From Litoreibacter meonggei (GTDB taxonomy: Bacteria > Pseudomonadota > Alphaproteobacteria > Rhodobacterales > Rhodobacteraceae): a stretch of DNA of 58,644 nt. The translations under genes were made by a program, and so were the position numbers. The DNA is taken from the NCBI RefSeq assembly GCF_003663885.1, contig NZ_RCCE01000010.1, forward strand, positions 1-58,644, written 5' to 3'. The notes beneath the pieces are model-generated. The model did no database searches, was not told the origin of the DNA, and was given only the letters and a program-made list of their open reading frames with translations. Below, in pieces: positions 1 through 58,644 of this stretch (position 1 is the stretch's first letter; every line of letters starts with the position of its first letter).

Positions 1-95
1 AAAGCGCCATCCCACCCAGTACTGGTGTATTGAGCGCGCGATCTAGCTTTTCAATTTGCGCCACGCGCAGAAGTAAAAAACCGGCAACGCAAACG
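1..95. repeat. Terminal direct repeat, left copy (circular overlap)
   Basis: These 95 bases are identical, base for base, to 58550-58644. A perfect repeat exactly at both ends of a sequence is the usual sign of an assembled circular molecule, giving a unit length of 58,549 bp. An open reading frame continues without interruption from position 1 into 58549, which independently supports joining the ends. Confidence 0.93.
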
Positions 96-523
96 ACCCC
101 CGCCACAACAGGGCGGAATTCTGCGCCATAGCCTTGCTGCCCGCGTCGCAGCCACAGGCCCGCTCCGAGGCACAGCAAGATCAGCACGCCCAAGGCCGCC
201 AGTTTCACAACGTAGCGCGCCTCGTACCAACCTTGCAGCCGCGCCGCACAGCGCGCGGTCGCAAACAATAGCGATTGCAAGTCCAGCTCTTTGTTGATGG
301 CCAGCGCACCCAACAGAAGTGCTAGAAACAGCCAGACACGTCGTTCCTGCATGTGGTTTTGCGCCGGCAAAAGCATACTTAAAGCAGCCAGACAGCTTGC
401 CAAATACAGCGCGGCAATGGCCCAACCCAAAATACTGGGATCTCCGACAACAAGCTGCCAGCCATCCCCCTTCCCCCCTGGTGCGGCGGCTCCTCCGCGG
501 ACACATGCTATGAGTTTTTCCAC
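1..523 (-). CDS. Integral membrane protein of unknown function, N-terminal part (gene crosses the circular junction)
   Basis: Translating leftward from a GTG at 523-521 gives an open frame that reaches position 1. With the ends joined it continues at 58549 to a TAA at 58478-58476, 198 residues in all. The product has about five hydrophobic segments (roughly residues 31-52, 62-78, 105-126, 138-155, 170-188) and a central conserved-looking stretch with NKELDLQ and QGWYEARY. The GTG lies six bases after the repA stop, with a GGCGGGG ribosome-binding sequence upstream, so it is probably co-transcribed with repA. I recall similar small membrane proteins in Rhodobacteraceae but know of no assigned function. 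A different minus-strand frame over 51-614 encodes an arginine- and cysteine-rich product and is taken to be a shadow. Confidence 0.72.
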   Translation of the reverse strand, partial: MEKLIACVRGGAAAPGGKGDGWQLVVGDPSILGWAIAALYLASCLAALSMLLPAQNHMQERRVWLFLALLLGALAINKELDLQSLLFATARCAARLQGWYEARYVVKLAALGVLILLCLGAGLWLRRGQQGYGAEFRPVVAGVVCVAGFLLLRVAQIEKLDRALNTPVLGGMAL

Positions 524-528
524 GGCAG

Positions 529-1536
529 TTACCCCGCCTTCTTGCCCACCCAGCCCAAGAACGCCCGATCAGCGGAGCGCAATTTGGGGCGGCCGGAACT
601 GGCCCACCAGTCACGCCACTCCGCCTCTAATGCGTAAACATCCGCGCCGGGCAGAAGACGACGGGCGTCTTCCAGCGCATCGGCACTGAGATGAGGGCCG
701 GTTCCGGGCTCGATCACCGCACTGCGCGGGGTGATGCGGATGATGTCACCGGGCTCCTCGACCAGCGTGTAATCCGGCATTCCATCCGCCTTGATGATCT
801 CGCGGACCATCGCACGGAACACACGGCGCGGGGATGCAGAGCCGGTTTTCTTCAATAGCGTTTCTACCGAGACCTGCCAGCTGGGTTGTCGGCCGCAATG
901 TTTGCGCGCCAATTCGTATAACCGCCGCTCCAGCGGTTTGCGCAACGAGAAGTAGTCGCGGCTGAGCGTCAGCACCGATTTGGAACACACCGCCTGAAAC
1001 AGCCAGTCCGACAGCGTGATACTCACCGACACCATCCGGCCCGCTCTGGTCTTGCGCACGATTTCCCAGCTTTCGATCAGCCCGAAGCCCGATGTAACTT
1101 CCCGATCACCGGTGACGATATTGGTGGTGATGCGGGTGCCCGCCAGCCGCTCGAACGCGTCACGCAAGCGGCGGTAGCTGTCACCAGAAGTTTCGCGCTG
1201 TGTGGCCAGCAACAAATCATGGGCGGTCAGGGTCAAGGTCCGGCTGACCGCACGGCCCGCATTGATCGCCGCCATCAGCTGAGAGATGCAGAAAATCAGA
1301 ATATCCGCGTCAAAGATCGTGGCACGCCCTTTGACCGACGGGGTCACAGTGATTTCAGAGTTATTGTGCGAATAGCTCAGGATGCGACGGTCCGGTCTTG
1401 TGGATAGCGAAAAGATCGGATGCTCCATCGAGGCCAAATCATGCTTGGGCACTGCACCCATAAAATCGCATACGAAAAAATCGCGCGTCTGGCTGGGCAC
1501 TCCGCCCGCACCAGACATTGGTGCTGCTGCACTCAT
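529..1536 (-). CDS. repA: RepA-type plasmid replication initiator
   Basis: This 335-residue protein matches the replication initiator protein A family (RPA, Pfam PF10134), which binds iterons and opens the plasmid origin. Recognisable parts are the N-terminal SMEHPIFSLSTRPD block, the VTPSVKGRATIFDADILIF segment and the winged-helix-like SLRKPLERRLYELARKHCG region around residues 205-225. The C-terminus carries a WRDWWASSGRPKLRSADRAF block seen in alphaproteobacterial members. It is transcribed away from the iteron/DnaA-box region at 1649-1741 and divergently from parAB, the usual arrangement in roseobacter RepA replicons. The membrane protein gene follows six bases after its stop. The compatibility subtype cannot be assigned without a tree. 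Confidence 0.93.
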   Translation of the reverse strand: MSAAAPMSGAGGVPSQTRDFFVCDFMGAVPKHDLASMEHPIFSLSTRPDRRILSYSHNNSEITVTPSVKGRATIFDADILIFCISQLMAAINAGRAVSRTLTLTAHDLLLATQRETSGDSYRRLRDAFERLAGTRITTNIVTGDREVTSGFGLIESWEIVRKTRAGRMVSVSITLSDWLFQAVCSKSVLTLSRDYFSLRKPLERRLYELARKHCGRQPSWQVSVETLLKKTGSASPRRVFRAMVREIIKADGMPDYTLVEEPGDIIRITPRSAVIEPGTGPHLSADALEDARRLLPGADVYALEAEWRDWWASSGRPKLRSADRAFLGWVGKKAG

Positions 1537-1648
1537 GTCACCGTCCTGCTCTCAATGCCCGGGCCTTTTGACCTCAGGCGCGATCCCCCTCGTTTGGTCC
1601 GCGTTTATGCGGCGGGAGGATTCGTTGTTTCATTGACACCCACATTAG

Positions 1649-1657
1649 TTATCCACA
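1649..1657 (+). promoter_or_regulatory. DnaA box
   Basis: TTATCCACA matches the strict bacterial DnaA-box consensus exactly. It lies 28 bases before the first iteron, as expected for host-initiator recruitment to a RepA-dependent origin. Confidence 0.85.
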
Positions 1658-1684
1658 GGGGTCCGGTCCAGCCTCTGCTATCGG

Positions 1685-1741
1685 GGGATCGGAGTCGGAT
1701 GAACGTGGGATCAGAGTCGCTTTATCGTGGGTTCAGAGTCG
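1685..1741 (+). repeat. Three iterons, 13-bp core, 22-bp period
   Basis: The direct repeats are GGGATCGGAGTCG (1685-1697), GGGATCAGAGTCG (1707-1719) and GGGTTCAGAGTCG (1729-1741). They are spaced exactly 22 bp apart, two helical turns, so they face the same side of the DNA. This is the expected binding array for the adjacent RepA. A degenerate fourth copy around 1658-1669 is possible but too weak to claim. Confidence 0.88.
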
Positions 1742-1859
1742 GGCAGCCTTAAAGGAATGGCAGAATAGCCTTTATTTATAAGCGCCTGAGGAAACGCGGC
1801 AAAGCCCGTAACGTATATATAACTAGATTCATAACAGGTATTTTTTTCTTTTCCTTCCC

Positions 1860-1882
1860 TGCCAGTTCAGTGCAAACTGGCA
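1860..1882. promoter_or_regulatory. Inverted repeat upstream of parA, possible operator
   Basis: TGCCAGTT and AACTGGCA form perfect 8-bp arms around a 7-base spacer. The site lies about 140 bp before the preferred parA start. ParA proteins with an N-terminal DNA-binding domain often repress their own promoter, so an operator is a reasonable inference. A hairpin in the parA leader is the alternative. Confidence 0.45.
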
Positions 1883-2022
1883 AAAGACGGGATTTTGCTA
1901 AGAAAACTTAAAGAAAAGCAGAACAACCTGCGCTCCTTCTTCCCATGTCACAGCTTTTGTGTTACTTGAGCCTAAACGTGTCACATAAGACGCGATGGAT
2001 CATAAAACAAAGAGGTTGCGTC

Positions 2023-3405
2023 ATGAGCAGTGACAGCCTGCCACCGTATTTCAACATCTCGCCCGACGAGGCGCTGAGCCAGCTTGAGCCTCCTATGGGG
2101 ACAAACGGTTTTGAAGCAATAGCACAAGCCTGCCAGCAAGGGCGCACCGATCTGACCGGTCGGGGCCTCAGCGAAGGCGGCGGCAAAATGCTGCGCCAGT
2201 TCTCGACATGGGAAATCACCAAATATCTGATCCCCGTGGCCCCTGCCCATTTCCGGAGGGTCCTCCGCAGCAACCCGGATCTGCCTCAGGGGCGCTCGGA
2301 GACCGATGGCGGGGCCAAGTGGTTCACATTGGACGAGGTGCTGCGTCTGCGCGCCCATTTCGCCGCTGAGGGCTCGAAATCGAAGGACTACCTGCCCTAC
2401 CGGCCCAAAGGCCAGCCTGCCAAGATCGTGGCGGTGGCCAATTTCAAGGGCGGTGTGGGTAAAACCTCCACCTGTGCGCATCTGGCGATGTCTGCGGCGC
2501 TGGACGGCTATAAGGTGCTGGTCATCGACCTTGATAGCCAAGGCTCGATGACCTCGATTTTTGGCGGCAAGGTCGAAGACGAATGGACCACTGTCTTCCC
2601 CCTGCTTGCCCGTCACTACGCCACGACCCTACAGGCCGACAATCAACGCCGCCTTGATCGCGGTGAGGCCCCGATTGCGCTGGAAGAGACTCTATCCGAG
2701 GCCCTTGATGTCAAAACAAAGGATGTCATCCAATCCACCCATTGGCCCAATATCGACCTGATCGGCGCGCAGCTGAACCTGTATTGGTCCGAGTTCCAGA
2801 TCCCCGTCTGGCGCATGCAGTCGCGTGGCTGGAAGCTCTGGGATGCGCTGACGGACGTGCTGGAAGCAGACGGCGTGCTGGACGAATATGATCTGGTTTT
2901 CCTCGATACCCCCCCTGCCCTCGGCTATCTGACGATCAATGGACTGTCGGCGGCGGATATTCTGCTGGTGCCGCTGGGCGCGTCGTTTTTGGAATTTGAT
3001 AGCACGGGGCGGTTCTTCGACATGCTGCATTCCACCTTTCATTCGATTGAAGAAGGCGAGAACGTCGCGGCGCGCGCGCTCGGGCGGCCTGAAATGGCGT
3101 TTGAATGGGATGCCGTGCGGGCGGTGATCACACGATATGACGGCGCCCAACAGGCCGAGATGGCGGGATTGATCCAGGCCTATCTGGGGCGCACCTTGCA
3201 GCCCTACAGGCAGGATTTCACCGCACTGATCGGGCAGGCCGGTGAAAGCGTAAACGGTATCTACGAGGCGGATTACCGCGACTTCAATCGCGAAACCTAT
3301 GCCCGTGGGCGCGCCACCTTCGACGAGACATATGCCGCATTCAAGACTCTATTGCTGGGGATTTGGCGGCGTGACGAGCTGGAGACAGCCAAGGCGGCCG
3401 AGTGA
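2023..3405 (+). CDS. parA: Plasmid partition ATPase ParA
   Basis: ParA hydrolyses ATP and moves plasmid copies apart together with ParB bound at parS. The 460-residue protein has an N-terminal region resembling the MerR/RepA-like helix-turn-helix of large partition ATPases (MLRQFSTWEITKYL through KWFTLDEVLRLRAHF). It then has a deviant Walker A motif FKGGVGKTST near residue 145, the VIDLDSQGS motif and a later VFLDTPPALG Walker B. I prefer the ATG at 2023 because AGAGG sits seven bases upstream. An in-frame start at 1945 would add 26 residues with no clear ribosome site. parB follows after 73 bp. Confidence 0.94.
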   Translation: MSSDSLPPYFNISPDEALSQLEPPMGTNGFEAIAQACQQGRTDLTGRGLSEGGGKMLRQFSTWEITKYLIPVAPAHFRRVLRSNPDLPQGRSETDGGAKWFTLDEVLRLRAHFAAEGSKSKDYLPYRPKGQPAKIVAVANFKGGVGKTSTCAHLAMSAALDGYKVLVIDLDSQGSMTSIFGGKVEDEWTTVFPLLARHYATTLQADNQRRLDRGEAPIALEETLSEALDVKTKDVIQSTHWPNIDLIGAQLNLYWSEFQIPVWRMQSRGWKLWDALTDVLEADGVLDEYDLVFLDTPPALGYLTINGLSAADILLVPLGASFLEFDSTGRFFDMLHSTFHSIEEGENVAARALGRPEMAFEWDAVRAVITRYDGAQQAEMAGLIQAYLGRTLQPYRQDFTALIGQAGESVNGIYEADYRDFNRETYARGRATFDETYAAFKTLLLGIWRRDELETAKAAE

Positions 3406-3478
3406 TGCGCGCGCAGGGCTCACAGGTTGCTAACCGTGTCGGGATATCTCCGGCGGACATTTCCAAAAGGAGCGCCCC

Positions 3479-4489
3479 ATGGCCAAACGCAAACGTCTGA
3501 CCCCCGCGGCTCTGACCGAGAGCACCCCCTCCCTCGCGTCCTCGGCCGCGCTGGAGACCAAGGCGCATTATCCGTTGGGTGTCGCCCCGAGTGGTGTAAC
3601 CCGTGCCCCTATCGCGCAGGTGGCAGGGGACACGGCGGCCCACGCGGCGTTGGAGGAGCTGGCGACGGCGCTGGAAACGGCGCGGGTGTCAGGACGGCTG
3701 GTACAAGACATTGCGTTGGACGACATCAAGGCGGACCATCTTTTGCGGGACCGTATGGGTGTTGATACGCAGGAAATGGATGCGTTGAAAACCAGCCTGC
3801 TGGCGCGCGGACAGCAAACCCCGATCGAGGTGATCGCGCTTGAGGGCGGTGGCTACGGGTTGATCTCGGGCTGGCGGCGGCTGTCTGCTTTTGCCGCGCT
3901 GCATGCAGAGACGGGGGAAAGTCGATTTGCCAAAATTCAGGCTCTAATCAAGCCGATTACGTCTGTGACCGACAGCTATGTCGCCATGGTCGAAGAGAAC
4001 GAAATTCGCTCCAATCTGTCTTTCTACGAACGGGCGCGGCTTGCCAGCGAGGCGGCGCGTCTTGGGGTCTACCCCGATAGCATGGAAGCCGTACGCGCAT
4101 TGTTTGCCTCTGGCAGTCGGGCGCGGCGGTCCAAGATCAATTCCTTTGTCAGACTGCACGAGGGGCTCGGTAGCCAGCTGTCCTTCCCGGCCCATATCCC
4201 GGAGCGGTTGGGCCTCGCGCTGGTCAAGGCGCTGGACGCGGATGCGGGTTTTGCCGCACGGGTGGACGACGCGTTGCAGCAGGCGGGCAGCGCTGATCCG
4301 GATGCCGAGCGCGCGGTGTTGGAGCAGGTGTTGCGTAAGGGCGGTGCCGCCAAGCCGGCCAAACCTGCCCCTGTCGAAGTCGCCCCCGGTGTTGCGTTAA
4401 GCGCCCGCTCCGGTCGGCTTGTCCTGTCAGGACGGGGTGTGACTGACGCGTTGGAGCAAGACCTGATCCGTTGGCTCGGCACGCGCTAA
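3479..4489 (+). CDS. parB: Plasmid partition protein ParB
   Basis: ParB binds parS and spreads on nearby DNA as the cargo adaptor for ParA. The 336-residue protein shows the ParB/Sulfiredoxin-type N domain around residues 78-160. That domain holds GQQTPIEV, the GLISGWRRLSAF box (equivalent of GERR) and EENEIRSNLSFYERA (equivalent of ENxxRxxL). A helix-turn-helix region lies around 185-235 and a small C-terminal domain follows. AAAAGGAG precedes the ATG. Two parS-like palindromes follow directly after the stop codon. Confidence 0.93.
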   Translation: MAKRKRLTPAALTESTPSLASSAALETKAHYPLGVAPSGVTRAPIAQVAGDTAAHAALEELATALETARVSGRLVQDIALDDIKADHLLRDRMGVDTQEMDALKTSLLARGQQTPIEVIALEGGGYGLISGWRRLSAFAALHAETGESRFAKIQALIKPITSVTDSYVAMVEENEIRSNLSFYERARLASEAARLGVYPDSMEAVRALFASGSRARRSKINSFVRLHEGLGSQLSFPAHIPERLGLALVKALDADAGFAARVDDALQQAGSADPDAERAVLEQVLRKGGAAKPAKPAPVEVAPGVALSARSGRLVLSGRGVTDALEQDLIRWLGTR

Positions 4490-4490
4490 T

Positions 4491-4506
4491 GTTTCGCGTG
4501 CGAAAC
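4491..4506. promoter_or_regulatory. parS-like centromere site 1
   Basis: GTTTCGCGTGCGAAAC has 7-bp inverted arms around a GT centre. It begins two bases after the parB stop codon. The outer GTTTC/GAAAC halves match the general parS pattern of ParB proteins. Confidence 0.75.
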
Positions 4507-4526
4507 CGATATTGTTAAGTCATTGA

Positions 4527-4542
4527 AAAATTTATAAATTTT
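4527..4542. repeat. AT-only palindrome between the two parS-like sites
   Basis: AAAATTTATAAATTTT is a perfect 16-bp palindrome with no G or C, centred between the two parS-like sites. It may bend the DNA or bind a host factor. The stretch 4507-4599 otherwise shows no gene. Confidence 0.5.
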
Positions 4543-4599
4543 CTAAGCACTTTTGCCGGACGCACTTATACGTGGCGAGTCTGCCCATCTATAGAGTCT

Positions 4600-4615
4600 G
4601 TTTCGCGCGCGAAAC
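4600..4615. promoter_or_regulatory. parS-like centromere site 2
   Basis: GTTTCGCGCGCGAAAC is a perfect 16-bp palindrome, differing from site 1 at one base. A lone half-site GTTTCGC occurs at 4670-4676. Two close copies downstream of parB strongly suggest the plasmid centromere. Confidence 0.8.
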
Positions 4616-4696
4616 GCTGCGCCCTCGCCTCGCCTTGTGGAATGAGTTATCAGGGAGCGTAACCGCCCCGTTTCGCCAACCAATACGAGTGCCGAT

Positions 4697-5851
4697 TTGC
4701 CCGACACAGATTTACCCGACGACACGCCTTACAGCCGCTATCGCGCAACGCGTTTTTTCGGGTCCCTGAACGGGCTGCGCTTCGTGTGTATCATCGCCGT
4801 GATGTGGCACCACAGCCCTGTGCGCGGGGCTTGGCCGGACGCACCGTTGGCGTTGCTGCGTGGCTTTGTGGGCGTGGATTTTTTCTTCGTCCTGAGCGGG
4901 TTTCTGATCACCACATTGCTGCTGCGTGAAGAAGACCGCGAAGGCCGTTTTTCGCTGCGCGGGTTCTACTGGCGGCGGATCCTGCGCATCGTTCCGGTTT
5001 ATTTTTTCGTCGTCACGGTGGTCTCGGCTTATTTCATCCTCGTGAAAGGGCAGGGCGCCTTGGTGCCATTGGTGCCGTATTACTACCTGTTCCTGTCCAA
5101 CATGCTGGTTGAGGACATCCCGTTGCTGACGATCACATGGTCGCTGGCGGTAGAAGAGCAATATTACATGATCTGGCCGCTATTGCTGTTGCTGGTGCCC
5201 GCACGTGCTGGACGGGGCAGGGCGCGGATCTGGATGTTGCTGGGGCTGATCGCGGGGTGCATTGCCGTTGCCACCGGAATGATCGGGCAGGGCGGCGGGC
5301 TGCGCACCGAGCACGCGCTGTGGCGGCTTCCGGCTACGGGGTACAGCGCCATTCTGATTGGCGCGCTTTTGGCTGTGGTGCTGCATATGCCTAGCGGGTT
5401 TGCAGGGCTTTACCGACTGCTGGGCCATCGCGTCGCCCCTGTGGTGCTGTTTGTGGCGCTTGGGGCCGTGTTGCAGTTTATTCCGGGGATGCTGGAAGGG
5501 TGGCCAAATGTTGTGATGCACAGCGTGATGGCGCTGTGTCTGGCCTCGATCGTGCTGCGTGAGGATCACCTGTTGGCAGGCGTATTCTCATGGCGCCTTC
5601 CTGCGCGGATCGGCGAGATCAGCTACGGGCTTTACCTGTATCACATGATCGGGCGGCATTTCGGCGTCGAAATAGGCGCGCGGCTGGGGCTTCCGTCTGC
5701 GCTGGAGCCATGGGCGCAAACGCTTTTGTTTGCCGTGATCTCGATCCTCATTGCCGAAGTGAGCTTCCGCAGCCTCGAAGCGGCTTTCCTGCGCCTCAAG
5801 GGGCGCAGCAGACCCATTGGCGAGGGGGAAGGGGCGTCACGCCCCTCCTGA
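4697..5851 (+). CDS. Membrane acyltransferase 3 family protein (OafA/YrhL type, no SGNH domain)
   Basis: The family moves acyl groups, mostly acetyl, from the cytoplasm onto sugars of surface or exported polysaccharides. The 384-residue protein shows the hallmarks: SLNGLRFVCIIAVMWHH near the N-terminus with the conserved His, VGVDFFFVLSGFLIT, the RRILRIVPVYF arginine block and TWSLAVEEQYYMIWPL around residue 150. About ten hydrophobic segments follow. It ends near residue 384 without the extracellular SGNH domain carried by the two larger relatives on this plasmid. The start is a TTG. No ATG occurs before the first conserved block, so a rare start is likely. It converges on the beta-helix gene with 27 bp between them. 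Confidence 0.88.
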   Translation: MPDTDLPDDTPYSRYRATRFFGSLNGLRFVCIIAVMWHHSPVRGAWPDAPLALLRGFVGVDFFFVLSGFLITTLLLREEDREGRFSLRGFYWRRILRIVPVYFFVVTVVSAYFILVKGQGALVPLVPYYYLFLSNMLVEDIPLLTITWSLAVEEQYYMIWPLLLLLVPARAGRGRARIWMLLGLIAGCIAVATGMIGQGGGLRTEHALWRLPATGYSAILIGALLAVVLHMPSGFAGLYRLLGHRVAPVVLFVALGAVLQFIPGMLEGWPNVVMHSVMALCLASIVLREDHLLAGVFSWRLPARIGEISYGLYLYHMIGRHFGVEIGARLGLPSALEPWAQTLLFAVISILIAEVSFRSLEAAFLRLKGRSRPIGEGEGASRPS

Positions 5852-5878
5852 GGTCTTATATAGGCTCTGGGAGCTTGT

Positions 5879-8800
5879 TTAGAGAATGAAGCTATCTGCC
5901 ATGCCGTCCAGAGGGTCATCTTCGGGCGCATCTTCTGCAAATGTGCCGTGACCGCTGGTCAGAGCCGCCCACAGGTCGTCATTGGCCTGCGCGTTGGTCT
6001 CATCGCCTGCCACCACTGTACTGACAGCACCGGTGCCTGTGCCGGCTGCGCTGAGCGTCAGGGTGACGGTGTCAGCGTCATAATCATACCAGACCTTGGC
6101 GTCTTGTGTGTTGCCTAGCCCGGTGATGACGATCTCGTCAAAGCTGCCGATGATGTCGTCGACGGTGATCAGTGTCTCGCTGATGGCGATCCCGCCGGCC
6201 AAGGCCGAAACGTCGATATGCAGGTCGGCATTGCCCAGATTGACACCGGATTGAATGCCAGAGCCGTCTTTCGGGGTGTCGAAATGGCCGCTGTAGAATT
6301 CACTGACCTGACCCAGGCCATCTTGATCCGCGATGTAGGACAAGGTCGAGTTATCGTTCAGCAGCAGCACACCAGTGCCGCCTTCCTCGCCATCAAAGCC
6401 GACTTTACTGTCATCACCGTCGATGGTGAGGCTGCTATTTGCGTCCACGGCGAATATGTCATCGTCGGTGCCCAGAAGAACCTGCGCATTATCGGTGATG
6501 TTTACCTCGACCGTGCCATCAACCAGCCCGGTGTTGGCAAACCGGCCACCATCGACGTTGATTTTCAGAAGGTCGTCGTCGCCATAGCCGCTCAGCCAGA
6601 TCTGACCTGCGCCGTCGATATCAAGCGCGCCGCCGGTGTCACCGACATTCAGGTCGCCGTCGACCTCCAGATACCCATGGGTGACGTTGAGCTTGCCGCC
6701 CTCGCCCAGATCGAGGTTTTCGATCGTCGTGGTGCCACCGTAATTGACCCAGTTTCCGCCCAAATCGACACTATCATTGGCTGCCGGACCTTCGTCAGAC
6801 CCTGGCAGATAGCCGCTATCCCAGTTCAGGCTGTTGTCCCACCGCACCCCGTCGCCCAGATGATTGGGAACAAAGCGCAAGGAGCCCGCATCTTCGCGCA
6901 GGTCGACTTCAATGCCGAAGCCTTTCTGGAAGAAGGCAATGATCAGGTCGGCATCGACGACATCGGCAAGTGCGCCATCGGCCTGCGCCCGCAGGTGCTC
7001 TGCGAGGTCAGCAATGGTGGCGTCAGGATCGCCCAGCAGGTCGGCTGCGAAGTTCTGGATGGTGGTGGCGTCAAGGACCGAGGTGTTCAGACCGTCGATA
7101 TTCTGGTCAAACTGGTCTTGCTTGTCTACGTTGCGCCCGCCGACCCAATTGTAGATGATCGTGTCGTTATAAAGGGGCGCTTCTTGCAGGTTTAGAGCCT
7201 GATGGCCGGTATATTTTCCGGCCAGATCGGCAGGATCATTGGGGTCTGCAAGATGGGTGATAATGTTGTTGATCAGTGTCGCATCCGCAGCTTTGCTAAC
7301 GGCACCGATGGTCAATCCGCCTTTCGGGCCCACAGTGACTTCTTTATGCGCACCGGATGTGACGACATTGTCCATGAAGAGTGTGTAATTGCCTTGGTTG
7401 ACGCCGTCTTCGACGGTCCCGCCCAAGAAATTTACACCGGCGTTATTGTCCAAGAAGACGTTGTTTTCGATGAATCCGCCAGAGCGGACCTGCGCCCCGA
7501 ATGAGGCCCCGCGCGCGGTGATCGTGTCGCGCAGCGTAACATCGGAGTTGCCATAATTGAGGTAGATATTATGGCTATAAAGGCTGGGAGGCATGCCGCC
7601 GCTGAGAGACAAATCTGCCTCATAGTCATCTGCCCAGGCATTATGGTCCAGATACAGGTCTTCGAGCAGCATCCCGTGATTGTTGTTGCCGTAAATCCCG
7701 GTCATGCGGTTGACATGCGGGGACCAGATTGTTGCATTGAGCTCGTTTGGAACCTCGTGCACGACGTCGGTCACATCGGCATTGCGGAAAGTAATGTTCT
7801 CGATGTTTTGGAACACAGCTTCTTCGCCGGTGATGCTGATATCGTCAAATGCGATGTTCTCACCGCGCAGGAAACGGATGCCGCCAGTGAACTCAATGCC
7901 TTGAAAAACAACGTTTTCATAGCCGTCTTGAGCCAAATTCATTGGTGAGGAGATGATCGGTTGCTCGCCGTTTCCATAAGATCCGACATAGATCGGGTTC
8001 AATTCACTTTCGCCTGTCGTCCCCCGGTCAAGGATGGGGCCCATTTCGCTATACTCGTGGCCGGCTTCGAACAGCAGCCAGTGCGAGGAGGGCTCAGTGC
8101 CGGTGCCGGTCAGTTGCGACCACAGCATTCTGCCTGCATCTTCGGCCAGCGCCATATCGGGATCGGCGCCGTATTCGGAATGGGATTCAAACCACTTCCC
8201 GTTGATTTCAGAGACGTTGATACCCTCGAGATTGGCAATGTCTTGAAGACTCAGCGCGTCGTTATCGCCCGAGATGTGGACTTTGACGTGATTGAAGCCA
8301 TGCTCGACGACCAGATTGTTGTCCTGATCGGTTTGGAGCATGTAAAACTCGCCCATGCCCCAGCCGCCAGCCTGACTGCCCGCAGAGACGTCGACACCGG
8401 CATCATAGATCGTGCTGGTGCCGTCTGCGTAGGTGGCTTCAAAGCTGAAGGACAGATCTGTGGTGTCGGACGTTCCCGTAAGCACGAGGGCGAGGGTGTT
8501 GTCTGGATTGACTGTCACATTGCCATAGTCCGGGCCGGAGATGATTTTCACTCCAACAAGATTTTCGGCGTTGTCGATTTCGAGCGTTGTCACGCGTCCT
8601 GCGGTCGCAGTGGCGTTGAACGAGCCAAGGGTCGGGGGACCGGAAGGCTCCACGACAACAGGGTCGGTCGGGGGCTCTGGATCAGGTGTCGGATCCACGA
8701 CGACCGGTGGGACAACAGGGTCGGGTGTTGGTTCTACGACGACAACGGGGTCCGGCTCGGGGGCCGGTTCGGGAGTAGGCTCTACAACGACGACAGGCGT

Positions 8801-9070
8801 TGTAGGGGTCGGCTGTGGAACCACAACAGGGTCAGGGTTTGTTACGGGTTCTACGACGACATCAGCCTCGGGATCCGGTGTGACCACGGTCTCGGGGTCT
8901 GACGGAGAGGTTCCTGGTTGAGCCGGGGCAGCAGGCGTCGCAGCCTTGCTTCCACCACCGCCGCCACCAGCCATGCCAGCGAGAGCGCCTAAGAGTGCGA
9001 GAATTGCAGCCAGCATCTTAACACGAGCCCAGATGATGGGCCGCGCAGGCGGATTTCGTTTGGTACTCAT
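5879..9070 (-). CDS. Large secreted right-handed beta-helix protein with proline-rich stalk
   Basis: The product is 1063 residues from the ATG at 9070, which has GGGG ten bases upstream. An upstream in-frame start at 9157 adds 29 unlikely residues. It has a basic N-terminus, one hydrophobic segment (MLAAILALLGALAGMAGG), a glycine run and then about 90 residues of Pro/Val/Asp-rich stalk with PDPVVV and VVVEPTP repeats. An Ig- or cadherin-like beta domain (about 145-235), a parallel beta-helix (about 340-640) and a C-terminal beta-rich repeat region resembling autotransporter passengers follow. Such folds occur in polysaccharide lyases, epimerases and adhesins. No catalytic residues can be assigned, so trimming or binding the plasmid's own polysaccharide is only an inference. 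I see no sorting signal at the C-terminus (GMADSFIL). Confidence 0.85.
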   Translation of the reverse strand: MSTKRNPPARPIIWARVKMLAAILALLGALAGMAGGGGGGSKAATPAAPAQPGTSPSDPETVVTPDPEADVVVEPVTNPDPVVVPQPTPTTPVVVVEPTPEPAPEPDPVVVVEPTPDPVVPPVVVDPTPDPEPPTDPVVVEPSGPPTLGSFNATATAGRVTTLEIDNAENLVGVKIISGPDYGNVTVNPDNTLALVLTGTSDTTDLSFSFEATYADGTSTIYDAGVDVSAGSQAGGWGMGEFYMLQTDQDNNLVVEHGFNHVKVHISGDNDALSLQDIANLEGINVSEINGKWFESHSEYGADPDMALAEDAGRMLWSQLTGTGTEPSSHWLLFEAGHEYSEMGPILDRGTTGESELNPIYVGSYGNGEQPIISSPMNLAQDGYENVVFQGIEFTGGIRFLRGENIAFDDISITGEEAVFQNIENITFRNADVTDVVHEVPNELNATIWSPHVNRMTGIYGNNNHGMLLEDLYLDHNAWADDYEADLSLSGGMPPSLYSHNIYLNYGNSDVTLRDTITARGASFGAQVRSGGFIENNVFLDNNAGVNFLGGTVEDGVNQGNYTLFMDNVVTSGAHKEVTVGPKGGLTIGAVSKAADATLINNIITHLADPNDPADLAGKYTGHQALNLQEAPLYNDTIIYNWVGGRNVDKQDQFDQNIDGLNTSVLDATTIQNFAADLLGDPDATIADLAEHLRAQADGALADVVDADLIIAFFQKGFGIEVDLREDAGSLRFVPNHLGDGVRWDNSLNWDSGYLPGSDEGPAANDSVDLGGNWVNYGGTTTIENLDLGEGGKLNVTHGYLEVDGDLNVGDTGGALDIDGAGQIWLSGYGDDDLLKINVDGGRFANTGLVDGTVEVNITDNAQVLLGTDDDIFAVDANSSLTIDGDDSKVGFDGEEGGTGVLLLNDNSTLSYIADQDGLGQVSEFYSGHFDTPKDGSGIQSGVNLGNADLHIDVSALAGGIAISETLITVDDIIGSFDEIVITGLGNTQDAKVWYDYDADTVTLTLSAAGTGTGAVSTVVAGDETNAQANDDLWAALTSGHGTFAEDAPEDDPLDGMADSFIL
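8640..8905 (-). repeat. Degenerate repeats encoding the Pro/Val-rich stalk
   Basis: Within the beta-helix gene, imperfect copies of a unit like GGTTCTACGACGACAACGGG recur, for example near 8729, 8775 and 8846. They encode VVVEPTPxPxPDP-type repeats. Such repeats can change copy number by slippage and so change stalk length. Confidence 0.7.
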
Positions 9071-9585
9071 GTATCCCCAGACAAATGGTACGTGCTTGCA
9101 GGGCCTGGCCCACAACAAGGTTTCTAAATTCCATTTATACGTTATCCGCTTTTTCATTCCAGCACAGTCGTGAACAATCCATCACCTGCTTCCGTGTCGG
9201 TTTATGGTTAATAGGGTGTCCGCAGGCTGATTTTTTCGAGGCAGGAATGTGGCGTTCCTTTTGGGTTTTTTTGCTGATTTGAGGGGCCGGAAGTGCGGCA
9301 TCTGTCGATGCGAAACAACCCTGCGCGCCAAGCCTGTATGGACCCGCTCGGCGAATTTCCTCGCGCGGGGTGGCGAAGTTCCGCACGCAGCGGGCTTGCC
9401 TTAATCTGGCAAGGGGAGGGGACGGGTTAAAAAAAGTAGGGAAAACCCGACCCAAATCAGTGTTTCTGATTTGGAAATGATCGAGGGTCCTGAGGGTGAA
9501 TCTCGTGAGGTTTCAAGGCGCTGATGTGGCAATCCACATGTTGAGCCGTCTCGAAATCATGTGCCCGAACCGCGGCGCGCGACCT
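9071..9585. other. Intergenic region without a convincing gene
   Basis: This 515-bp stretch separates two leftward genes. Short frames on both strands have atypical composition and no supporting start signal. It should hold the promoter of the beta-helix gene (right side of 9071) and the end of the rhomboid transcript. A clear stem-loop lies at 9452-9474, with a second weaker inverted pair (ACGGGTT/AAACCCG) at about 9422-9449. Confidence 0.6.
9452..9474 (-). terminator. Stem-loop downstream of the rhomboid gene, possible terminator
   Basis: CCAAATCAG and CTGATTTGG form perfect 9-bp arms with a 5-base loop. In the leftward direction the stem is followed by GTCGGGTTTTCCC and then a run of seven T at about 9429-9435. 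The T run is not immediately adjacent, so termination is likely but not certain. Confidence 0.5.
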
Positions 9586-10338
9586 TTACCGCGTGTCGCG
9601 ATCCTTGTGGGAAGCCCCTGAGAGCGGGGCAGGGGCGTCATCGGCGCCATTCTGCCCGTCGGGTGACAGCATCTCGCTGGAATCCGCCGGTACTGCGCGC
9701 GGATCAATCAGCAGGGCAGCCACCCAACCGGCAAGGAAGCCGCCCAAATGGGTTTGCCAGGCCAAAAGCCCGTCCATGGCCCACCATAAGACCAGATTGA
9801 GCAGCACCAGTAGCCCCACCGCGCGCCACACCGGCCAGAGCCTGCGCGCGGTGATGAAGCGGTCGATATAGTTCCATGCCAGAATGCCGCCTATGAGCCC
9901 AAACAGCCCGCCCGACGCGCCAACCATGGGCTGCGTGGATTTGGCGAGCAGCCCAAACCCCAAGGCACCGCCCAGGACAGACGCGGTATAAAGAGCCACG
10001 AACCCCCATTGGCCAACCCTGTCCACGACCGCGCGGCCAAGGCTGAACAGGGTGAACATGTTGACCACAAGATGGGTCAGCCCCCCATGCAAAACAGCGT
10101 AGGTGAGAAACATGGTGTAGGGCTGTACTGCGTAATTCGGGGTCCAGCGGCCCAAAAGCCCTGGCCAGAAGCCGGCATATTCATAAGCGCTTTGGCGCAA
10201 TCGGGGCGCGGCGATCCATCCGGAGTCCCCCAAAAGCAGCACGGCCTCTACGGCGACGCAAATCACGATCAATCCATAGACCGGCCACATCCGCGCGATA
10301 TCGGCCCGGTCGGGAAGGGAAGGGAGGTCGAGCTTCAT
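9586..10338 (-). CDS. Rhomboid family intramembrane serine protease
   Basis: Rhomboids cut membrane proteins within or next to a transmembrane segment. The 250-residue protein has the full catalytic signature: HGGLTHLVVNM (His84, His89 and Asn93 of the HxxxxHxxxN motif), GASGGLFG with nucleophile Ser142, and THLGGFLAG with His197. About six membrane segments are visible. The hydrophilic C-terminal tail (about residues 212-250) carries no recognised domain. It is the last gene of a leftward set with the outer-membrane barrel, export and PrsT-like genes, 39 bp from its upstream neighbour. That context suggests a role in envelope or export-protein processing, which is inference. Confidence 0.9.
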   Translation of the reverse strand: MKLDLPSLPDRADIARMWPVYGLIVICVAVEAVLLLGDSGWIAAPRLRQSAYEYAGFWPGLLGRWTPNYAVQPYTMFLTYAVLHGGLTHLVVNMFTLFSLGRAVVDRVGQWGFVALYTASVLGGALGFGLLAKSTQPMVGASGGLFGLIGGILAWNYIDRFITARRLWPVWRAVGLLVLLNLVLWWAMDGLLAWQTHLGGFLAGWVAALLIDPRAVPADSSEMLSPDGQNGADDAPAPLSGASHKDRDTR

Positions 10339-10377
10339 GGCTGCATTCTCAGCCGTGCCTGACAGAAAGCCAAGAGG

Positions 10378-11787
10378 TCAGGGGCGGAAATCAAATGCCC
10401 TCTCAAGGCCGACAAACAGCGTTGACGTCTTGCGGTCGGCCTGCGTGTCACGCTTGGTCTTTGTATAAGTATAGCCCGACACCAACTCCCAGTCTCCGCC
10501 GACTTCGTAGCGATGTGACAGGTTCAGCCGCACCGAGGTCTGATCCTCGCCGCCTGCTGTCAAAGTATTTCGATCGGTAACTTGCAGCCCCGCTGTCAGG
10601 GAGCTTAGCGCGCTGAGTTCGCGCGCATAGGTGAGGCCGAGGCGGCTGTTGATGGTTGTCTCGTCGTCATCGTTTACACTAGAGGCCTGACTGACCGTCA
10701 GCTTCAGGGAAGACAGCTTGTCGAGCTCGTAATTGACGTTGAGATTGGCCAGCGGTTGCGCCGAGAGCCCATCGGTTTTGGTTACGCCAAGCGAATAGGC
10801 CATCGTGCCGCGCTTGAAGGTGGTTTGACGCCCGACAGTGGCTTGCCGGCGCTTGCCGTTGACAGTTTCTTCTTCGGAGAAATCGAAGGTCAGCTCGCCA
10901 TTGGGCAATGTGCGGCTCAGGCCGAAGCTATAGCCAATGCCATCTGTGGTGGTGATCGTGCCCGCGTTATTGTCGGTTTCGATCTTGTCATGGGAGACTT
11001 CAGCCGTGGCGGTCAGGGTCGGGGTGATGTCATAACTGCCCCCGATGCCGACACGATCTGTCGTGCGGTCATTGGAGCCTACGGTTTCCGCATCAAGCTC
11101 TTTGTGGGAGGCGAAAACATTGACCGAGGCCACGGGGCTGATCTGGAAGGTCAGCCGCCCGTCGATCTGTTGGGTGGTGGTGTCGACCAGACCGGGATCG
11201 GTGGTTCCTGAGTAGTTTGTCTCGCCATAGAGCAGGTTCAGCTCCAGCTTTGTCGGGCCCTCGCGGCCGACCGTTAGCCCCGAGCGCAAGGCATAGGTCT
11301 CGCGACGCCCTGTGCCGGTCACGATCTCCTGCACAATCAGCCCGTTGTCGATAAAGGCGGTTTCATCCAGATCTGCGCGCCGGTAATCGGCGTCGAATGT
11401 CAGCTCCGAGTTGCGGCTTTGTAGCTTGTAGGCAAGCTCGACCCGCGGATCCTCGATCTGAAAGCGGTCCATGATGCCGACGTCGGAGAAGTTGTAGCTG
11501 AGCCCGGTATCGGCGCGAAAGGACAAGGTCTGGCTGCGGGTTTCCGATGTCAGGCTGACCCCAAGATCGGTACGCGAGATTGCGCCCTCGTCCTGGCGCG
11601 AGGTCACGCCGGTTTTATTCGTGTGCTGCAGCTTTTGGCCCAAGGTGAATTGCCCGCTCAAGCCTTCGGCGGCCCAAGACAGCCCGGAAGGCAGCGCCAG
11701 TGGCACTGCGATCAATACGCTTGCGAGTAGTGCCTGTTTTACGCCGTTTGCGGCGCTTTTTCTTTTTATTGTCACTGCGGCCCCCAC
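10378..11787 (-). CDS. Outer-membrane beta-barrel protein of the exosortase/EPS export locus
   Basis: The 469-residue product has a signal peptide ending near LSWAAEG and then a long alternation of short amphipathic beta strands. It ends with LFVGLERAFDF followed by RP, an aromatic-terminated last strand typical of outer-membrane barrels. It resembles the PEP-CTERM-system-associated OMP group found next to Wza-like and PrsT-like genes. Those genes sit directly upstream here (export gene 10 bp away). A likely role is polysaccharide passage or anchoring at the outer membrane. The assignment rests on strand pattern and context, not on a catalytic motif. Confidence 0.75.
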   Translation of the reverse strand: MGAAVTIKRKSAANGVKQALLASVLIAVPLALPSGLSWAAEGLSGQFTLGQKLQHTNKTGVTSRQDEGAISRTDLGVSLTSETRSQTLSFRADTGLSYNFSDVGIMDRFQIEDPRVELAYKLQSRNSELTFDADYRRADLDETAFIDNGLIVQEIVTGTGRRETYALRSGLTVGREGPTKLELNLLYGETNYSGTTDPGLVDTTTQQIDGRLTFQISPVASVNVFASHKELDAETVGSNDRTTDRVGIGGSYDITPTLTATAEVSHDKIETDNNAGTITTTDGIGYSFGLSRTLPNGELTFDFSEEETVNGKRRQATVGRQTTFKRGTMAYSLGVTKTDGLSAQPLANLNVNYELDKLSSLKLTVSQASSVNDDDETTINSRLGLTYARELSALSSLTAGLQVTDRNTLTAGGEDQTSVRLNLSHRYEVGGDWELVSGYTYTKTKRDTQADRKTSTLFVGLERAFDFRP

Positions 11788-11797
11788 GGGCTTTGGA

Positions 11798-12421
11798 TTA
11801 TTCGAACAGTCTGCGTTCGGGTACCAGGATCACGTCGCCATCCTGGAGATAGATTTCGTTGGCCAGACGCGCGCCTCTGGCGAGGGCGCGGTAATTGATA
11901 ATGCTGGTTGTCTGCTGCCCGCTGGTATCGGTGCGGCGTAGCTGAACACGCTTGGTGGCGGCGAAGTTGGAAAACCCGCCGCTTTGCGCCATGGCTTGCA
12001 GGAAGGTCGTGCCTGGGGCCACCTTCTTGATGCCGGGGGCGCTGACTTCACCGGTGAAATAGATGTCGATTGTCGCCGGAGCAGCGGGGGCGCCGCCGCC
12101 AGAGGACCGAACGACCGGGCGCAGCGCGCTGACAGAAACAAAAACGGTTGGCTCACTGGCGAATTGCGGCGCGATGCCGGCCTTGATCGCCTGCTGGACC
12201 TGACCCACGGTGCGCCCGCTGGCTGTCACGGTGCCGGCATAGGGAAAGTCGACCGTGCCGCCGGGCAGAACCAGAAGCGAACGGTTCAGCTGGCTGTCTT
12301 CGAGTACCTCGACGGTGATCGTGTCGCCGGACTTGATGCGGTAATTGCTTTGTGCTTGCGCGGCGAACCCTAAGGTGAGCGCAAAGATCAAGCCCGTCAG
12401 GGCGGTCATCAACTGTTTCAT
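11798..12421 (-). CDS. Polysaccharide export protein, Wza/PES family
   Basis: This family forms the periplasmic/outer-membrane channel for exported capsule or exopolysaccharide. From the ATG at 12421 the protein has a signal peptide ending near GFAAQAQ and a PES domain starting at YRIKSGDTITVEVLEDSQL. A SLBB-like region follows (VTASGRTVGQVQQAIKAG, then GEVSAPGIKKVAPGTTFLQAMAQSGG). There is no lipobox cysteine, unlike E. coli Wza. It is short (207 residues), as in PEP-CTERM-associated export proteins. An alternative in-frame start at 12433 adds four residues. An inverted repeat (12441-12456) sits just upstream. Confidence 0.9.
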   Translation of the reverse strand: MKQLMTALTGLIFALTLGFAAQAQSNYRIKSGDTITVEVLEDSQLNRSLLVLPGGTVDFPYAGTVTASGRTVGQVQQAIKAGIAPQFASEPTVFVSVSALRPVVRSSGGGAPAAPATIDIYFTGEVSAPGIKKVAPGTTFLQAMAQSGGFSNFAATKRVQLRRTDTSGQQTTSIINYRALARGARLANEIYLQDGDVILVPERRLFE

Positions 12422-12440
12422 ATCAAACCTCATTCGGTAA

Positions 12441-12456
12441 CGGCATTATGGTGCCG
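12441..12456. promoter_or_regulatory. GGCA-N6-TGCC inverted repeat upstream of the export gene
   Basis: CGGCA-TTATGG-TGCCG, 8-20 bases before the two candidate starts of the export gene. Related elements occur at 12601-12614 and 15944-15957 in the same leftward gene set. It could be a repressor operator or a translational hairpin. Confidence 0.4.
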
Positions 12457-12541
12457 CAAGCGGACCTGATTATGCAAGTTATGTGCTGATTTTTACCAAA
12501 CATAAAGTGCTCAGATGACTCTAGGGCGGCTAATGTGCCTG

Positions 12542-12566
12542 CCGGGCCACTCTGATTGTGGTCCGG
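12542..12566 (-). other. Hairpin in the spacer after the prsT-like gene
   Basis: CCGGGCCAC and GTGGTCCGG pair over nine positions (one G-T) around a seven-base loop. It lies 39 bp after the prsT-like stop in the leftward direction. No T run follows, so it may attenuate rather than stop transcription, or shape mRNA decay. Confidence 0.4.
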
Positions 12567-12600
12567 CCTCTGGTTTTAGGCCCGGAAATCTCATTTCACG

Positions 12601-12614
12601 GGCATTATTGTGCC
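12601..12614. promoter_or_regulatory. GGCA-N6-TGCC inverted repeat at the prsT-like stop codon
   Basis: GGCATTATTGTGCC overlaps the stop region of the PrsT-like gene. It matches the element before the export gene at 12 of 14 or more positions (GGCATTATGGTGCC at 12442-12455). Confidence 0.35.
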
Positions 12615-15061
12615 TCTAGCTCCGCAATTTTGGCGCGGGCGGCCTCGACCAGTGCTTCTGTGCCGAGCGGGCCGGCCGTGGTGATGGCCTTTTGCAGTTG
12701 GCGCAGGGCGTCTTCTTTCCGGTCAAGAGCCGCATAGACCATCCCCAGATGCACTTGTACCGAGACATCGTCTGGCAGTCCTTCGGCGGCAGGCTCAAGG
12801 TAGCTGCGGGCGGCCTCATGGTCGCCATCGAGGTGCTGGAGCCAGCCATAGGTGTCTTGGAACGCGGGCAGATCGCTGTCTTTGAGACGCCGCGCGATAA
12901 CCTGTGCCCGTGCGATGCTGTCTGGATCATCGGCGCGGTAGGTGCTGAGCAGGCTGGCGAGGTTATTGGCGATCACCGGCGATCCGGAGAACCTTTTGTA
13001 AAGCTCCTCGTAAATGTCGATCGCCCCGCCAACGTCACCGGCGTTCTGCATGAAAGAGGCTTTGCCCCAAAGCAGGTCGGGGGCCCCGGGCACGGCTTCA
13101 AGCCCGTCGTCGATTGCGGCAATAGCGGCTGGCTGATCGCCCTTTGCGATATAGACGCGGGCCAACTGCAGCCAGACCGGTACAACTGTAGGATTGGCGT
13201 CCAGTACGGCCTTGAATTCGGTTTCTGCCGCCGTGTAATCGCGTACGGAGGCATAGGTCAGGGCCAGAGCGTTGCGCAATTGCAGGTTCTCGGGATCCTC
13301 TGCCACCAGCGATTTGGCGTATTCCAGCGCGGCATCGCCTTCGCCATTTTCCAGTCGCGCGCGCAGCAGGGCGAGTTTGGCTTGCGCCCCGGTGGCCCCT
13401 GACTCCTGCGAGAGACCTTCGAGATAGCCAAGGGCTTCCTCTACACCGGACTCGCGGGCCAGCAGCTCTATGTTGAGTGCGTTTGCGTTGCTTTGCGCGT
13501 TGTCAGTTTCTATTTTGCGCAGAGTATCAACCGCCTGTCTGGCACGCGGTACGTCGTCTATGGCAAGGTAAATCTGACCCAACGCGGTGAGCACATCGAC
13601 ATTCCCCGGCGTGATACGCAGCGCGTTGATCAGGACCGATTCCGCCTGTAGCGGCTTGTCCGCTTGATTGAGCGCCGCTGCATAGCGCAACGCTTGAAGC
13701 GGGGCACTGTTGGAGGCTTCGACTGCGAGGGACAGAAAGTTCAGCATCAACTCGGTGTTGCCGGCCCGCTTATAAGCTTCGGCCATCAGGGTCATAGCTT
13801 CGGCATCCTGGGGGGCCGCGTCGAGCGCGGTGCGCAGAGCGTTGATGGCTCCGTCTGTGTTGTCCTCACGGGTCAACCAGACCGCCTGCATTTTCAAGGC
13901 ACCGACGGAATTGGGATCTTCGGCTAGAATTTCTTCGACCAGCTTGCGGCCACCAACCTCGTTGCCATCGGTCACCAGCATTTTGGCGAGGGCAACTTTG
14001 ATATTCTGCTGTTCGGTTTTGCTCAGGGTAGAGGATTCTGCACTGAGGATGTCCTGCAACTCGGTGATGCCTTCGCTGCGCTTGCCGGTGTCGAAATTGA
14101 TCGACGCGCGCAAGGTGCGTAGCGTGTCCTGACCGGGCTCTTTGGCCAGACCCGTTTCCAGTTCGGCCAAGGCGGCTTCTGTTCCTTGAGTGGCGAGCAG
14201 GAACTGGATCAGGCTGGTATATGTGCCGATCCGGGTCTTGTCATCGGGTGCTGAGGCCATGGTGTTGCGTAGGAAAGCTTCGGCCTCATCGGGCTTATCG
14301 CGGCTGATCAGGAAGCGCAGCAGGGTGCTTTTGACATTCGCGTCTTCCGGGAATTGCACCACCATGCGGCGCATTTCCTCTTCCATGGCGTCGGGCCGGT
14401 TCTGGCGCGCGAAGAGTTCTAGCTTGGCAGAGTAGAGCTTCAGCTCGTCAGGGTCGTTTTCGATGGATTTTTCCAGTTCCGACAAGGCTTTGTCGAACTT
14501 TTCCTGAGAGACATAGCCGTCGATCAGAATCTGGCGCAAAATTTCATTATCTGGCTGGTCAGGGGAAAGGGTTTCGGCTTGGGCCAGCAAGCTGTCGCGC
14601 AGTGCCGAGTCCTCTGCCAAAACCGCATTGCGGTATTGCACGCCTGTATTGATGGCTTGCACCGCCGGGTCATTGGGGGCGAGGCTGACGGCAACAGCGG
14701 AGTGGCGGTCAAATTCTTCCCAGTCACGTATCGCAAAGGACAGCTCGCTCAGCGCCATGCGCCCTTCGAGATCTTCGGGGTTCTTCTCGACCACGCTTAG
14801 GTAATTTCGGTAGGCGGCCTGAAAATTGCCGCGCTCTTTGAATATCTGCGCCATCTGGCGCCGCGCGTCAGTATTGTTTTTGGACAGTTTCAGCGTGTTG
14901 CGGAATTCGACCAATGCACGGTCAAAGTCACCCTCTGCGACCAGCTTGAGGCCGTTATCGTAATGCTCTGCAGCACGTTCTTCGGAGGATTTCCAACAGC
15001 CGGCGACGGCGAGACAAACCAATAAGGGCAGGACAGATTTTCTTAGGGAACCCAAACGCAC
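12605..15061 (-). CDS. prsT: PrsT-like TPR-repeat lipoprotein of exosortase/EPS systems
   Basis: The 818-residue protein has a lipoprotein signal with lipobox LAVAGC (Cys22). Almost its entire length is tetratricopeptide repeats, for example AEHYDNGLKLVAEGDFDRAL near residue 31 and repeated A-L-x-P spacing throughout. Size, lipobox and context match the TPR lipoprotein PrsT found in XrtA/PEP-CTERM exopolysaccharide loci. PrsT is thought to scaffold the export machinery at the outer membrane. It lies between the sugar transferase and export genes, all leftward. The family name is inferred from architecture and neighbourhood. Confidence 0.87.
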   Translation of the reverse strand: MRLGSLRKSVLPLLVCLAVAGCWKSSEERAAEHYDNGLKLVAEGDFDRALVEFRNTLKLSKNNTDARRQMAQIFKERGNFQAAYRNYLSVVEKNPEDLEGRMALSELSFAIRDWEEFDRHSAVAVSLAPNDPAVQAINTGVQYRNAVLAEDSALRDSLLAQAETLSPDQPDNEILRQILIDGYVSQEKFDKALSELEKSIENDPDELKLYSAKLELFARQNRPDAMEEEMRRMVVQFPEDANVKSTLLRFLISRDKPDEAEAFLRNTMASAPDDKTRIGTYTSLIQFLLATQGTEAALAELETGLAKEPGQDTLRTLRASINFDTGKRSEGITELQDILSAESSTLSKTEQQNIKVALAKMLVTDGNEVGGRKLVEEILAEDPNSVGALKMQAVWLTREDNTDGAINALRTALDAAPQDAEAMTLMAEAYKRAGNTELMLNFLSLAVEASNSAPLQALRYAAALNQADKPLQAESVLINALRITPGNVDVLTALGQIYLAIDDVPRARQAVDTLRKIETDNAQSNANALNIELLARESGVEEALGYLEGLSQESGATGAQAKLALLRARLENGEGDAALEYAKSLVAEDPENLQLRNALALTYASVRDYTAAETEFKAVLDANPTVVPVWLQLARVYIAKGDQPAAIAAIDDGLEAVPGAPDLLWGKASFMQNAGDVGGAIDIYEELYKRFSGSPVIANNLASLLSTYRADDPDSIARAQVIARRLKDSDLPAFQDTYGWLQHLDGDHEAARSYLEPAAEGLPDDVSVQVHLGMVYAALDRKEDALRQLQKAITTAGPLGTEALVEAARAKIAELEAQ

Positions 15062-15141
15062 GTGCGATACCTCATGTATTTAAAGCGATTGTGCTTTATT
15101 TTATCAGCCAAAGACACTTTGTCATCGACATGATGCATTTT

Positions 15142-15165
15142 GGGGCAAAACAATATGTTTGCCCC
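15142..15165. other. Perfect inverted repeat in the sugar transferase/prsT spacer
   Basis: GGGGCAAA and TTTGCCCC are perfect 8-bp arms with an 8-base loop, flanked by TTTT on both sides as read on the plus strand. In the leftward reading direction of the flanking genes, AAAA rather than T follows. It is therefore not a standard terminator for this operon and may be an operator or processing site. Confidence 0.45.
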
Positions 15166-15203
15166 TTTTGAAATGCTAAGATGACGCAGTTTTCAGACTG
15201 AGA

Positions 15204-15899
15204 TCAATACCCAGTGCCGCGAAGCACCACATTGAAGGTCCGCAAGATCACAACTGCGTCCGTGGCAAACGAGACCGACCGGTTATAAGCGTCGTCATGT
15301 TGCACGCGGTCACGGAAGTCGCATTCGTTGCGATCAGTGATCTGCCAGAACCCGGTTAATCCGGGGCGCAGCGCATAGTATCCATGGCCGTGATACATGC
15401 CTTTTTGCGATACCATCATCGGACGTGGTCCGACCAGCGACATGGAGCCAAACAGGACGTTAAGCAGCTGTGGCAGCTCGTCGATGGAGCATTTGCGCAA
15501 AACGCGACCAATAGTCGTGATACGCGGATCATTCTTCAGCTTCTGGGTGGCGTCCCATTCAGCTTTGGCCGCCGGATTGGTGGCCAGATATTGTTCGAGT
15601 TTGGAGCAGGCATTCGGCACCATCGTGCGCAGTTTGAGCATCCGGAATTCGCGGCCACCCTGGCCGATACGGCGTTGGGTATAGAATGGATTGCCGCCAT
15701 CGAGCGCCACCAACAGTGCGGCTCCCAAAATCAGGACCAAGCTGATCGGCAGGGTGAGAACTACCAAAACGATATCAGCAACACGTTTGCCGGTATTGCG
15801 GTAAAACTGCGGGTTGTTGGTTATGCGCTGGCTTGGCAGCGTTCTTAGATGCGATGCCAGCTTGGCGTCGTATTCACCATCGTTAATATCAAAAGGCAT
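15204..15899 (-). CDS. Initiating sugar-phosphate transferase (ExoY/WbaP-type)
   Basis: This enzyme family starts repeat-unit assembly by moving a hexose-1-phosphate from a nucleotide sugar to undecaprenyl phosphate at the inner membrane. The 231-residue protein has one membrane segment (about 40-68, VADIVLVVLTLPISLVLIL) and the catalytic bacterial sugar transferase domain (PF02397). Its motifs are FRMLKLRTM, SIDELPQLLNVLFGSMSLVG with PRPM after it, and RPGLTGFWQI. It is the short ExoY-like form without the N-terminal four-helix domain. It is the first gene of the leftward export set. A palindrome (15942-15959) lies in its leader. Confidence 0.93.
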   Translation of the reverse strand: MPFDINDGEYDAKLASHLRTLPSQRITNNPQFYRNTGKRVADIVLVVLTLPISLVLILGAALLVALDGGNPFYTQRRIGQGGREFRMLKLRTMVPNACSKLEQYLATNPAAKAEWDATQKLKNDPRITTIGRVLRKCSIDELPQLLNVLFGSMSLVGPRPMMVSQKGMYHGHGYYALRPGLTGFWQITDRNECDFRDRVQHDDAYNRSVSFATDAVVILRTFNVVLRGTGY

Positions 15900-16427
15900 A
15901 TAAACTTCCGGCAGCAGTACCGGCCCCTAAACTAAATACATTTGGCATCAATGTGCCAATTTACACACGGTCGCGTGAGCAGATATCGCCTAGCGACAAT
16001 TAATATAAATATATTGATACCGGCTAATTTGCGAGTCTTTCTTTGATGAAACGCCAGTATTTATGGGAGCATACGCCTGTTTTATAGGCATCCGGCCTGA
16101 ATTAGGCGCGTCATCACACTGAGATTTACATAGGTTGGGCAGGACAATCTTCAAAAAAGTCGGGTTTTGTTAACGAATTTCTAAGATTTCCGTCCATTTC
16201 AGGTCCGAGCACTCTCGAATCGACGTCAAAATGCTCTTGTAGTCAGTGTTTGCCGCATTAGGACGGCAGTGTTGTGACCAAATAGCGACGCGGGTGGTTC
16301 CTATTTTTGCCGCCTTTCATATATAATGAGACGACAGGCTGCGCTTTGCGTGGTCGAAATGTACAAGCGTTCACGGTATGAGCAGACTTCGTTAAGACGT
16401 CGCTATTGATTGAGGGTGGCCGATATT
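15900..16427. promoter_or_regulatory. Divergent regulatory region between the two export operons
   Basis: This 528-bp region separates the leftward sugar-transferase operon and the rightward ATPase/Wzz/kinase operon and shows no convincing gene. It is AT-rich around 15995-16060 and 16080-16200, as expected for promoters. TTGGCA-TCAATG-TGCCAA at 15942-15959 is an 18-bp inverted repeat sharing the GGCA-N6-TGCC form seen at 12442 and 12601. I cannot place -35/-10 elements securely. Confidence 0.6.
15942..15959. promoter_or_regulatory. TTGGCA-N6-TGCCAA palindrome in the sugar transferase leader
   Basis: Six-base perfect arms around TCAATG, 43 bp upstream of the sugar transferase start. It is the most symmetrical of three similar elements in this leftward operon, which makes a shared operator plausible. 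Confidence 0.45.
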
Positions 16428-17321
16428 ATGAGTTCTGAGCTCTACACAGTGTTTTTCGGCTTCACCGAGCGGCCTTTTACCTTGTCGCCCGACCCAGATT
16501 TTCTGTTTTGGTCCAAAAGCCACAAACGCGCTTTCACCGTTTTGGAATATGGGGTCATGACCCGTGCGCCGCTGACTGTCGTTACCGGCGATGTCGGGGC
16601 GGGCAAAACCACACTGGTCCAGCAATTGCTGTCGACGCTGGGCCCGGGGACGACCGTGGGCCTGATCTCCAATGCGCAAGGGGGCAAGGGCGATCTGCTG
16701 CACTGGGTGTTGTACTCTTTGGGCCTGCCGACGGATCCGCAAGACAACTACATTTCAATGTTCCAGCGGTTTCAGGATTTTGTGATTTCGGAATACGCGG
16801 CGAACCGGCATGTGATCCTGGTGATTGACGAGGCGCAGAACCTGACGATCGGGGCGCTTGAGGAACTGCGTATGTTCACCAACATCAATTCCGGCAAGGA
16901 TGAGCTGTTGCAGATGGTTCTGGTGGGCCAGCCCGAATTACGCGACATGGTCACAAGCCCCGGATTGCGCCAGTTTGCCCAACGGGTATCGGCGACCTGC
17001 CATTTGCGCCCGCTCGATGCCAGCGAGACCCGCGACTACATTCGTCACCGGCTACAGCATGTGGGCGGCACCGGAGATGAGATTTCAAGTTTTGCGATTA
17101 AGCTCATCTATCAGGAAACCGGTGGTGTACCGCGTCTGGTCAACAAGCTTTGCGACATGGCCTTGGTTTATGCCGCGTCCGTGGAGCGCACATGCGTCGG
17201 GATTGACCTGATCCGTGAGTTGTTGGCTGACGGGCTGTTCATAAAGACCAAAGAAATAGAGCCGCGCGAGGTGTATGTCTTGCACAACCAGATTAGCTCA
17301 GGCGGAAAAATAGCAGAATGA
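16428..17321 (+). CDS. ExeA-like AAA ATPase of exosortase/EPS loci
   Basis: The product resembles the XrtA-associated ATPase family (ExeA/GspA-like AAA) that accompanies PEP-CTERM polysaccharide loci. Its exact role is not established. It starts FFGFTERPFTLSPDP, typical of this family, followed by Walker A GDVGAGKTT near residue 55 and Walker B VILVIDEAQNL near residue 128. An arginine-rich sensor region (RPLDASETRDYIRHRL) and a GGVPRLVNKLCD block come later. I choose the ATG at 16428 because GAGGGTGG lies eight bases upstream. An upstream TTG at 16410 is less likely. The stop overlaps the next start (ATGA), so the two are translationally coupled. Confidence 0.9.
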   Translation: MSSELYTVFFGFTERPFTLSPDPDFLFWSKSHKRAFTVLEYGVMTRAPLTVVTGDVGAGKTTLVQQLLSTLGPGTTVGLISNAQGGKGDLLHWVLYSLGLPTDPQDNYISMFQRFQDFVISEYAANRHVILVIDEAQNLTIGALEELRMFTNINSGKDELLQMVLVGQPELRDMVTSPGLRQFAQRVSATCHLRPLDASETRDYIRHRLQHVGGTGDEISSFAIKLIYQETGGVPRLVNKLCDMALVYAASVERTCVGIDLIRELLADGLFIKTKEIEPREVYVLHNQISSGGKIAE

Positions 17322-18856
17322 TTTCGGATTTTAAATTTTACTTGAAGCTTCTGTCGCGGCGGTTGCCGGTGATGGTGCTGCTGTTTTTGATGGTGGCGAT
17401 TGCAGGGGCCGTAATCGCATTCCGACTGCCGACCTTATACCAAACGAAGGCCACGCTGCTGGTTGAGTCTGCCCAGATTTCGGATGATCTGGTGCGCTCG
17501 ACCGTGCAGGTCAACGCGTCCGAGCAGCTAGAGGTGATCCAGCAACGGCTGATGACCCGCGCCAACCTGATCGACATCGCCAATCAGGTAAATGTCTTTC
17601 CAAACGCCGCCGAGTTGAGCCCTGACCAGATTGTCGGGGCGATGCGCGCTGCCACCAAAATCAGGCGCACCTCGGGGCGCGATAAGGCGACATTGATGTC
17701 GATCAGCTTCGAAGGGCGGTCCCCTAGAAAGGTCGCCGAGGTGGTCAACCGCTATGTGTCCATCGTGTTGGAGACCAACTCTGCCTTCCGCACCAGAAGC
17801 GCCGAAGGCACGCTGTCGTTTTTCGAGCAGGAGGTAAATACCCTGTCGGAGAACCTTGATATTCAAAGCTCCAAGATTGTTTCTTTCAAAGCCGAGAACG
17901 CCGAGGCTCTACCGGAAAATCTTGATTACCGCTTGGGACGGCAATCACTTTTGCAAGAACGGCTGTCCCGCGCAGAACGCGATCTGGAGGGGCTGGAGGC
18001 ACAGCGCGCCACCATCCAGCGTGTCTTCGAGACGACAGGCACGATCGAGGCGCCGCGGTTCGCCAAGCTGACGCCAGCGCAAGAGCAACTGCGCAACCTT
18101 GAAGGGCAGCTGCGCGTGGCGCTGAGCGTCTACTCGGAGAACAATCCGAAGATCAAAAATCTGCGGGCTCAGATAACGGCGCTCACCGCCGAGGTCGCCG
18201 CGCAGGTGCCGCAAGCTGGCGACGGCACGTCATCAGAAAACCCGCAGGTCACGGCGCTTGATCTTAGTCTGGCAGAGCTGGACTCGCGCATTTCGACCTT
18301 GCGTCAGGAAATCACGGATACAGATACCGAGCTGAACTCCTTGCAGGATACGATCGACCGCACGCCGGCTAATGGCATCGCACTTGGCGCCATGGAGCGC
18401 GATTTGCAAAACATCCAAGCGCTGTATTCCGGTGCGGTAAACCGGCTGGCGCAGGCGCGCATGAGCGAGCGCGTCGAGCTGTCCGGTTCGGGCGAGCGGA
18501 TCTCGGTGCTGGAAGCGGCCAGTGTGCCAACGCAACCCTCCAGCCCCAACCGCCCCGCCATCGTCGCCATGGGTATCGCCGCGGGGCTGGGTTTGGCAGC
18601 GGGCTTGTTTCTTTTGCTAGAGTTTATCAACCAGACCATCCGCCGCCCGGCCGATATCGTCAAAGGGCTTCAGATCACGCCGCTGGCCACGGTGCCACGT
18701 ATCGAGAGTTTGGCACATCGTCGATGGCGGCGGGTCAATCAGGTTCTCTTGCTGGTGATCATTGTGGTTGGTGTGCCTGCAGCTTTATGGGCGATTGATA
18801 CATACTACCTGCCGCTGGATCTTCTGTTCGAGAAGATCAAAGACAAGCTTGTCTGA
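17318..18856 (+). CDS. Polysaccharide co-polymerase, Wzz/GumC family (chain-length determinant)
   Basis: This inner-membrane protein controls polysaccharide chain length with its cognate BY-kinase. The 512-residue product has a first membrane helix (about 16-36) and a Wzz N-domain (LYQTKATLLVESAQI). A long periplasmic coiled-coil region (about 160-370) contains the GNVR-like stretch LYSGAVNRLAQARMSERVEL. The proline-rich VPTQPSSPNRPAI motif sits just before the second membrane helix (about 412-434). A third hydrophobic segment near 472-490 is unusual. The cytosolic kinase domain is absent and is encoded by the gene 44 bp downstream. Confidence 0.92.
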   Translation: MISDFKFYLKLLSRRLPVMVLLFLMVAIAGAVIAFRLPTLYQTKATLLVESAQISDDLVRSTVQVNASEQLEVIQQRLMTRANLIDIANQVNVFPNAAELSPDQIVGAMRAATKIRRTSGRDKATLMSISFEGRSPRKVAEVVNRYVSIVLETNSAFRTRSAEGTLSFFEQEVNTLSENLDIQSSKIVSFKAENAEALPENLDYRLGRQSLLQERLSRAERDLEGLEAQRATIQRVFETTGTIEAPRFAKLTPAQEQLRNLEGQLRVALSVYSENNPKIKNLRAQITALTAEVAAQVPQAGDGTSSENPQVTALDLSLAELDSRISTLRQEITDTDTELNSLQDTIDRTPANGIALGAMERDLQNIQALYSGAVNRLAQARMSERVELSGSGERISVLEAASVPTQPSSPNRPAIVAMGIAAGLGLAAGLFLLLEFINQTIRRPADIVKGLQITPLATVPRIESLAHRRWRRVNQVLLLVIIVVGVPAALWAIDTYYLPLDLLFEKIKDKLV

Positions 18857-18900
18857 TACGATGTTGTCGTCACAAATTTATGATCGAGTAGCGCACTGAT

Positions 18901-19731
18901 ATGGAAAAACTGCAAAAAGCCCTCGGGAAAGCGCGAAAACAGCGTGGTGACGTGACCTCGGACGCGTCGGGACGCAAGGCGTCGGACACGTTGAAAGGTG
19001 GCGTACTGTTGCCTGTTCCGCCCGTCTGGGATGAGTTGACGCCGTTCGAGCCGAACCTGGACGTCTTGATGCATAATCGCGTCATGACGTTGAATGCGCA
19101 GGCCGTGCCGAACCCGTTCGACATTTTGCGCACCAAGGTGTTCTTGTTGATGCGCCAGAACGGCTGGAAGCGCGTGGCGATCACCTCGCCGACAAAATCC
19201 TGCGGCAAGACGACAACTGCATGCAATTTGGCCGTCGGCTTTTCGCGGCAACGTGAAAACCGAACCATGCTGTTTGACGTGGATTTACGCAGGCCCGGGG
19301 TGGCCAAGGTTTTGGGGCATAAACCACAGCACGGCATCAAGTCACTGCTGACAGGTGATGTGACGCCGCAAGAACAGATGCTGCGATTGCGTACGAATGT
19401 GGCGTTGTCGATGGCGCATAATCCGGTTTCCGACCCGACACAGTTGCTGTTGGCGCAGCAGACCTCTGAGGTGCTCGACGACATTCAGACGGAGTTCACT
19501 CCGGATATTATGATCTTTGACTTGCCGCCGATGCTGGTGACCGATGATGCGCGGGCTTTCCTGAAAAATGTTGATTGCGCGCTGATCGTCGCGCGGGCCG
19601 AGCAGACCCGCATGAGCGAGCTCGATATCTGCGAGCGAGAAGTCGGCGAGCACACCAATGTCTTGGGCGTGGTGCTGAACAATTGTCGCCATGTAGCAGA
19701 TGAAGAGCAATATTATGGCGAATATAGCTAA
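18901..19731 (+). CDS. Separate BY-kinase-like ATPase (CpsD/CapB type)
   Basis: Bacterial tyrosine kinases of this family phosphorylate themselves and cycle with the co-polymerase to control export. The 276-residue protein has the expected order. FDILRTKVFLLM is the interaction helix. SPTKSCGKTTTACNLA is the Walker A loop (around residue 98), with a Cys-Gly in place of the common GEGKS. MLFDVDLRRPG is Walker A', and IMIFDLPPML is Walker B. The tail DEEQYYGEYS holds three tyrosines, a short version of the phosphorylated cluster. It follows the Wzz gene in the same operon. Confidence 0.9.
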   Translation: MEKLQKALGKARKQRGDVTSDASGRKASDTLKGGVLLPVPPVWDELTPFEPNLDVLMHNRVMTLNAQAVPNPFDILRTKVFLLMRQNGWKRVAITSPTKSCGKTTTACNLAVGFSRQRENRTMLFDVDLRRPGVAKVLGHKPQHGIKSLLTGDVTPQEQMLRLRTNVALSMAHNPVSDPTQLLLAQQTSEVLDDIQTEFTPDIMIFDLPPMLVTDDARAFLKNVDCALIVARAEQTRMSELDICEREVGEHTNVLGVVLNNCRHVADEEQYYGEYS

Positions 19732-19812
19732 GCCGCTCAGCTGGAGGCAGTAAGGAAATGTTGGTAATTATTAACATAACCTTGATTACAGGGAAGCTTT
19801 AGTGCTTCCGGC

Positions 19813-19833
19813 GCGCGGTATCTTCAACCGCGC
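19813..19833 (+). terminator. Likely terminator after the kinase gene
   Basis: GCGCGGT and ACCGCGC form 7-bp arms with a 7-base loop, followed by CTCTTTCTAT. It lies 82 bp after the kinase stop and 55 bp before the sulfotransferase start. It separates the export operon from the following gene cluster. Confidence 0.55.
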
Positions 19834-19887
19834 CTCTTTCTATAAAACAGTAACTTACCTGCCGGACCGGATTGAAGTAGACATACG

Positions 19888-20688
19888 ATGATAATAAATC
19901 GCGATAAGAATTTTGGATTTGTCCATATTGCGAAATGCGCAGGGTCAACAATTCGCCAACAATTGCGTGAGCAAGATGATGCGGCAGGCAAATTCTATCA
20001 CTCCATAGACCACCCCCAACTCGGCTGGATTAACGGCAACCATGTGCCGTTAGACGTGTTGGCGCGCTATTTTCCAGAAGATTTCGAGGCGCTGCGCGCG
20101 GTGGTATCCTATACGATCGTGCGCGATCCCGTGGACCGCTTTGTTTCCGGCATGTCGCAATATATCCGAGATCAGGGTCAGGAGCCGAGTGAGTTAACCC
20201 CGGCGCAGATCGCAGCGCATGCCGAAGATGTCATTGCGTATATGCAAGGGCTCGAAGGGCTGCCCGACCGCTCCCATATTCTGTTTGCACGGCAAGAAGA
20301 TTATGTCTTTCTCGAAGGCGCGCGCGTGATCACCCATGTCTATGCGATGGACCATGTTGATGCGCTGTTTGAGGTGTTGGAACGCCGGCATGGGCTGACC
20401 CTGATCCGAGACAAGGTCTGGAATCCGACCGTGACCTATCGCTACCCTGCTTTGACAAAGACTTTAAAGTGGCTGAAGGGCGTTGGCCAAAAGCATCTTT
20501 CGATGAAAGCCTATGTGACGCTACGCGAAATCGCGTTTCGAGCGTTCACGCAAAGCGGTGCTCCAAAACTTAATGAAACTCTCATGTCCTCGGAAGCCGT
20601 GATGTCATTTGTTGCTGAGTATTATCCTGCCGATAATGCGCTTTATCATGAGGCAAAGACCGCAGCAGAATTCGACAAAAGCGCCTGA
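19888..20688 (+). CDS. Sulfotransferase, family 2 (PF03567-like)
   Basis: Members transfer sulfate from PAPS to sugar hydroxyls. The 266-residue protein has the 5'-phosphosulfate loop FVHIAKCAGSTIRQQL near its N-terminus. The 3'-phosphate motif TIVRDPVDRFVSGMSQYI lies near residue 77. It is followed by the racemase gene after 106 bp, on the same strand. Whether its target is the polysaccharide or the product of the next genes is open. It is unlike the other five sulfotransferases on this plasmid and comes closest to the carbohydrate type with the HIAKCAGS form. Confidence 0.87.
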   Translation: MIINRDKNFGFVHIAKCAGSTIRQQLREQDDAAGKFYHSIDHPQLGWINGNHVPLDVLARYFPEDFEALRAVVSYTIVRDPVDRFVSGMSQYIRDQGQEPSELTPAQIAAHAEDVIAYMQGLEGLPDRSHILFARQEDYVFLEGARVITHVYAMDHVDALFEVLERRHGLTLIRDKVWNPTVTYRYPALTKTLKWLKGVGQKHLSMKAYVTLREIAFRAFTQSGAPKLNETLMSSEAVMSFVAEYYPADNALYHEAKTAAEFDKSA

Positions 20689-20794
20689 ATGCGTCTTGGG
20701 TCGCGATCCATGGCCAAAGCCCGCAGGGCCAGGCAAAATCTGCGCCAGCTCAAATCTCTTTGTAGGCAGATGTTATCATGTTAGCCCAGAATCC

Positions 20795-21550
20795 ATGAGC
20801 TTACATATTCGCGTCGTTACCCCGATCATTCCTACCGGTTTAACTCAGGCTTCAGATTTTGAAGGGATCTTGGGGCCCGAAGACCGCCTGAGTTATGTTG
20901 AAATCGGCAAGGGCGCAGCCTCTATTGAAACCGAGCTTGATGAGATACTTTCCGCGCCCGATACCGTCGCGAAGATTATTGAAGCTGAGGCCGAAGGCGT
21001 TGACGCTGTCGTTATCGATTGTATGGGCGACCCCGGTTTGCGACCCGCGCGTGAATGTGTCGAAATTCCCGTTCTTGGACCATGCGAGACGACAATGAAC
21101 CTCGCGTGCATTTTGGGGCATCGTTACAGTGTCTTGGCGGTTGCTGCGAATATGCGCGTCCGATTTGAGAACCAAGCCCGCATTTATGGCGCCTGGGACA
21201 AATACGCGTCCACCCGCTCTGTCGATGTCCCGGTCCTTGAATTGGATTGCGAAAGCGATTTGCTAAAGGAAAAGCTATTCGAGCAGGCCATTCTGGCTTT
21301 GGAAAATGACGGGGCTGACACGCTTATAATCGGCTGTACCGGCATGGTGGGCCTTGCACAATCGCTTCAGGAAAAATTGCGCGATGCGGGGTGGTTTGTG
21401 CCAGTGATCGACCCGATTCCGATCACTGTCAAAATTGCAAAAGCCTTGGTGGAAACCGGTATTAGTCATTCAAAAGCTGCCTACCCGAACCCGGAAAAGA
21501 AGCTGAAAAGCGGTCGCGGATATCCTGAGTTTGAAAGCTTTTTGAAGTAG
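20795..21550 (+). CDS. Asp/Glu/hydantoin racemase family protein
   Basis: Enzymes of this family (PF01177) invert a carbon centre next to a carbonyl using two cysteines. The 251-residue product has both: Cys76 in VVIDCMGDPG and Cys181 in LIIGCTGMVGL. The IPVLGPCETTMNLACILG segment lies between them. This pattern fits hydantoin or aspartate racemase-like members. An upstream in-frame start at 20609 would overlap the sulfotransferase gene and encode an unrelated hydrophobic leader, so I use the ATG at 20795, which has only a weak ribosome site. It probably supplies an inverted amino acid or keto acid to the neighbouring cluster, by inference. Confidence 0.85.
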   Translation: MSLHIRVVTPIIPTGLTQASDFEGILGPEDRLSYVEIGKGAASIETELDEILSAPDTVAKIIEAEAEGVDAVVIDCMGDPGLRPARECVEIPVLGPCETTMNLACILGHRYSVLAVAANMRVRFENQARIYGAWDKYASTRSVDVPVLELDCESDLLKEKLFEQAILALENDGADTLIIGCTGMVGLAQSLQEKLRDAGWFVPVIDPIPITVKIAKALVETGISHSKAAYPNPEKKLKSGRGYPEFESFLK

Positions 21551-21711
21551 TAAAACGCCGACGGGGTATGAGGTTTACCGGTAGAGCCTTATGCGCGAAG
21601 TCCTGCTCTCTACAAGCGGCGTTACCTTGACTAGAAACCAAAGATAGCGGACCATGTGCTATTATCGTACGTTTATTGTGTTTTTCGAAATTCGAAAGGT
21701 GTTTTCTTGCC

Positions 21712-21798
21712 ATGGTAAACCACGAATTCGCGCAAACAGCTTTTTCTACCGAAACGTCAATTGAACATAGTGCGCCTGCCAAAGCACGTCATGTATAG
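21712..21798 (+). CDS. Possible 28-codon leader ORF before the CDPS-like gene
   Basis: An ATG preceded by GAAAGGTG opens a 28-residue frame starting MVNHEFAQTAF. It ends with a TAG at 21796-21798, five bases past the ATG at 21791 of the next gene. This geometry suits translational coupling. It could equally be the true N-terminus of the next gene separated by a frameshift. Evidence is only the ribosome site and the overlap. Confidence 0.3.
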   Translation: MVNHEFAQTAFSTETSIEHSAPAKARHV

Positions 21799-22588
21799 CG
21801 GTCGAATGATAAATTCGCTTGCCGATGACGCGGCGGATGTATCTTCGCGAACCGGGCTCAATGTCAGTGAGTTGGTCCCCGCCCAGGAAAGCATGCTGCC
21901 CGGAATTGGTGGTGTTCTAACGAACCGCGCCGGCGATTTTGATTTGGAGGGGCGTGACGCATGGATTTTTATCAGCATCAAGAACAGAGGCTTCAACCGG
22001 CCCTATATTGATAGGTTTATCGACCTGTGCGACGGCTTCGGGCTCAATGGTCATGTGTGTCCGGTCGACGATCCGTATCGCTACAATAGCATGGCGGAAT
22101 TCAAGAGCGATGATTTGCCAGAGGCAGAGGCCGCAAAAATCGAACGTCTGTCTACCGATATAACGCGCATGGTGCAGAAAGCCATTAACGGCAAGCGAAC
22201 CGAGCGTGTGGATATCGTGAAGTGGCGCGACATCGAAGAGAACACACCGAAGACCTACCGCGAGGAACTCAGCGCAGCCTTCCATGGCAGGACACGTATT
22301 CGAGACATCCTGTATGACCATATCAGCTCGGTGAAACAGTTGGACTCGGAGAGATGTTTCGAGCGCTATGCCGAATTCTTTTTGTGCGAAGTGCCGGTCT
22401 TGATTCATGCCTATTACAGCAATGGCCCGACGATGGATATTTATCCCGGCCCGCAACCCAAGTTCTTTTGGCAAATCGAGATGGGCCTTTTTGAACAGGA
22501 ACTGCCAAAACTCACCGCCCTAACCAAAGCCGGACGTTCCATGCTTTATCTGGATACGCACGACCGTTCAGGGGGCGGAAAAAAATGA
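21791..22588 (+). CDS. Cyclodipeptide synthase-like protein (CDPS superfamily)
   Basis: CDPSs join two amino acids from aminoacyl-tRNAs into diketopiperazines. I read this as a divergent member by aligning it from memory with AlbC and YvmC. Numbering uses the longer TTG start at 21761 (275 residues). AWIFISIKNRGFNRPYIDRF (residues 68-86) matches the ISxxNxxF catalytic-serine block (Ser72, Asn75). FFLCEVPVL (206-214) matches the YxxxE-LP helix, with Glu210 present but Phe206 where AlbC has Tyr178. DIYPGPQP (226-233) matches the Tyr202-Pro loop of the XYP subgroup. The ATG at 21791 is chosen because it overlaps the small upstream frame. The stop overlaps the GNAT start (ATGA). Confidence 0.72.
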   Translation: MYSGRMINSLADDAADVSSRTGLNVSELVPAQESMLPGIGGVLTNRAGDFDLEGRDAWIFISIKNRGFNRPYIDRFIDLCDGFGLNGHVCPVDDPYRYNSMAEFKSDDLPEAEAAKIERLSTDITRMVQKAINGKRTERVDIVKWRDIEENTPKTYREELSAAFHGRTRIRDILYDHISSVKQLDSERCFERYAEFFLCEVPVLIHAYYSNGPTMDIYPGPQPKFFWQIEMGLFEQELPKLTALTKAGRSMLYLDTHDRSGGGKK

Positions 22589-23400
22589 CTCATATCGACG
22601 GCCGCCCTGATGGGGCGTCTGAAATATCCGCAGAAGAAATTCTTGCGAGTCATTTCAGTTTGATTTCTCAGCCCGGGACGATTGACTGTGTTAATATCGC
22701 TGGCGCTGACGGCTGGACATCGCCGCATCCACATCCGGTACTCAGCTTGATGCGCTGGACGACAGACGACGAAGCTATTGCGACCGCAGCACTTGACGAA
22801 GTGTTGGAGCGATGCGGCGAAATGGGTCACGGGTTTGACTGGATGACCGGGCCGAGTTGCGCCAAGAGCGGGCTGCTATCCCTCTTGGAAAGCCGTGGTT
22901 TCGTCGGCCCGCCTCTGGAGGTTACAGCGATGGTAAGGGCCATCGCACCGGGCGAGCCGCTGGATCAAGAGGCTGGTATCCGCATTCGGAAGGTTTCTGA
23001 TCATACCGATGACCGTGTTTGGCGGCTTATGGCAAAAGGGTTCGACGTCCCCGACGAGGTCGGGACAATATTTCATAACGCCTATATGACGTCTTCCCCG
23101 CTTCAAAACTCGGACGTCTATGTCGCAATGGTTGATGATGACGATACGCCGGTGGGCGTTGGGTATTTATCCTATATTGGGACGGGCCCTACGGTCTTGC
23201 TCAGAGTATCTTGCACCGAAGAAGGGCATCGAGGGCGCGGCATCTACCGTGCACTTGTGAAACGGCGGCTGCACGATGCGGCGCAGCAGGGCCGAACGCA
23301 CGCCTTTGTACATGCTTATTCTGAAGCCTCAATGCGGGGTCTGAGCGGCCTTGGCTTCACTGATGTCGGTACCCTTCTGCTTCATCGATGGCGGCCATGA
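22585..23400 (+). CDS. GNAT family N-acyltransferase
   Basis: The 271-residue protein carries a C-terminal acetyl-CoA binding GNAT fold. VYVAMVDDDDTPVGVGYLS (about 176-194) is strand 4. VSCTEEGHRGRGIYRALVKR (about 210-229) holds the pyrophosphate-binding RGRGIY loop. AFVHAYSEASMRGLSGLGF is the terminal part. The N-terminal 130 residues form a second, weaker GNAT-like or substrate-binding half. It overlaps both neighbours by four bases (ATGA at each end), so it is almost certainly part of one functional unit with the CDPS-like and NRPS-like proteins. Acylation of their amino group is a reasonable guess. Confidence 0.85.
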   Translation: MTHIDGRPDGASEISAEEILASHFSLISQPGTIDCVNIAGADGWTSPHPHPVLSLMRWTTDDEAIATAALDEVLERCGEMGHGFDWMTGPSCAKSGLLSLLESRGFVGPPLEVTAMVRAIAPGEPLDQEAGIRIRKVSDHTDDRVWRLMAKGFDVPDEVGTIFHNAYMTSSPLQNSDVYVAMVDDDDTPVGVGYLSYIGTGPTVLLRVSCTEEGHRGRGIYRALVKRRLHDAAQQGRTHAFVHAYSEASMRGLSGLGFTDVGTLLLHRWRP

Positions 23401-25985
23401 CGACCGCCGAAACGCAAGTTTCGACGGCCAAGATCGCACCTGTCTATCTTCACGAACTGATCACACCGGCGCTTAAAGCGAATCCGGATCACTGCGCTTT
23501 TCGGTTTCGTGGTGCGGAGCTGACCTGCGCAGATCTGCTCAAAGCAGCACGCCATGCAGCAACGAGGCTGAGCCGGCTCGGCCTTGTTGCAGGGGAGCCT
23601 GTGGCCGTCGAGATCGAGCATTCTTTTGAGCTCGTCATCGGAATGTGCGGCGTCGTGATGTCAGGAGGGTGCGTGGTCCCAATTGATCCTACGGCATCGG
23701 AGGAGCGCCGCCGTGCCATTCTCGCTGATATCAATCCGCGACTTGTCATGACGAGATCGCAACAGAAATCCGCCTCCTGCCCCCCCGGCTCCTCGGCTTC
23801 AATTGATATCGTGGATAACGGGCCCGGACAGGTGGTCCCCGCAGATCCCGATTTGGCCTTTGTCGTCTATACGTCAGGGTCCGGTGGCGGCCCCAAAGGG
23901 GTCGAGATTACGCACGCCAATTACACTGGGAGATTGCAGAAGATCATCGAAGCAAGCCCCTCAGGCGCTGGAACCGTGGATCTCGCATGGACCCCCTCAA
24001 GCTTCATCGGAATGCTTGATGAAATATTCTACCCTCTGCTTATGGGTTTTCGTGCTGTTATCGCTGATCCGAACGGTCGTACCGAACCTCGCGACCTTGC
24101 TAACCTTATTGCCCGTGAAGGAATTACGACTTTCAGGATCACACCAAGTCTTCTCGACGTTTTCCTGCGATCGGGTGTCGCGGACCGGCTTGGCGGTGTG
24201 CGACGTATCTTTTGCAGCGGCGAGACGCTGTCCGCGGATCTGCAAAAGAGGGCGCATGATTTGCTCAACGCCGACATTGTCGGCTTTTATGGAGCCACAG
24301 AGGCCCCCGGTGTCGCGTTTCACGCCTATGATCGAAATGCGCCGCCACTTGAGACGAGTATATGCATGCCGCAAGTGTTTGCGGCCATCTGCGTCACAGG
24401 CGCTGACGGCCGGGATGTCGACGTGGGAGAGACAGGCGAGATCTGGATCGGAGGTTGCGCAGTTGCGCGGGGATATCGAGGCAAACCGGACCTGTCCGCT
24501 GAAAAGTTCGTTCAACGGGATGGCGCGCAATGGTATCGCACCGGAGATTTGGGGCGGCGTTTGGACGGTGGGCGCATAGAAGTCTTGGGCCGCTTAGATT
24601 TAAGTGAAGTCAAAATCCATGGGGTGCGCGTCAGCCTGCCTGAAATAAGAGAGGCGCTTGGCAGTTTGCCTTTGGTCGCGGATGCATGGGTCAGCGTTGT
24701 CACGACCGCACAGGGGGGCGACCCGATACTTGTCGCGCACTATGTTGCTACGGATGGGGTCGATGCTGCACCAAGAGGCCTGAAGTCGGAGTTATCCTCG
24801 CTGTTGCCGTCTGCTGCTGTGCCGCGTGCGCTGATTGAGCGAGATCATTTTCCGCTCACCGCGAACGGCAAGCTGGACATCCAGAAACTGGCGCAGGAGG
24901 CATCTGCTTTTCTTGCATCTGCATCGAAAACCGAAATCACGGGGGATCTGCCGGAACCCGGTAAGATGTCGTCGGAGATTGAAGCCCTTCTCCCTGTCGT
25001 GATTGATGTGGCCGAGGAAATTTTAAACGTCGAAGGGCTTTCTGGCAGGGACAATTTTTTTGCCGCTGGAGGGAATTCCCTTCTTGCCGTGCATTGCTCT
25101 TTGGCGTTGAGCGAGAGGCTTGGTGTGGACATCATGACCACGCTTATTTTCAACACCGAAACATTGTTGGATATTGCTGAGGCGATTGCCTCGGGGCGTG
25201 GTCACGCGGCTGCATCGCTTAGGCTTTTGCGCAACGGAGATGGTGAAGAGCCGCCACTCTTTACTGTGAATGCGACCGGAAATTACAGCGTATTGGCGGC
25301 CCAGCTGGGTGGGACATATCCAGTCTACAATCTGAATATATTCGGCCTGACGAATGATCTGATCGAGACCCTCGACACTGTGGCCCTCGAGGATTTGGCT
25401 GTTCGACTGGCAGAGCAGATATATGACGCCCACCCAACCGGTCCCTATAGGTTGCTCGCGTATTGTCAGGACGGCTGCCTCGCGATTGAGACCGCGCGCG
25501 TTCTGCAACAACGGCACGGGGCTATATGCAGCCTTCTCCTTATTGATACGTTCTTCATGGAGCATAGGACGAACCCAAAGATGTTGTTGATGAGGGCGGT
25601 CGATCTGGGGGCGTCCTATTATTTCAAGAAGCTCAAAGGGATGCTGCGAAAGCAGAAGGCGCAGGATAGTTTCGCCGACATTGACCCCGAACGACGTGCC
25701 GCACTCATGGGCAAGTCGCAAAATGATCAGAGGCTTTATCGTCGCTACACCGAGCTTTTTACGGCCTATCGCCCGTCTGTTTTTGAAGGTCAGGTCGCCC
25801 TGTTCGTGTCTCAGGAATGGCGGCGCGCCAACCTGTCTTGTGTGCAGGAGATGGCACAGAACGGCCTTACGGTGGCATATGTCCCGGGACTACATAACAC
25901 ACTCTTTACTCAGGAAGATGTTCCCAACCTAGCTGCCGCAATAGACGCAGAATTGCCAAGGTTGCAGGGTCGTCGCACGTGTTGA
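23397..25985 (+). CDS. Single-module NRPS-like enzyme, A-T-TE
   Basis: Numbering is from the ATG at 23397 (862 residues). The adenylation domain (about 15-495) has YTSGSGGGPKG, GFYGATEAPG, YRTGDLGRR and PLTANGKLD with the catalytic Lys492. The carrier domain has FFAAGGNSLLAV with Ser561 for phosphopantetheine. The thioesterase (about 615-855) has LLAYCQDGCLA, where the usual GxSxG serine is Cys690, plus Asp717 and His833. There is no condensation domain. The A4 segment SSFIGMLDEIF lacks the Asp that binds the alpha-amino group in amino-acid-activating domains (Ile there), as in A domains for keto, hydroxy or aryl acids. This reminds one of A-T-TE furanone/quinone synthetases. An ATG at 23388 is the alternative start. 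Confidence 0.9.
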   Translation: MTTAETQVSTAKIAPVYLHELITPALKANPDHCAFRFRGAELTCADLLKAARHAATRLSRLGLVAGEPVAVEIEHSFELVIGMCGVVMSGGCVVPIDPTASEERRRAILADINPRLVMTRSQQKSASCPPGSSASIDIVDNGPGQVVPADPDLAFVVYTSGSGGGPKGVEITHANYTGRLQKIIEASPSGAGTVDLAWTPSSFIGMLDEIFYPLLMGFRAVIADPNGRTEPRDLANLIAREGITTFRITPSLLDVFLRSGVADRLGGVRRIFCSGETLSADLQKRAHDLLNADIVGFYGATEAPGVAFHAYDRNAPPLETSICMPQVFAAICVTGADGRDVDVGETGEIWIGGCAVARGYRGKPDLSAEKFVQRDGAQWYRTGDLGRRLDGGRIEVLGRLDLSEVKIHGVRVSLPEIREALGSLPLVADAWVSVVTTAQGGDPILVAHYVATDGVDAAPRGLKSELSSLLPSAAVPRALIERDHFPLTANGKLDIQKLAQEASAFLASASKTEITGDLPEPGKMSSEIEALLPVVIDVAEEILNVEGLSGRDNFFAAGGNSLLAVHCSLALSERLGVDIMTTLIFNTETLLDIAEAIASGRGHAAASLRLLRNGDGEEPPLFTVNATGNYSVLAAQLGGTYPVYNLNIFGLTNDLIETLDTVALEDLAVRLAEQIYDAHPTGPYRLLAYCQDGCLAIETARVLQQRHGAICSLLLIDTFFMEHRTNPKMLLMRAVDLGASYYFKKLKGMLRKQKAQDSFADIDPERRAALMGKSQNDQRLYRRYTELFTAYRPSVFEGQVALFVSQEWRRANLSCVQEMAQNGLTVAYVPGLHNTLFTQEDVPNLAAAIDAELPRLQGRRTC

Positions 25986-26333
25986 TTTGCTGGCGCGGGA
26001 TGGGGTGAGAATCACCTTAAAAGGGAAAAATATCGAAGCCGTAACAATAGGCTAATCCTCGCCGGATATTGTTTCCAATCAGGGAACAGTGCCTCTTTTT
26101 GGGGGGTAAGCAGCTGAACTTGTTCAGAGCAATTTGGCCGCGTGTACGCTTTAATCGTTTTAGATTCAGTGGTTTGCTGTTATATTTTGTAAATTCCAGA
26201 AATTGGCAAAAATAAGGAGAATATGCGGAATTTATGCTGCCATGACGTTAAGGATATGTTAAGATTATAGGTGAATTAGGTGTTTTAAGTGATTTTTTGC
26301 ACCTTCTTGTATGTTTATTTGAGGGCGTAACCA
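25986..26333. promoter_or_regulatory. AT-rich leader region of the VPLPA-CTERM gene
   Basis: This 348-bp stretch has no full gene. Its AT content rises from about 26140 on, with TTGCTGTTATATTTTGTAAAT at 26174-26194 as a possible promoter. A 15-codon frame with AAGGAG just before its ATG lies at 26223-26270. A long AT-rich untranslated leader follows before the sorted protein. Confidence 0.5.
26223..26270 (+). CDS. Possible 15-codon leader peptide
   Basis: ATG at 26223 follows AAGGAG at a short three-base spacing and reads MRNLCCHDVKDMLRL before TAG. It precedes the VPLPA-CTERM gene by 63 bp. Two adjacent Cys codons could make it cysteine-responsive, but nothing else supports attenuation. Confidence 0.25.
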   Translation: MRNLCCHDVKDMLRL

Positions 26334-26972
26334 ATGAAAAACTTTCTGAAACTGACTACTACTGCCGCTGTGCTGACTGTGGCTGGGTCGCTATCAGCTT
26401 CCGCCGCATTGATTGACTTTAGTGCAACCGGGACCGGCTTTTCCGGCTCGCTTGGTTCAAACAACTGGACATTGACCGGTTTTCCAGTCGCTCCGAATAC
26501 GGACGAAACTGGCAGAGGCCCGGTGGGTGTTATTGCCGGTGACAACGACGGTGTCGGCATCGACAACGACGAAGTGACCGCTCCTTCCGAATATTTGACC
26601 CTGACATTTGATCGCAATGTTCGTCTGGTTGGATCCTACTTCCTTGACCTGTTCATCGCACGTACTGGGTTGTCCCATGAAGTTGCGAACATCACCGTTG
26701 GCGCTGTGCCAGGTGCTGTTGCTGCATTTAAAGATGCCGACGATGTCTTCCCAACCCAAGGCGGCTATGCCGAGTTGGAAAACCTGAGCCTTGTTGGAAC
26801 TCAGTTTACCTTCTTCGCAAGCCTGACCAATGACGACATCGGCAAAGCCGACTTCGCTTTGGCTGCGGTTGAAGTTGCTCCGGTTCCACTGCCAGCAGGC
26901 TTCTTGCTTCTGGGCACGGCACTGGGTGGTCTGGGCGTCGCACGTCGCCGCAAGCAGCGCAAAGCTGCTTAA
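26334..26972 (+). CDS. VPLPA-CTERM sorting domain protein
   Basis: The 212-residue secreted protein has a signal peptide ending near SLSASA-A. An all-beta body follows (about 25-180). The C-terminus has the tripartite sorting signal: VPLPAG, a hydrophobic helix (FLLLGTALGGLGVA) and a basic tail (RRRKQRKAA). This is the VPLPA variant of PEP-CTERM, recognised by a dedicated exosortase that cuts near the motif. The matching exosortase is at 52743-54350. The body resembles other PEP-CTERM surface proteins and has no enzyme motif. GAGGG precedes the ATG, and a strong terminator follows 22 bp after the stop, so it is a single-gene unit. Confidence 0.93.
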   Translation: MKNFLKLTTTAAVLTVAGSLSASAALIDFSATGTGFSGSLGSNNWTLTGFPVAPNTDETGRGPVGVIAGDNDGVGIDNDEVTAPSEYLTLTFDRNVRLVGSYFLDLFIARTGLSHEVANITVGAVPGAVAAFKDADDVFPTQGGYAELENLSLVGTQFTFFASLTNDDIGKADFALAAVEVAPVPLPAGFLLLGTALGGLGVARRRKQRKAA

Positions 26973-26994
26973 GCCAGACTGTTTAGCTAATTTG

Positions 26995-27030
26995 AAAGAG
27001 CCGGCCTTTCTGGGTCGGCTCTTTTCTTTT
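26995..27030 (+). terminator. Rho-independent terminator of the VPLPA-CTERM gene
   Basis: AAAGAGCCG (26995-27003) and CGGCTCTTT (27016-27024) form a perfect 9-bp stem, extended by GCC/GGT inside. It is followed by TTTCTTTT-type sequence. Position and form are typical of a strong intrinsic terminator. Confidence 0.88.
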
Positions 27031-27126
27031 GTGTGAGATGCTGCGGGTGTTCTATATCGGGGTGATCCTCTGGACCCGGGCCGGTGGCCTGAAAAATAAG
27101 AAGCCTTAAGCGGGACGCAGTTTTCC

Positions 27127-28560
27127 ATGCTATTTACCGAGCTGAGATTTTGGGCCTTCTTTGCAATTGTCTCATGGCTCTATGTGGTGCTGCCGCATCG
27201 TTGGCAGAACCGGATGCTTCTGGTGGCCAGCTACGTCTTTTACGGCGCGTGGGACTGGCGTTTTCTTGGCCTGATCGTGTTTTCTACCGTGGTGGATTAT
27301 CTGATCGGGATTCGGCTGGGGGCCGAGGACGACACCCGACGCCGGAAGATCCTGGTCAGCACATCACTGGCCGTTAATCTTGGGCTGTTGGGCGTTTTCA
27401 AATATTTTGGCTTCTTTGCCGACAGTTTTCAGGCGCTGCTGGCGATGGCGGGGCTGGAGGCCGGGCCAATCACCTTGTCCATTGTGCTGCCGGTGGGCAT
27501 CTCGTTCTACACCTTCCAGACCCTAAGCTACACGATCGATATCTATCGCCGCGACCTGAAGCCCACCCGTGACTTTCTGGATTTTGCGCTGTTCGTGGCC
27601 TTTTTCCCGCAGCTGGTGGCCGGCCCCATCGAGCGCGCCCGCAACCTTTTGCCCAATATAGCCCTCCCCCGCACCCTAAGCTGGGATGCGGTTGGCCGCG
27701 GTGCGGTTCTGTGCTTGCTGGGATTGATCAAAAAGGTGGTTATCGCGGATGCCATCGCACCATCGGTGAATGCGGTCTATGCCAACCCTAGCCCGTCGGG
27801 GCTGGATATTGCCTTTGCTACTTGGCTCTTTGCGATCCAGATTTATTGCGACTTTTCCGGCTACACCGACATCGCACGCGGAGTAGCCAAGATGTTGGGA
27901 TTCCGGTTGATGCGCAATTTTGCCCAACCCTATTTCGCGGCCGATCCGCAAGAATTCTGGCGGCGGTGGCATATCAGCCTGTCCACATGGTTGCGTGACT
28001 ACCTCTATATCTCGCTAGGGGGCAACCGCGGCGGACGTTGGTTTACCTACCGCAACCTGATGGCCACGATGGTGCTTGGCGGCCTGTGGCACGGCGCGGC
28101 ATGGAACTTTGTGCTATGGGGGCTTTATCAAGGTGGCCTCTTGTCGGCGCACCGCGCATTTGCAGGGCGTCATGACAGGGTGGGTGAGGGTCAACGCCGT
28201 AGTTTGGGCAGCTGGCTGTGGCGGTTGCTGGCGGTTGGCGCGTTTTTTCAGGTGGTCTGCTATGGCTGGCTTTTGTTCCGGGCGCAGTCTTTTGCGCAGA
28301 TTGTAGAGTTCACTTCCCGGCTTTTGGGCGGCGGCGACCGGGCGTATCTTTCCATGTCGATGCCTTCGGTCCCCTTCGCGGCACTTTTAGGGCTGGTGTT
28401 CTTAACGATGTGGGATCTTCTCGTGGAAATGACGGGAGATGTGCAATTCTACCGGAATTGCTATCTGCCCCTGCGAGCGGCCTTATATGCCGGTATGATT
28501 TACCTTCTGGCGTTCGGCTCCACTTCGGCCAGTTCGGCCTTCATCTATTTTCAGTTCTAG
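27127..28560 (+). CDS. MBOAT family O-acyltransferase (AlgI-like)
   Basis: AlgI-type proteins carry acyl groups across the inner membrane for transfer to exported polysaccharide. The 477-residue protein begins MLFTELRFWAFF and has about eleven hydrophobic segments. It shows the family blocks FPQLVAGPIERARNLLP (about 160-178), YCDFSGYTDIARG, FWRRWHISLSTWLRDYLYI and GGLWHGAAWNFVLWG with the catalytic His near residue 322. The next gene, nine bp downstream, encodes an SGNH-like periplasmic partner. This pairing recalls AlgI with AlgJ/AlgX. Confidence 0.93.
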   Translation: MLFTELRFWAFFAIVSWLYVVLPHRWQNRMLLVASYVFYGAWDWRFLGLIVFSTVVDYLIGIRLGAEDDTRRRKILVSTSLAVNLGLLGVFKYFGFFADSFQALLAMAGLEAGPITLSIVLPVGISFYTFQTLSYTIDIYRRDLKPTRDFLDFALFVAFFPQLVAGPIERARNLLPNIALPRTLSWDAVGRGAVLCLLGLIKKVVIADAIAPSVNAVYANPSPSGLDIAFATWLFAIQIYCDFSGYTDIARGVAKMLGFRLMRNFAQPYFAADPQEFWRRWHISLSTWLRDYLYISLGGNRGGRWFTYRNLMATMVLGGLWHGAAWNFVLWGLYQGGLLSAHRAFAGRHDRVGEGQRRSLGSWLWRLLAVGAFFQVVCYGWLLFRAQSFAQIVEFTSRLLGGGDRAYLSMSMPSVPFAALLGLVFLTMWDLLVEMTGDVQFYRNCYLPLRAALYAGMIYLLAFGSTSASSAFIYFQF

Positions 28561-28569
28561 GAGGCAGGC

Positions 28570-29685
28570 ATGAAACGACAACTTGGTGTGCTTGGCTTAA
28601 CCTTGATGATGCTCGTCGTCCTTGATCTGGCTGTGGCCGGAATCCTTCATCTTGCCGAGACGCGCGGTGCGGTGACTTCGTTGGTGAGGTTCTTTGAATA
28701 TGGGCGCAGTGTTCCGGGAAAGCTGGATCGCTGGATCGAGAATCCGGGCTTGAAAGACAGCCTGTTCAAAGTCGCGTGGCTTCCGGCGGAGATGGACAAA
28801 TCCGCCCAGAGATTTCGGGACGAAGATGCCGGCGCTGGCCCGGTTTTGCGGTCTTACGGCATGTCGTTTTCAGGCCGGATTTTGAACGGCGCCAAGAAGG
28901 CTGACCCAGAGCTGAGCTTTGATTTGCATGGTGGCCCGGCGGCGCCTCCCAATTTGGTCTATGAAGCGTTCTTGCGCGACCAGCCAAACCGGCGGTCGGG
29001 TGATATTGCCATTCTGGGGCTCTTGTCTTCGTCGGTGTCAGCGATGTCCGCGATGAGCAACCGGACCTGGAATTTTGAGCAGCCAGCGCCTTTGACCTAC
29101 CCTGTCTTTCATCTTGATGATGCCAATACCGTTGAGGGAGGTTTGCGTGCAGTTCACCCTTTGGTTGAAAGCATGGCAGACGAACTGGCGCTCCGAGAAG
29201 ATCCGCAAGCGGCACAGGACTGGGCGGCACAGCTTGAAGCGGAAGATGCGTTATACGTCAAAGCCGCATTTTATTGGCCCGGTCTGGATGCCTCCCCGTT
29301 TGTCAGGTTAGTGCGACGCGCCCTTGCGATCAGCACCATTCAAGACAGGAAGCGGGAGCTGATCCAAAATACGCAAGACTATGATTACCCCGAGGTGCTG
29401 CGCCGCATGATTGGGCAATTTGCCCGATCAGCGCGCGCGGACGGGCTGATCCCTGTTGTGTTTCTTATCCAGTCCCGACAGCAAGGCGATCCGGACCTGT
29501 TGGCGATTGCCCGCCCCGTTCTCGACGCGGATGACATCGTCTATTTCGCAACGACAGAACATTTCGACCCACAGGATTCCAGCGGTTTTCAACCGGATGG
29601 CCATTATACGAGGACTGTTGACGCCATGTTCGGGGAGGCGCTGATCGGCACGTTTGAGCGCGCGGGTATTCGCTATCGAAAGTGA
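28570..29685 (+). CDS. AlgJ/SGNH-like periplasmic protein, partner of the MBOAT acyltransferase
   Basis: The 371-residue protein has one N-terminal membrane anchor (about 5-27) and a periplasmic body. GDIAILGLLSSSVSAM sits where SGNH proteins have the GDS block. QPDGHYTR near residue 345 resembles the terminal Asp/His block. The Asp of GDS is missing, so catalysis is uncertain. Immediate linkage to the MBOAT gene (GGAGG overlapping the spacer as a good ribosome site) is the main evidence for a role in the final acyl transfer to the polysaccharide. No stronger family match is apparent. Confidence 0.65.
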   Translation: MKRQLGVLGLTLMMLVVLDLAVAGILHLAETRGAVTSLVRFFEYGRSVPGKLDRWIENPGLKDSLFKVAWLPAEMDKSAQRFRDEDAGAGPVLRSYGMSFSGRILNGAKKADPELSFDLHGGPAAPPNLVYEAFLRDQPNRRSGDIAILGLLSSSVSAMSAMSNRTWNFEQPAPLTYPVFHLDDANTVEGGLRAVHPLVESMADELALREDPQAAQDWAAQLEAEDALYVKAAFYWPGLDASPFVRLVRRALAISTIQDRKRELIQNTQDYDYPEVLRRMIGQFARSARADGLIPVVFLIQSRQQGDPDLLAIARPVLDADDIVYFATTEHFDPQDSSGFQPDGHYTRTVDAMFGEALIGTFERAGIRYRK

Positions 29686-29751
29686 CAGCTATCAAACTGG
29701 TGCGGGCCTGATGAGTGGGCTATGGCCGCGGTATCTTGAAGGACGGACATT

Positions 29752-31110
29752 GTGAAAAACAGGCTGCGTTCAACATTTTCAGGCGATTCAGTCGGTAAGC
29801 GCGCCTTGCGCGGCAGTGCCTTGACGGTGGTCGGTTTCGGGGGCAGCAAAGTGCTGCGGCTTGCGTCGAACCTGCTGCTGACCCGATTGCTGTTTCCCGA
29901 AGCCTTTGGCCTGATGGCCTTGGTGCAGGTGTTCATGGCTGGTTTGGCGATGTTTTCCGATATCGGCATCAAGACGTCGATCATCCAGAACCCTCGTGGT
30001 GACGAGCCCGAGTTTTTGAATACCGCATGGACGATGCAAATTGCCCGAGGCGTGTTCTTGTGGCTGGCGGCCTGTGCGTTGGCCCTGCCGGCGGCGAGCC
30101 TTTATGACGAGCCGATGCTGAGCCAGCTTTTACCTGTGGCGGGATTGAGCGCATTAATTGCAGGGTTCAGGACAACAAAGATTGCCACGGCAAACCGGCA
30201 TCTGATGTTAGGACGCCAGACCGTTATAGACCTGGGCGCACAAGTGGTCGGGATCATCATCACCGTGTCGCTGGCTTACATGCTCAGATCCGTTTGGGCG
30301 CTGGTGATTGGCGGCCTGATCTCCGAGGTGCTGCGGGTTGTGCTGTTCCACCTGATTTTGCCGGGTATTCGCAATCGATTATATTGGGAGCGAGAGACTG
30401 CGTCCGGCTTGATCCGGTTTGGTAAATACATCTTCCTTGGCACGGTTGCAGGCTTTGCTATCAACCAAGGGGACCGCGCGGTTTTGGGCGGCTACGTCTC
30501 TTTGAGCGAGCTTGGCGTCTACAGCATCGGGATGCTTTTGGGCACAATGCCGTTGATGTTGGGCATGGCCCTGAACGGCAAGATTGTTCTGCCGCTTTAC
30601 CGAATGAAGCCGCCCGCCGAGAGTATGAGCAACCGCAGGCAGATTTCACGGGCACGCCGCCTTCTGGTCACGGCAACGTTCATTTTGAACATTCCGTTGG
30701 CTTATGCGGGCATAGCGTTGATCGAGACGCTATATGATCCCCGCTATGTTCTGGCAGGACCGATTGTCGTGTTGGTCAGCCTCGCGGCCGTGCCGCAACT
30801 GGTCTTCAACGGCTATGGGGGGGCGCTGCTCGCGAATGGCGATTCAAAGCGCCACTTTATTTTGCTGTCCTGCACCGCTGCGGCGCAGCTGATCTATCTG
30901 TTTGTTGGCGTGAACTGGTATGGTCTATTCGGTGCAATTCTGGCGCCGGGTCTGGCGGCCTTGACCACCTACCCGATGCGCATTGTTTTTGTGGCCCGCT
31001 ACAAGGCCAATGATCATTGGAGCGATCTGAGATTTTTGGCTCTGGGGCTTGGGCTAACGGGCTTTGCGTGTTGGCTGCACCTGGATGACATCATGGCGTT
31101 GATCCCATGA
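29752..31110 (+). CDS. wzx: Wzx-type polysaccharide flippase
   Basis: This protein is expected to flip undecaprenyl-linked repeat units across the inner membrane. The 452-residue product has about twelve hydrophobic segments. It begins with a family-typical ALRGSALTVVGFGGSKVLRL and LLLTRLLFPEAFGLMALVQV, followed by the FSDIGIKTSIIQN block of the MATE-like polysaccharide transporter family (Wzx/lipopolysaccharide biosynthesis). The start is a GTG with AAGGACGG upstream. It overlaps the next gene by four bases (ATGA). Confidence 0.92.
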   Translation: MKNRLRSTFSGDSVGKRALRGSALTVVGFGGSKVLRLASNLLLTRLLFPEAFGLMALVQVFMAGLAMFSDIGIKTSIIQNPRGDEPEFLNTAWTMQIARGVFLWLAACALALPAASLYDEPMLSQLLPVAGLSALIAGFRTTKIATANRHLMLGRQTVIDLGAQVVGIIITVSLAYMLRSVWALVIGGLISEVLRVVLFHLILPGIRNRLYWERETASGLIRFGKYIFLGTVAGFAINQGDRAVLGGYVSLSELGVYSIGMLLGTMPLMLGMALNGKIVLPLYRMKPPAESMSNRRQISRARRLLVTATFILNIPLAYAGIALIETLYDPRYVLAGPIVVLVSLAAVPQLVFNGYGGALLANGDSKRHFILLSCTAAAQLIYLFVGVNWYGLFGAILAPGLAALTTYPMRIVFVARYKANDHWSDLRFLALGLGLTGFACWLHLDDIMALIP

Positions 31111-33023
31111 GATACAGACCAGAGATCGACGGGCTGCGCGCAGTTGCTGTGGTTCCGGTCATTTTGTTCCACGCCGGGCTCGGGCTGTTTGCGGGCGGCT
31201 TTGTCGGAGTGGATATCTTCTTTGTGATTTCGGGCTACCTGATCACCAGTATTATTTTGGCTGATTTGGCTAGGGGGCAGTTTTCGATCCTGACGTTCTA
31301 CGAGCGGCGCGCGCGCCGAATTTTGCCCGCATTGTTCACCGTGCTTATATGCTGTCTGCCCTTTGCGTGGATGTGGATGCTCCCCTCGCAGCTGAAAGAT
31401 TTCGGGCAGGGTCTTGTGGCGGTTTCGGTGTTTGCCTCCAATATTCTGTTCTATCGCCAGAGCGGCTATTTTGAACCTGCAGCAGAGGAAAACCCGCTGC
31501 TCCACACATGGTCTCTGGCGGTTGAGGAACAATATTACGTAGTTTTTCCGATTTTGTTGGTGCTGCTGTGGCCATTGAAGGCGCGGCGGGTCGGCCTCAT
31601 TATCATGGGCCTGGCTGCGATCAGCCTTGTGTTGAGTGACTGGGCTTCGCGTGTGCATCCCAGCGGCAATTTCTACCTTGCCCCGACCCGGGCCTGGGAA
31701 TTGCTGGCAGGCTCTCTATGTGCCTTTGCGCAGTCATCTTACGGTCAAAAGACACATGAGGGGCTGGCGATCTTGGGGACGGGTCTGATCGGAATTTCTA
31801 TCTTCGCCTTCGACGAAACGACCCCCTTCCCATCGTTTTACGCGCTGCTCCCTGTCGGCGGCACCGCGTTGATTATCTTGTTTGCGGCCCAAGGTACTCT
31901 TGTCGCCAAAGCCTTGTCTCTACGCCCGGTCTTGGGGCTGGGGCTGATCAGTTACTCTGCGTATCTGTGGCACCAACCGCTTTTGGCTTTTGCCCGCATC
32001 AAAGCGATTTTCGAGCCACACCCTTGGGTGATTGCGCTGCTGGTTCTAGCCTCCTTCAGCCTTGCCTATCTAAGCTGGCGCTTCGTTGAAGCGCCGTTTC
32101 GCAAGAAGCCCGCGCCGCTTTTAGATCGACGGGGTGTCTTTACGGTGTCGGCGCTGGCTTTGTCCGCGCTGATCGGGCTGGGGCTGGCGATCCATGTAAA
32201 AGATGGTCTGCCGAGCCGGTCGGTAGCGCTTCTACAAAAACCATTGATTGACCCGGCCCGAGCGCGCGACCGCAGCTATGCCCTGCTGCGCGATACAGGG
32301 CAAGAAGAGACGCGTTTGCGTGATTTTCTGGCTCAGGGTTCCGGCGCGCGCGTGCTGATCTTGGGGGACTCCCATTCCAAAGACATCTTCAATGCTTTCG
32401 TTCTCAATCAAGACGCCTATCCAGACGCTGTTTTTCTGCGGCGGGATCTATATGTCGGCTGCAAAGTCGCGGCGCGTGCGATCTCTGAGGACGGCAATAT
32501 CTATCAAACCTGCCCACGCGAGTTTGCCGCGCGCGCGCCTGATATCTTTGCCCGTGCGACCCATGTCATTTTGACAGGGCGTTGGCACAAGATGGAACGC
32601 CCCTTGGATATCGTCAGCGCCTATCTGAGCGGTTTGGCGGATATGGGTAAAGCAGTGAGTGTGTTTTCGAATACCGTCGAATATGCACCGGAGGCCCCGA
32701 AGTTGCTGCGCAAAGTGGCGCGCGACAGCGGGTTTTCCGGGGCGCAGACATTCCCGTCCAATGTTTCGGGGCAGCTGTTTTATAACAGCGTCGATCCTCA
32801 AATCGCCGCTTTTAACGACAGCCTGAAAGCGCTCGTCACCACGTATCCCGAGGTCTCTTACATCGAAAAGTCGGGCTTTATATGCGACTCTGGACTGGAA
32901 TATTGCGAAAGCGTGACCGACCGGGGGGACGCGATCTATTATGATTACGGGCATTGGACCTTACCGGGTGCCAGATATCTGGGACGCAGGATGTTGGAGC
33001 AAGGATTGCAGCCGCGCTTCTAG
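31107..33023 (+). CDS. Acyltransferase 3 with C-terminal SGNH domain (OafA-like)
   Basis: Two-part enzymes of this type move acetyl groups through an inner-membrane domain and transfer them outside with an SGNH domain. The 638-residue protein starts YRPEIDGLRAVAVVPVILFH, with the catalytic His, FVGVDIFFVISGYLIT, ERRARRILPALF and TWSLAVEEQYYVVFP. Ten or eleven membrane segments end near residue 360. The SGNH part has VLILGDSHSKDIF (about 418-430) and YYDYGHWTLPGA (Asp/His block). It is a clear paralogue of 44304-46244. It is translationally coupled to the flippase. Confidence 0.93.
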   Translation: MRYRPEIDGLRAVAVVPVILFHAGLGLFAGGFVGVDIFFVISGYLITSIILADLARGQFSILTFYERRARRILPALFTVLICCLPFAWMWMLPSQLKDFGQGLVAVSVFASNILFYRQSGYFEPAAEENPLLHTWSLAVEEQYYVVFPILLVLLWPLKARRVGLIIMGLAAISLVLSDWASRVHPSGNFYLAPTRAWELLAGSLCAFAQSSYGQKTHEGLAILGTGLIGISIFAFDETTPFPSFYALLPVGGTALIILFAAQGTLVAKALSLRPVLGLGLISYSAYLWHQPLLAFARIKAIFEPHPWVIALLVLASFSLAYLSWRFVEAPFRKKPAPLLDRRGVFTVSALALSALIGLGLAIHVKDGLPSRSVALLQKPLIDPARARDRSYALLRDTGQEETRLRDFLAQGSGARVLILGDSHSKDIFNAFVLNQDAYPDAVFLRRDLYVGCKVAARAISEDGNIYQTCPREFAARAPDIFARATHVILTGRWHKMERPLDIVSAYLSGLADMGKAVSVFSNTVEYAPEAPKLLRKVARDSGFSGAQTFPSNVSGQLFYNSVDPQIAAFNDSLKALVTTYPEVSYIEKSGFICDSGLEYCESVTDRGDAIYYDYGHWTLPGARYLGRRMLEQGLQPRF

Positions 33024-33033
33024 GGACTGCCGT

Positions 33034-34002
33034 CTATTTGTATTCGATCAGCTTCTTTTTACGGCCGGTAAGCCGCGCGCGGTAGTAGCTCAATACGCCA
33101 AGGGCTTCGGGAAGTTTCCCCAAGCTCAGGAAAAATGCTTGTGCCGGATCCCGGCTGCGTAACGCGAGGCGCAGGATTTGCGCAGGCCATGCCAGCAGGG
33201 CGATGTAAAACAATGGTGACACAAAGAGCCCGGCAAGGATGATCACCATCGTGCCTGCGCTCCAAATCAAGGCCCTGCGGGTTTGGACAACGTTATGGCG
33301 TTCGGGTGGTGCCCCGTGAAGTGCGGCCCCCTCGGCATAGGCATGCCCCGCCCGCTTGGCCCGCGTCCACCATTGCGAAAATCGGGTCAGGGCCGCGTCA
33401 TGCCATGTCATCTCAACATCCAGCCGCCAGATCGACCAACCAGCCTGACGCAAGCGTACGCATAGTTCGGGTTCCTCACCGGCGATCAGCGTTGGATTGA
33501 AATCCCCAACGGAGTGCAGGGCCTCCAGCCGCATCAAAGCATCCCCCCCGCAGGCGCGGGTTTGGCCTATAGGAGTATCCCATTCAAGATCGATGAGGCG
33601 GTTATAGATGCTCGCCTCTGGATGGCGTTCACGCCGCCTGCCGCAAACAACTGCCGCCTTTGGGGTCTGTGCCAAAAACTGCAAGGCGGTATCGAGCCAG
33701 CCATCGCGCAATTCGCAATCGCCATCAATAACTTGCACCAGTTCGGGAATGACCTCACCTGTCCGTAGCTGCGCAAGGCCTGCGTTGCGCGCGCGCGCTG
33801 CGGTGAAAGGCTGCTCCAGATCAAGGGCGATCACTTCGGCGCCAAGTGATGCCGCAGCTTCCCGGCTGCCATCTGTGGAACCGGAATCGACATAGATCAC
33901 CCGCGCAACCTGTGGCCGGAGCGCGCTGAGGCAGCGCTTTAGGCGGGCACCTTCATTGCGGCCAATTACGACCGCGCCGACATTGAGATGCGGGCGGGTC
34001 AC
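33034..34002 (-). CDS. Glycosyltransferase family 2 with C-terminal membrane segments
   Basis: GT2 enzymes add sugars from nucleotide donors. The 322-residue protein has the GT-A start VGAVVIGRNEGARLKRCLSA, YVDSGSTDGSREAA, an Asp motif (VQVIDGDCELRDGW) and an acceptor-side CGGDALMRLEAL block. Two hydrophobic segments near residues 245-280 suggest inner-membrane attachment. Its start overlaps the Wzy stop by four bases, so it belongs to the leftward operon GT4-WecB-Wzy-GT2. It converges on the acyltransferase gene with 10 bp between them. Confidence 0.91.
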   Translation of the reverse strand: MTRPHLNVGAVVIGRNEGARLKRCLSALRPQVARVIYVDSGSTDGSREAAASLGAEVIALDLEQPFTAARARNAGLAQLRTGEVIPELVQVIDGDCELRDGWLDTALQFLAQTPKAAVVCGRRRERHPEASIYNRLIDLEWDTPIGQTRACGGDALMRLEALHSVGDFNPTLIAGEEPELCVRLRQAGWSIWRLDVEMTWHDAALTRFSQWWTRAKRAGHAYAEGAALHGAPPERHNVVQTRRALIWSAGTMVIILAGLFVSPLFYIALLAWPAQILRLALRSRDPAQAFFLSLGKLPEALGVLSYYRARLTGRKKKLIEYK

Positions 34003-35528
34003 TGCGAGGGCCTTACGGGCGTGCGTGAATACTGCTTTTCGGATCGCGCTTTTGGAACGTGGGCGCGTGCGGATGCAGGCGCGTGTTCAGGTCGTGGCCT
34101 GGAATAGCCGGGCGTCTTTTTGTCGACCGGGTCCGGCTCATCAGCTTGGCTTATTTCGGCCTTGGTCAATTCCAGCCGCCCCGCCAAGGCCCCTGCGATC
34201 AGCCAGCTTAAAGGGGTAAGCCCCGAGTTGGGAATTAGGTCAATCAGATTACCCGCCAGCACGACGCAGAGAAGCGAGGTGGAAAGAGCCACTTCATATC
34301 GTCGTTTGCGAAAGGTCAGGAGCAGCACCGAGAGAGTGAGGAGCCCGAACTCGGTAATATATTTGACCCAGCCTCCTACGCCCAGCTTGATGATCCAGGT
34401 CCCGTCGGTGATGCTGATGTCACGGCCTTTTTCATCAAACACCCGTGAGCGTGACCACCCACCCCATCCAAACACCGGTTTCTGTGCCGCCCTCTCGAGG
34501 AGGATATCTTCATTCTCAAAGCGGAAACTCAGGGAGCCTGCGCGGCGGTCATCTATTTTTGCAGCAAACGACACCAAAGCATCTACCGGCACCCAGCCGC
34601 TGGTGCGCAAGACGGGATAGCTGAGAAAACAAATCGTAATGATGGACGACACCAGCATCTGCATCCGCGGGGTTGCAATCAAAACCAGTGGCATCAACAA
34701 CAAAGCAATTATAAGTGCACCAAGGGACTTGACCAGTACGAGCGTCATCAGCAGCCAAAGCATGGCCCATAGATATCTTTTGTAACCCAGACGCTTATAA
34801 CCTAGCGCACAGAGCACCGCGGTGGAGAAAAACAGACCAACAAATAGGCCATGTGCCAAAAAGACGGTCGGTCGATAGCCGCCGCCACGCAGGTTTTGAA
34901 GCCACCCGCCCGGATGATAGCCGTAAAGCATTTTGCTGAGCTGCGGGGAGATGCGAACCTCAAGGAGGGCCAGCAAGGAATATGCCAGACCAGCAAGGCA
35001 AACGATGCGTAAAATATCTTTATGGGCGTCGGGATGGGCCAGAATTTTTCGCCCCAGAAAGAACGGCAGCAACATGGTCAGGGCCGTGAGAGTATCCGAA
35101 AACGCATCAAAGGGGCGCAGCCCCCGCGAGATTTTCGGCCCATATATCTGCGGGACGGAATTGTTCAGGACAGTTGCAAAGGTGCCGAGGATCAACACCA
35201 GAAGCAATATGCGCATGATCGTGCTGCCGGGTAGCCATCCGGGCAAAATAACACTGCCCTGAAACGTCTGCGCGCCATTGCCTTGTGCGCCTGTTCTTAC
35301 GGCTTTGCTTTGCTGACCCAACCAGACGGCCACCGCCAACATAGCTGCAATGGCAGGGACAGAGCTCTTGTCGAGAGTTGGCAAAATAGGCGGATTGTAC
35401 AAAGTCCGGACCGGCAGCAGCAAATAGCCCCCGAGGATGGACCAGATCAGGGCATCTGTCGCCTTGAGCCGTGCGAACAGGATGAACACCACAACAGGCC
35501 AGGAAAATAGGGCAAAATAAGCGAACAT
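33999..35528 (-). CDS. wzy: Wzy-type polymerase / O-antigen ligase family membrane protein
   Basis: The 509-residue protein has about eleven hydrophobic segments and a large periplasmic loop. The motif region FRFENEDILLERAAQKPVFGWG with GGWSRSRVF after it matches the conserved pattern before the last helices in the Wzy/WaaL family (O-antigen ligase-like, PF04932 style). The last ~65 residues are a basic, proline-rich cytosolic tail (SRPRPEHAPASARAHVPKA) not typical of the family. Position between glycosyltransferases and presence of a Wzx on the plasmid favour polymerase over ligase. Confidence 0.82.
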   Translation of the reverse strand: MFAYFALFSWPVVVFILFARLKATDALIWSILGGYLLLPVRTLYNPPILPTLDKSSVPAIAAMLAVAVWLGQQSKAVRTGAQGNGAQTFQGSVILPGWLPGSTIMRILLLVLILGTFATVLNNSVPQIYGPKISRGLRPFDAFSDTLTALTMLLPFFLGRKILAHPDAHKDILRIVCLAGLAYSLLALLEVRISPQLSKMLYGYHPGGWLQNLRGGGYRPTVFLAHGLFVGLFFSTAVLCALGYKRLGYKRYLWAMLWLLMTLVLVKSLGALIIALLLMPLVLIATPRMQMLVSSIITICFLSYPVLRTSGWVPVDALVSFAAKIDDRRAGSLSFRFENEDILLERAAQKPVFGWGGWSRSRVFDEKGRDISITDGTWIIKLGVGGWVKYITEFGLLTLSVLLLTFRKRRYEVALSTSLLCVVLAGNLIDLIPNSGLTPLSWLIAGALAGRLELTKAEISQADEPDPVDKKTPGYSRPRPEHAPASARAHVPKARSEKQYSRTPVRPSQ

Positions 35529-35567
35529 GAGCTTACCCCGGACTGGTTGTTATGTGACGGAACATTT

Positions 35568-36350
35568 TCATTGGCCGCGCTTGTTCCCGACAGCGCGGGC
35601 GCGGAGTGCATCGCGCAAAAGCCCCGGCAGCAATGCAATGCATTTACCGTAACGACCAGCGAAACGGGCTGGGTTGGTGGCCAGCCGCCACAGCCATTCG
35701 GCGGCCAGCTTCCGCACGATTTTCGGCGCTCTGGTCTGCACCCCCGAGACGAAATCCGGACCGGCGCCGATAGACAAGAAGCCGATCTGGGGCAGTTTAG
35801 GTGCCGCGTAGCTGGCAAATAGCTCTTGTTTGGGGGCCCCCAAAGCCAAGAAACAGATGCGGGCGCCGGAGGCGGCCAGCTGTTCTATACAGGCGTCGGC
35901 CATAGGGCCGGTCGCGTCAAAACCCATAGGGGGTGAGATACATGTGGCCACTGTCAAACCCGGATAACGCCCTTTGAGAACGCGTGCGGCTTCGGCCAAA
36001 GAGGCTTCGGTCGAGCCCAGAAACGCCACTGGCGCATCGAGGCTGGCGGCCATGTCACAGATAGGATCGATCAGTTCGCTTCCGGGAACCAGATCGATTT
36101 GGTGGCCGGACAAGCGCGACAGCCAAACAATAGGATTGCCGTCAGCGGTTATATGAGAGTGGTTTGCATAGGCTTCGTGGAAGTCGGGCAATGCGCGCAT
36201 TTTGACGACGTGATCAAGATTGAGCGTTGCCACAGAAAACCCCTGCCCCGCGGCCACCCGGTCCTCGAGCTCAGTCAATAACACAGCGGCGGAGGCCACG
36301 TTGACGGCAATTGAAGGGGTGCTCTGGCGGTGACCTGACCAATCTATCAT
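35568..36350 (-). CDS. WecB/TagA/CpsF family glycosyltransferase (GT26)
   Basis: This family transfers GlcNAc/ManNAc-type sugars to lipid-linked acceptors at the membrane face. The core is clear: VATLNLDHVVKMRALPDF, ADGNPIVWLSRLSG (D-G-x-x-xV block), VAFLGSTEASLAEAARVL, ICFLALGAPKQELF and the basic C-terminal RAPKIVRKLAAEWLWRL. I use the ATG at 36350, giving 260 residues, the usual family size. ATGs at 36377 and 36437 are possible, none with a good ribosome site. The gene lies in the leftward operon with GT4, Wzy and GT2. Confidence 0.9.
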   Translation of the reverse strand: MIDWSGHRQSTPSIAVNVASAAVLLTELEDRVAAGQGFSVATLNLDHVVKMRALPDFHEAYANHSHITADGNPIVWLSRLSGHQIDLVPGSELIDPICDMAASLDAPVAFLGSTEASLAEAARVLKGRYPGLTVATCISPPMGFDATGPMADACIEQLAASGARICFLALGAPKQELFASYAAPKLPQIGFLSIGAGPDFVSGVQTRAPKIVRKLAAEWLWRLATNPARFAGRYGKCIALLPGLLRDALRARAVGNKRGQ

Positions 36351-36487
36351 CGTGGGTCCAGTTTCTAAAAATGCCATATACTTGCTACTACCATATCCGT
36401 CTTGCAGAGGCCAAACCCTTGCTGGGAATTGGAACATTATAATGACCGAGCCAAGGGGAGAAAGGGGCGTTCTGCTCGGCCTGCGGC

Positions 36488-37570
36488 TTATGATATCTCG
36501 CTCAGCCGTCTTGCCAGCCGCTTTGCGGCGTCATCCCAGCTATAGGAATGGGCAGTCTTGTAGGCGGTGTCGGAGCAGGTTTTCCACTGCAGGTCCGACA
36601 GCTGCGCCATGCGGATAATCTCTGCGGCGAAGGCATCTGCGTCACTGTCCAGCAGCACACCGTTGGTGCCGTCAATCAGATCGGGGGCCGCACCAGCACG
36701 GGTTGCCAGCACAGGTGTGCGGCAGGCCATAGCTTCCAGCAATGGCAGCCCGAAGCCTTCTTCCTTGCTGGTGAACAGCCACAGATCGCAGTTGGAATAA
36801 AGTGCTGCAATGCGGTCTTGTGGCGGATCGAGATGATAGGTGACCCAATCGGGCAACGGCAAATCATCCTTGGGCGCGCGGGCGCCAAACGCCATGGCTT
36901 CAATGTCAGGCAGGCTGTGTCTGACCTGCTCCAACGCAGAGATGGCGAGCCCCACATCTTTGATCGGGTTGGCGGTGTAGAGAAACCCAACCGTGAAGGG
37001 CGTTCCGCGCGCTCTGACAGGGGCATTGAACTGCTCCAGGTCGACAGAGTTGGGGAGCAGCTCGACCTCTTTGCAACCGTGACGGGTCATAAGCGCGTCG
37101 CGCACGAAACTGGACACCGCAAACTTATGCAGGGGCAGCGCATAGGTCGCTGCGACCCGATTACGGGGTTGAGTGCCGAACACCTCGTAGCCTTGGATGA
37201 GATAGGCTTTAACACCTTTGCTTGCGCTTAGACCGGCCACCCATTCAGCCGTCTCCCACCATGTGGCGATGATCGCGTCACCCTCGGGCACGTCGCTGTT
37301 TGTGACGGGCCTGCACCTGTCGAGAATGATGTGATTTGCGCCGAGAAAATCCAAAAGCGGGGACGGCTTGAAGACACGTAGAGGCGGGCGTCCCAGCAGC
37401 CGTCGCAGAGCCAGCCTCCAGCGCGGGTGGTGCGGGGCAGGTTGCGAGATCACTGTGATGTCGTGCCCCTGCTCAACCAGCTTGCGTGCATATATTGCCA
37501 CGACACGGGTGCCGCCAGCCAGGGACGCATATGGAAGAATAAACGTAATTCTCAAGACCTTGCGCCCCAA
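36488..37570 (-). CDS. Glycosyltransferase family 4
   Basis: The 360-residue GT-B enzyme has an N-terminal TFILPYASLAGGTRVVAIYA block (glycine-rich acceptor loop). The C-terminal half has the donor-site SKEEGFGLPLLEAMACRTPV, with the EX7E glutamates. A PNSVDLEQF motif marks the domain boundary. The start is a TTG at 37570 or a second TTG at 37555 with CAAGG before it. It is the first gene of the leftward operon and is divergent from the PKD/beta-helix gene. Confidence 0.9.
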   Translation of the reverse strand: MGRKVLRITFILPYASLAGGTRVVAIYARKLVEQGHDITVISQPAPHHPRWRLALRRLLGRPPLRVFKPSPLLDFLGANHIILDRCRPVTNSDVPEGDAIIATWWETAEWVAGLSASKGVKAYLIQGYEVFGTQPRNRVAATYALPLHKFAVSSFVRDALMTRHGCKEVELLPNSVDLEQFNAPVRARGTPFTVGFLYTANPIKDVGLAISALEQVRHSLPDIEAMAFGARAPKDDLPLPDWVTYHLDPPQDRIAALYSNCDLWLFTSKEEGFGLPLLEAMACRTPVLATRAGAAPDLIDGTNGVLLDSDADAFAAEIIRMAQLSDLQWKTCSDTAYKTAHSYSWDDAAKRLARRLSEIS

Positions 37571-37627
37571 TACCGGATCAACACCCCGTCAAATACGGGA
37601 GCGCGGATGAGAGGGCAACAGGTTCCA

Positions 37628-37653
37628 TACGCTGCTCGGCTCAGAGCAGCGTA
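37628..37653. promoter_or_regulatory. Perfect 10-bp inverted repeat in a divergent promoter region
   Basis: TACGCTGCTC and GAGCAGCGTA are separated by six bases. The site lies between a leftward glycosyltransferase start (37570) and a rightward secreted-protein start (37786). With no T run, an operator or an mRNA hairpin is more likely than a terminator. The rest of 37571-37785 shows no gene. Confidence 0.5.
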
Positions 37654-37785
37654 CGCCGCCATTACCAGTTTTTAGGGTCTGAATGTAAGTTTCCACGACT
37701 TCAACGGCGTGTTTGCACATTCGCCATCTGCCCCATCAGGAAGTCACAGAATGATCTTTACGAAACAGCTTGCCGTTGCGCAGGC

Positions 37786-39984
37786 TTGCTCCGCTTGGGC
37801 GGAGAAAAACATACTCCATTTGTCCCTTATCGCAGGTTTATTGCCGGATATGGCCCAATGATTGGTCTCTGCTTGGGAGTTTCCCCTTTGGTGGCCGCAT
37901 CTGGCGAAGACCCGGTAGAGACCGGTCTCGCAGATATCGTGATCGAGGTTCACCGTAGCGCCGATCAAGTGGCCCCCGAAGGGGTCTATTTTACCACGCG
38001 GGTATCTGGTTTCGATGTCGCACCTCAAGCCGTGGAGCAGGAATATGATCCCGCATTCCACGAGGTGTCCTATGCGTGGTCGCTTGGTGATGGTGGAACA
38101 TATGATGTGCCGCAGAAACTGCATCAGGCCCATCGCGATAAATCGGTGCGCTACACGCCCCACATTGCGCATGTTTTCGAAACCCCCGGCACCCATAGTG
38201 TAACAGTCACGGCGCTGGACGCCTCTGGTAACATGGCTACGGATACCGTCGAGATCGCGGTCGGAAATCCGGAGGTTGTTTATGCCGGTGCGCAAACGCT
38301 GGCAGTGGCCGCCGATGGCGATTTTACCAGTATGAACCTGCCTGCCGGGTATCAGGAATTCGCGTCGTTCAAGGCCGCACTAGAGGCCTATGAAAATCTT
38401 TCTGCACCCGGCCGGATGGTCTTGAAGGGCGGGGATGTCTGGACGGTCGAGAACCAATATCTGCGCACCGGATTGCCCAATTTCAGACTATGCTCCAAGG
38501 GGGGCACGGGCACTCCAGCGGTGCTCTATGCAGGTATGGCGGCGCACTTCATTCTACGCCCGCAGGGAGGCTATGATAGAGGCGCGGTGCTGGAGCATAT
38601 CAAGCTGCAAAGCGATTGGGACAGCACCATCGAAGGTCCACAGGTGGGAACACAGCCCCCAAAAGGGTTCATCCATTCGGAAGCGTCATTTACAGTCCTT
38701 CACAATTGTAAGGGCGAGGGCCTGAACCTGATGGCCAGCGCCGAGGCCCTGACAAATAAGGTTGGCGACAGCTTCCTGATCATCAGCGAATGCGACATCA
38801 CCAATTTTCAGGACTTTGGCTGTTATCATGCCAAATATGATGACGGCTATTTTGCGGTTATCGGATCGCGCATCGTTCAACATCCAGAGGCGATGATGGG
38901 TGGCGGGGCAAAAAGCGCGTATTACCCGACCAATGATCACGGGCCGTGCCGCTACCAGAACATCAAACAGTTCATATGGGACGCAAATGAGAGTTTCAGC
39001 CGCAATGGCTGGGACGGCTCTGCCCCGCCGAGTGCCGTTCAGTCGAATATCAGGATGCACAGTTACGGGCCAAACTACCGAGGCTGCGTCACACGCTCTG
39101 TCTTGGAGGCGTCAGACACAATCATTTCGCTGTCCACGGTCAACGGAAATGGCAACAGCGAGGTTGCCAATAACATCATCGCCATGAACCAGTTTACGGG
39201 CTATGCCAGAACGTCCCGGATGATCAACGTGGAGCATTCCGGATGCTCCATTTACAACAATGTGTTCACCCAGCCCGAGTATGATTCAACGGATGGATCG
39301 AAGTTCAATGGCGGCATCTATGCCGGCTTCCAGATTGGCTATGGCAAGACTGCAAATGAGATTGCGCGCGCGGCCCCCATTCGCGTGTTCAGCAATACCT
39401 TCGCTTTCCTGTTCACAGATAACGCTCTTGGTTCCAAAGGTCGGGCGGTCGAGCATCATGCCCGAAAACCGTTATGGGGTCTGTTTTCCGACGTTCTTGA
39501 CGAAAACAACCTGACGTATAGGCCCAATACGACGACAGTGCTGGATGGCGGTGGCGCGTTGGATTTGGCGCCACTTTGGCCGCCACATTTCCTTGGCTAC
39601 AAGTGGCAGGCGAACGCGGTGGCGGGCGCGCGGGGCAGCATTGCCGCCGGTACGACTGTTACGATCAATTTCACCCATCCCGACATTGGCACGTATTCGA
39701 TCGTCAAAACGGCAAACGCCAATGGCGGCTGGGGGATGTCCTATGCGGGTGGCAGCACGCCAAATGCGGCGGATCTGGTGGCCTATGGCGCGAAACCTGT
39801 TGAGGACGAGCAACTGACGATCGACGCAGGGTCTGCCACCGCACCAGACACGATCGCAAGTTACGCGCCCTTGCTCGGGAACATAAATATTGGAGCTGCC
39901 GTCCCGGGGCGTTTCAATCCACGTGACCTGTTTGGCAAAATCCGCCCGCCCCGCCCGTCGACAGGCGCCAGCGAGCCCGCCTAG
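37786..39984 (+). CDS. Secreted protein with PKD-like domain and right-handed beta-helix
   Basis: The 732-residue frame includes a hydrophobic export segment MIGLCLGVSPLVAASG. A PKD-like beta domain follows (about 48-160, with VSYAWSLGDGGTYDV and HVFETPGTHSVTVTALDASG). A long right-handed beta-helix region (about 200-560, with repeated N-x-I/V-rungs such as IYNNVFTQPEYDS) and a C-terminal beta domain complete it. The fold suits a polysaccharide lyase, epimerase or hydrolase acting on the exported polymer, but no catalytic residues can be assigned. The start is unclear: TTG at 37786 keeps basic residues before the hydrophobic stretch, while ATG at 37858 would begin inside it. Confidence 0.8.
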   Translation: MLRLGGEKHTPFVPYRRFIAGYGPMIGLCLGVSPLVAASGEDPVETGLADIVIEVHRSADQVAPEGVYFTTRVSGFDVAPQAVEQEYDPAFHEVSYAWSLGDGGTYDVPQKLHQAHRDKSVRYTPHIAHVFETPGTHSVTVTALDASGNMATDTVEIAVGNPEVVYAGAQTLAVAADGDFTSMNLPAGYQEFASFKAALEAYENLSAPGRMVLKGGDVWTVENQYLRTGLPNFRLCSKGGTGTPAVLYAGMAAHFILRPQGGYDRGAVLEHIKLQSDWDSTIEGPQVGTQPPKGFIHSEASFTVLHNCKGEGLNLMASAEALTNKVGDSFLIISECDITNFQDFGCYHAKYDDGYFAVIGSRIVQHPEAMMGGGAKSAYYPTNDHGPCRYQNIKQFIWDANESFSRNGWDGSAPPSAVQSNIRMHSYGPNYRGCVTRSVLEASDTIISLSTVNGNGNSEVANNIIAMNQFTGYARTSRMINVEHSGCSIYNNVFTQPEYDSTDGSKFNGGIYAGFQIGYGKTANEIARAAPIRVFSNTFAFLFTDNALGSKGRAVEHHARKPLWGLFSDVLDENNLTYRPNTTTVLDGGGALDLAPLWPPHFLGYKWQANAVAGARGSIAAGTTVTINFTHPDIGTYSIVKTANANGGWGMSYAGGSTPNAADLVAYGAKPVEDEQLTIDAGSATAPDTIASYAPLLGNINIGAAVPGRFNPRDLFGKIRPPRPSTGASEPA

Positions 39985-40009
39985 TCCGCAGCAGCTCACA
40001 CTTTACTAA

Positions 40010-40041
40010 TCACGCGCGCGGCTGCAATGCTGCGCGCGTGA
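40010..40041. other. Strong GC-rich hairpin between two rightward genes
   Basis: TCACGCGCGC and GCGCGCGTGA are perfect 10-bp arms with a 12-base interior that can pair further. It lies 26 bp after the beta-helix gene and 34 bp before the next start. There is no T run, so it may be a Rho-dependent or mRNA-stability element. Confidence 0.45.
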
Positions 40042-40074
40042 ACATGTGAGAGTAGACGGGACATATTGGCGCTT

Positions 40075-41343
40075 ATGAATGACACTTTCTCTCTGCCCCG
40101 CATTGCTTATCTGACCGGGCAATACCCGACCGTCTCCCATACGTTTATTCTGCGCGAAGTGGAGGCGCTGCGCCGGCTCGGCTTTGAGGTGCTCACCTGC
40201 TCCGTGCGCCGCACCAGCCCCGAACAGCACCCCGGCCCTGCCGAACAGCAAGAAGCGCGCACCACTTTCTACATTCTGCAGGCTGCGAAGAACCCCGCCA
40301 CGTTGCTCAAGGCGCAAAAGCTGATCTTCAGCCACCCGAAGCGCTATTTCGGGGCTTTATCCCTGGCGTGGAAAACCCGCTCTGCCGGGCTGCGCGCGGC
40401 CCTTTATCAGCTATTCTATTTCGCCGAGGCCACCGTGCTTGCGGACCATTTACAGAGCCGAGGGGTCACGCATCTGCACAATCACTTCGCCGAGGGCAGC
40501 GCCAATGTCGCCATGCTGGCGTCACAGCTTTCCGGTATCCCGTTCAGCTATACCTTGCATGGGCCCGCTGACCTTTTGGAGCCGCGCAGATGGGCGTTGG
40601 GCGAGAAGACCGCCCGCGCCGAATTCGTGGCCTGCATCAGCAATTTTGCCCGCAGTCAGGTGATGCTCTTCTCCGACCCCGTACATTGGCACAAGCTGCG
40701 CATCATTCATTGCGGGGTTACACCTGACCGCTATCACTCTTCTGAGACGCCCAACACGCCTGATCCGCAATCTGGCGCGCATCTGGTGTTTGTAGGCCGG
40801 CTGGCCGCCGTGAAGGGACTGCGTATCTTGTTGGAGGGTTTCACGGCCGCACGCGTCAGTAGGCCCGATTTGCGTCTGACTTTGGTAGGCGATGGCGATG
40901 ACCGTGCGCATCTGGAAAAGCTGGCCAAGCCGTTGGGGGATGCCGTGCAGTTTGTGGGCTACAAATCACAAGATGAGGTCGCGGCCATTTTGGCGGAGGC
41001 TGATATGCTGGTCCTGCCGAGTTTCGCCGAAGGAGTGCCTGTTGTGCTGATGGAGGCGATGGCTAGCGGTAAGCCGGTGATCGCCAGCCTTGTCGCCGGC
41101 GTTCCCGAATTGGTAGATGACGGCGTGTCGGGTTTTCTGGTGCCACCTGGTGATGTCGATACATTCGCCGCGCGGCTTGGACAGCTCGCTGATGATCCGG
41201 CCTTGCGTGTCAGAATGGGGATCGCAGGCCGGTCCAAAGTGCAGGCCGAATTTGATATCTCGCAGGAAGCTGCGCGTATCGGTGCGCTCTTTGCAGGGAC
41301 AGGCGGCGATATGCCAAGGCCTGAGCCTTACATGCCTGACTGA
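40075..41343 (+). CDS. Glycosyltransferase family 4 (colanic-acid type)
   Basis: The 422-residue GT-B enzyme (from the ATG at 40075) has an N-terminal YLTGQYPTVSHTFILREVEA block typical of WcaL/AmsK-like transferases. HLHNHFAEGSANVAML follows. The nucleotide-sugar domain has LVFVGRLAAVKGLRILLEGF and LPSFAEGVPVVLMEAMASGK. A TTG nine bases upstream (40066) is the alternative start. Its 3' end overlaps that of the convergent GT61 gene by 16 bp. Confidence 0.92.
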   Translation: MNDTFSLPRIAYLTGQYPTVSHTFILREVEALRRLGFEVLTCSVRRTSPEQHPGPAEQQEARTTFYILQAAKNPATLLKAQKLIFSHPKRYFGALSLAWKTRSAGLRAALYQLFYFAEATVLADHLQSRGVTHLHNHFAEGSANVAMLASQLSGIPFSYTLHGPADLLEPRRWALGEKTARAEFVACISNFARSQVMLFSDPVHWHKLRIIHCGVTPDRYHSSETPNTPDPQSGAHLVFVGRLAAVKGLRILLEGFTAARVSRPDLRLTLVGDGDDRAHLEKLAKPLGDAVQFVGYKSQDEVAAILAEADMLVLPSFAEGVPVVLMEAMASGKPVIASLVAGVPELVDDGVSGFLVPPGDVDTFAARLGQLADDPALRVRMGIAGRSKVQAEFDISQEAARIGALFAGTGGDMPRPEPYMPD

Positions 41344-42395
41344 GCCCGCCCTAGATCGATCAGTCTGAGTAACCGTTCAGGGTCCACGTAATACCCGCCC
41401 TCCGCCTGCCCAACCACCAAAGTGGCAAGCCGCTGGTCAAGTGCAGGCATGAAATCGGCATAGTGGCAATTGAACCGGTCACAGGGGTTGAACGTCACAT
41501 GCAGCGCCCCGCGCCGCGCGGCAAAATAGGCGTTGCCCCAATGGCTCCCTTCCATCGACACGACGCATGGTACGCCCGCGCAGGCGCGCCGGATGGTCGC
41601 CAGATCGTCGCTTGCATGGCAGATGTTAAAGCCACGTGCGGCCAGCAGCTCCGCGATCTCATCCTCATTGACCACAAGTCTTGCCACGCCGGTATTGCCT
41701 CGGCGCAAAAACGCGCCAGGGGCCGAAGAGGCCGCTATGTCTTGCTTCAAGTGATCATGAATCTGCGAAATTCGCGCCCGCCTGCTGGCATTCTGACCGA
41801 TATCGACACATAGCGACATCTCTTCAAAATAGGCCAATTGCCCCGGGGTGGGGTCCCATCCCAGTAGGCGGACATATGCGTGAGCATGATCCCAACCTTC
41901 CTTTACGGGAAGGTACAAGGCCTCGTCGGGGCGCCGCAGAAGCGCCGAAGGCAACCCATCCTTGAGCCAGTGGCCGAAATAATCCCGCGTGACACTGGTT
42001 TGCGCGCAATATCCCTTGGAATAGCGTGGAATTGGCCCACTCAGGAGGGCTTGTAGCGGGACCGGGCCTTTGTGGTTCAGGGATTTGCCCAACATGTATT
42101 GGCCTCGGGGTGTCGCCAGCACATCGCGGTAGGTATAGCGCAGTGTTGCCTGGTTTTCACGCATCCCCCCAGCCACACGAATGCGTTCCAGCTCTGGCGT
42201 GGTCTGGCGCTGAAACGCGGTAATCCGGTCCCAATCCCCATCCAGCATCAAAACCGGGGGGAAGTCTGATGTTTCAGCCGGGCTGATTTCTTCGATAGAT
42301 AAGGCGCCGTCTTTTGCCGACCTCGTCCCACGCGAGGAGAACAGCACCTTGTTCAAAAAGGGATAAAGGCGCGGGGCTAAAACGGGACGCTTCAC
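41328..42395 (-). CDS. Glycosyltransferase family 61-like protein
   Basis: The 355-residue product resembles GT61 (DUF563) enzymes such as capsular polysaccharide transferases. FLRRGNTGVARLVVNEDEIA (about 234-253) and CVVSMEGSHWGNAYFA with CDRFNCHY after it match the conserved C-terminal half. The N-terminal part has GHWLKDGLPSALL, equivalent to the family's HWLxxxLP block. It is the last gene of the leftward operon acyltransferase-GT2-sulfotransferase-GT61 and overlaps the sulfotransferase by four bases. Confidence 0.82.
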   Translation of the reverse strand: MKRPVLAPRLYPFLNKVLFSSRGTRSAKDGALSIEEISPAETSDFPPVLMLDGDWDRITAFQRQTTPELERIRVAGGMRENQATLRYTYRDVLATPRGQYMLGKSLNHKGPVPLQALLSGPIPRYSKGYCAQTSVTRDYFGHWLKDGLPSALLRRPDEALYLPVKEGWDHAHAYVRLLGWDPTPGQLAYFEEMSLCVDIGQNASRRARISQIHDHLKQDIAASSAPGAFLRRGNTGVARLVVNEDEIAELLAARGFNICHASDDLATIRRACAGVPCVVSMEGSHWGNAYFAARRGALHVTFNPCDRFNCHYADFMPALDQRLATLVVGQAEGGYYVDPERLLRLIDLGRAQSGM

Positions 42396-43351
42396 CGCAG
42401 GTTCCAGTGCTCGAAAGTCAGCCCGCTCAACGCTTCAAGACGTGGCAGCATCGGGGCGAACCGTGCCTCAAGTGCGGTGCGTGTTTCAGGCGTCATCGGG
42501 GGGGGTGCCGTGATTTGTGGCTCCGGATTGACCCGGTTCAGCGCCTGCCCCCGCAACCCGTGCCGCAGCTTGGCCGGTAGCAACTTGCGCAAGGTCCAAA
42601 GCGGTCCCAGCCGTTTTGCTATCCCGCGCAGCGCAGCACGTTTACCGCGGTCCTCGAAATAGGTGGCAGAGACATTTCGCGCGGCGGCTCCGCCGCTCAA
42701 AACAGGGTCTGATAGAGGGCTAACACCTAGAAATTCCGTAATCTGTCGCATCGTGCCAACACGGTCACGGCGCAAGTCTTCTTGGGTCAAAAACAGGATT
42801 TGTTCACGGGGGAAATGCGCCAGATAGGCCTCGATTTGCGTGACGTAGTCGCTGCCGGCCAAACACAGCTCCGGCGTGTCGGGCAAATGGGTATCATGAT
42901 GCGAGAAAGCCTGGTCACGCGGGGCGGCCTGCGCATGGGCCTTGGGCAAAGCAAACTCTTCAAAGCTGCGGTTCACCCCCGTGTCACCACTGGAATTCTG
43001 GTAGTTCTTCACCAGTTGAACATAATAGGAATAGGCTCGTTCAACGGGGTGGCGCATGACATAGATCAGCTTGACCTGCGGGACTGCCGCCTTCATTCGG
43101 GCCGCCGTGTCAGGAAAGAGCGGCGACAGGGAATAAAGCGTTGAGGCCTCACCAGTGATCTGTTCTTCACCTGCGGGCGCAAACGCTTGGGCATACGTCT
43201 CTAACCCGCGCTCATAGAGGTCATCGCGGGCGAAAAATTCTGGCTCTTTGATCTTGGGCAGGAAAATGTCGTCATGTTGCTCAAGCATTGCATAAAGGCT
43301 GGTCGTGCCCGCCTTCGCGGCCCCGATGATAATAAAATCAGGAAGCCTCAT
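42392..43351 (-). CDS. PAPS-dependent sulfotransferase (polysaccharide-type)
   Basis: The 319-residue protein has the 5'-phosphosulfate loop FIIIGAAKAGTTSLYAML at the N-terminus and LIYVMRHPVERAYSYYVQL as the 3'-phosphate site near residue 97. It includes EPEFFARDDLYERGLE, a block common in carbohydrate sulfotransferases. It overlaps both neighbours by four bases (GT2 before, GT61 after), strong evidence that sulfation is built into this glycan operon. Confidence 0.92.
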   Translation of the reverse strand: MRLPDFIIIGAAKAGTTSLYAMLEQHDDIFLPKIKEPEFFARDDLYERGLETYAQAFAPAGEEQITGEASTLYSLSPLFPDTAARMKAAVPQVKLIYVMRHPVERAYSYYVQLVKNYQNSSGDTGVNRSFEEFALPKAHAQAAPRDQAFSHHDTHLPDTPELCLAGSDYVTQIEAYLAHFPREQILFLTQEDLRRDRVGTMRQITEFLGVSPLSDPVLSGGAAARNVSATYFEDRGKRAALRGIAKRLGPLWTLRKLLPAKLRHGLRGQALNRVNPEPQITAPPPMTPETRTALEARFAPMLPRLEALSGLTFEHWNLR

Positions 43352-44286
43352 GACGTCGCTTCCGACCCAGAGGTCGTGAGCAACCCTGCCCGTTCAGACT
43401 CGATTTCGGCCACCGCGCGCGCTTTGCCGACACGCAAGGCGCGCCGTTGATAGGTGCGGATAAAGGCCCGCAACTCCGCATCTTCATGGCGCGGAACACC
43501 TCGTATCCACGCCCCAAGATAGCCCTGCATCATTGAGAACCCGCCCAGAATATAAGGCGGTTCGGCCATGCGAAAAATACAGGTGGCTGCAAAGAACAGC
43601 GGATCGGACCCCATGTAATATTGCCCAAACCCGTGACGTCGCCTCCCGGTATGGATGGAAGTTTGCGACGATCCCATGGGGCGCAAATGTTCAAAGCGCA
43701 AATCAGGCGTGTCCCAGCTGACGGCACGCCAACCCAACTGCCGTGCTTTGTGGCAATCAAGCGCGTCCCACATCACTTCATGGACAAAGCCGCCGATTTG
43801 CTGGAAGCAGCCGGTGCGGTAGAACTTGGTCATACCGACAGACATCTCGTCGCCGCGGCGCTCTGAAATCAAAGCCCCGTTTTGGCGAATATAGGGCTTG
43901 CCAGAGCAGGTGCCGATGCGTGGATCCGCCTCCATGCGGTCCATCAATTCCTCAAAATACCGCTCCGGTAAGGCCAGATCCAAATCCAGTTTGCACAGAT
44001 AGGGAAACGCGCCCATATCGACCCTATCAAGGCCGAAATAGAATGCCTCTACGACGCCGGGGCCTACGGCACGGTGGCCACGGTCAGGCTTTGCGATCAC
44101 CTCGATCCAGTCATGCCGCGCGGCATATTCTGCCAGAATGGCAGGGGTCTCGTCGGTTGAGCCATCATCCACAATCACCCATTTGGCAGGCGTCACCGTC
44201 TGCGCCACCACAGTGTCGAGGGTTTGGCGCATATATGTCGCCTCGTTGCGACAAGGCGAAATCAGCAGGTAGCGGCGATCGGTCAT
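43348..44286 (-). CDS. Glycosyltransferase family 2
   Basis: From the ATG at 44286, with AGAGGA upstream, the 312-residue protein shows a GT-A fold: YLLISPCRNEATYMRQTLDT, WVIVDDGSTDETPAILAEY, a YLCKLDLDLALPERYFE Asp motif, and GMTKFYRTGCFQQIGGF. A TTG at 44307 is the alternative start. It follows an acyltransferase gene and overlaps the downstream sulfotransferase start. Confidence 0.91.
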   Translation of the reverse strand: MTDRRYLLISPCRNEATYMRQTLDTVVAQTVTPAKWVIVDDGSTDETPAILAEYAARHDWIEVIAKPDRGHRAVGPGVVEAFYFGLDRVDMGAFPYLCKLDLDLALPERYFEELMDRMEADPRIGTCSGKPYIRQNGALISERRGDEMSVGMTKFYRTGCFQQIGGFVHEVMWDALDCHKARQLGWRAVSWDTPDLRFEHLRPMGSSQTSIHTGRRRHGFGQYYMGSDPLFFAATCIFRMAEPPYILGGFSMMQGYLGAWIRGVPRHEDAELRAFIRTYQRRALRVGKARAVAEIESERAGLLTTSGSEATS

Positions 44287-44303
44287 AACAGCGTCGTCCT
44301 CTT

Positions 44304-46244
44304 TCAAAGCCCTACCCCTCGCGCCAGCCGGGGGCCGAACAGCGCCTCGCCTTGCGGCGACCAGTGGTCCCCGTCCGACCAGTATAGTGCCTCGCAGCTA
44401 TAAAGCTCGTGGGCCATGTCGAACGCAACCGCTTCCATTGTGGAAACATAGTCGATCCCACGCATCTGTGAGGCGGTTTTCAAATGGGCGTCCAGTGTCT
44501 CGAACAGGGCCTGATGCGTGGGGCGCAGGTGCAGGACATCGGGGGCCTCGTCACAAGGCAAGGCCAACATCGCATCGAAGCTGACATGCGGCTCAAGGCG
44601 GGGTCCCACCCAAGTGACGGGGGCCAACGCATCAAAGCGCGTCAATACATCCAGTGCGCGCTCAATCGCAGGAACGTCCAACTGGCCGTCAATTTTGCCG
44701 GCCGCGGTAAACAGATTACGGTCGGGCTTGGCTCCATCGGCGCGCTCCAGCAGCCAGAATCCGGCTTGGGCAAAATAAATCCGCGCAATCCGGTCCTTCT
44801 GGGCGGTCAGGAAAAGCGGCATCGGCGTGGTTGTGCAATCGCTGCCTGCCACATGGGGGCGACATTGCCCCTGCCCCATCGCCAACAGAAATGGCGCATC
44901 AGAGCCTGCAAGCAGCGCTTTGAACACGTCTTCGGAATGACTGTCGCCAATGACCAGCAAGGCCGGGCCATGCTCCGCGGCGCAAGTCTCGAACCTCGTG
45001 ATACTTTGCGGATCATCGGGGCGCACCATGAAGCGGCAAGCACCGTCCTCGTCAGCGGGGGTAAATTTGTGCTCCATTCTGCGCATCGTGTTGATGCGCT
45101 CCAGCAACGCCAGGTTTTGCGGCGCAAGATTGGCCCGAAAGGACTGTGCTTGCCATGGCATAACGCTCAGCGTCGCGCCCACGCCCAAAGCCACGATCGA
45201 AACCAGTCCCGCAGCACTCACGGTTTTCCATGCGGCCCAAGGTATATGACGGGCCGGCTGCTCGACAAAGCGCCAGCTGAGATAGGCCAGCCCCAATGAC
45301 AGCCCGGCCAGCCCCATCATCAAGACCAGTTCCGGCTCTTGCGGATCGCGCAACCGTGCCAGCGCAAAGAGAGGCTGGTGCCATAGATAGGCCGAGTAGC
45401 TGATCAGCCCGACAAAAACCGGCGCGCGCATCGACAGCACATCCGCCACCCAAGTGCCCTTGGTGCCATACACCAGCACCAATCCGGTGCCGATCACGGG
45501 TGCCAATGCGTAAAGAGACGGAAAAGGTGTGTGGGCGTCAAAGGCGAAAATAGAGACTGTTATGGCCAAAAGCCCAATGCCCGAGGCCAAATTGTTTGAC
45601 TGCACTCCGCGTTTGAGCACGAAAATCGCGCAAAGAGAGCCGGTCATCAGCTCCCAAGCGCGGGTCGGCAGCAGGTAGAAATTGGCATCAGGCGCAACCC
45701 GCCACATCACTTCGGCCAACGCCAGACTAACAACAAAGATCGCCGCCAGTAATATTGTCGTAGCTTTGGGTAACCGTGCCCAAAGCGCCATCATCATCAG
45801 GGGGAACAAAATGTAATATTGCTCTTCGACGGCCAGAGACCACGTGTGCAGCAAAGGTTTCTGCTCGGCGGCAGCGGCAAAGTAACCGCTCTCGATCCAG
45901 AACAGGAAGTTTGACGAAAACAGCCCGACAGCCGCCACGGATTGCGCGTAATCCTTGAACTCGGTCGGCAGCATCCAGATCCAGGCAAAAGGCGTGGTGC
46001 ATAGCACGACCAAAATGAGCGCGGGCAGAATGCGCCTCGCGCGCCGCGCGTAGAAATCCAGAAGCGAAAACCGCCCCTCGTCGATTTTTTGCAAAATGAT
46101 GGTGGTGATCAGGAACCCCGAGATGACGAAGAACACATCCACGCCCACAAAGCCGCCTGAAAACAGGCCAAGCCCGCCGTGAAACAGGATCACCGGCAGC
46201 ACCGCAACAGAGCGTAGCCCGTCTATTTCTGGACGGTATTTCAT
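44304..46244 (-). CDS. Acyltransferase 3 with C-terminal SGNH domain (OafA-like), second copy
   Basis: The 646-residue protein is a clear paralogue of 31107-33023. It starts KYRPEIDGLRSVAVLPVILF with GGFVGVDVFFVISGFLIT, RRARRILPALI and TWSLAVEEQYYILFPLMM. The extracellular SGNH part has LLVIGDSHSEDVF (about 428-440) and YWSDGDHWSPQGEALF near the C-terminus. It is the first gene of the leftward GT2-sulfotransferase-GT61 operon and is divergent from the GT2 at 46383. Two such enzymes suggest two acyl positions or two acceptor sugars. Confidence 0.93.
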   Translation of the reverse strand: MKYRPEIDGLRSVAVLPVILFHGGLGLFSGGFVGVDVFFVISGFLITTIILQKIDEGRFSLLDFYARRARRILPALILVVLCTTPFAWIWMLPTEFKDYAQSVAAVGLFSSNFLFWIESGYFAAAAEQKPLLHTWSLAVEEQYYILFPLMMMALWARLPKATTILLAAIFVVSLALAEVMWRVAPDANFYLLPTRAWELMTGSLCAIFVLKRGVQSNNLASGIGLLAITVSIFAFDAHTPFPSLYALAPVIGTGLVLVYGTKGTWVADVLSMRAPVFVGLISYSAYLWHQPLFALARLRDPQEPELVLMMGLAGLSLGLAYLSWRFVEQPARHIPWAAWKTVSAAGLVSIVALGVGATLSVMPWQAQSFRANLAPQNLALLERINTMRRMEHKFTPADEDGACRFMVRPDDPQSITRFETCAAEHGPALLVIGDSHSEDVFKALLAGSDAPFLLAMGQGQCRPHVAGSDCTTTPMPLFLTAQKDRIARIYFAQAGFWLLERADGAKPDRNLFTAAGKIDGQLDVPAIERALDVLTRFDALAPVTWVGPRLEPHVSFDAMLALPCDEAPDVLHLRPTHQALFETLDAHLKTASQMRGIDYVSTMEAVAFDMAHELYSCEALYWSDGDHWSPQGEALFGPRLARGVGL

Positions 46245-46382
46245 GTCGTAGCGTTGCGCATTAAGAACGTGCCTGAACCAATTACCTCCCCTTTATATCC
46301 GCGCTACCTTTCGATACCAGCACCGTTATGGCATATCCGCGCTCAAGGCCTTGCGGCCCAGCTTGAACAGGACGCACCCAGC

Positions 46383-47366
46383 ATGGCCAAAATCGCTGTC
46401 ATCATAGTCAATTACAACGCAACCGAGCTGGCGGTGACAGCAGTGAACAGCGTGCTCGACCCCGCCCGTAGGCATGGCGGGCATGAGGTCTCGGTGCATC
46501 TGGTCGATAATGCCTCCACGGATGGCGGGGCGGCAATTCTGGAAAAGGCCCGTATCGGTTGGGGTGATCGGGTGACGCTTTACCTTGAGACCACCAATCA
46601 TGGCTTTGGGCGCGGTAACAATCTTGTGCTGCACAAGTTGGAAACAGACCCTGAACCGCCGGAATTTGTATTTCTGCTCAACCCTGATGCGCAGTTGAAA
46701 AATGATGCTATCGAACAGCTCGCTACGTTTCTGGAGACCCACCCCAAGGCCGCCATGGCTGGTGCACGGGCATATAATCCCGGAGACCCTAACCCTGTGA
46801 CCGCCGCTTTCCGCTTCCCAGGACTGGTCAGCACCTTCGCAGCTTCGTTCAATTTCGGCCCGGTCACGCGGTTCCTGCGCCGCTTTTCGGTAGCCATTGG
46901 CGCAAAGCTGGACACGCAGAAAGTAGACTGGGTGTCCGGGGCAGCCGTCATGGCACGGTTTGATGTTTGGCGCGATTTAGGGTTCTTTGACCCGGAATAT
47001 TTCCTTTATTACGAAGAGGTTGACCTAACACTGCGCTGCGCCCGCGCAGGCTGGGAATGCTGGCATGTGGCCGAAGCCGAGGTCGTGCATATTGAAGGCG
47101 CGTCGACCGATGTGCGCACCGCCAATGCAGGCCGGACCCGCAGGCCCGCATATTGGTATCATTCCTGGCAGTATTACTTCCGCAAAAACTATGGTCGCGC
47201 CTATGCATTGCTGGCCGCCAGTGCTTGGATCAAGGGGGTGGCAGGCAATCTGATCCTGTCACGGTTGCGCGGCCGTCAGGCTATCGCGCCCAAACAATTC
47301 TTCGGTGACTTTTGGGCCAATGGATTGCGTCCGCTTCTGGGTCTCAAACCCGTATCGCGCGATTAG
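46383..47366 (+). CDS. Glycosyltransferase family 2 (rhamnosyl/WcaA-like)
   Basis: I prefer the ATG at 46383, which begins at the fold start MAKIAVIIVNYNATELAVTA. The upstream frame from 46254 adds 43 residues of no known domain. The 327-residue protein has HLVDNASTDGGAAIL, FVFLLNPDAQLKNDAI (DxD-like Asp) and DWVSGAAVMARFDVWRDLGF. YYEEVDLTLRCARAGWECWH is the family's EExD motif. This layout is common in rhamnosyltransferases, but the donor cannot be assigned. Its end overlaps the sulfotransferase end by four bases. Confidence 0.9.
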   Translation: MAKIAVIIVNYNATELAVTAVNSVLDPARRHGGHEVSVHLVDNASTDGGAAILEKARIGWGDRVTLYLETTNHGFGRGNNLVLHKLETDPEPPEFVFLLNPDAQLKNDAIEQLATFLETHPKAAMAGARAYNPGDPNPVTAAFRFPGLVSTFAASFNFGPVTRFLRRFSVAIGAKLDTQKVDWVSGAAVMARFDVWRDLGFFDPEYFLYYEEVDLTLRCARAGWECWHVAEAEVVHIEGASTDVRTANAGRTRRPAYWYHSWQYYFRKNYGRAYALLAASAWIKGVAGNLILSRLRGRQAIAPKQFFGDFWANGLRPLLGLKPVSRD

Positions 47367-48205
47367 GTCCGGTCGTAGCGCCAAAAATCTTCGGGCTTGC
47401 CATGTGCCGTCAGAAACAACGTAGCATCTGTTTGCAATCGAGAGACAATTTCGCGATGCGCGTCAGGCGAGAAGGTCGGATGCTGTGAGAGTTTCTGGCT
47501 AAAGAACGTCTGCTTCACAAATCTCTTGAATCCGCGCGGCGACAGGCGGCTGAGCATATCCATCAGCGGCAACTGCCGCAGCTTGGTATAGCGCGGTGAC
47601 AGCACGACCTTACCGGCACTTGGATTCACATGACCTGGCTTCAGCTGAGGGGCATGGGCCACACCAAGAAAATCGGTGAGCCTTAAGAAAAACGCGTCCG
47701 GGTCGGTTTTCATATCTTCCATGAAGCCGACAAAAATCTGCTCCTTTGGAAAGACGGCCTCGTAACGCGCCAGATTGCGGCTATAGAGGCTTTGATCCAC
47801 AAACAGTTCCGGGCGCTCCCGCACAGCGCGATCCAGCGTCGGCGGTACGTTGTCCCCGCTATCGGCGCGGCTTTGTATCCAGGCCGAGATAATCCGCTCC
47901 AACGGATTACGCACTATATAGACGATCTTCATATCGGGGTTATAGGCCGCCATACGCGTAGCGCTTTCCGGGAACCTGTCACCAGAAGCGTAGTTGTTGG
48001 ACCCCTCCCCCGCCATGGTTTCACCGTCGCGCGCGGCAAAATGCGCCTCGTACCATTCCGCGCCCTTGGCGTATATTTCATCCCGGCTAAAATAATTCGG
48101 CTCGAAATTCGACGGCATGAATACATCCGGATGCGCTTCAAAATAGGCGCTGATGGTCGAGGTGCCGCATTTCATGGCCCCGATGATAATGAAATCCGGA
48201 CCCAT
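47363..48205 (-). CDS. PAPS-dependent sulfotransferase
   Basis: From the ATG at 48205 the 280-residue protein starts at the PAPS-binding block DFIIIGAMKCGTSTISAYF. MKIVYIVRNPLERIISAW (3'-phosphate site, near residue 92) follows. A further 90 upstream codons in frame overlap the preceding gene and look like a shadow. The start lies one base after the stop of the SAT-FkbH-ACP gene, so the two are coupled. Confidence 0.9.
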   Translation of the reverse strand: MGPDFIIIGAMKCGTSTISAYFEAHPDVFMPSNFEPNYFSRDEIYAKGAEWYEAHFAARDGETMAGEGSNNYASGDRFPESATRMAAYNPDMKIVYIVRNPLERIISAWIQSRADSGDNVPPTLDRAVRERPELFVDQSLYSRNLARYEAVFPKEQIFVGFMEDMKTDPDAFFLRLTDFLGVAHAPQLKPGHVNPSAGKVVLSPRYTKLRQLPLMDMLSRLSPRGFKRFVKQTFFSQKLSQHPTFSPDAHREIVSRLQTDATLFLTAHGKPEDFWRYDRT

Positions 48206-48206
48206 C

Positions 48207-50999
48207 TCAGGCGGCTCCCTGCATGGCTTCCGCCACGGCTTTTTGCAGTTCGGCATAGCTGCTGATCTGACCAAGCCGCGCGGCAGGAAGGCGCAGGCCC
48301 AGACTTTGTTCAAGTTCCATGGCGAGCCGCAGATGCCCCAGAGAATCCCACGCGGCAAGGCTGTCCATCGTGGTGTCTTGCACATCGTCATCCGCCCCAA
48401 GGCGGAAAACGCGCCGGAACGTGTCGGCGAGGGCTGCTTGCTTGCCATGCTCCAAATCTGCGACAGGTATGGCAATGGCTGGCGATGCGGCGGTGGAGAC
48501 CGGTTTTGGTGGTCTTGGTTTTGATGCAGCCTTGGCCGTTGTCGCTACGGGCGCAGGTGCCGTGTCGGACAGGGTAAAATAATCCGGCACATCCAGCGCG
48601 CCTTTCGACAGGTCATGGCGATAAAGCCCTCCTGCCCCAAGATCAAAATCTGTCGCTACCGGGTCCAGCCCGCTCTTGGAAAACAGGTCCCGTACAGGCG
48701 TGTTGCGCGGGGCTTCGATCACTTGGCCTATCAGGGCCGTGGCCCCCGCTTCTTGCGCATGCGCCGTGGCCCAGGCCACGATGGCCTGCTCGACGGTGCG
48801 CCCCAAAATACGGCAACTCAAGAGTACAGAATCCACCCACCATGCGCCCTCCGCCTTGAGCGATTGCACCGCCTCATCCTCTGGATATGCAGTTTTCATC
48901 GCCGCATCAGGCCGCAAGGCAATCACGCCCATCAACTCGTAGCTGCTATGGCGATCGGCCACCCCGATGGCGAAAACCTCGCCGCCCTCGTCCAATATCT
49001 GCTGCACCGCACCAGCGTCATGGCGGCGCAATGTGGCGTTGAATTGGTTGGTTTTCACAAATAGCTGTAACACGCGTTGCTGGTTGGCGGGGCTATAAGG
49101 CTCGAAGGTCAGGCGCATGTCGAGGTCGCGGTAAAATTCCTCGATATTGGCAAACTCCCGCTTGGCCGAAACCTCGCGCGCGCGCACCTTGTATTGCGCC
49201 GTGCGTTTGAGGTCCGAGCCCGTCAGGCTCATCGCTTCCAGAAAGGGGCTGTCCAGCAGCCAACGGGCCAGATCCTCCGGGGCGTCAGGGAAAGGCGGCA
49301 CGATCAGGCCGGGAACGTTTTTGCGGGCCTTCTCACGCTCGACGGGGTTGTCGTCGATAAACATGGCATTGGCAGCACCCAGCCCGATCTCGTCCAGCAT
49401 CTCGGCAATCCCATGCGATTTTTCCACCCAGCCAATGCGATGGCTGACGATGTCACTCAGGCGCAGGGTCATTTCGGGATGAGTGTCGATCATTTGCAGC
49501 GCGAGATCTTCGTCGTTTTTGCTCGCGACCGCCAAGGCAATTCCCCGTTGGGTCAAGGCCCTCAACGCTTCTTGGAACGCGCTATAGGCAGACCCGGGAT
49601 AGGCGCTGTGGCCGATCGCCAGCCCCTCCATACCGTCTTCCCCCAGCACGCCGCCCCAAAGTGTGTTGTCGAGGTCAAGTACGATAATCCGCGCCGATTG
49701 CCCGCGCAGGGAAAGCAGCCCCCCCAAAACCCGCCGCGCCAGACGGCGGTTAAAGACGGTGCTGAAAGGCATGCGCCCCAGATGCCAGAACTGACCGGGT
49801 TGAGCCGCATCGCGGCCCGTCTCGGAAATCAGGGCGTCGGCATCCAGCAAATGCACGTCCGACAGGGCCGCACAGGCCTCGTGCAATTTGCGATTGGCCG
49901 CTTCGATCAATGTTGTCAGGCCGGCCTCTGCGGTGGCATCAGCCAGCCCCAGACTTGACCGCGTCATTACTGCGAGACGCATCACGAAAACGGGCCCGGG
50001 CAGACGTTTGCGCGCGTCGCGGACCAGATCCAAAAGCGGCTCCAGGGCCGCATCCAGATAGCTGCTCGCATCTTCTTTGTCTAAGGAGAGCGGCGCGGTG
50101 TAGACCTCTCCCAGCAGGTCTTCGGCGCGCTCGACGATCAAGGTCGCGGCAAACCCGTCGCCCAACGCCTCGACCAAAGGCGAGCTCTCTTGCAAAAGCG
50201 CCATCCGCGCCTGCCCGAATGGCGGCACGTAAGTGTCTATTTCAAGCGAATACTGCCGCGCAGAGTCCTTGATATCTTCGGCCAGCGTGTCGAGATTGCT
50301 CGACCCCAACAGCGCAATCACCCCCATGTCGCGTGGGGTTTCCAGATGGGTTTCTGGTGTTGAGGCTGGCGGTGCAGGTGTCAAAACAGGCGCCGCGACC
50401 GGCGTGCCACCATAAACTTGCGCAGGATTGCCGATGGCAGTGGCCCCGTCCGGCACATCCGCGATCACCAGGGCGTTCGCCCCGATCTTGGTGTTGGCCC
50501 CGACATAAACCGCGCCCGCAACAACCGCACCTGCGCCAATATCTGCCCCCGGACCGATGATTGGCAACTCGTTATTACGCCCTGTCTGCGCCACACCCAG
50601 CGTAGTGTTCTGGCGGATATGGCAGTCGTCCCCGATGGCGCGCGCGCCAAGGCTCATGCCGGAATGGTGCCAGATACGCACCCTGCGGCCCAGCTTGACG
50701 GTGTACCACAGCGAGATGCCGCAGATCCATTCCACCAGCTTGAACATGATGCGGTAAAGCAATGTTGATGGCGCACGGATAAGTTTCGGCTGGCCCATCC
50801 GCCAATTGCCAAAACGGTGCACGAAAATCGCCCAGAACCCTTGCTCGAAAAGCTTACGCTCATGGGTGGCAAAATCTTCTGCGACCAAGGCCCAAAAGCC
50901 GATATCTTTCGGGTTCTGATCACTGCGTCCACGCGCCGAAACGGGGGGGACCCCCATGTCGGCTTCGGCAGCCAGATACGCGTCGGATGGGGTGGTCAT
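48207..50999 (-). CDS. SAT-FkbH-ACP fusion protein (probable glyceryl transfer)
   Basis: FkbH-type HAD proteins take glyceryl from 1,3-bisphosphoglycerate and load it on an acyl carrier protein. This 930-residue protein contains three units. Residues ~30-195 are a CysE-like hexapeptide acyltransferase (IWHHSGMSLGARAIGDDCHI; Gln130 where CysE has its second His). Residues ~225-810 are FkbH: an N-terminal SGNH-like region, then VLDLDNTLWGG with Asp442/Asp444, then a GNAT-like part. A Pro/Ala-rich linker leads to a carrier domain with AWDSLGHLRLAMELEQ (Ser886). It is divergent from a GT4 and coupled to a sulfotransferase. Loading and delivery of a glyceryl group to the glycan is my inference. 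Confidence 0.88.
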   Translation of the reverse strand: MTTPSDAYLAAEADMGVPPVSARGRSDQNPKDIGFWALVAEDFATHERKLFEQGFWAIFVHRFGNWRMGQPKLIRAPSTLLYRIMFKLVEWICGISLWYTVKLGRRVRIWHHSGMSLGARAIGDDCHIRQNTTLGVAQTGRNNELPIIGPGADIGAGAVVAGAVYVGANTKIGANALVIADVPDGATAIGNPAQVYGGTPVAAPVLTPAPPASTPETHLETPRDMGVIALLGSSNLDTLAEDIKDSARQYSLEIDTYVPPFGQARMALLQESSPLVEALGDGFAATLIVERAEDLLGEVYTAPLSLDKEDASSYLDAALEPLLDLVRDARKRLPGPVFVMRLAVMTRSSLGLADATAEAGLTTLIEAANRKLHEACAALSDVHLLDADALISETGRDAAQPGQFWHLGRMPFSTVFNRRLARRVLGGLLSLRGQSARIIVLDLDNTLWGGVLGEDGMEGLAIGHSAYPGSAYSAFQEALRALTQRGIALAVASKNDEDLALQMIDTHPEMTLRLSDIVSHRIGWVEKSHGIAEMLDEIGLGAANAMFIDDNPVEREKARKNVPGLIVPPFPDAPEDLARWLLDSPFLEAMSLTGSDLKRTAQYKVRAREVSAKREFANIEEFYRDLDMRLTFEPYSPANQQRVLQLFVKTNQFNATLRRHDAGAVQQILDEGGEVFAIGVADRHSSYELMGVIALRPDAAMKTAYPEDEAVQSLKAEGAWWVDSVLLSCRILGRTVEQAIVAWATAHAQEAGATALIGQVIEAPRNTPVRDLFSKSGLDPVATDFDLGAGGLYRHDLSKGALDVPDYFTLSDTAPAPVATTAKAASKPRPPKPVSTAASPAIAIPVADLEHGKQAALADTFRRVFRLGADDDVQDTTMDSLAAWDSLGHLRLAMELEQSLGLRLPAARLGQISSYAELQKAVAEAMQGAA

Positions 51000-51302
51000 G
51001 GACTATTCTCGGCTTGTACTGGTCTCTACTCTGTCAGTCCATACACCACAGATGTGACGGGAAATAGACCCTGACAAGATCACCATTGTGTATTTTGTGG
51101 CAACCGGTGAACGGATATGCTCAAACTGCGAGGTGCCATGACAGGGATCTGTCGTGAGTGAGTGGTAAGAGGTGTTTGATATGAAAAACTTGAGTCGCGC
51201 GGTGCGGATCAAGAACAGCCTCTCGTCGTTTCTTTCGTCGTGCCCTAAGGTTCACCTCAACATCTCTCATCCGCCTCACAAGCCAGAAAAGCTGTATATG
51301 CC
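51000..51302. promoter_or_regulatory. Divergent intergenic region
   Basis: This 303-bp region lies between the leftward SAT-FkbH-ACP gene and the rightward GT4/exosortase genes. Short frames on the minus strand have no supporting signal. Promoters are expected, but no element stands out. Confidence 0.4.
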
Positions 51303-52592
51303 ATGTCAAAATTGCGCGTCCTGATCCTTGCTGAAAGCTGCAACCCTGATTGGCCATCCTTGCCTGTGGTCGGTTACAAATATGCGCGGGCTTTGGCCAA
51401 GATTGCAGACGTGACGCTTGTGACGCATGTCAGAAATCGCGAAAATATCGAAAAAGCGGGCGAGCTGACGCAGATTACACGCTACATCGACACCGAATGG
51501 ATCGCAGGTCCAATGTATAAGCTGTCGACAGCCTTGCGCGGCGGAACCGAGGTCGCGTGGTCAACCAACCAGATCATGTCCTACCCCCCCTATATCGCAT
51601 TTGAGCGGGCTGTGTTCACCAGCTTCAAAAAGGCTTTTCAGGACGGGGAGTTTGATGTGATTCACCGCATCACGCCAATGTCGCCAGCCCTGCCCAGCTA
51701 CCTGTCAGGGCGCACCAAACTCCCTTTCGTCATCGGGCCTCTCAATGGCAATCTGGACTGGCCGACGGCGTTCTCGGGCGAGCAAAAGCGCGAGCGCGAA
51801 GGGCTGCGCAAACTCCGCGGGTTGTATCGCTACCTGCCTTATGCCCGCTCCACCTACCGCAAGGCTGCCTGCATTATGGCCGCGTTTCAGCATACAATCG
51901 ACGATATCGACCCCGCCTTGTCCGACCGCATCGTTCCGGTCCCCGAAATCGGGTTCGACAGCAAGATATTTCATTCTGAAGGCCGGAAGGTGCCCTTCGC
52001 CGGCAAGGGGCAGAAACATTTCCTGTTTGCGGGCCGGTTGGTCCCTTACAAGGTGGCGGAAGCAGCCATTCGTGGTTTTATAGGGTCTGAAACGCTCAAA
52101 CCCCACATTCTGCATATCGTCGGGGACGGCCCCGAACTTGAGCGGCTGGAAGCGATTGTGGCCGAGGCTGGCGCACAAGATCGGGTCATCTTCGAAGGAC
52201 AAAAAACACAAGCCGAGGTCGCTGATTTCATGCGCCGGTGCGATGCCTTTGTGTTCCCGTCCATTCGTGAATTGGGGGCAGGTGTGGTGATCGAGGCTAT
52301 GGCGTCGGGCATGGTGTGCATTGTGACCGATTACGGCGCGCCGGGTGATTTGGTCGCCAACGGGCGTGGCGTGAAGGTGCCGTTGCAACCGATGGACGGG
52401 CTTGTCGAGGACCTGCGCGCGGCGATGGAGGGGTGCATCACCAATCCGCAAGAGCACGCGCAGCTCGCACAGACCGCAGAGCATTACGCCACAACCTATT
52501 TCGATTGGGATGCCAAAGCGGCTTATACACTCGGAATTTACGAGGCCGTTTTGAACAAGGCCCCCTTGGGCGGGTTTACAGATTACGTCTAG
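51303..52592 (+). CDS. Glycosyltransferase family 4
   Basis: The 429-residue GT-B enzyme begins SKLRVLILAESCNPDWPSLP and has VIHRITPMSPALPSYL. Its donor domain contains LFAGRLVPYKVAEAAIRGF, LHIVGDGPELERLEAIV and FVFPSIRELGAGVVIEAMAS. The ribosome site is weak. It precedes the exosortase gene by 150 bp on the same strand, tying glycan synthesis to the sorting system. Confidence 0.9.
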   Translation: MSKLRVLILAESCNPDWPSLPVVGYKYARALAKIADVTLVTHVRNRENIEKAGELTQITRYIDTEWIAGPMYKLSTALRGGTEVAWSTNQIMSYPPYIAFERAVFTSFKKAFQDGEFDVIHRITPMSPALPSYLSGRTKLPFVIGPLNGNLDWPTAFSGEQKREREGLRKLRGLYRYLPYARSTYRKAACIMAAFQHTIDDIDPALSDRIVPVPEIGFDSKIFHSEGRKVPFAGKGQKHFLFAGRLVPYKVAEAAIRGFIGSETLKPHILHIVGDGPELERLEAIVAEAGAQDRVIFEGQKTQAEVADFMRRCDAFVFPSIRELGAGVVIEAMASGMVCIVTDYGAPGDLVANGRGVKVPLQPMDGLVEDLRAAMEGCITNPQEHAQLAQTAEHYATTYFDWDAKAAYTLGIYEAVLNKAPLGGFTDYV

Positions 52593-52742
52593 GTCAGGCC
52601 GGATCCGGTCACATTTTGCCGTTTTGGATCAAACGGGTCACTTTTCTGACAGAAGAAAACTGTCCTATGTGAAAACCATAGCCCATCTGCTATAAATGCC
52701 TCTGGATGGGGCGAAATTTAATGTGTCGAGGTTACTTTAACC

Positions 52743-54350
52743 ATGTCGGTAACAAGTTCTAACATTTCCGCCGCCAAATCCTTTGGAGGCTTTTTTAGCT
52801 GGGGTATGCTGGCGCTGATCGCCGCAACGATTGGCGCAGGTTTCTTCTTTGCCGACGGGATCGATGCGCTGCTCACTGCATGGCAGGTGCCTGAATATAG
52901 CCATGGCCCGCTGATCCCTGTACTTTCGGCCCTGTTATTTTTGCGCCAGCTCAAGGAATTTCCGGAGCGCCCCGGCGCGATCCCAGACCGTTGGCCCGGC
53001 GTTGTGCTGCTGGTCTTCGCGCTGCTGATCGGCGCCTTGGGACAGCTGTCCAATATCTCCGATATCGTGGCTTATGCGTTGATCTTGTGGGTCGGCGCGA
53101 TCCTGCTGATCAGCTTTGGCTGGAGCACCGGCAAACATTTCTGGCCGCCGGTGCTGCATCTGGTCTACATGCTGCCGCTGCCGGGCGTGATCTATTACAA
53201 AATGAGTACCGGGCTGCAATTTGTCTCCTCCGAGTTGGGGGTCTGGTTTTTGCAGCAGTTGAATGTTCCGGTCTTTCTGGACGGCAACATCATTGATCTG
53301 GGCGTGCTGAAGCTGCATGTGGCCGAGGCTTGTTCGGGGCTGCGTTACCTGTTCCCGATCCTCAGCTTTTCCTACATTTTCGCGGTGCTCTATCGCGGCC
53401 CGATGTGGCACAAGGCGGTGCTTCTGGTCTCGGCCGTGCCGATCACCATTTTGATGAACTCCGTGCGTATCGCGGTGGCGGGTGTGTTGGCGCAGCGCTA
53501 CGGGCTCGATTGGCTCGAAGGGTTCACCCATTTCTTTGAAGGCTGGGTTATTTTCCTCGCCTGCATCATATTGTTGTTTCTGCTGGCACGTATCATGCTG
53601 TTTTTTCACCCGACCAAAATGGGGCTGATAGACGCGCTGGATCTGGACACTGACGGATTGGTACCACAGGCCATGCGCCTGCGGCTGGTGCGCGCAAGCA
53701 AAGCCATGATTACAGCAGCGGTGCTGATGGTGGGCGCGGCAGGCTTGTGGACATTGGTGCCGGACGACCGCGCCATCGGCGCCATGGATCGGGACAGCTT
53801 TGCGGTGTTTCCACGTAGCTTTGGCGACTGGCGCCAAGAGGGGCCGCCCATCCTGCTCAAACCTCGTGTGGCCAAGACCCTGAAAGCGGATGACTATCAT
53901 CAGGTCAATCTGGTGCGTGATGCAAACTCTCCGGCGGTCGGATTGTTCATGGCGTGGTACCGCAATCAGGGCAATGGCGGTGTCCACTCTCCCGAGATTT
54001 GCCTGCCCGGTGCAGGCTGGGAAATCGCGTGGCTGGAGCGCACGGATATCGCAGCTCAAGTCGGCTCCGAGACCGAGTTCAACATCAACCGCGCCATCAT
54101 TCAAAAGGGTGAGACCCGGATGATGGTCTACTACTGGTTCGAGCAAAAAGGCCGCCGCATCGCGTGGGACTTCGCCGCCAAATTCTATCTTATGGTTGAC
54201 GGCATCATGACAGGTCGGGTTGACGGTGGTATTGTACGCCTTACCACTTTGATCACACCCAACGAGACCGACGCAGATGCCGAGGCCCGCTTGAACGAAG
54301 TTCTGCTGGGAGTTGTCGAGCCGCTGCCACGGTTCATGCCCAAGACCTAA
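52743..54350 (+). CDS. xrtD: Exosortase fused to an EpsI domain (VPLPA-CTERM type, XrtD-like)
   Basis: Exosortases cleave and probably re-attach PEP-CTERM-like proteins at the membrane. The 535-residue protein has eight hydrophobic segments in the first 290 residues. The catalytic triad is in place: HVAEACSGLRYLFPIL (Cys197), MNSVRIAVAG (Arg242) and THFFEGW (His263). From about residue 350 a periplasmic EpsI domain follows, with FGDWRQEGPPIL, GGVHSPEICLPGAGW and MMVYYWFEQKGR. The VPLPA-CTERM protein at 26334 is its obvious substrate. The XrtD label is inferred from that pairing. Two sulfotransferases follow in the same direction. Confidence 0.92.
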   Translation: MSVTSSNISAAKSFGGFFSWGMLALIAATIGAGFFFADGIDALLTAWQVPEYSHGPLIPVLSALLFLRQLKEFPERPGAIPDRWPGVVLLVFALLIGALGQLSNISDIVAYALILWVGAILLISFGWSTGKHFWPPVLHLVYMLPLPGVIYYKMSTGLQFVSSELGVWFLQQLNVPVFLDGNIIDLGVLKLHVAEACSGLRYLFPILSFSYIFAVLYRGPMWHKAVLLVSAVPITILMNSVRIAVAGVLAQRYGLDWLEGFTHFFEGWVIFLACIILLFLLARIMLFFHPTKMGLIDALDLDTDGLVPQAMRLRLVRASKAMITAAVLMVGAAGLWTLVPDDRAIGAMDRDSFAVFPRSFGDWRQEGPPILLKPRVAKTLKADDYHQVNLVRDANSPAVGLFMAWYRNQGNGGVHSPEICLPGAGWEIAWLERTDIAAQVGSETEFNINRAIIQKGETRMMVYYWFEQKGRRIAWDFAAKFYLMVDGIMTGRVDGGIVRLTTLITPNETDADAEARLNEVLLGVVEPLPRFMPKT

Positions 54351-54380
54351 GCGAGCCTAAGAGTTTGGAAAGCACCTGCC

Positions 54381-55346
54381 ATGACAGTTAATCACGGCCA
54401 GCAGGGTCTCTGCCCTGCGCCCGTTTTCCATATTGGCTTCCACAAGACCGCTACGACTTATTTGCAAAAATCCGTCTTCTCAAATGCGGATGTGTTTACC
54501 CTGCCATGGGGCAACCAGCCCGCCGAGGCGATCGAGCATTTCGTGCTGTGCCATCCCGAACGCTACAGCTCTGACGCCGTGCGGGCGGCGCTCTATGGCG
54601 CGGCGCCCGTAGCGGATGGAAAGCCCGTGGTGGTGTCCCACGAAGCGCTTTCGGGTAACCCTATCCACGGGCTTTATTACATGGAGCGTGTCGCGGGCCG
54701 TATCCATGCCGGTTTTCCCGACGCCCGCATCATTATCGGCATCCGTGAGCAGCGCTCTATGCTGAACTCGATCTATTTTCAGTACATCAAACAAGGTGGC
54801 AGTCGAAAGCTACGCGATATGATCTGCGTCAACCGCGACCGTCCCGGCTATCGCCCTACCCTGCGTATGGATCATTTCGAATATGACCTGACCATTGCCC
54901 ATTACGCGCAGCTGTTCGGGGCTGACAATGTACTGGTGTTGCCGTTGGAGTTGCTGCGCCACAGCCCTGATACCTATATCGCCCGCATCAGCGGGTTTCT
55001 GGGGTTGGACTGGCACGCCCCGGCACCCGCAAAGGTGGTGAATGCGCGACGGTCCGAGGCTGCGATGCGGCTGGAGCGTCTGGTCAACCGCGTCTTACCC
55101 ATCCCGGCCGAGAAGGCCTCGCAATATAATGACAATCCCGCCTGGTTCCGCGCACGTCAAAAGCTGTTGCGTTTGTCCGACCAGGGGTTTCAAAAGGCGG
55201 CCGGCATCGGGCTCGCCCCGTCTGGATTGCGGGACGAGATCGCCGAGCTTGTGGGGCAATCCTTTGCCGCCTCCAACGCGCGGACTGCCGCGCTGACGGG
55301 GCTTGATCTTGCGGCGCTGGCTTATCCGGTAGCACCCGCCGCATGA
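54381..55346 (+). CDS. Sulfotransferase-like protein, tandem copy 1
   Basis: The 321-residue protein has a PAPS-type loop VFHIGFHKTATTYLQKSV. RIIIGIREQRSMLNSIYFQY (about 118-137) is the 3'-phosphate block, with E-Q in place of the usual D-P. It resembles the HKTATTYLQ class of carbohydrate sulfotransferases. It is a close paralogue of the next gene, which it overlaps by four bases. It starts 30 bp after the exosortase stop, so all three are likely one operon. Confidence 0.87.
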   Translation: MTVNHGQQGLCPAPVFHIGFHKTATTYLQKSVFSNADVFTLPWGNQPAEAIEHFVLCHPERYSSDAVRAALYGAAPVADGKPVVVSHEALSGNPIHGLYYMERVAGRIHAGFPDARIIIGIREQRSMLNSIYFQYIKQGGSRKLRDMICVNRDRPGYRPTLRMDHFEYDLTIAHYAQLFGADNVLVLPLELLRHSPDTYIARISGFLGLDWHAPAPAKVVNARRSEAAMRLERLVNRVLPIPAEKASQYNDNPAWFRARQKLLRLSDQGFQKAAGIGLAPSGLRDEIAELVGQSFAASNARTAALTGLDLAALAYPVAPAA

Positions 55347-56284
55347 CACCGTTTTTGATCAATATCGGCTATCCAAAGACCGCCACCTCCTTCCTGCAAA
55401 AGCTGGTATTTACAAACACGCGAATATTTACCCAGCCTTGGGGCTCTATGCCGACACAGGCCATCGAGCAGTTCGCACTCGCGCATCCGCGAAGGTTCGA
55501 CGCGGCAACCACCCGTGCGATATTCACCGATCAACTCGACAAGGATGATACGCGGGTGCCGGTGATTTCCCATGAGAGTCTGTCCGGGAACCCGTTCTAC
55601 GCACAATATCATATGGATATTGTCGCCCGCCGCATGCATGCAGCCTTTCCCGAAGCACGCATCCTGATCGGCATCCGTGAGCAACGCTCGATGCTGCGGT
55701 CGATCTATTTTCAGTATGTTCGGGAAGGCGGAGGCCAAAGCCTCACAGAAGTGCTGCAAACCAATTTGGGCCGGACCGGATACCGCCCGCCCCTGCGCAT
55801 GGAACATTTCGAGTATGATCTGACCATCCGCCATTATGCCCGGCTATTTGGCGCAGAGAACATTCTGGTTTTGCCGGTTGAGCAGCTGAAATATGACACG
55901 TCGGCCTATATCGCCTCTCTGGCCTCGTTTTTGGGGGCCGACTGGAAAGAGCCGGTTCCAGAGGATGTCGTTTATGGAAGCCGTCCCGAAACAGCCATGC
56001 GGCTGGAACGGGTCGTCAACCGCATCCTTCCAAAGCCCGCAGTGCGTCCCAAGACATATAGCCGGAACCCGTTGTGGTTCCGCATCCGCCAGAACCTGCT
56101 TCGTAAAGTTGAAAAGCCGCTTGCCCGTCTGGAGGCCCGCGCCCCTCGGGCCTCGGCGATTGATACTGAGATTGAAGCCTTTATCGGCGAAAGTTTCGCC
56201 GCCTCAAATGCGCGCACGGCTGCGATGACAGGACTTGATTTGACGGCTCTCGGGTATCCAGTGACCTCTGATCCACCGGTTTAG
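55343..56284 (+). CDS. Sulfotransferase-like protein, tandem copy 2
   Basis: This 313-residue paralogue keeps LINIGYPKTATSFLQKLVF, ILIGIREQRSMLRSIYFQYV and the shared RMEHFEYDLTIRHYARLFGA block. The two copies look about half identical over their length by eye. A tandem pair after the exosortase suggests duplication followed by specialisation for different hydroxyls or sugars. It converges on the next sulfotransferase, with three bases between stops. Confidence 0.87.
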   Translation: MTPFLINIGYPKTATSFLQKLVFTNTRIFTQPWGSMPTQAIEQFALAHPRRFDAATTRAIFTDQLDKDDTRVPVISHESLSGNPFYAQYHMDIVARRMHAAFPEARILIGIREQRSMLRSIYFQYVREGGGQSLTEVLQTNLGRTGYRPPLRMEHFEYDLTIRHYARLFGAENILVLPVEQLKYDTSAYIASLASFLGADWKEPVPEDVVYGSRPETAMRLERVVNRILPKPAVRPKTYSRNPLWFRIRQNLLRKVEKPLARLEARAPRASAIDTEIEAFIGESFAASNARTAAMTGLDLTALGYPVTSDPPV

Positions 56285-56287
56285 GGT

Positions 56288-57154
56288 CTAAATTTTTAGC
56301 CCTGTCAGGGCCAGAACACGATCGCGGTCGCTGCGATACAGCTCCGCTACCTGCGCCTCATCGGTGAACACAATCTCGGAAGGGCGCTTTATCACAGCCT
56401 CGACCACCTGCCCCTGCAATCTGCGTGGCAGCGTAGATTTGAGCTTGCGGGTTGCGCCCGGAAAATGCCGCGCCACGGATTTGGCCCACCGGCCAGCGAT
56501 GGTCAGCCGATGCGCCGAATGTTTCTCGGATCGGGTTGGGTCGACGTCAATGCCCTCTGCATCGATGCCCAGATAGGTGCAGGTCTTGGCCACAACCGCC
56601 TCTGGGTCACGCGTCAGTTCGTCAAAATCAAGGAACAGAATCTCCTCGCGCGAAAACACTTCCAGATATCGCTCGATCTGGTCGGCATAACGTCCGATCA
56701 ACTCGACCATCGGATCGCGCTTCAACTCCGCCATCAAAGACACAGGTCCGCTGGGCTGTGGCTGCGTGCGCATGTGATGGCGCAATGCCGAGATGGCACG
56801 TTTGACCGGATCCCGCAAAATATAGATCAGCTTGGGGCTCCCCGCGTGATCGCGCAGACGCTGGGGGACCGGGGCCAAAAGCCCCGGCGCGTCCTTGATA
56901 TCCAACGCATGGGCGGGCCGCAGAAACGCGTAGGTGGTCGAAGCATCCAGCCTGATCTTGGCCGCGGGATTCGAAAAGCAGCGCTGATATTCTGCTGGCG
57001 GCGGCAAAACCTTTTGCGAGAAATAGAACGGCTCCTTGGGGCTGGAGACGCAGACATCCGCGCTTTGGTCCAGCAGGGCCGCCAAAAAGGTCGTGCCGGA
57101 TTTCTGCGCTCCTATTAGAAAGCTGTTGGCAATGGAGGGGGTGTCACCCGGCAT
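56288..57154 (-). CDS. PAPS-dependent sulfotransferase (heparan N-sulfotransferase-like fold)
   Basis: The 288-residue protein starts at the ATG at 57154, which has AGGAG seven bases upstream. An upstream in-frame start at 57262 is rejected. It has FLIGAQKSGTTFLAALLDQ, KEPFYFSQKVLPPPAEY, STTYAFLRP and LIYILRDPVKRAISALRHH. This order is typical of polysaccharide sulfotransferases. It is divergent from the terminal GT4 and convergent with the tandem pair. Confidence 0.91.
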   Translation of the reverse strand: MPGDTPSIANSFLIGAQKSGTTFLAALLDQSADVCVSSPKEPFYFSQKVLPPPAEYQRCFSNPAAKIRLDASTTYAFLRPAHALDIKDAPGLLAPVPQRLRDHAGSPKLIYILRDPVKRAISALRHHMRTQPQPSGPVSLMAELKRDPMVELIGRYADQIERYLEVFSREEILFLDFDELTRDPEAVVAKTCTYLGIDAEGIDVDPTRSEKHSAHRLTIAGRWAKSVARHFPGATRKLKSTLPRRLQGQVVEAVIKRPSEIVFTDEAQVAELYRSDRDRVLALTGLKI

Positions 57155-57265
57155 GTTGGCTCCTGTTCCGCCCCTTTGGCTATATCTGCTCCGCGTCGCC
57201 TTCAGCAATCGCTTTTCGCTCGGATAAGACCTGTCGTGAACAGGGTTGCCCTGATATGACATGTC

Positions 57266-58495
57266 TTGAGCATATATGCCCCAAGCCTATGGATTTCTCC
57301 TGCCTTGACCTCCCCCGCCCCAACTCTTGTGGTCTTTCAGCACGGCCATTTTGCCGAGGCTCACGCGAAAGCTCAGTCCGGCGCGCCCGAGACCTACCGT
57401 GATCAGTATGCGTCTGTGGCGTATGTGGCGGGGCTGGCAGCAGCCTATAATGTCACCACATTGTCCATCTGTGATGCCGCGCATGACATGGTTCTTGCCC
57501 CGAACCTGCGCTCGATCGGCGTGCCCTTGGCGCAAATGAATGCGGGCAAAGCAGACTCTATTCTTGCTGAACTTGCGCCAGACTTAATGGTTCTGCGCGC
57601 GCCCTATTCGGCCGCGCTGCGGTATGCCGCGGCGCATGCAACCCCCAGCTTGCCGTGTTTTGCGGACATCTTTCAAACCCGATCCGGGCTGCGGGGGCTT
57701 AAAGACACCTGGCGATTTGCGGCCCTGCGCCGCTTGCTGAGCGGGGCGCACATCCCTTGCGTGGCCAATCACAGCCTGAACGCCTCGCGGGCGTTGGTGG
57801 ATGTGATCGGCCTGCCACCGCAGCGTGTCGTTCCTTGGGATTGGACCCGCGTCACCCCCGCCCCCCACGGCAAGGACCATGCTGGCGATCTGCCCCGCGC
57901 CTTCTATGCCGGAGTGCTGAGCGAAGCCAAAGGCGTAGGCGATTGTCTGGACGCTATCCGGCTGCTCAAGGATCAGGGGCTGATTTTGTCGCTTAGCCTC
58001 GCGGGCAAGGGCACCGAGGATATGCCAATAGAAGCGTGGCAAAACCGTGCACAGGTCATGGGTATCTCGGATCAGGTGACCTTCCTTGGGCTTATTCCCA
58101 ATGCGCAGGTGCGCGCTCGCATGGCCGCCCATGACATGGTGCTGGTTCCGTCACGCCACACGTATCCCGAAGGGTTGCCCAACACGATCTATGAAGGTCT
58201 CGCCTCCCGGTCTCCATTGGTGATTTCTGATCACCCTGCTTTCGCGGGGCGTCTGACCCATGGCCAAGGCTGCGTGCAGTTCAAGGCCGGTGATCCGTCA
58301 GCTTTGGCCCGCGCCATGTCGACGCTTTGCGCCCAGCCCGCGCTTTACAGCCGCCTGTCACACGGCGCAGATCTGGCGTTAAACAGGCTCTATATTGGCT
58401 TGGAGTGGTCCGATCTGGTCCAGCACTTCCTTGATGACCCAAGTGATGCCACCGGATGGGTCTTGCGCCATTCCCTTAGCGCGCAACAGGTCTGA
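57266..58495 (+). CDS. Glycosyltransferase family 4
   Basis: The 409-residue frame starts with a TTG at 57266, and other weak starts are possible. The N-domain contains LVVFQHGHFAEAHAKAQSG and ending VVPWDWTRVTPAP. The donor domain has YAGVLSEAKGVGDCLDAIRL, LAGKGTEDMPIEAWQNRAQV and LVPSRHTYPEGLPNTIYEGL (EX7E-type). The last 20 bases overlap the end of the convergent membrane protein gene that crosses the junction. Confidence 0.86.
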   Translation: MSIYAPSLWISPALTSPAPTLVVFQHGHFAEAHAKAQSGAPETYRDQYASVAYVAGLAAAYNVTTLSICDAAHDMVLAPNLRSIGVPLAQMNAGKADSILAELAPDLMVLRAPYSAALRYAAAHATPSLPCFADIFQTRSGLRGLKDTWRFAALRRLLSGAHIPCVANHSLNASRALVDVIGLPPQRVVPWDWTRVTPAPHGKDHAGDLPRAFYAGVLSEAKGVGDCLDAIRLLKDQGLILSLSLAGKGTEDMPIEAWQNRAQVMGISDQVTFLGLIPNAQVRARMAAHDMVLVPSRHTYPEGLPNTIYEGLASRSPLVISDHPAFAGRLTHGQGCVQFKAGDPSALARAMSTLCAQPALYSRLSHGADLALNRLYIGLEWSDLVQHFLDDPSDATGWVLRHSLSAQQV

Positions 58496-58644
58496 GCCGC
58501 AATCGCCCCACCGCCCATATAATCAAAATCGGCCCTGCTATCTCAAAGAAAAGCGCCATCCCACCCAGTACTGGTGTATTGAGCGCGCGATCTAGCTTTT
58601 CAATTTGCGCCACGCGCAGAAGTAAAAAACCGGCAACGCAAACG
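58476..58644 (-). CDS. Membrane protein crossing the junction, C-terminal part
   Basis: This is the other piece of the gene at 1-523. It includes the last 24 residues plus the duplicated 95-bp overlap (58550-58644 repeats 1-95). It ends at TAA 58478-58476, 20 bp inside the convergent glycosyltransferase. The frame matches exactly when 58549 is joined to 1. Confidence 0.72.
   Translation of the reverse strand, partial: VCVAGFLLLRVAQIEKLDRALNTPVLGGMALFFEIAGPILIIWAVGRLRLRPVAR
58550..58644. repeat. Terminal direct repeat, right copy (circular overlap)
   Basis: Exact second copy of bases 1-95. When the molecule is treated as a circle, one of the two copies should be removed. Confidence 0.93.

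Follow-up and report, generated by a model that had tools for sequence, protein, structure and literature searches.

What do a CDPS-like protein, a GNAT acyltransferase and an adenylation-carrier-thioesterase (A-T-TE) enzyme make together when their genes overlap one another? The window analysed here, a whole stretch of 58,644 nucleotides that is probably a plasmid, had been described in an earlier note as holding these three genes in a translationally coupled arrangement, and both junctions, read in the open reading frame listing and directly in the sequence, bear this out (Table 1). The start that the note gave for the first gene, 21712, had to be dropped, since the ATG there opens only a 28-codon frame in a different phase. 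Most likely the gene starts at 21791, because 36 of 64 homologues likewise begin with MY and ATG followed by TAT or TAC stands at this place in three other loci (L003, L004 and L005); the database model of the window protein (P0001) begins five codons downstream.

Table 1. Features of the cassette and of its upstream neighbour, in positions of the window.
Feature	Position	Strand	Basis
Sulfotransferase	19888-20688		PF03567, 1.1e-4
Asp/Glu/hydantoin-racemase-family protein, 251 aa, C76 and C181	20795..21550	+	PF01177, 2.2e-32 (scan run on the longer frame from 20735)
CDPS-like protein, 265 aa, ATG to TGA	21791..22588	+	AlphaFold model, structure and profile searches, motif scan of 64 homologues
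CDPS-like/GNAT stop/start overlap, ATGA	22585..22588	+	Also ATGA in L003 and L004; GTGA in L005
Tandem GNAT-fold acyltransferase, 271 aa, RGRGIY loop in C-terminal half	22585..23400	+	PF00583, structure model
GNAT/A-T-TE stop/start overlap, ATGA	23397..23400	+	Open reading frame and junction reading
A-T-TE enzyme, 862 aa; further in-frame ATG at 23388	23397..25985	+	Domain scan, alignments
Adenylation domain; Ile at GrsA position 235, YGATE for YGPTE	23475..24872	+	PF00501 and PF13193, alignment to LgrA
Carrier (T) domain, GGNSL	24999..25187	+	PF00550, 2e-8
Thioesterase domain, Cys at nucleophile place (codon 25464-25466)	25386..25949	+	PF00975, 3.4e-8

The earlier note would have counted its proposal as refuted had the three genes never kept company elsewhere, but they recur together in L003, L004 and L005, and in all four readable loci, the window included, a racemase gene accompanies them; the four-enzyme combination thus recurs in other marine bacteria. 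Because it is present at every locus, the hydantoin/allantoin-racemase homologue, which the earlier note had placed merely upstream, is a core member of the cassette. The four small genes span about 5 kb and overlap or lie at most 28 bp apart, except for the racemase gene of the window (240 bp), which sits upstream of the CDPS-like gene; in the other three loci it lies between the GNAT and A-T-TE genes. A four-base overlap joins the CDPS-like and GNAT genes in all four.

As far as searched the CDPS-like family is small: 64 proteins, counting the window's own, were found among about 5.8 billion searched. The gene occurs in 2 of 394 genomes of the taxonomic family, and a strong GNAT match is found in the same two (two more genomes match weakly, at 53 and 46 bits). 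Among 59 GNAT homologues, 18, the window's included, lie on contigs equal in exact size to those of CDPS-like homologues, which we used as a proxy for the same contig. Wider searches returned the source genome itself across the class (1/385) and the phylum (1/398), the L003 genome itself in its genus (1/84), and no match in a plasmid collection or in viral contigs; the genome-contig scan used six peptide patterns from one sequence, which distant relatives may escape. A PF16715 scan of 21 genomes also gave no match and carries no information, since its controls stayed silent too.

The sulfotransferase, which the earlier note had also listed upstream, was matched by nothing in the regions compared near the cassettes of the other three loci, and we rejected it as a member. 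For this comparison, 46 filtered ORFs of the window were set against ORFs of at least 150 aa from L042 (15), L043 (16), L044 (13), L045 (20) and L004 (16), and the matches were the cassette genes and one surface protein only. The filter missed the GNAT and racemase genes of L045, both of which are present in the four-locus reading. The flanks of the four cassettes are mostly different.

The first product has the Rossmann fold of a CDPS in its predicted structure, a fold whose absence the earlier note had named as refuting its proposal. In searches with the AlphaFold model (pLDDT 89.9), the first 43 Foldseek matches and the first 25 VIA matches were all CDPSs, and profile searches matched 9gun (4.2e-6 in one run, 2e-8 in another) and ParcuCDPS (2e-5); a match to 4y6w, a TPR repeat protein, was taken as false. 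Another check that the note had proposed, PF16715 against the product of 21791, found no match. TIGR04539 scored 16.7 bits (E 0.0041), below its 45-bit cut-off. Of the 22 proteins in alignment A3, the window's among them, 11 match this profile at E<=1, the best at 4.5e-7.

Counted by hand on the profile alignment, S62, N65, D93, E200, Y218 and P219 are retained and correspond to S26, N29, D58, E171, Y191 and P192 of ParcuCDPS. The catalytic serine (AlbC S37) is S62, within an S-x-K-N motif present in 61 of 64 homologues (the other three are 109-188 aa long). The catalytic glutamate (AlbC E182) is E200, found in 61/61 motif-bearing homologues with the pattern left open at that place, and the cyclising tyrosine (AlbC Y202) is Y218, followed by proline; DxYPG is kept in 61/64, the exceptions being P0033, with DIYTG, and two short fragments. 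One of the four catalytic residues is replaced: where known CDPSs have the anchoring tyrosine (AlbC Y178) the window protein has F196, and phenylalanine stands there in all 61 motif-bearing homologues. The closest comparison is with XYP-subfamily CDPSs (ParcuCDPS, 7QB8; P. gingivalis CDPS, 9GUN), which share the fold over 191-222 aligned residues, the serine nucleophile, the glutamate and the tyrosine-proline pair, but differ in keeping the anchoring tyrosine and in sequence, at about 10-22% identity, the window protein falling below the Pfam and NCBIfam cut-offs. The aspartate that bonds the serine in ParcuCDPS also has its counterpart here, and D58 and E171 variants of that enzyme lose most or all activity in passages of PMC7613923. 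Given the replaced residue and the negative PF16715 result, we call the protein a putative tRNA-dependent peptide former; the fixed change to phenylalanine is a natural test of the anchoring tyrosine's part in CDPS catalysis.

The best solved relative of the racemase is 3qvj (1.2e-33), with a matching cysteine pair at C76 and C181. Both columns hold cysteine in all four loci, and the deposited variants 3qvk and 3qvl have serine there. In the second genome of the genus that carries the cassette, the racemase is 67% identical; matches occur in 19 of the 59 remaining genomes, at no more than 38% identity. A precedent for pairing a CDPS with such an enzyme comes from passages on nocardioazine biosynthesis, in which NozR, a diketopiperazine D/L isomerase of the Asp/Glu-racemase family with Cys75 and Cys179, modelled on the allantoin racemase 3QVJ, acts downstream of a CDPS (PMC10156859). 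Its gene, in contrast to ours, lies away from its CDPS locus, and its partners are prenyl- and methyltransferases.

The GNAT assignment held, with a PF00583 match of 4.5e-6. R216 and G217 of the RGRGIY loop, which we take to be the CoA pyrophosphate loop, are nearly invariant among homologues and G219 is fully so. In VIA the model matches folds of both acyl-CoA-using and aminoacyl-tRNA-using enzymes.

The A-T-TE layout was likewise read correctly (PF00501 3e-61, with the carrier and thioesterase matches of Table 1), and the domain scan matched no condensation domain. Isoleucine takes the place of Asp235, which LgrA keeps, and this residue and YGATE are found in 4/4 orthologues. The same four, in an alignment read by eye, have Arg at position 278 and Asp at position 239. 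The nucleophile motif of the thioesterase is YCQDG or FCQDG in the window, L004 and L005 and FSFHG, with serine, in L003. The α-keto acid domain of StsA is described in part of PMC11253843 as having Ile at the 235 place and lacking the conserved proline. Atromentin and polyporic acid synthetases, RalA and EchA resemble our enzyme in domain order, in having no condensation domain and in an aliphatic residue in place of Asp235, their first code residue being Val in passages of PMC10316625. The window enzyme differs from them in adjoining a CDPS-like gene, in its Arg at 278 and in the cysteine thioesterase of three of the four loci. As McyG illustrates, an aliphatic residue at 235 is not exclusive to keto-acid domains.

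From the computed genes, fold, residues, conservation and co-occurrence we infer reactions, their order, substrates and product. The cassette probably builds a small peptide-derived molecule from charged tRNAs, and we hold it about an even call that it is a self-contained natural-product cassette whose tRNA-derived cyclodipeptide is epimerised, acylated and joined with a carrier-held acid. The CDPS-like protein would load Ser62 with an amino acid from a first charged tRNA, join a second from another and, aided by Glu200 and Tyr218, release a cyclodipeptide (diketopiperazine). Through Cys76 and Cys181 the racemase homologue could then invert one or both ring α-carbons, as NozR does, and the GNAT may pass an acyl group from acyl-CoA to an amine or hydroxyl that is free on the product. 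The A-T-TE enzyme would activate an acid with no free α-amino group, an α-keto acid being favoured, and keep it on the carrier until the cysteine thioesterase either passes it on to the modified peptide or joins two copies. The chemistry that the earlier note suggested, in which tRNA-derived amino acids would be joined, acylated and condensed with a carrier-held acid, is compatible with the sequence. It is tempting to speculate further, though we think it somewhat doubtful, that an altered-anchor CDPS-like enzyme and a stand-alone Cys-thioesterase synthetase with no condensation domain join epimerised residues directly to a non-amino acid (e.g. an α-keto acid), giving a new hybrid class of diketopiperazine or amide. 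If the cassette reading is right, four small genes couple tRNA-dependent and thiotemplate chemistry in a pathway that is easy to clone and test as a whole.

Parts of this have precedent. Passages of a 2018 survey by Skinnider et al. place CDPS genes near N-acetyltransferase, sulfotransferase and NRPS genes, including clusters where acetyltransferase and thiotemplate genes lie no more than 2.5 kb away; the survey's main text has 0 occurrences of 'racemase', and these passages do not name the four-enzyme set (PMC5767969). The set is also unnamed in the titles and abstract openings found in open-licence PMC literature, a weak negative.

An unlikely alternative is that the CDPS-like enzyme closes no ring and hands the Ser62-loaded aminoacyl group to an acceptor other than tRNA, for instance the acid on the A-T-TE carrier or one that the GNAT has prepared. 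The outcome would be a linear dipeptide or an amide in which the racemase sets the residue's α-carbon. The fixed phenylalanine favours this, as does the A-T-TE domain content, since with no condensation domain matched the bond must come from another enzyme; a separate tRNA-using enzyme that cooperates with an NRPS with no condensation domain is on record in part of PMC10548850. Against it, the cyclising tyrosine and its proline are kept in nearly all homologues, and in passages of PMC7613923 XYP CDPSs continue to form rings after mutation of Tyr to Phe.

Quite unlikely, in our judgement, is that one operon holds two loosely coupled pathways, with the CDPS-like protein, GNAT and racemase making one compound and the A-T-TE enzyme dimerising an aryl-pyruvate alone, like RalA, EchA and fungal quinone synthetases. 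The shared keto-acid layout points this way, with Val there and Ile here (PMC10316625), and so do the lower conservation of the A-T-TE enzyme, the least conserved of the four proteins (40-56%, where the CDPS-like protein has 71-80%), and the serine in L003. The close spacing of the four genes at every locus argues against it. So do Arg 278 and Asp 239, which match no aryl-pyruvate adenylation code that we know of. We find it very unlikely that the GNAT is instead a second tRNA-dependent aminoacyltransferase of the FemX/Sbb17 kind, adding an amino acid to the peptide with no acyl-CoA: folds of that kind are among its matches, but 4ius, a GNAT not so described (Z 18.6), and mycothiol synthase solved with CoA (Z 17.0) score higher, and the presumed CoA loop is retained. 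As for unrelated neighbours in plasmid cargo, the plasmid-like window and the differently placed racemase would fit, but the recurrence of the set at 4/4 loci amid mostly differing flanks, and of the GNAT and CDPS-like genes in the same two family genomes, led us to reject this reading as hardly credible. Our preferred reading is still the four-gene cassette.

Around the cassette, scans of the window found 4 promoter-like sites against 5.2 expected and 7 terminator-like sites against 7.9 expected, and nothing in Rfam at gathering score; repeats are short ones only. Surface-polysaccharide genes accompany the cassette on the probable plasmid. Since it has other settings elsewhere, the cassette behaves as a movable trait.

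The four-gene cassette built around a CDPS-like gene is real and conserved, and it is found in varying genomic surroundings. The three ATGA-overlapping genes described in the earlier note are present in the window, with CDPS-like/GNAT and GNAT/A-T-TE junctions all on the plus strand, and Pfam matches cover the GNAT protein and the adenylation (A), carrier (T) and thioesterase (TE) domains of the A-T-TE protein. That note also proposed checking co-occurrence. A scan of one-genome-per-species contigs found three relatives in which these genes again stand together: L003 (Roseovarius sp. MMSF_3359), L004 (Litoreibacter roseus) and L005 (uncultured Roseobacter). All three have the order CDPS-like, GNAT, racemase, A-T-TE. 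The window differs in that its racemase lies upstream, as had been claimed, 240 bp from the CDPS-like start. Apart from that racemase, the cassette genes overlap or lie at most 28 bp apart at all four loci, taking the first possible A-T-TE start in L004 and L005. We count these loci as four independent ones, with genome G004, of the window's genus, treated together with L004 as one organism because its match occupies the identical position on a contig of equal length. Pairwise identity across them is 71-80% for the CDPS-like protein, 58-65% for GNAT, 54-71% for the racemase and 40-56% for A-T-TE. The flanks differ among the three relatives (a TRAP transporter and universal stress protein in L003, phenol hydroxylase-like and solute-binding proteins in L004, a PA14 protein in L005). 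The four shared genes include no transporter and no regulator, which we counted against our reading.

Features of the window and of related loci
Feature	Location	Strand	Basis or remark
Replication initiator, ParA-like and ParB-like frames	529-4489		Pfam; ParB-like by eye
1092-aa protein	5879-9157	-	
28-codon frame	21712-21798	+	ends eight bases within CDPS-like gene; possible leader peptide
CDPS-like gene	21791-22588	+	ORF
GNAT gene	22585-23400	+	ORF, Pfam
A-T-TE gene	23397-25985	+	ORF, Pfam
VPLPA-CTERM protein	26334-26972	+	directly downstream of A-T-TE gene
EpsH-type exosortase	52743-54350	+	same contig as cassette
A-T-TE gene of L003	L003 12394-14913	+	Ser thioesterase
Large PA14-domain protein	L005 5737-10176	-	adjoins cassette
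PPTase match, own genome (L026)	G000:C6:109008-109271		PF01648, AcpS size

The CDPS-like profile has hits in two of 394 family genomes that were sampled evenly out of a larger set; the GNAT profile is strong in the same two (427 and 417 bits) and weak in two others (53 and 46 bits). The GNAT homologue list holds 51 close members before dropping from 1.5e-48 to 2.6e-9. Using exact equality of size as a proxy for a shared contig, 18 of 59 GNAT homologues (the window's included) pair with a CDPS-like homologue; many of the remainder sit on contigs under 2 kb. Fourteen CDPS-like proteins (P0048-P0050, P0052-P0058, P0061-P0064) are distant, at 26-43% identity to the window's. Since only P0048 of these has a GNAT partner by equal-size contig, the others may act in other pathways, although the GNAT search used a single starting sequence and could have overlooked distant partners.

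The CDPS-like protein has no Pfam match, and TIGR04539 (tRNA-dependent cyclodipeptide synthase, NCBIfam) reaches only 16.7 bits (E 0.0041) against a cut-off of 45. Counted by hand on a profile alignment, S62, N65, D93, F196, E200, Y218 and P219 correspond to S26, N29, D58, Y167, E171, Y191 and P192 of ParcuCDPS, a known synthase of the XYP subfamily. Thus three of the four family catalytic residues are kept and the fourth, Y178 of the synthase AlbC, is Phe. The Ser-x-Lys-Asn motif and DxYPG each occur in 61 of 64 homologues, as does the helix motif when neither of its two residues is fixed in the pattern; all 61 of the latter carry Phe and Glu, and Phe stands at the Tyr place in all 12 of the 14 distant relatives that show the motif. 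AlbC Y178F is impaired (PMC5935735), and ParcuCDPS Y167F and three XYP enzymes with the equivalent mutation retain product at lower yield (PMC7613923). Because the anchoring Tyr is replaced by a residue that impairs or lowers yield in such mutants, we call the protein CDPS-like rather than a proven CDPS; this loss counts against our reading.

The window's racemase shares 67% identity with its counterpart in the second cassette genome of the genus; 19 of the 59 other genomes contain a match, none of them above 38% identity. The fungal epimerase opaE is also among its matches (6.4e-10). The best solved relative is 3qvj, named by its depositors a putative hydantoin racemase, and C76 and C181 align with its Cys pair. 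PMC10156859 gives 3qvj as the allantoin racemase reference for NozR, a member of the same family that interconverts D/L residues within CDPS-made cyclo-Trp-Trp; in Cys75 or Cys179 mutants of NozR, interconversion was not detectable.

The window's A-T-TE protein shares 56% identity with its counterpart in that second cassette genome and at most 37% with the other matches listed. Aligned to LgrA, its A domain has Ile rather than Asp at GrsA position 235 and YGATE for YGPTE, both in 4/4 orthologues. By eye, the further code places are Gly/Thr 236, Asp 239, Arg 278, Phe/Ile/Tyr 299, Ser 301 and Phe 322; such a code is not known from any other enzyme. PMC11253843 describes StsA, an alpha-keto acid domain that likewise has Ile at the 235 place and lacks the Pro, but also McyG, which takes Phe with Val at that place, and hydroxy-acid domains with Ala or Gly there; keto-acid quinone synthetases are marked by Val as first code residue (PMC10316625). 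As TE nucleophile, L003 has Ser and the other three loci have Cys. Cys is the rarer nucleophile, and in SulM and ObiF a Cys thioesterase carries out the closure of small rings (PMC11298585). This difference in the predicted TE at one locus counts against our reading. So does the paucity of PPTase matches, as the predicted carrier would require priming: PF01648 has a single match, of AcpS size, in the window's genome and in that of L004, a second match in the L003 genome, and a weak extra one below cut-off in that of L005. The L003 thioesterase also differs in sequence type from the others, which would fit an exchange of this domain.

Each enzyme class is known. Earlier work describes CDPS genes with acetyltransferase or NRPS neighbours (PMC5767969) and, in Rickettsiella, a CDPS with a GNAT-fold ligase. 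In the literature searched we found no paper describing the four-gene combination; as far as searched, neither this combination nor its product has been described.

The window is the entire contig C10 of its genome, and its ends (1-58644) have 95 identical bases in common. Among its genes are one for a replication initiator (PF10134, 2.6e-99) and one for a ParA-like protein; the adjoining frame looks ParB-like by eye, with no Pfam match at 1e-5. Given this exact terminal repeat and these frames, the window is most likely a circular plasmid, sequenced in full, of about 58.5 kb. An exopolysaccharide/exosortase region with polysaccharide-export, exosortase and VPLPA-CTERM genes is part of it. The 1092-aa protein has no Pfam match at 1e-5 and, across some 990 aligned columns, shares 39% identity with the large PA14-domain protein of L005; it may be a surface protein that travels with the cassette.
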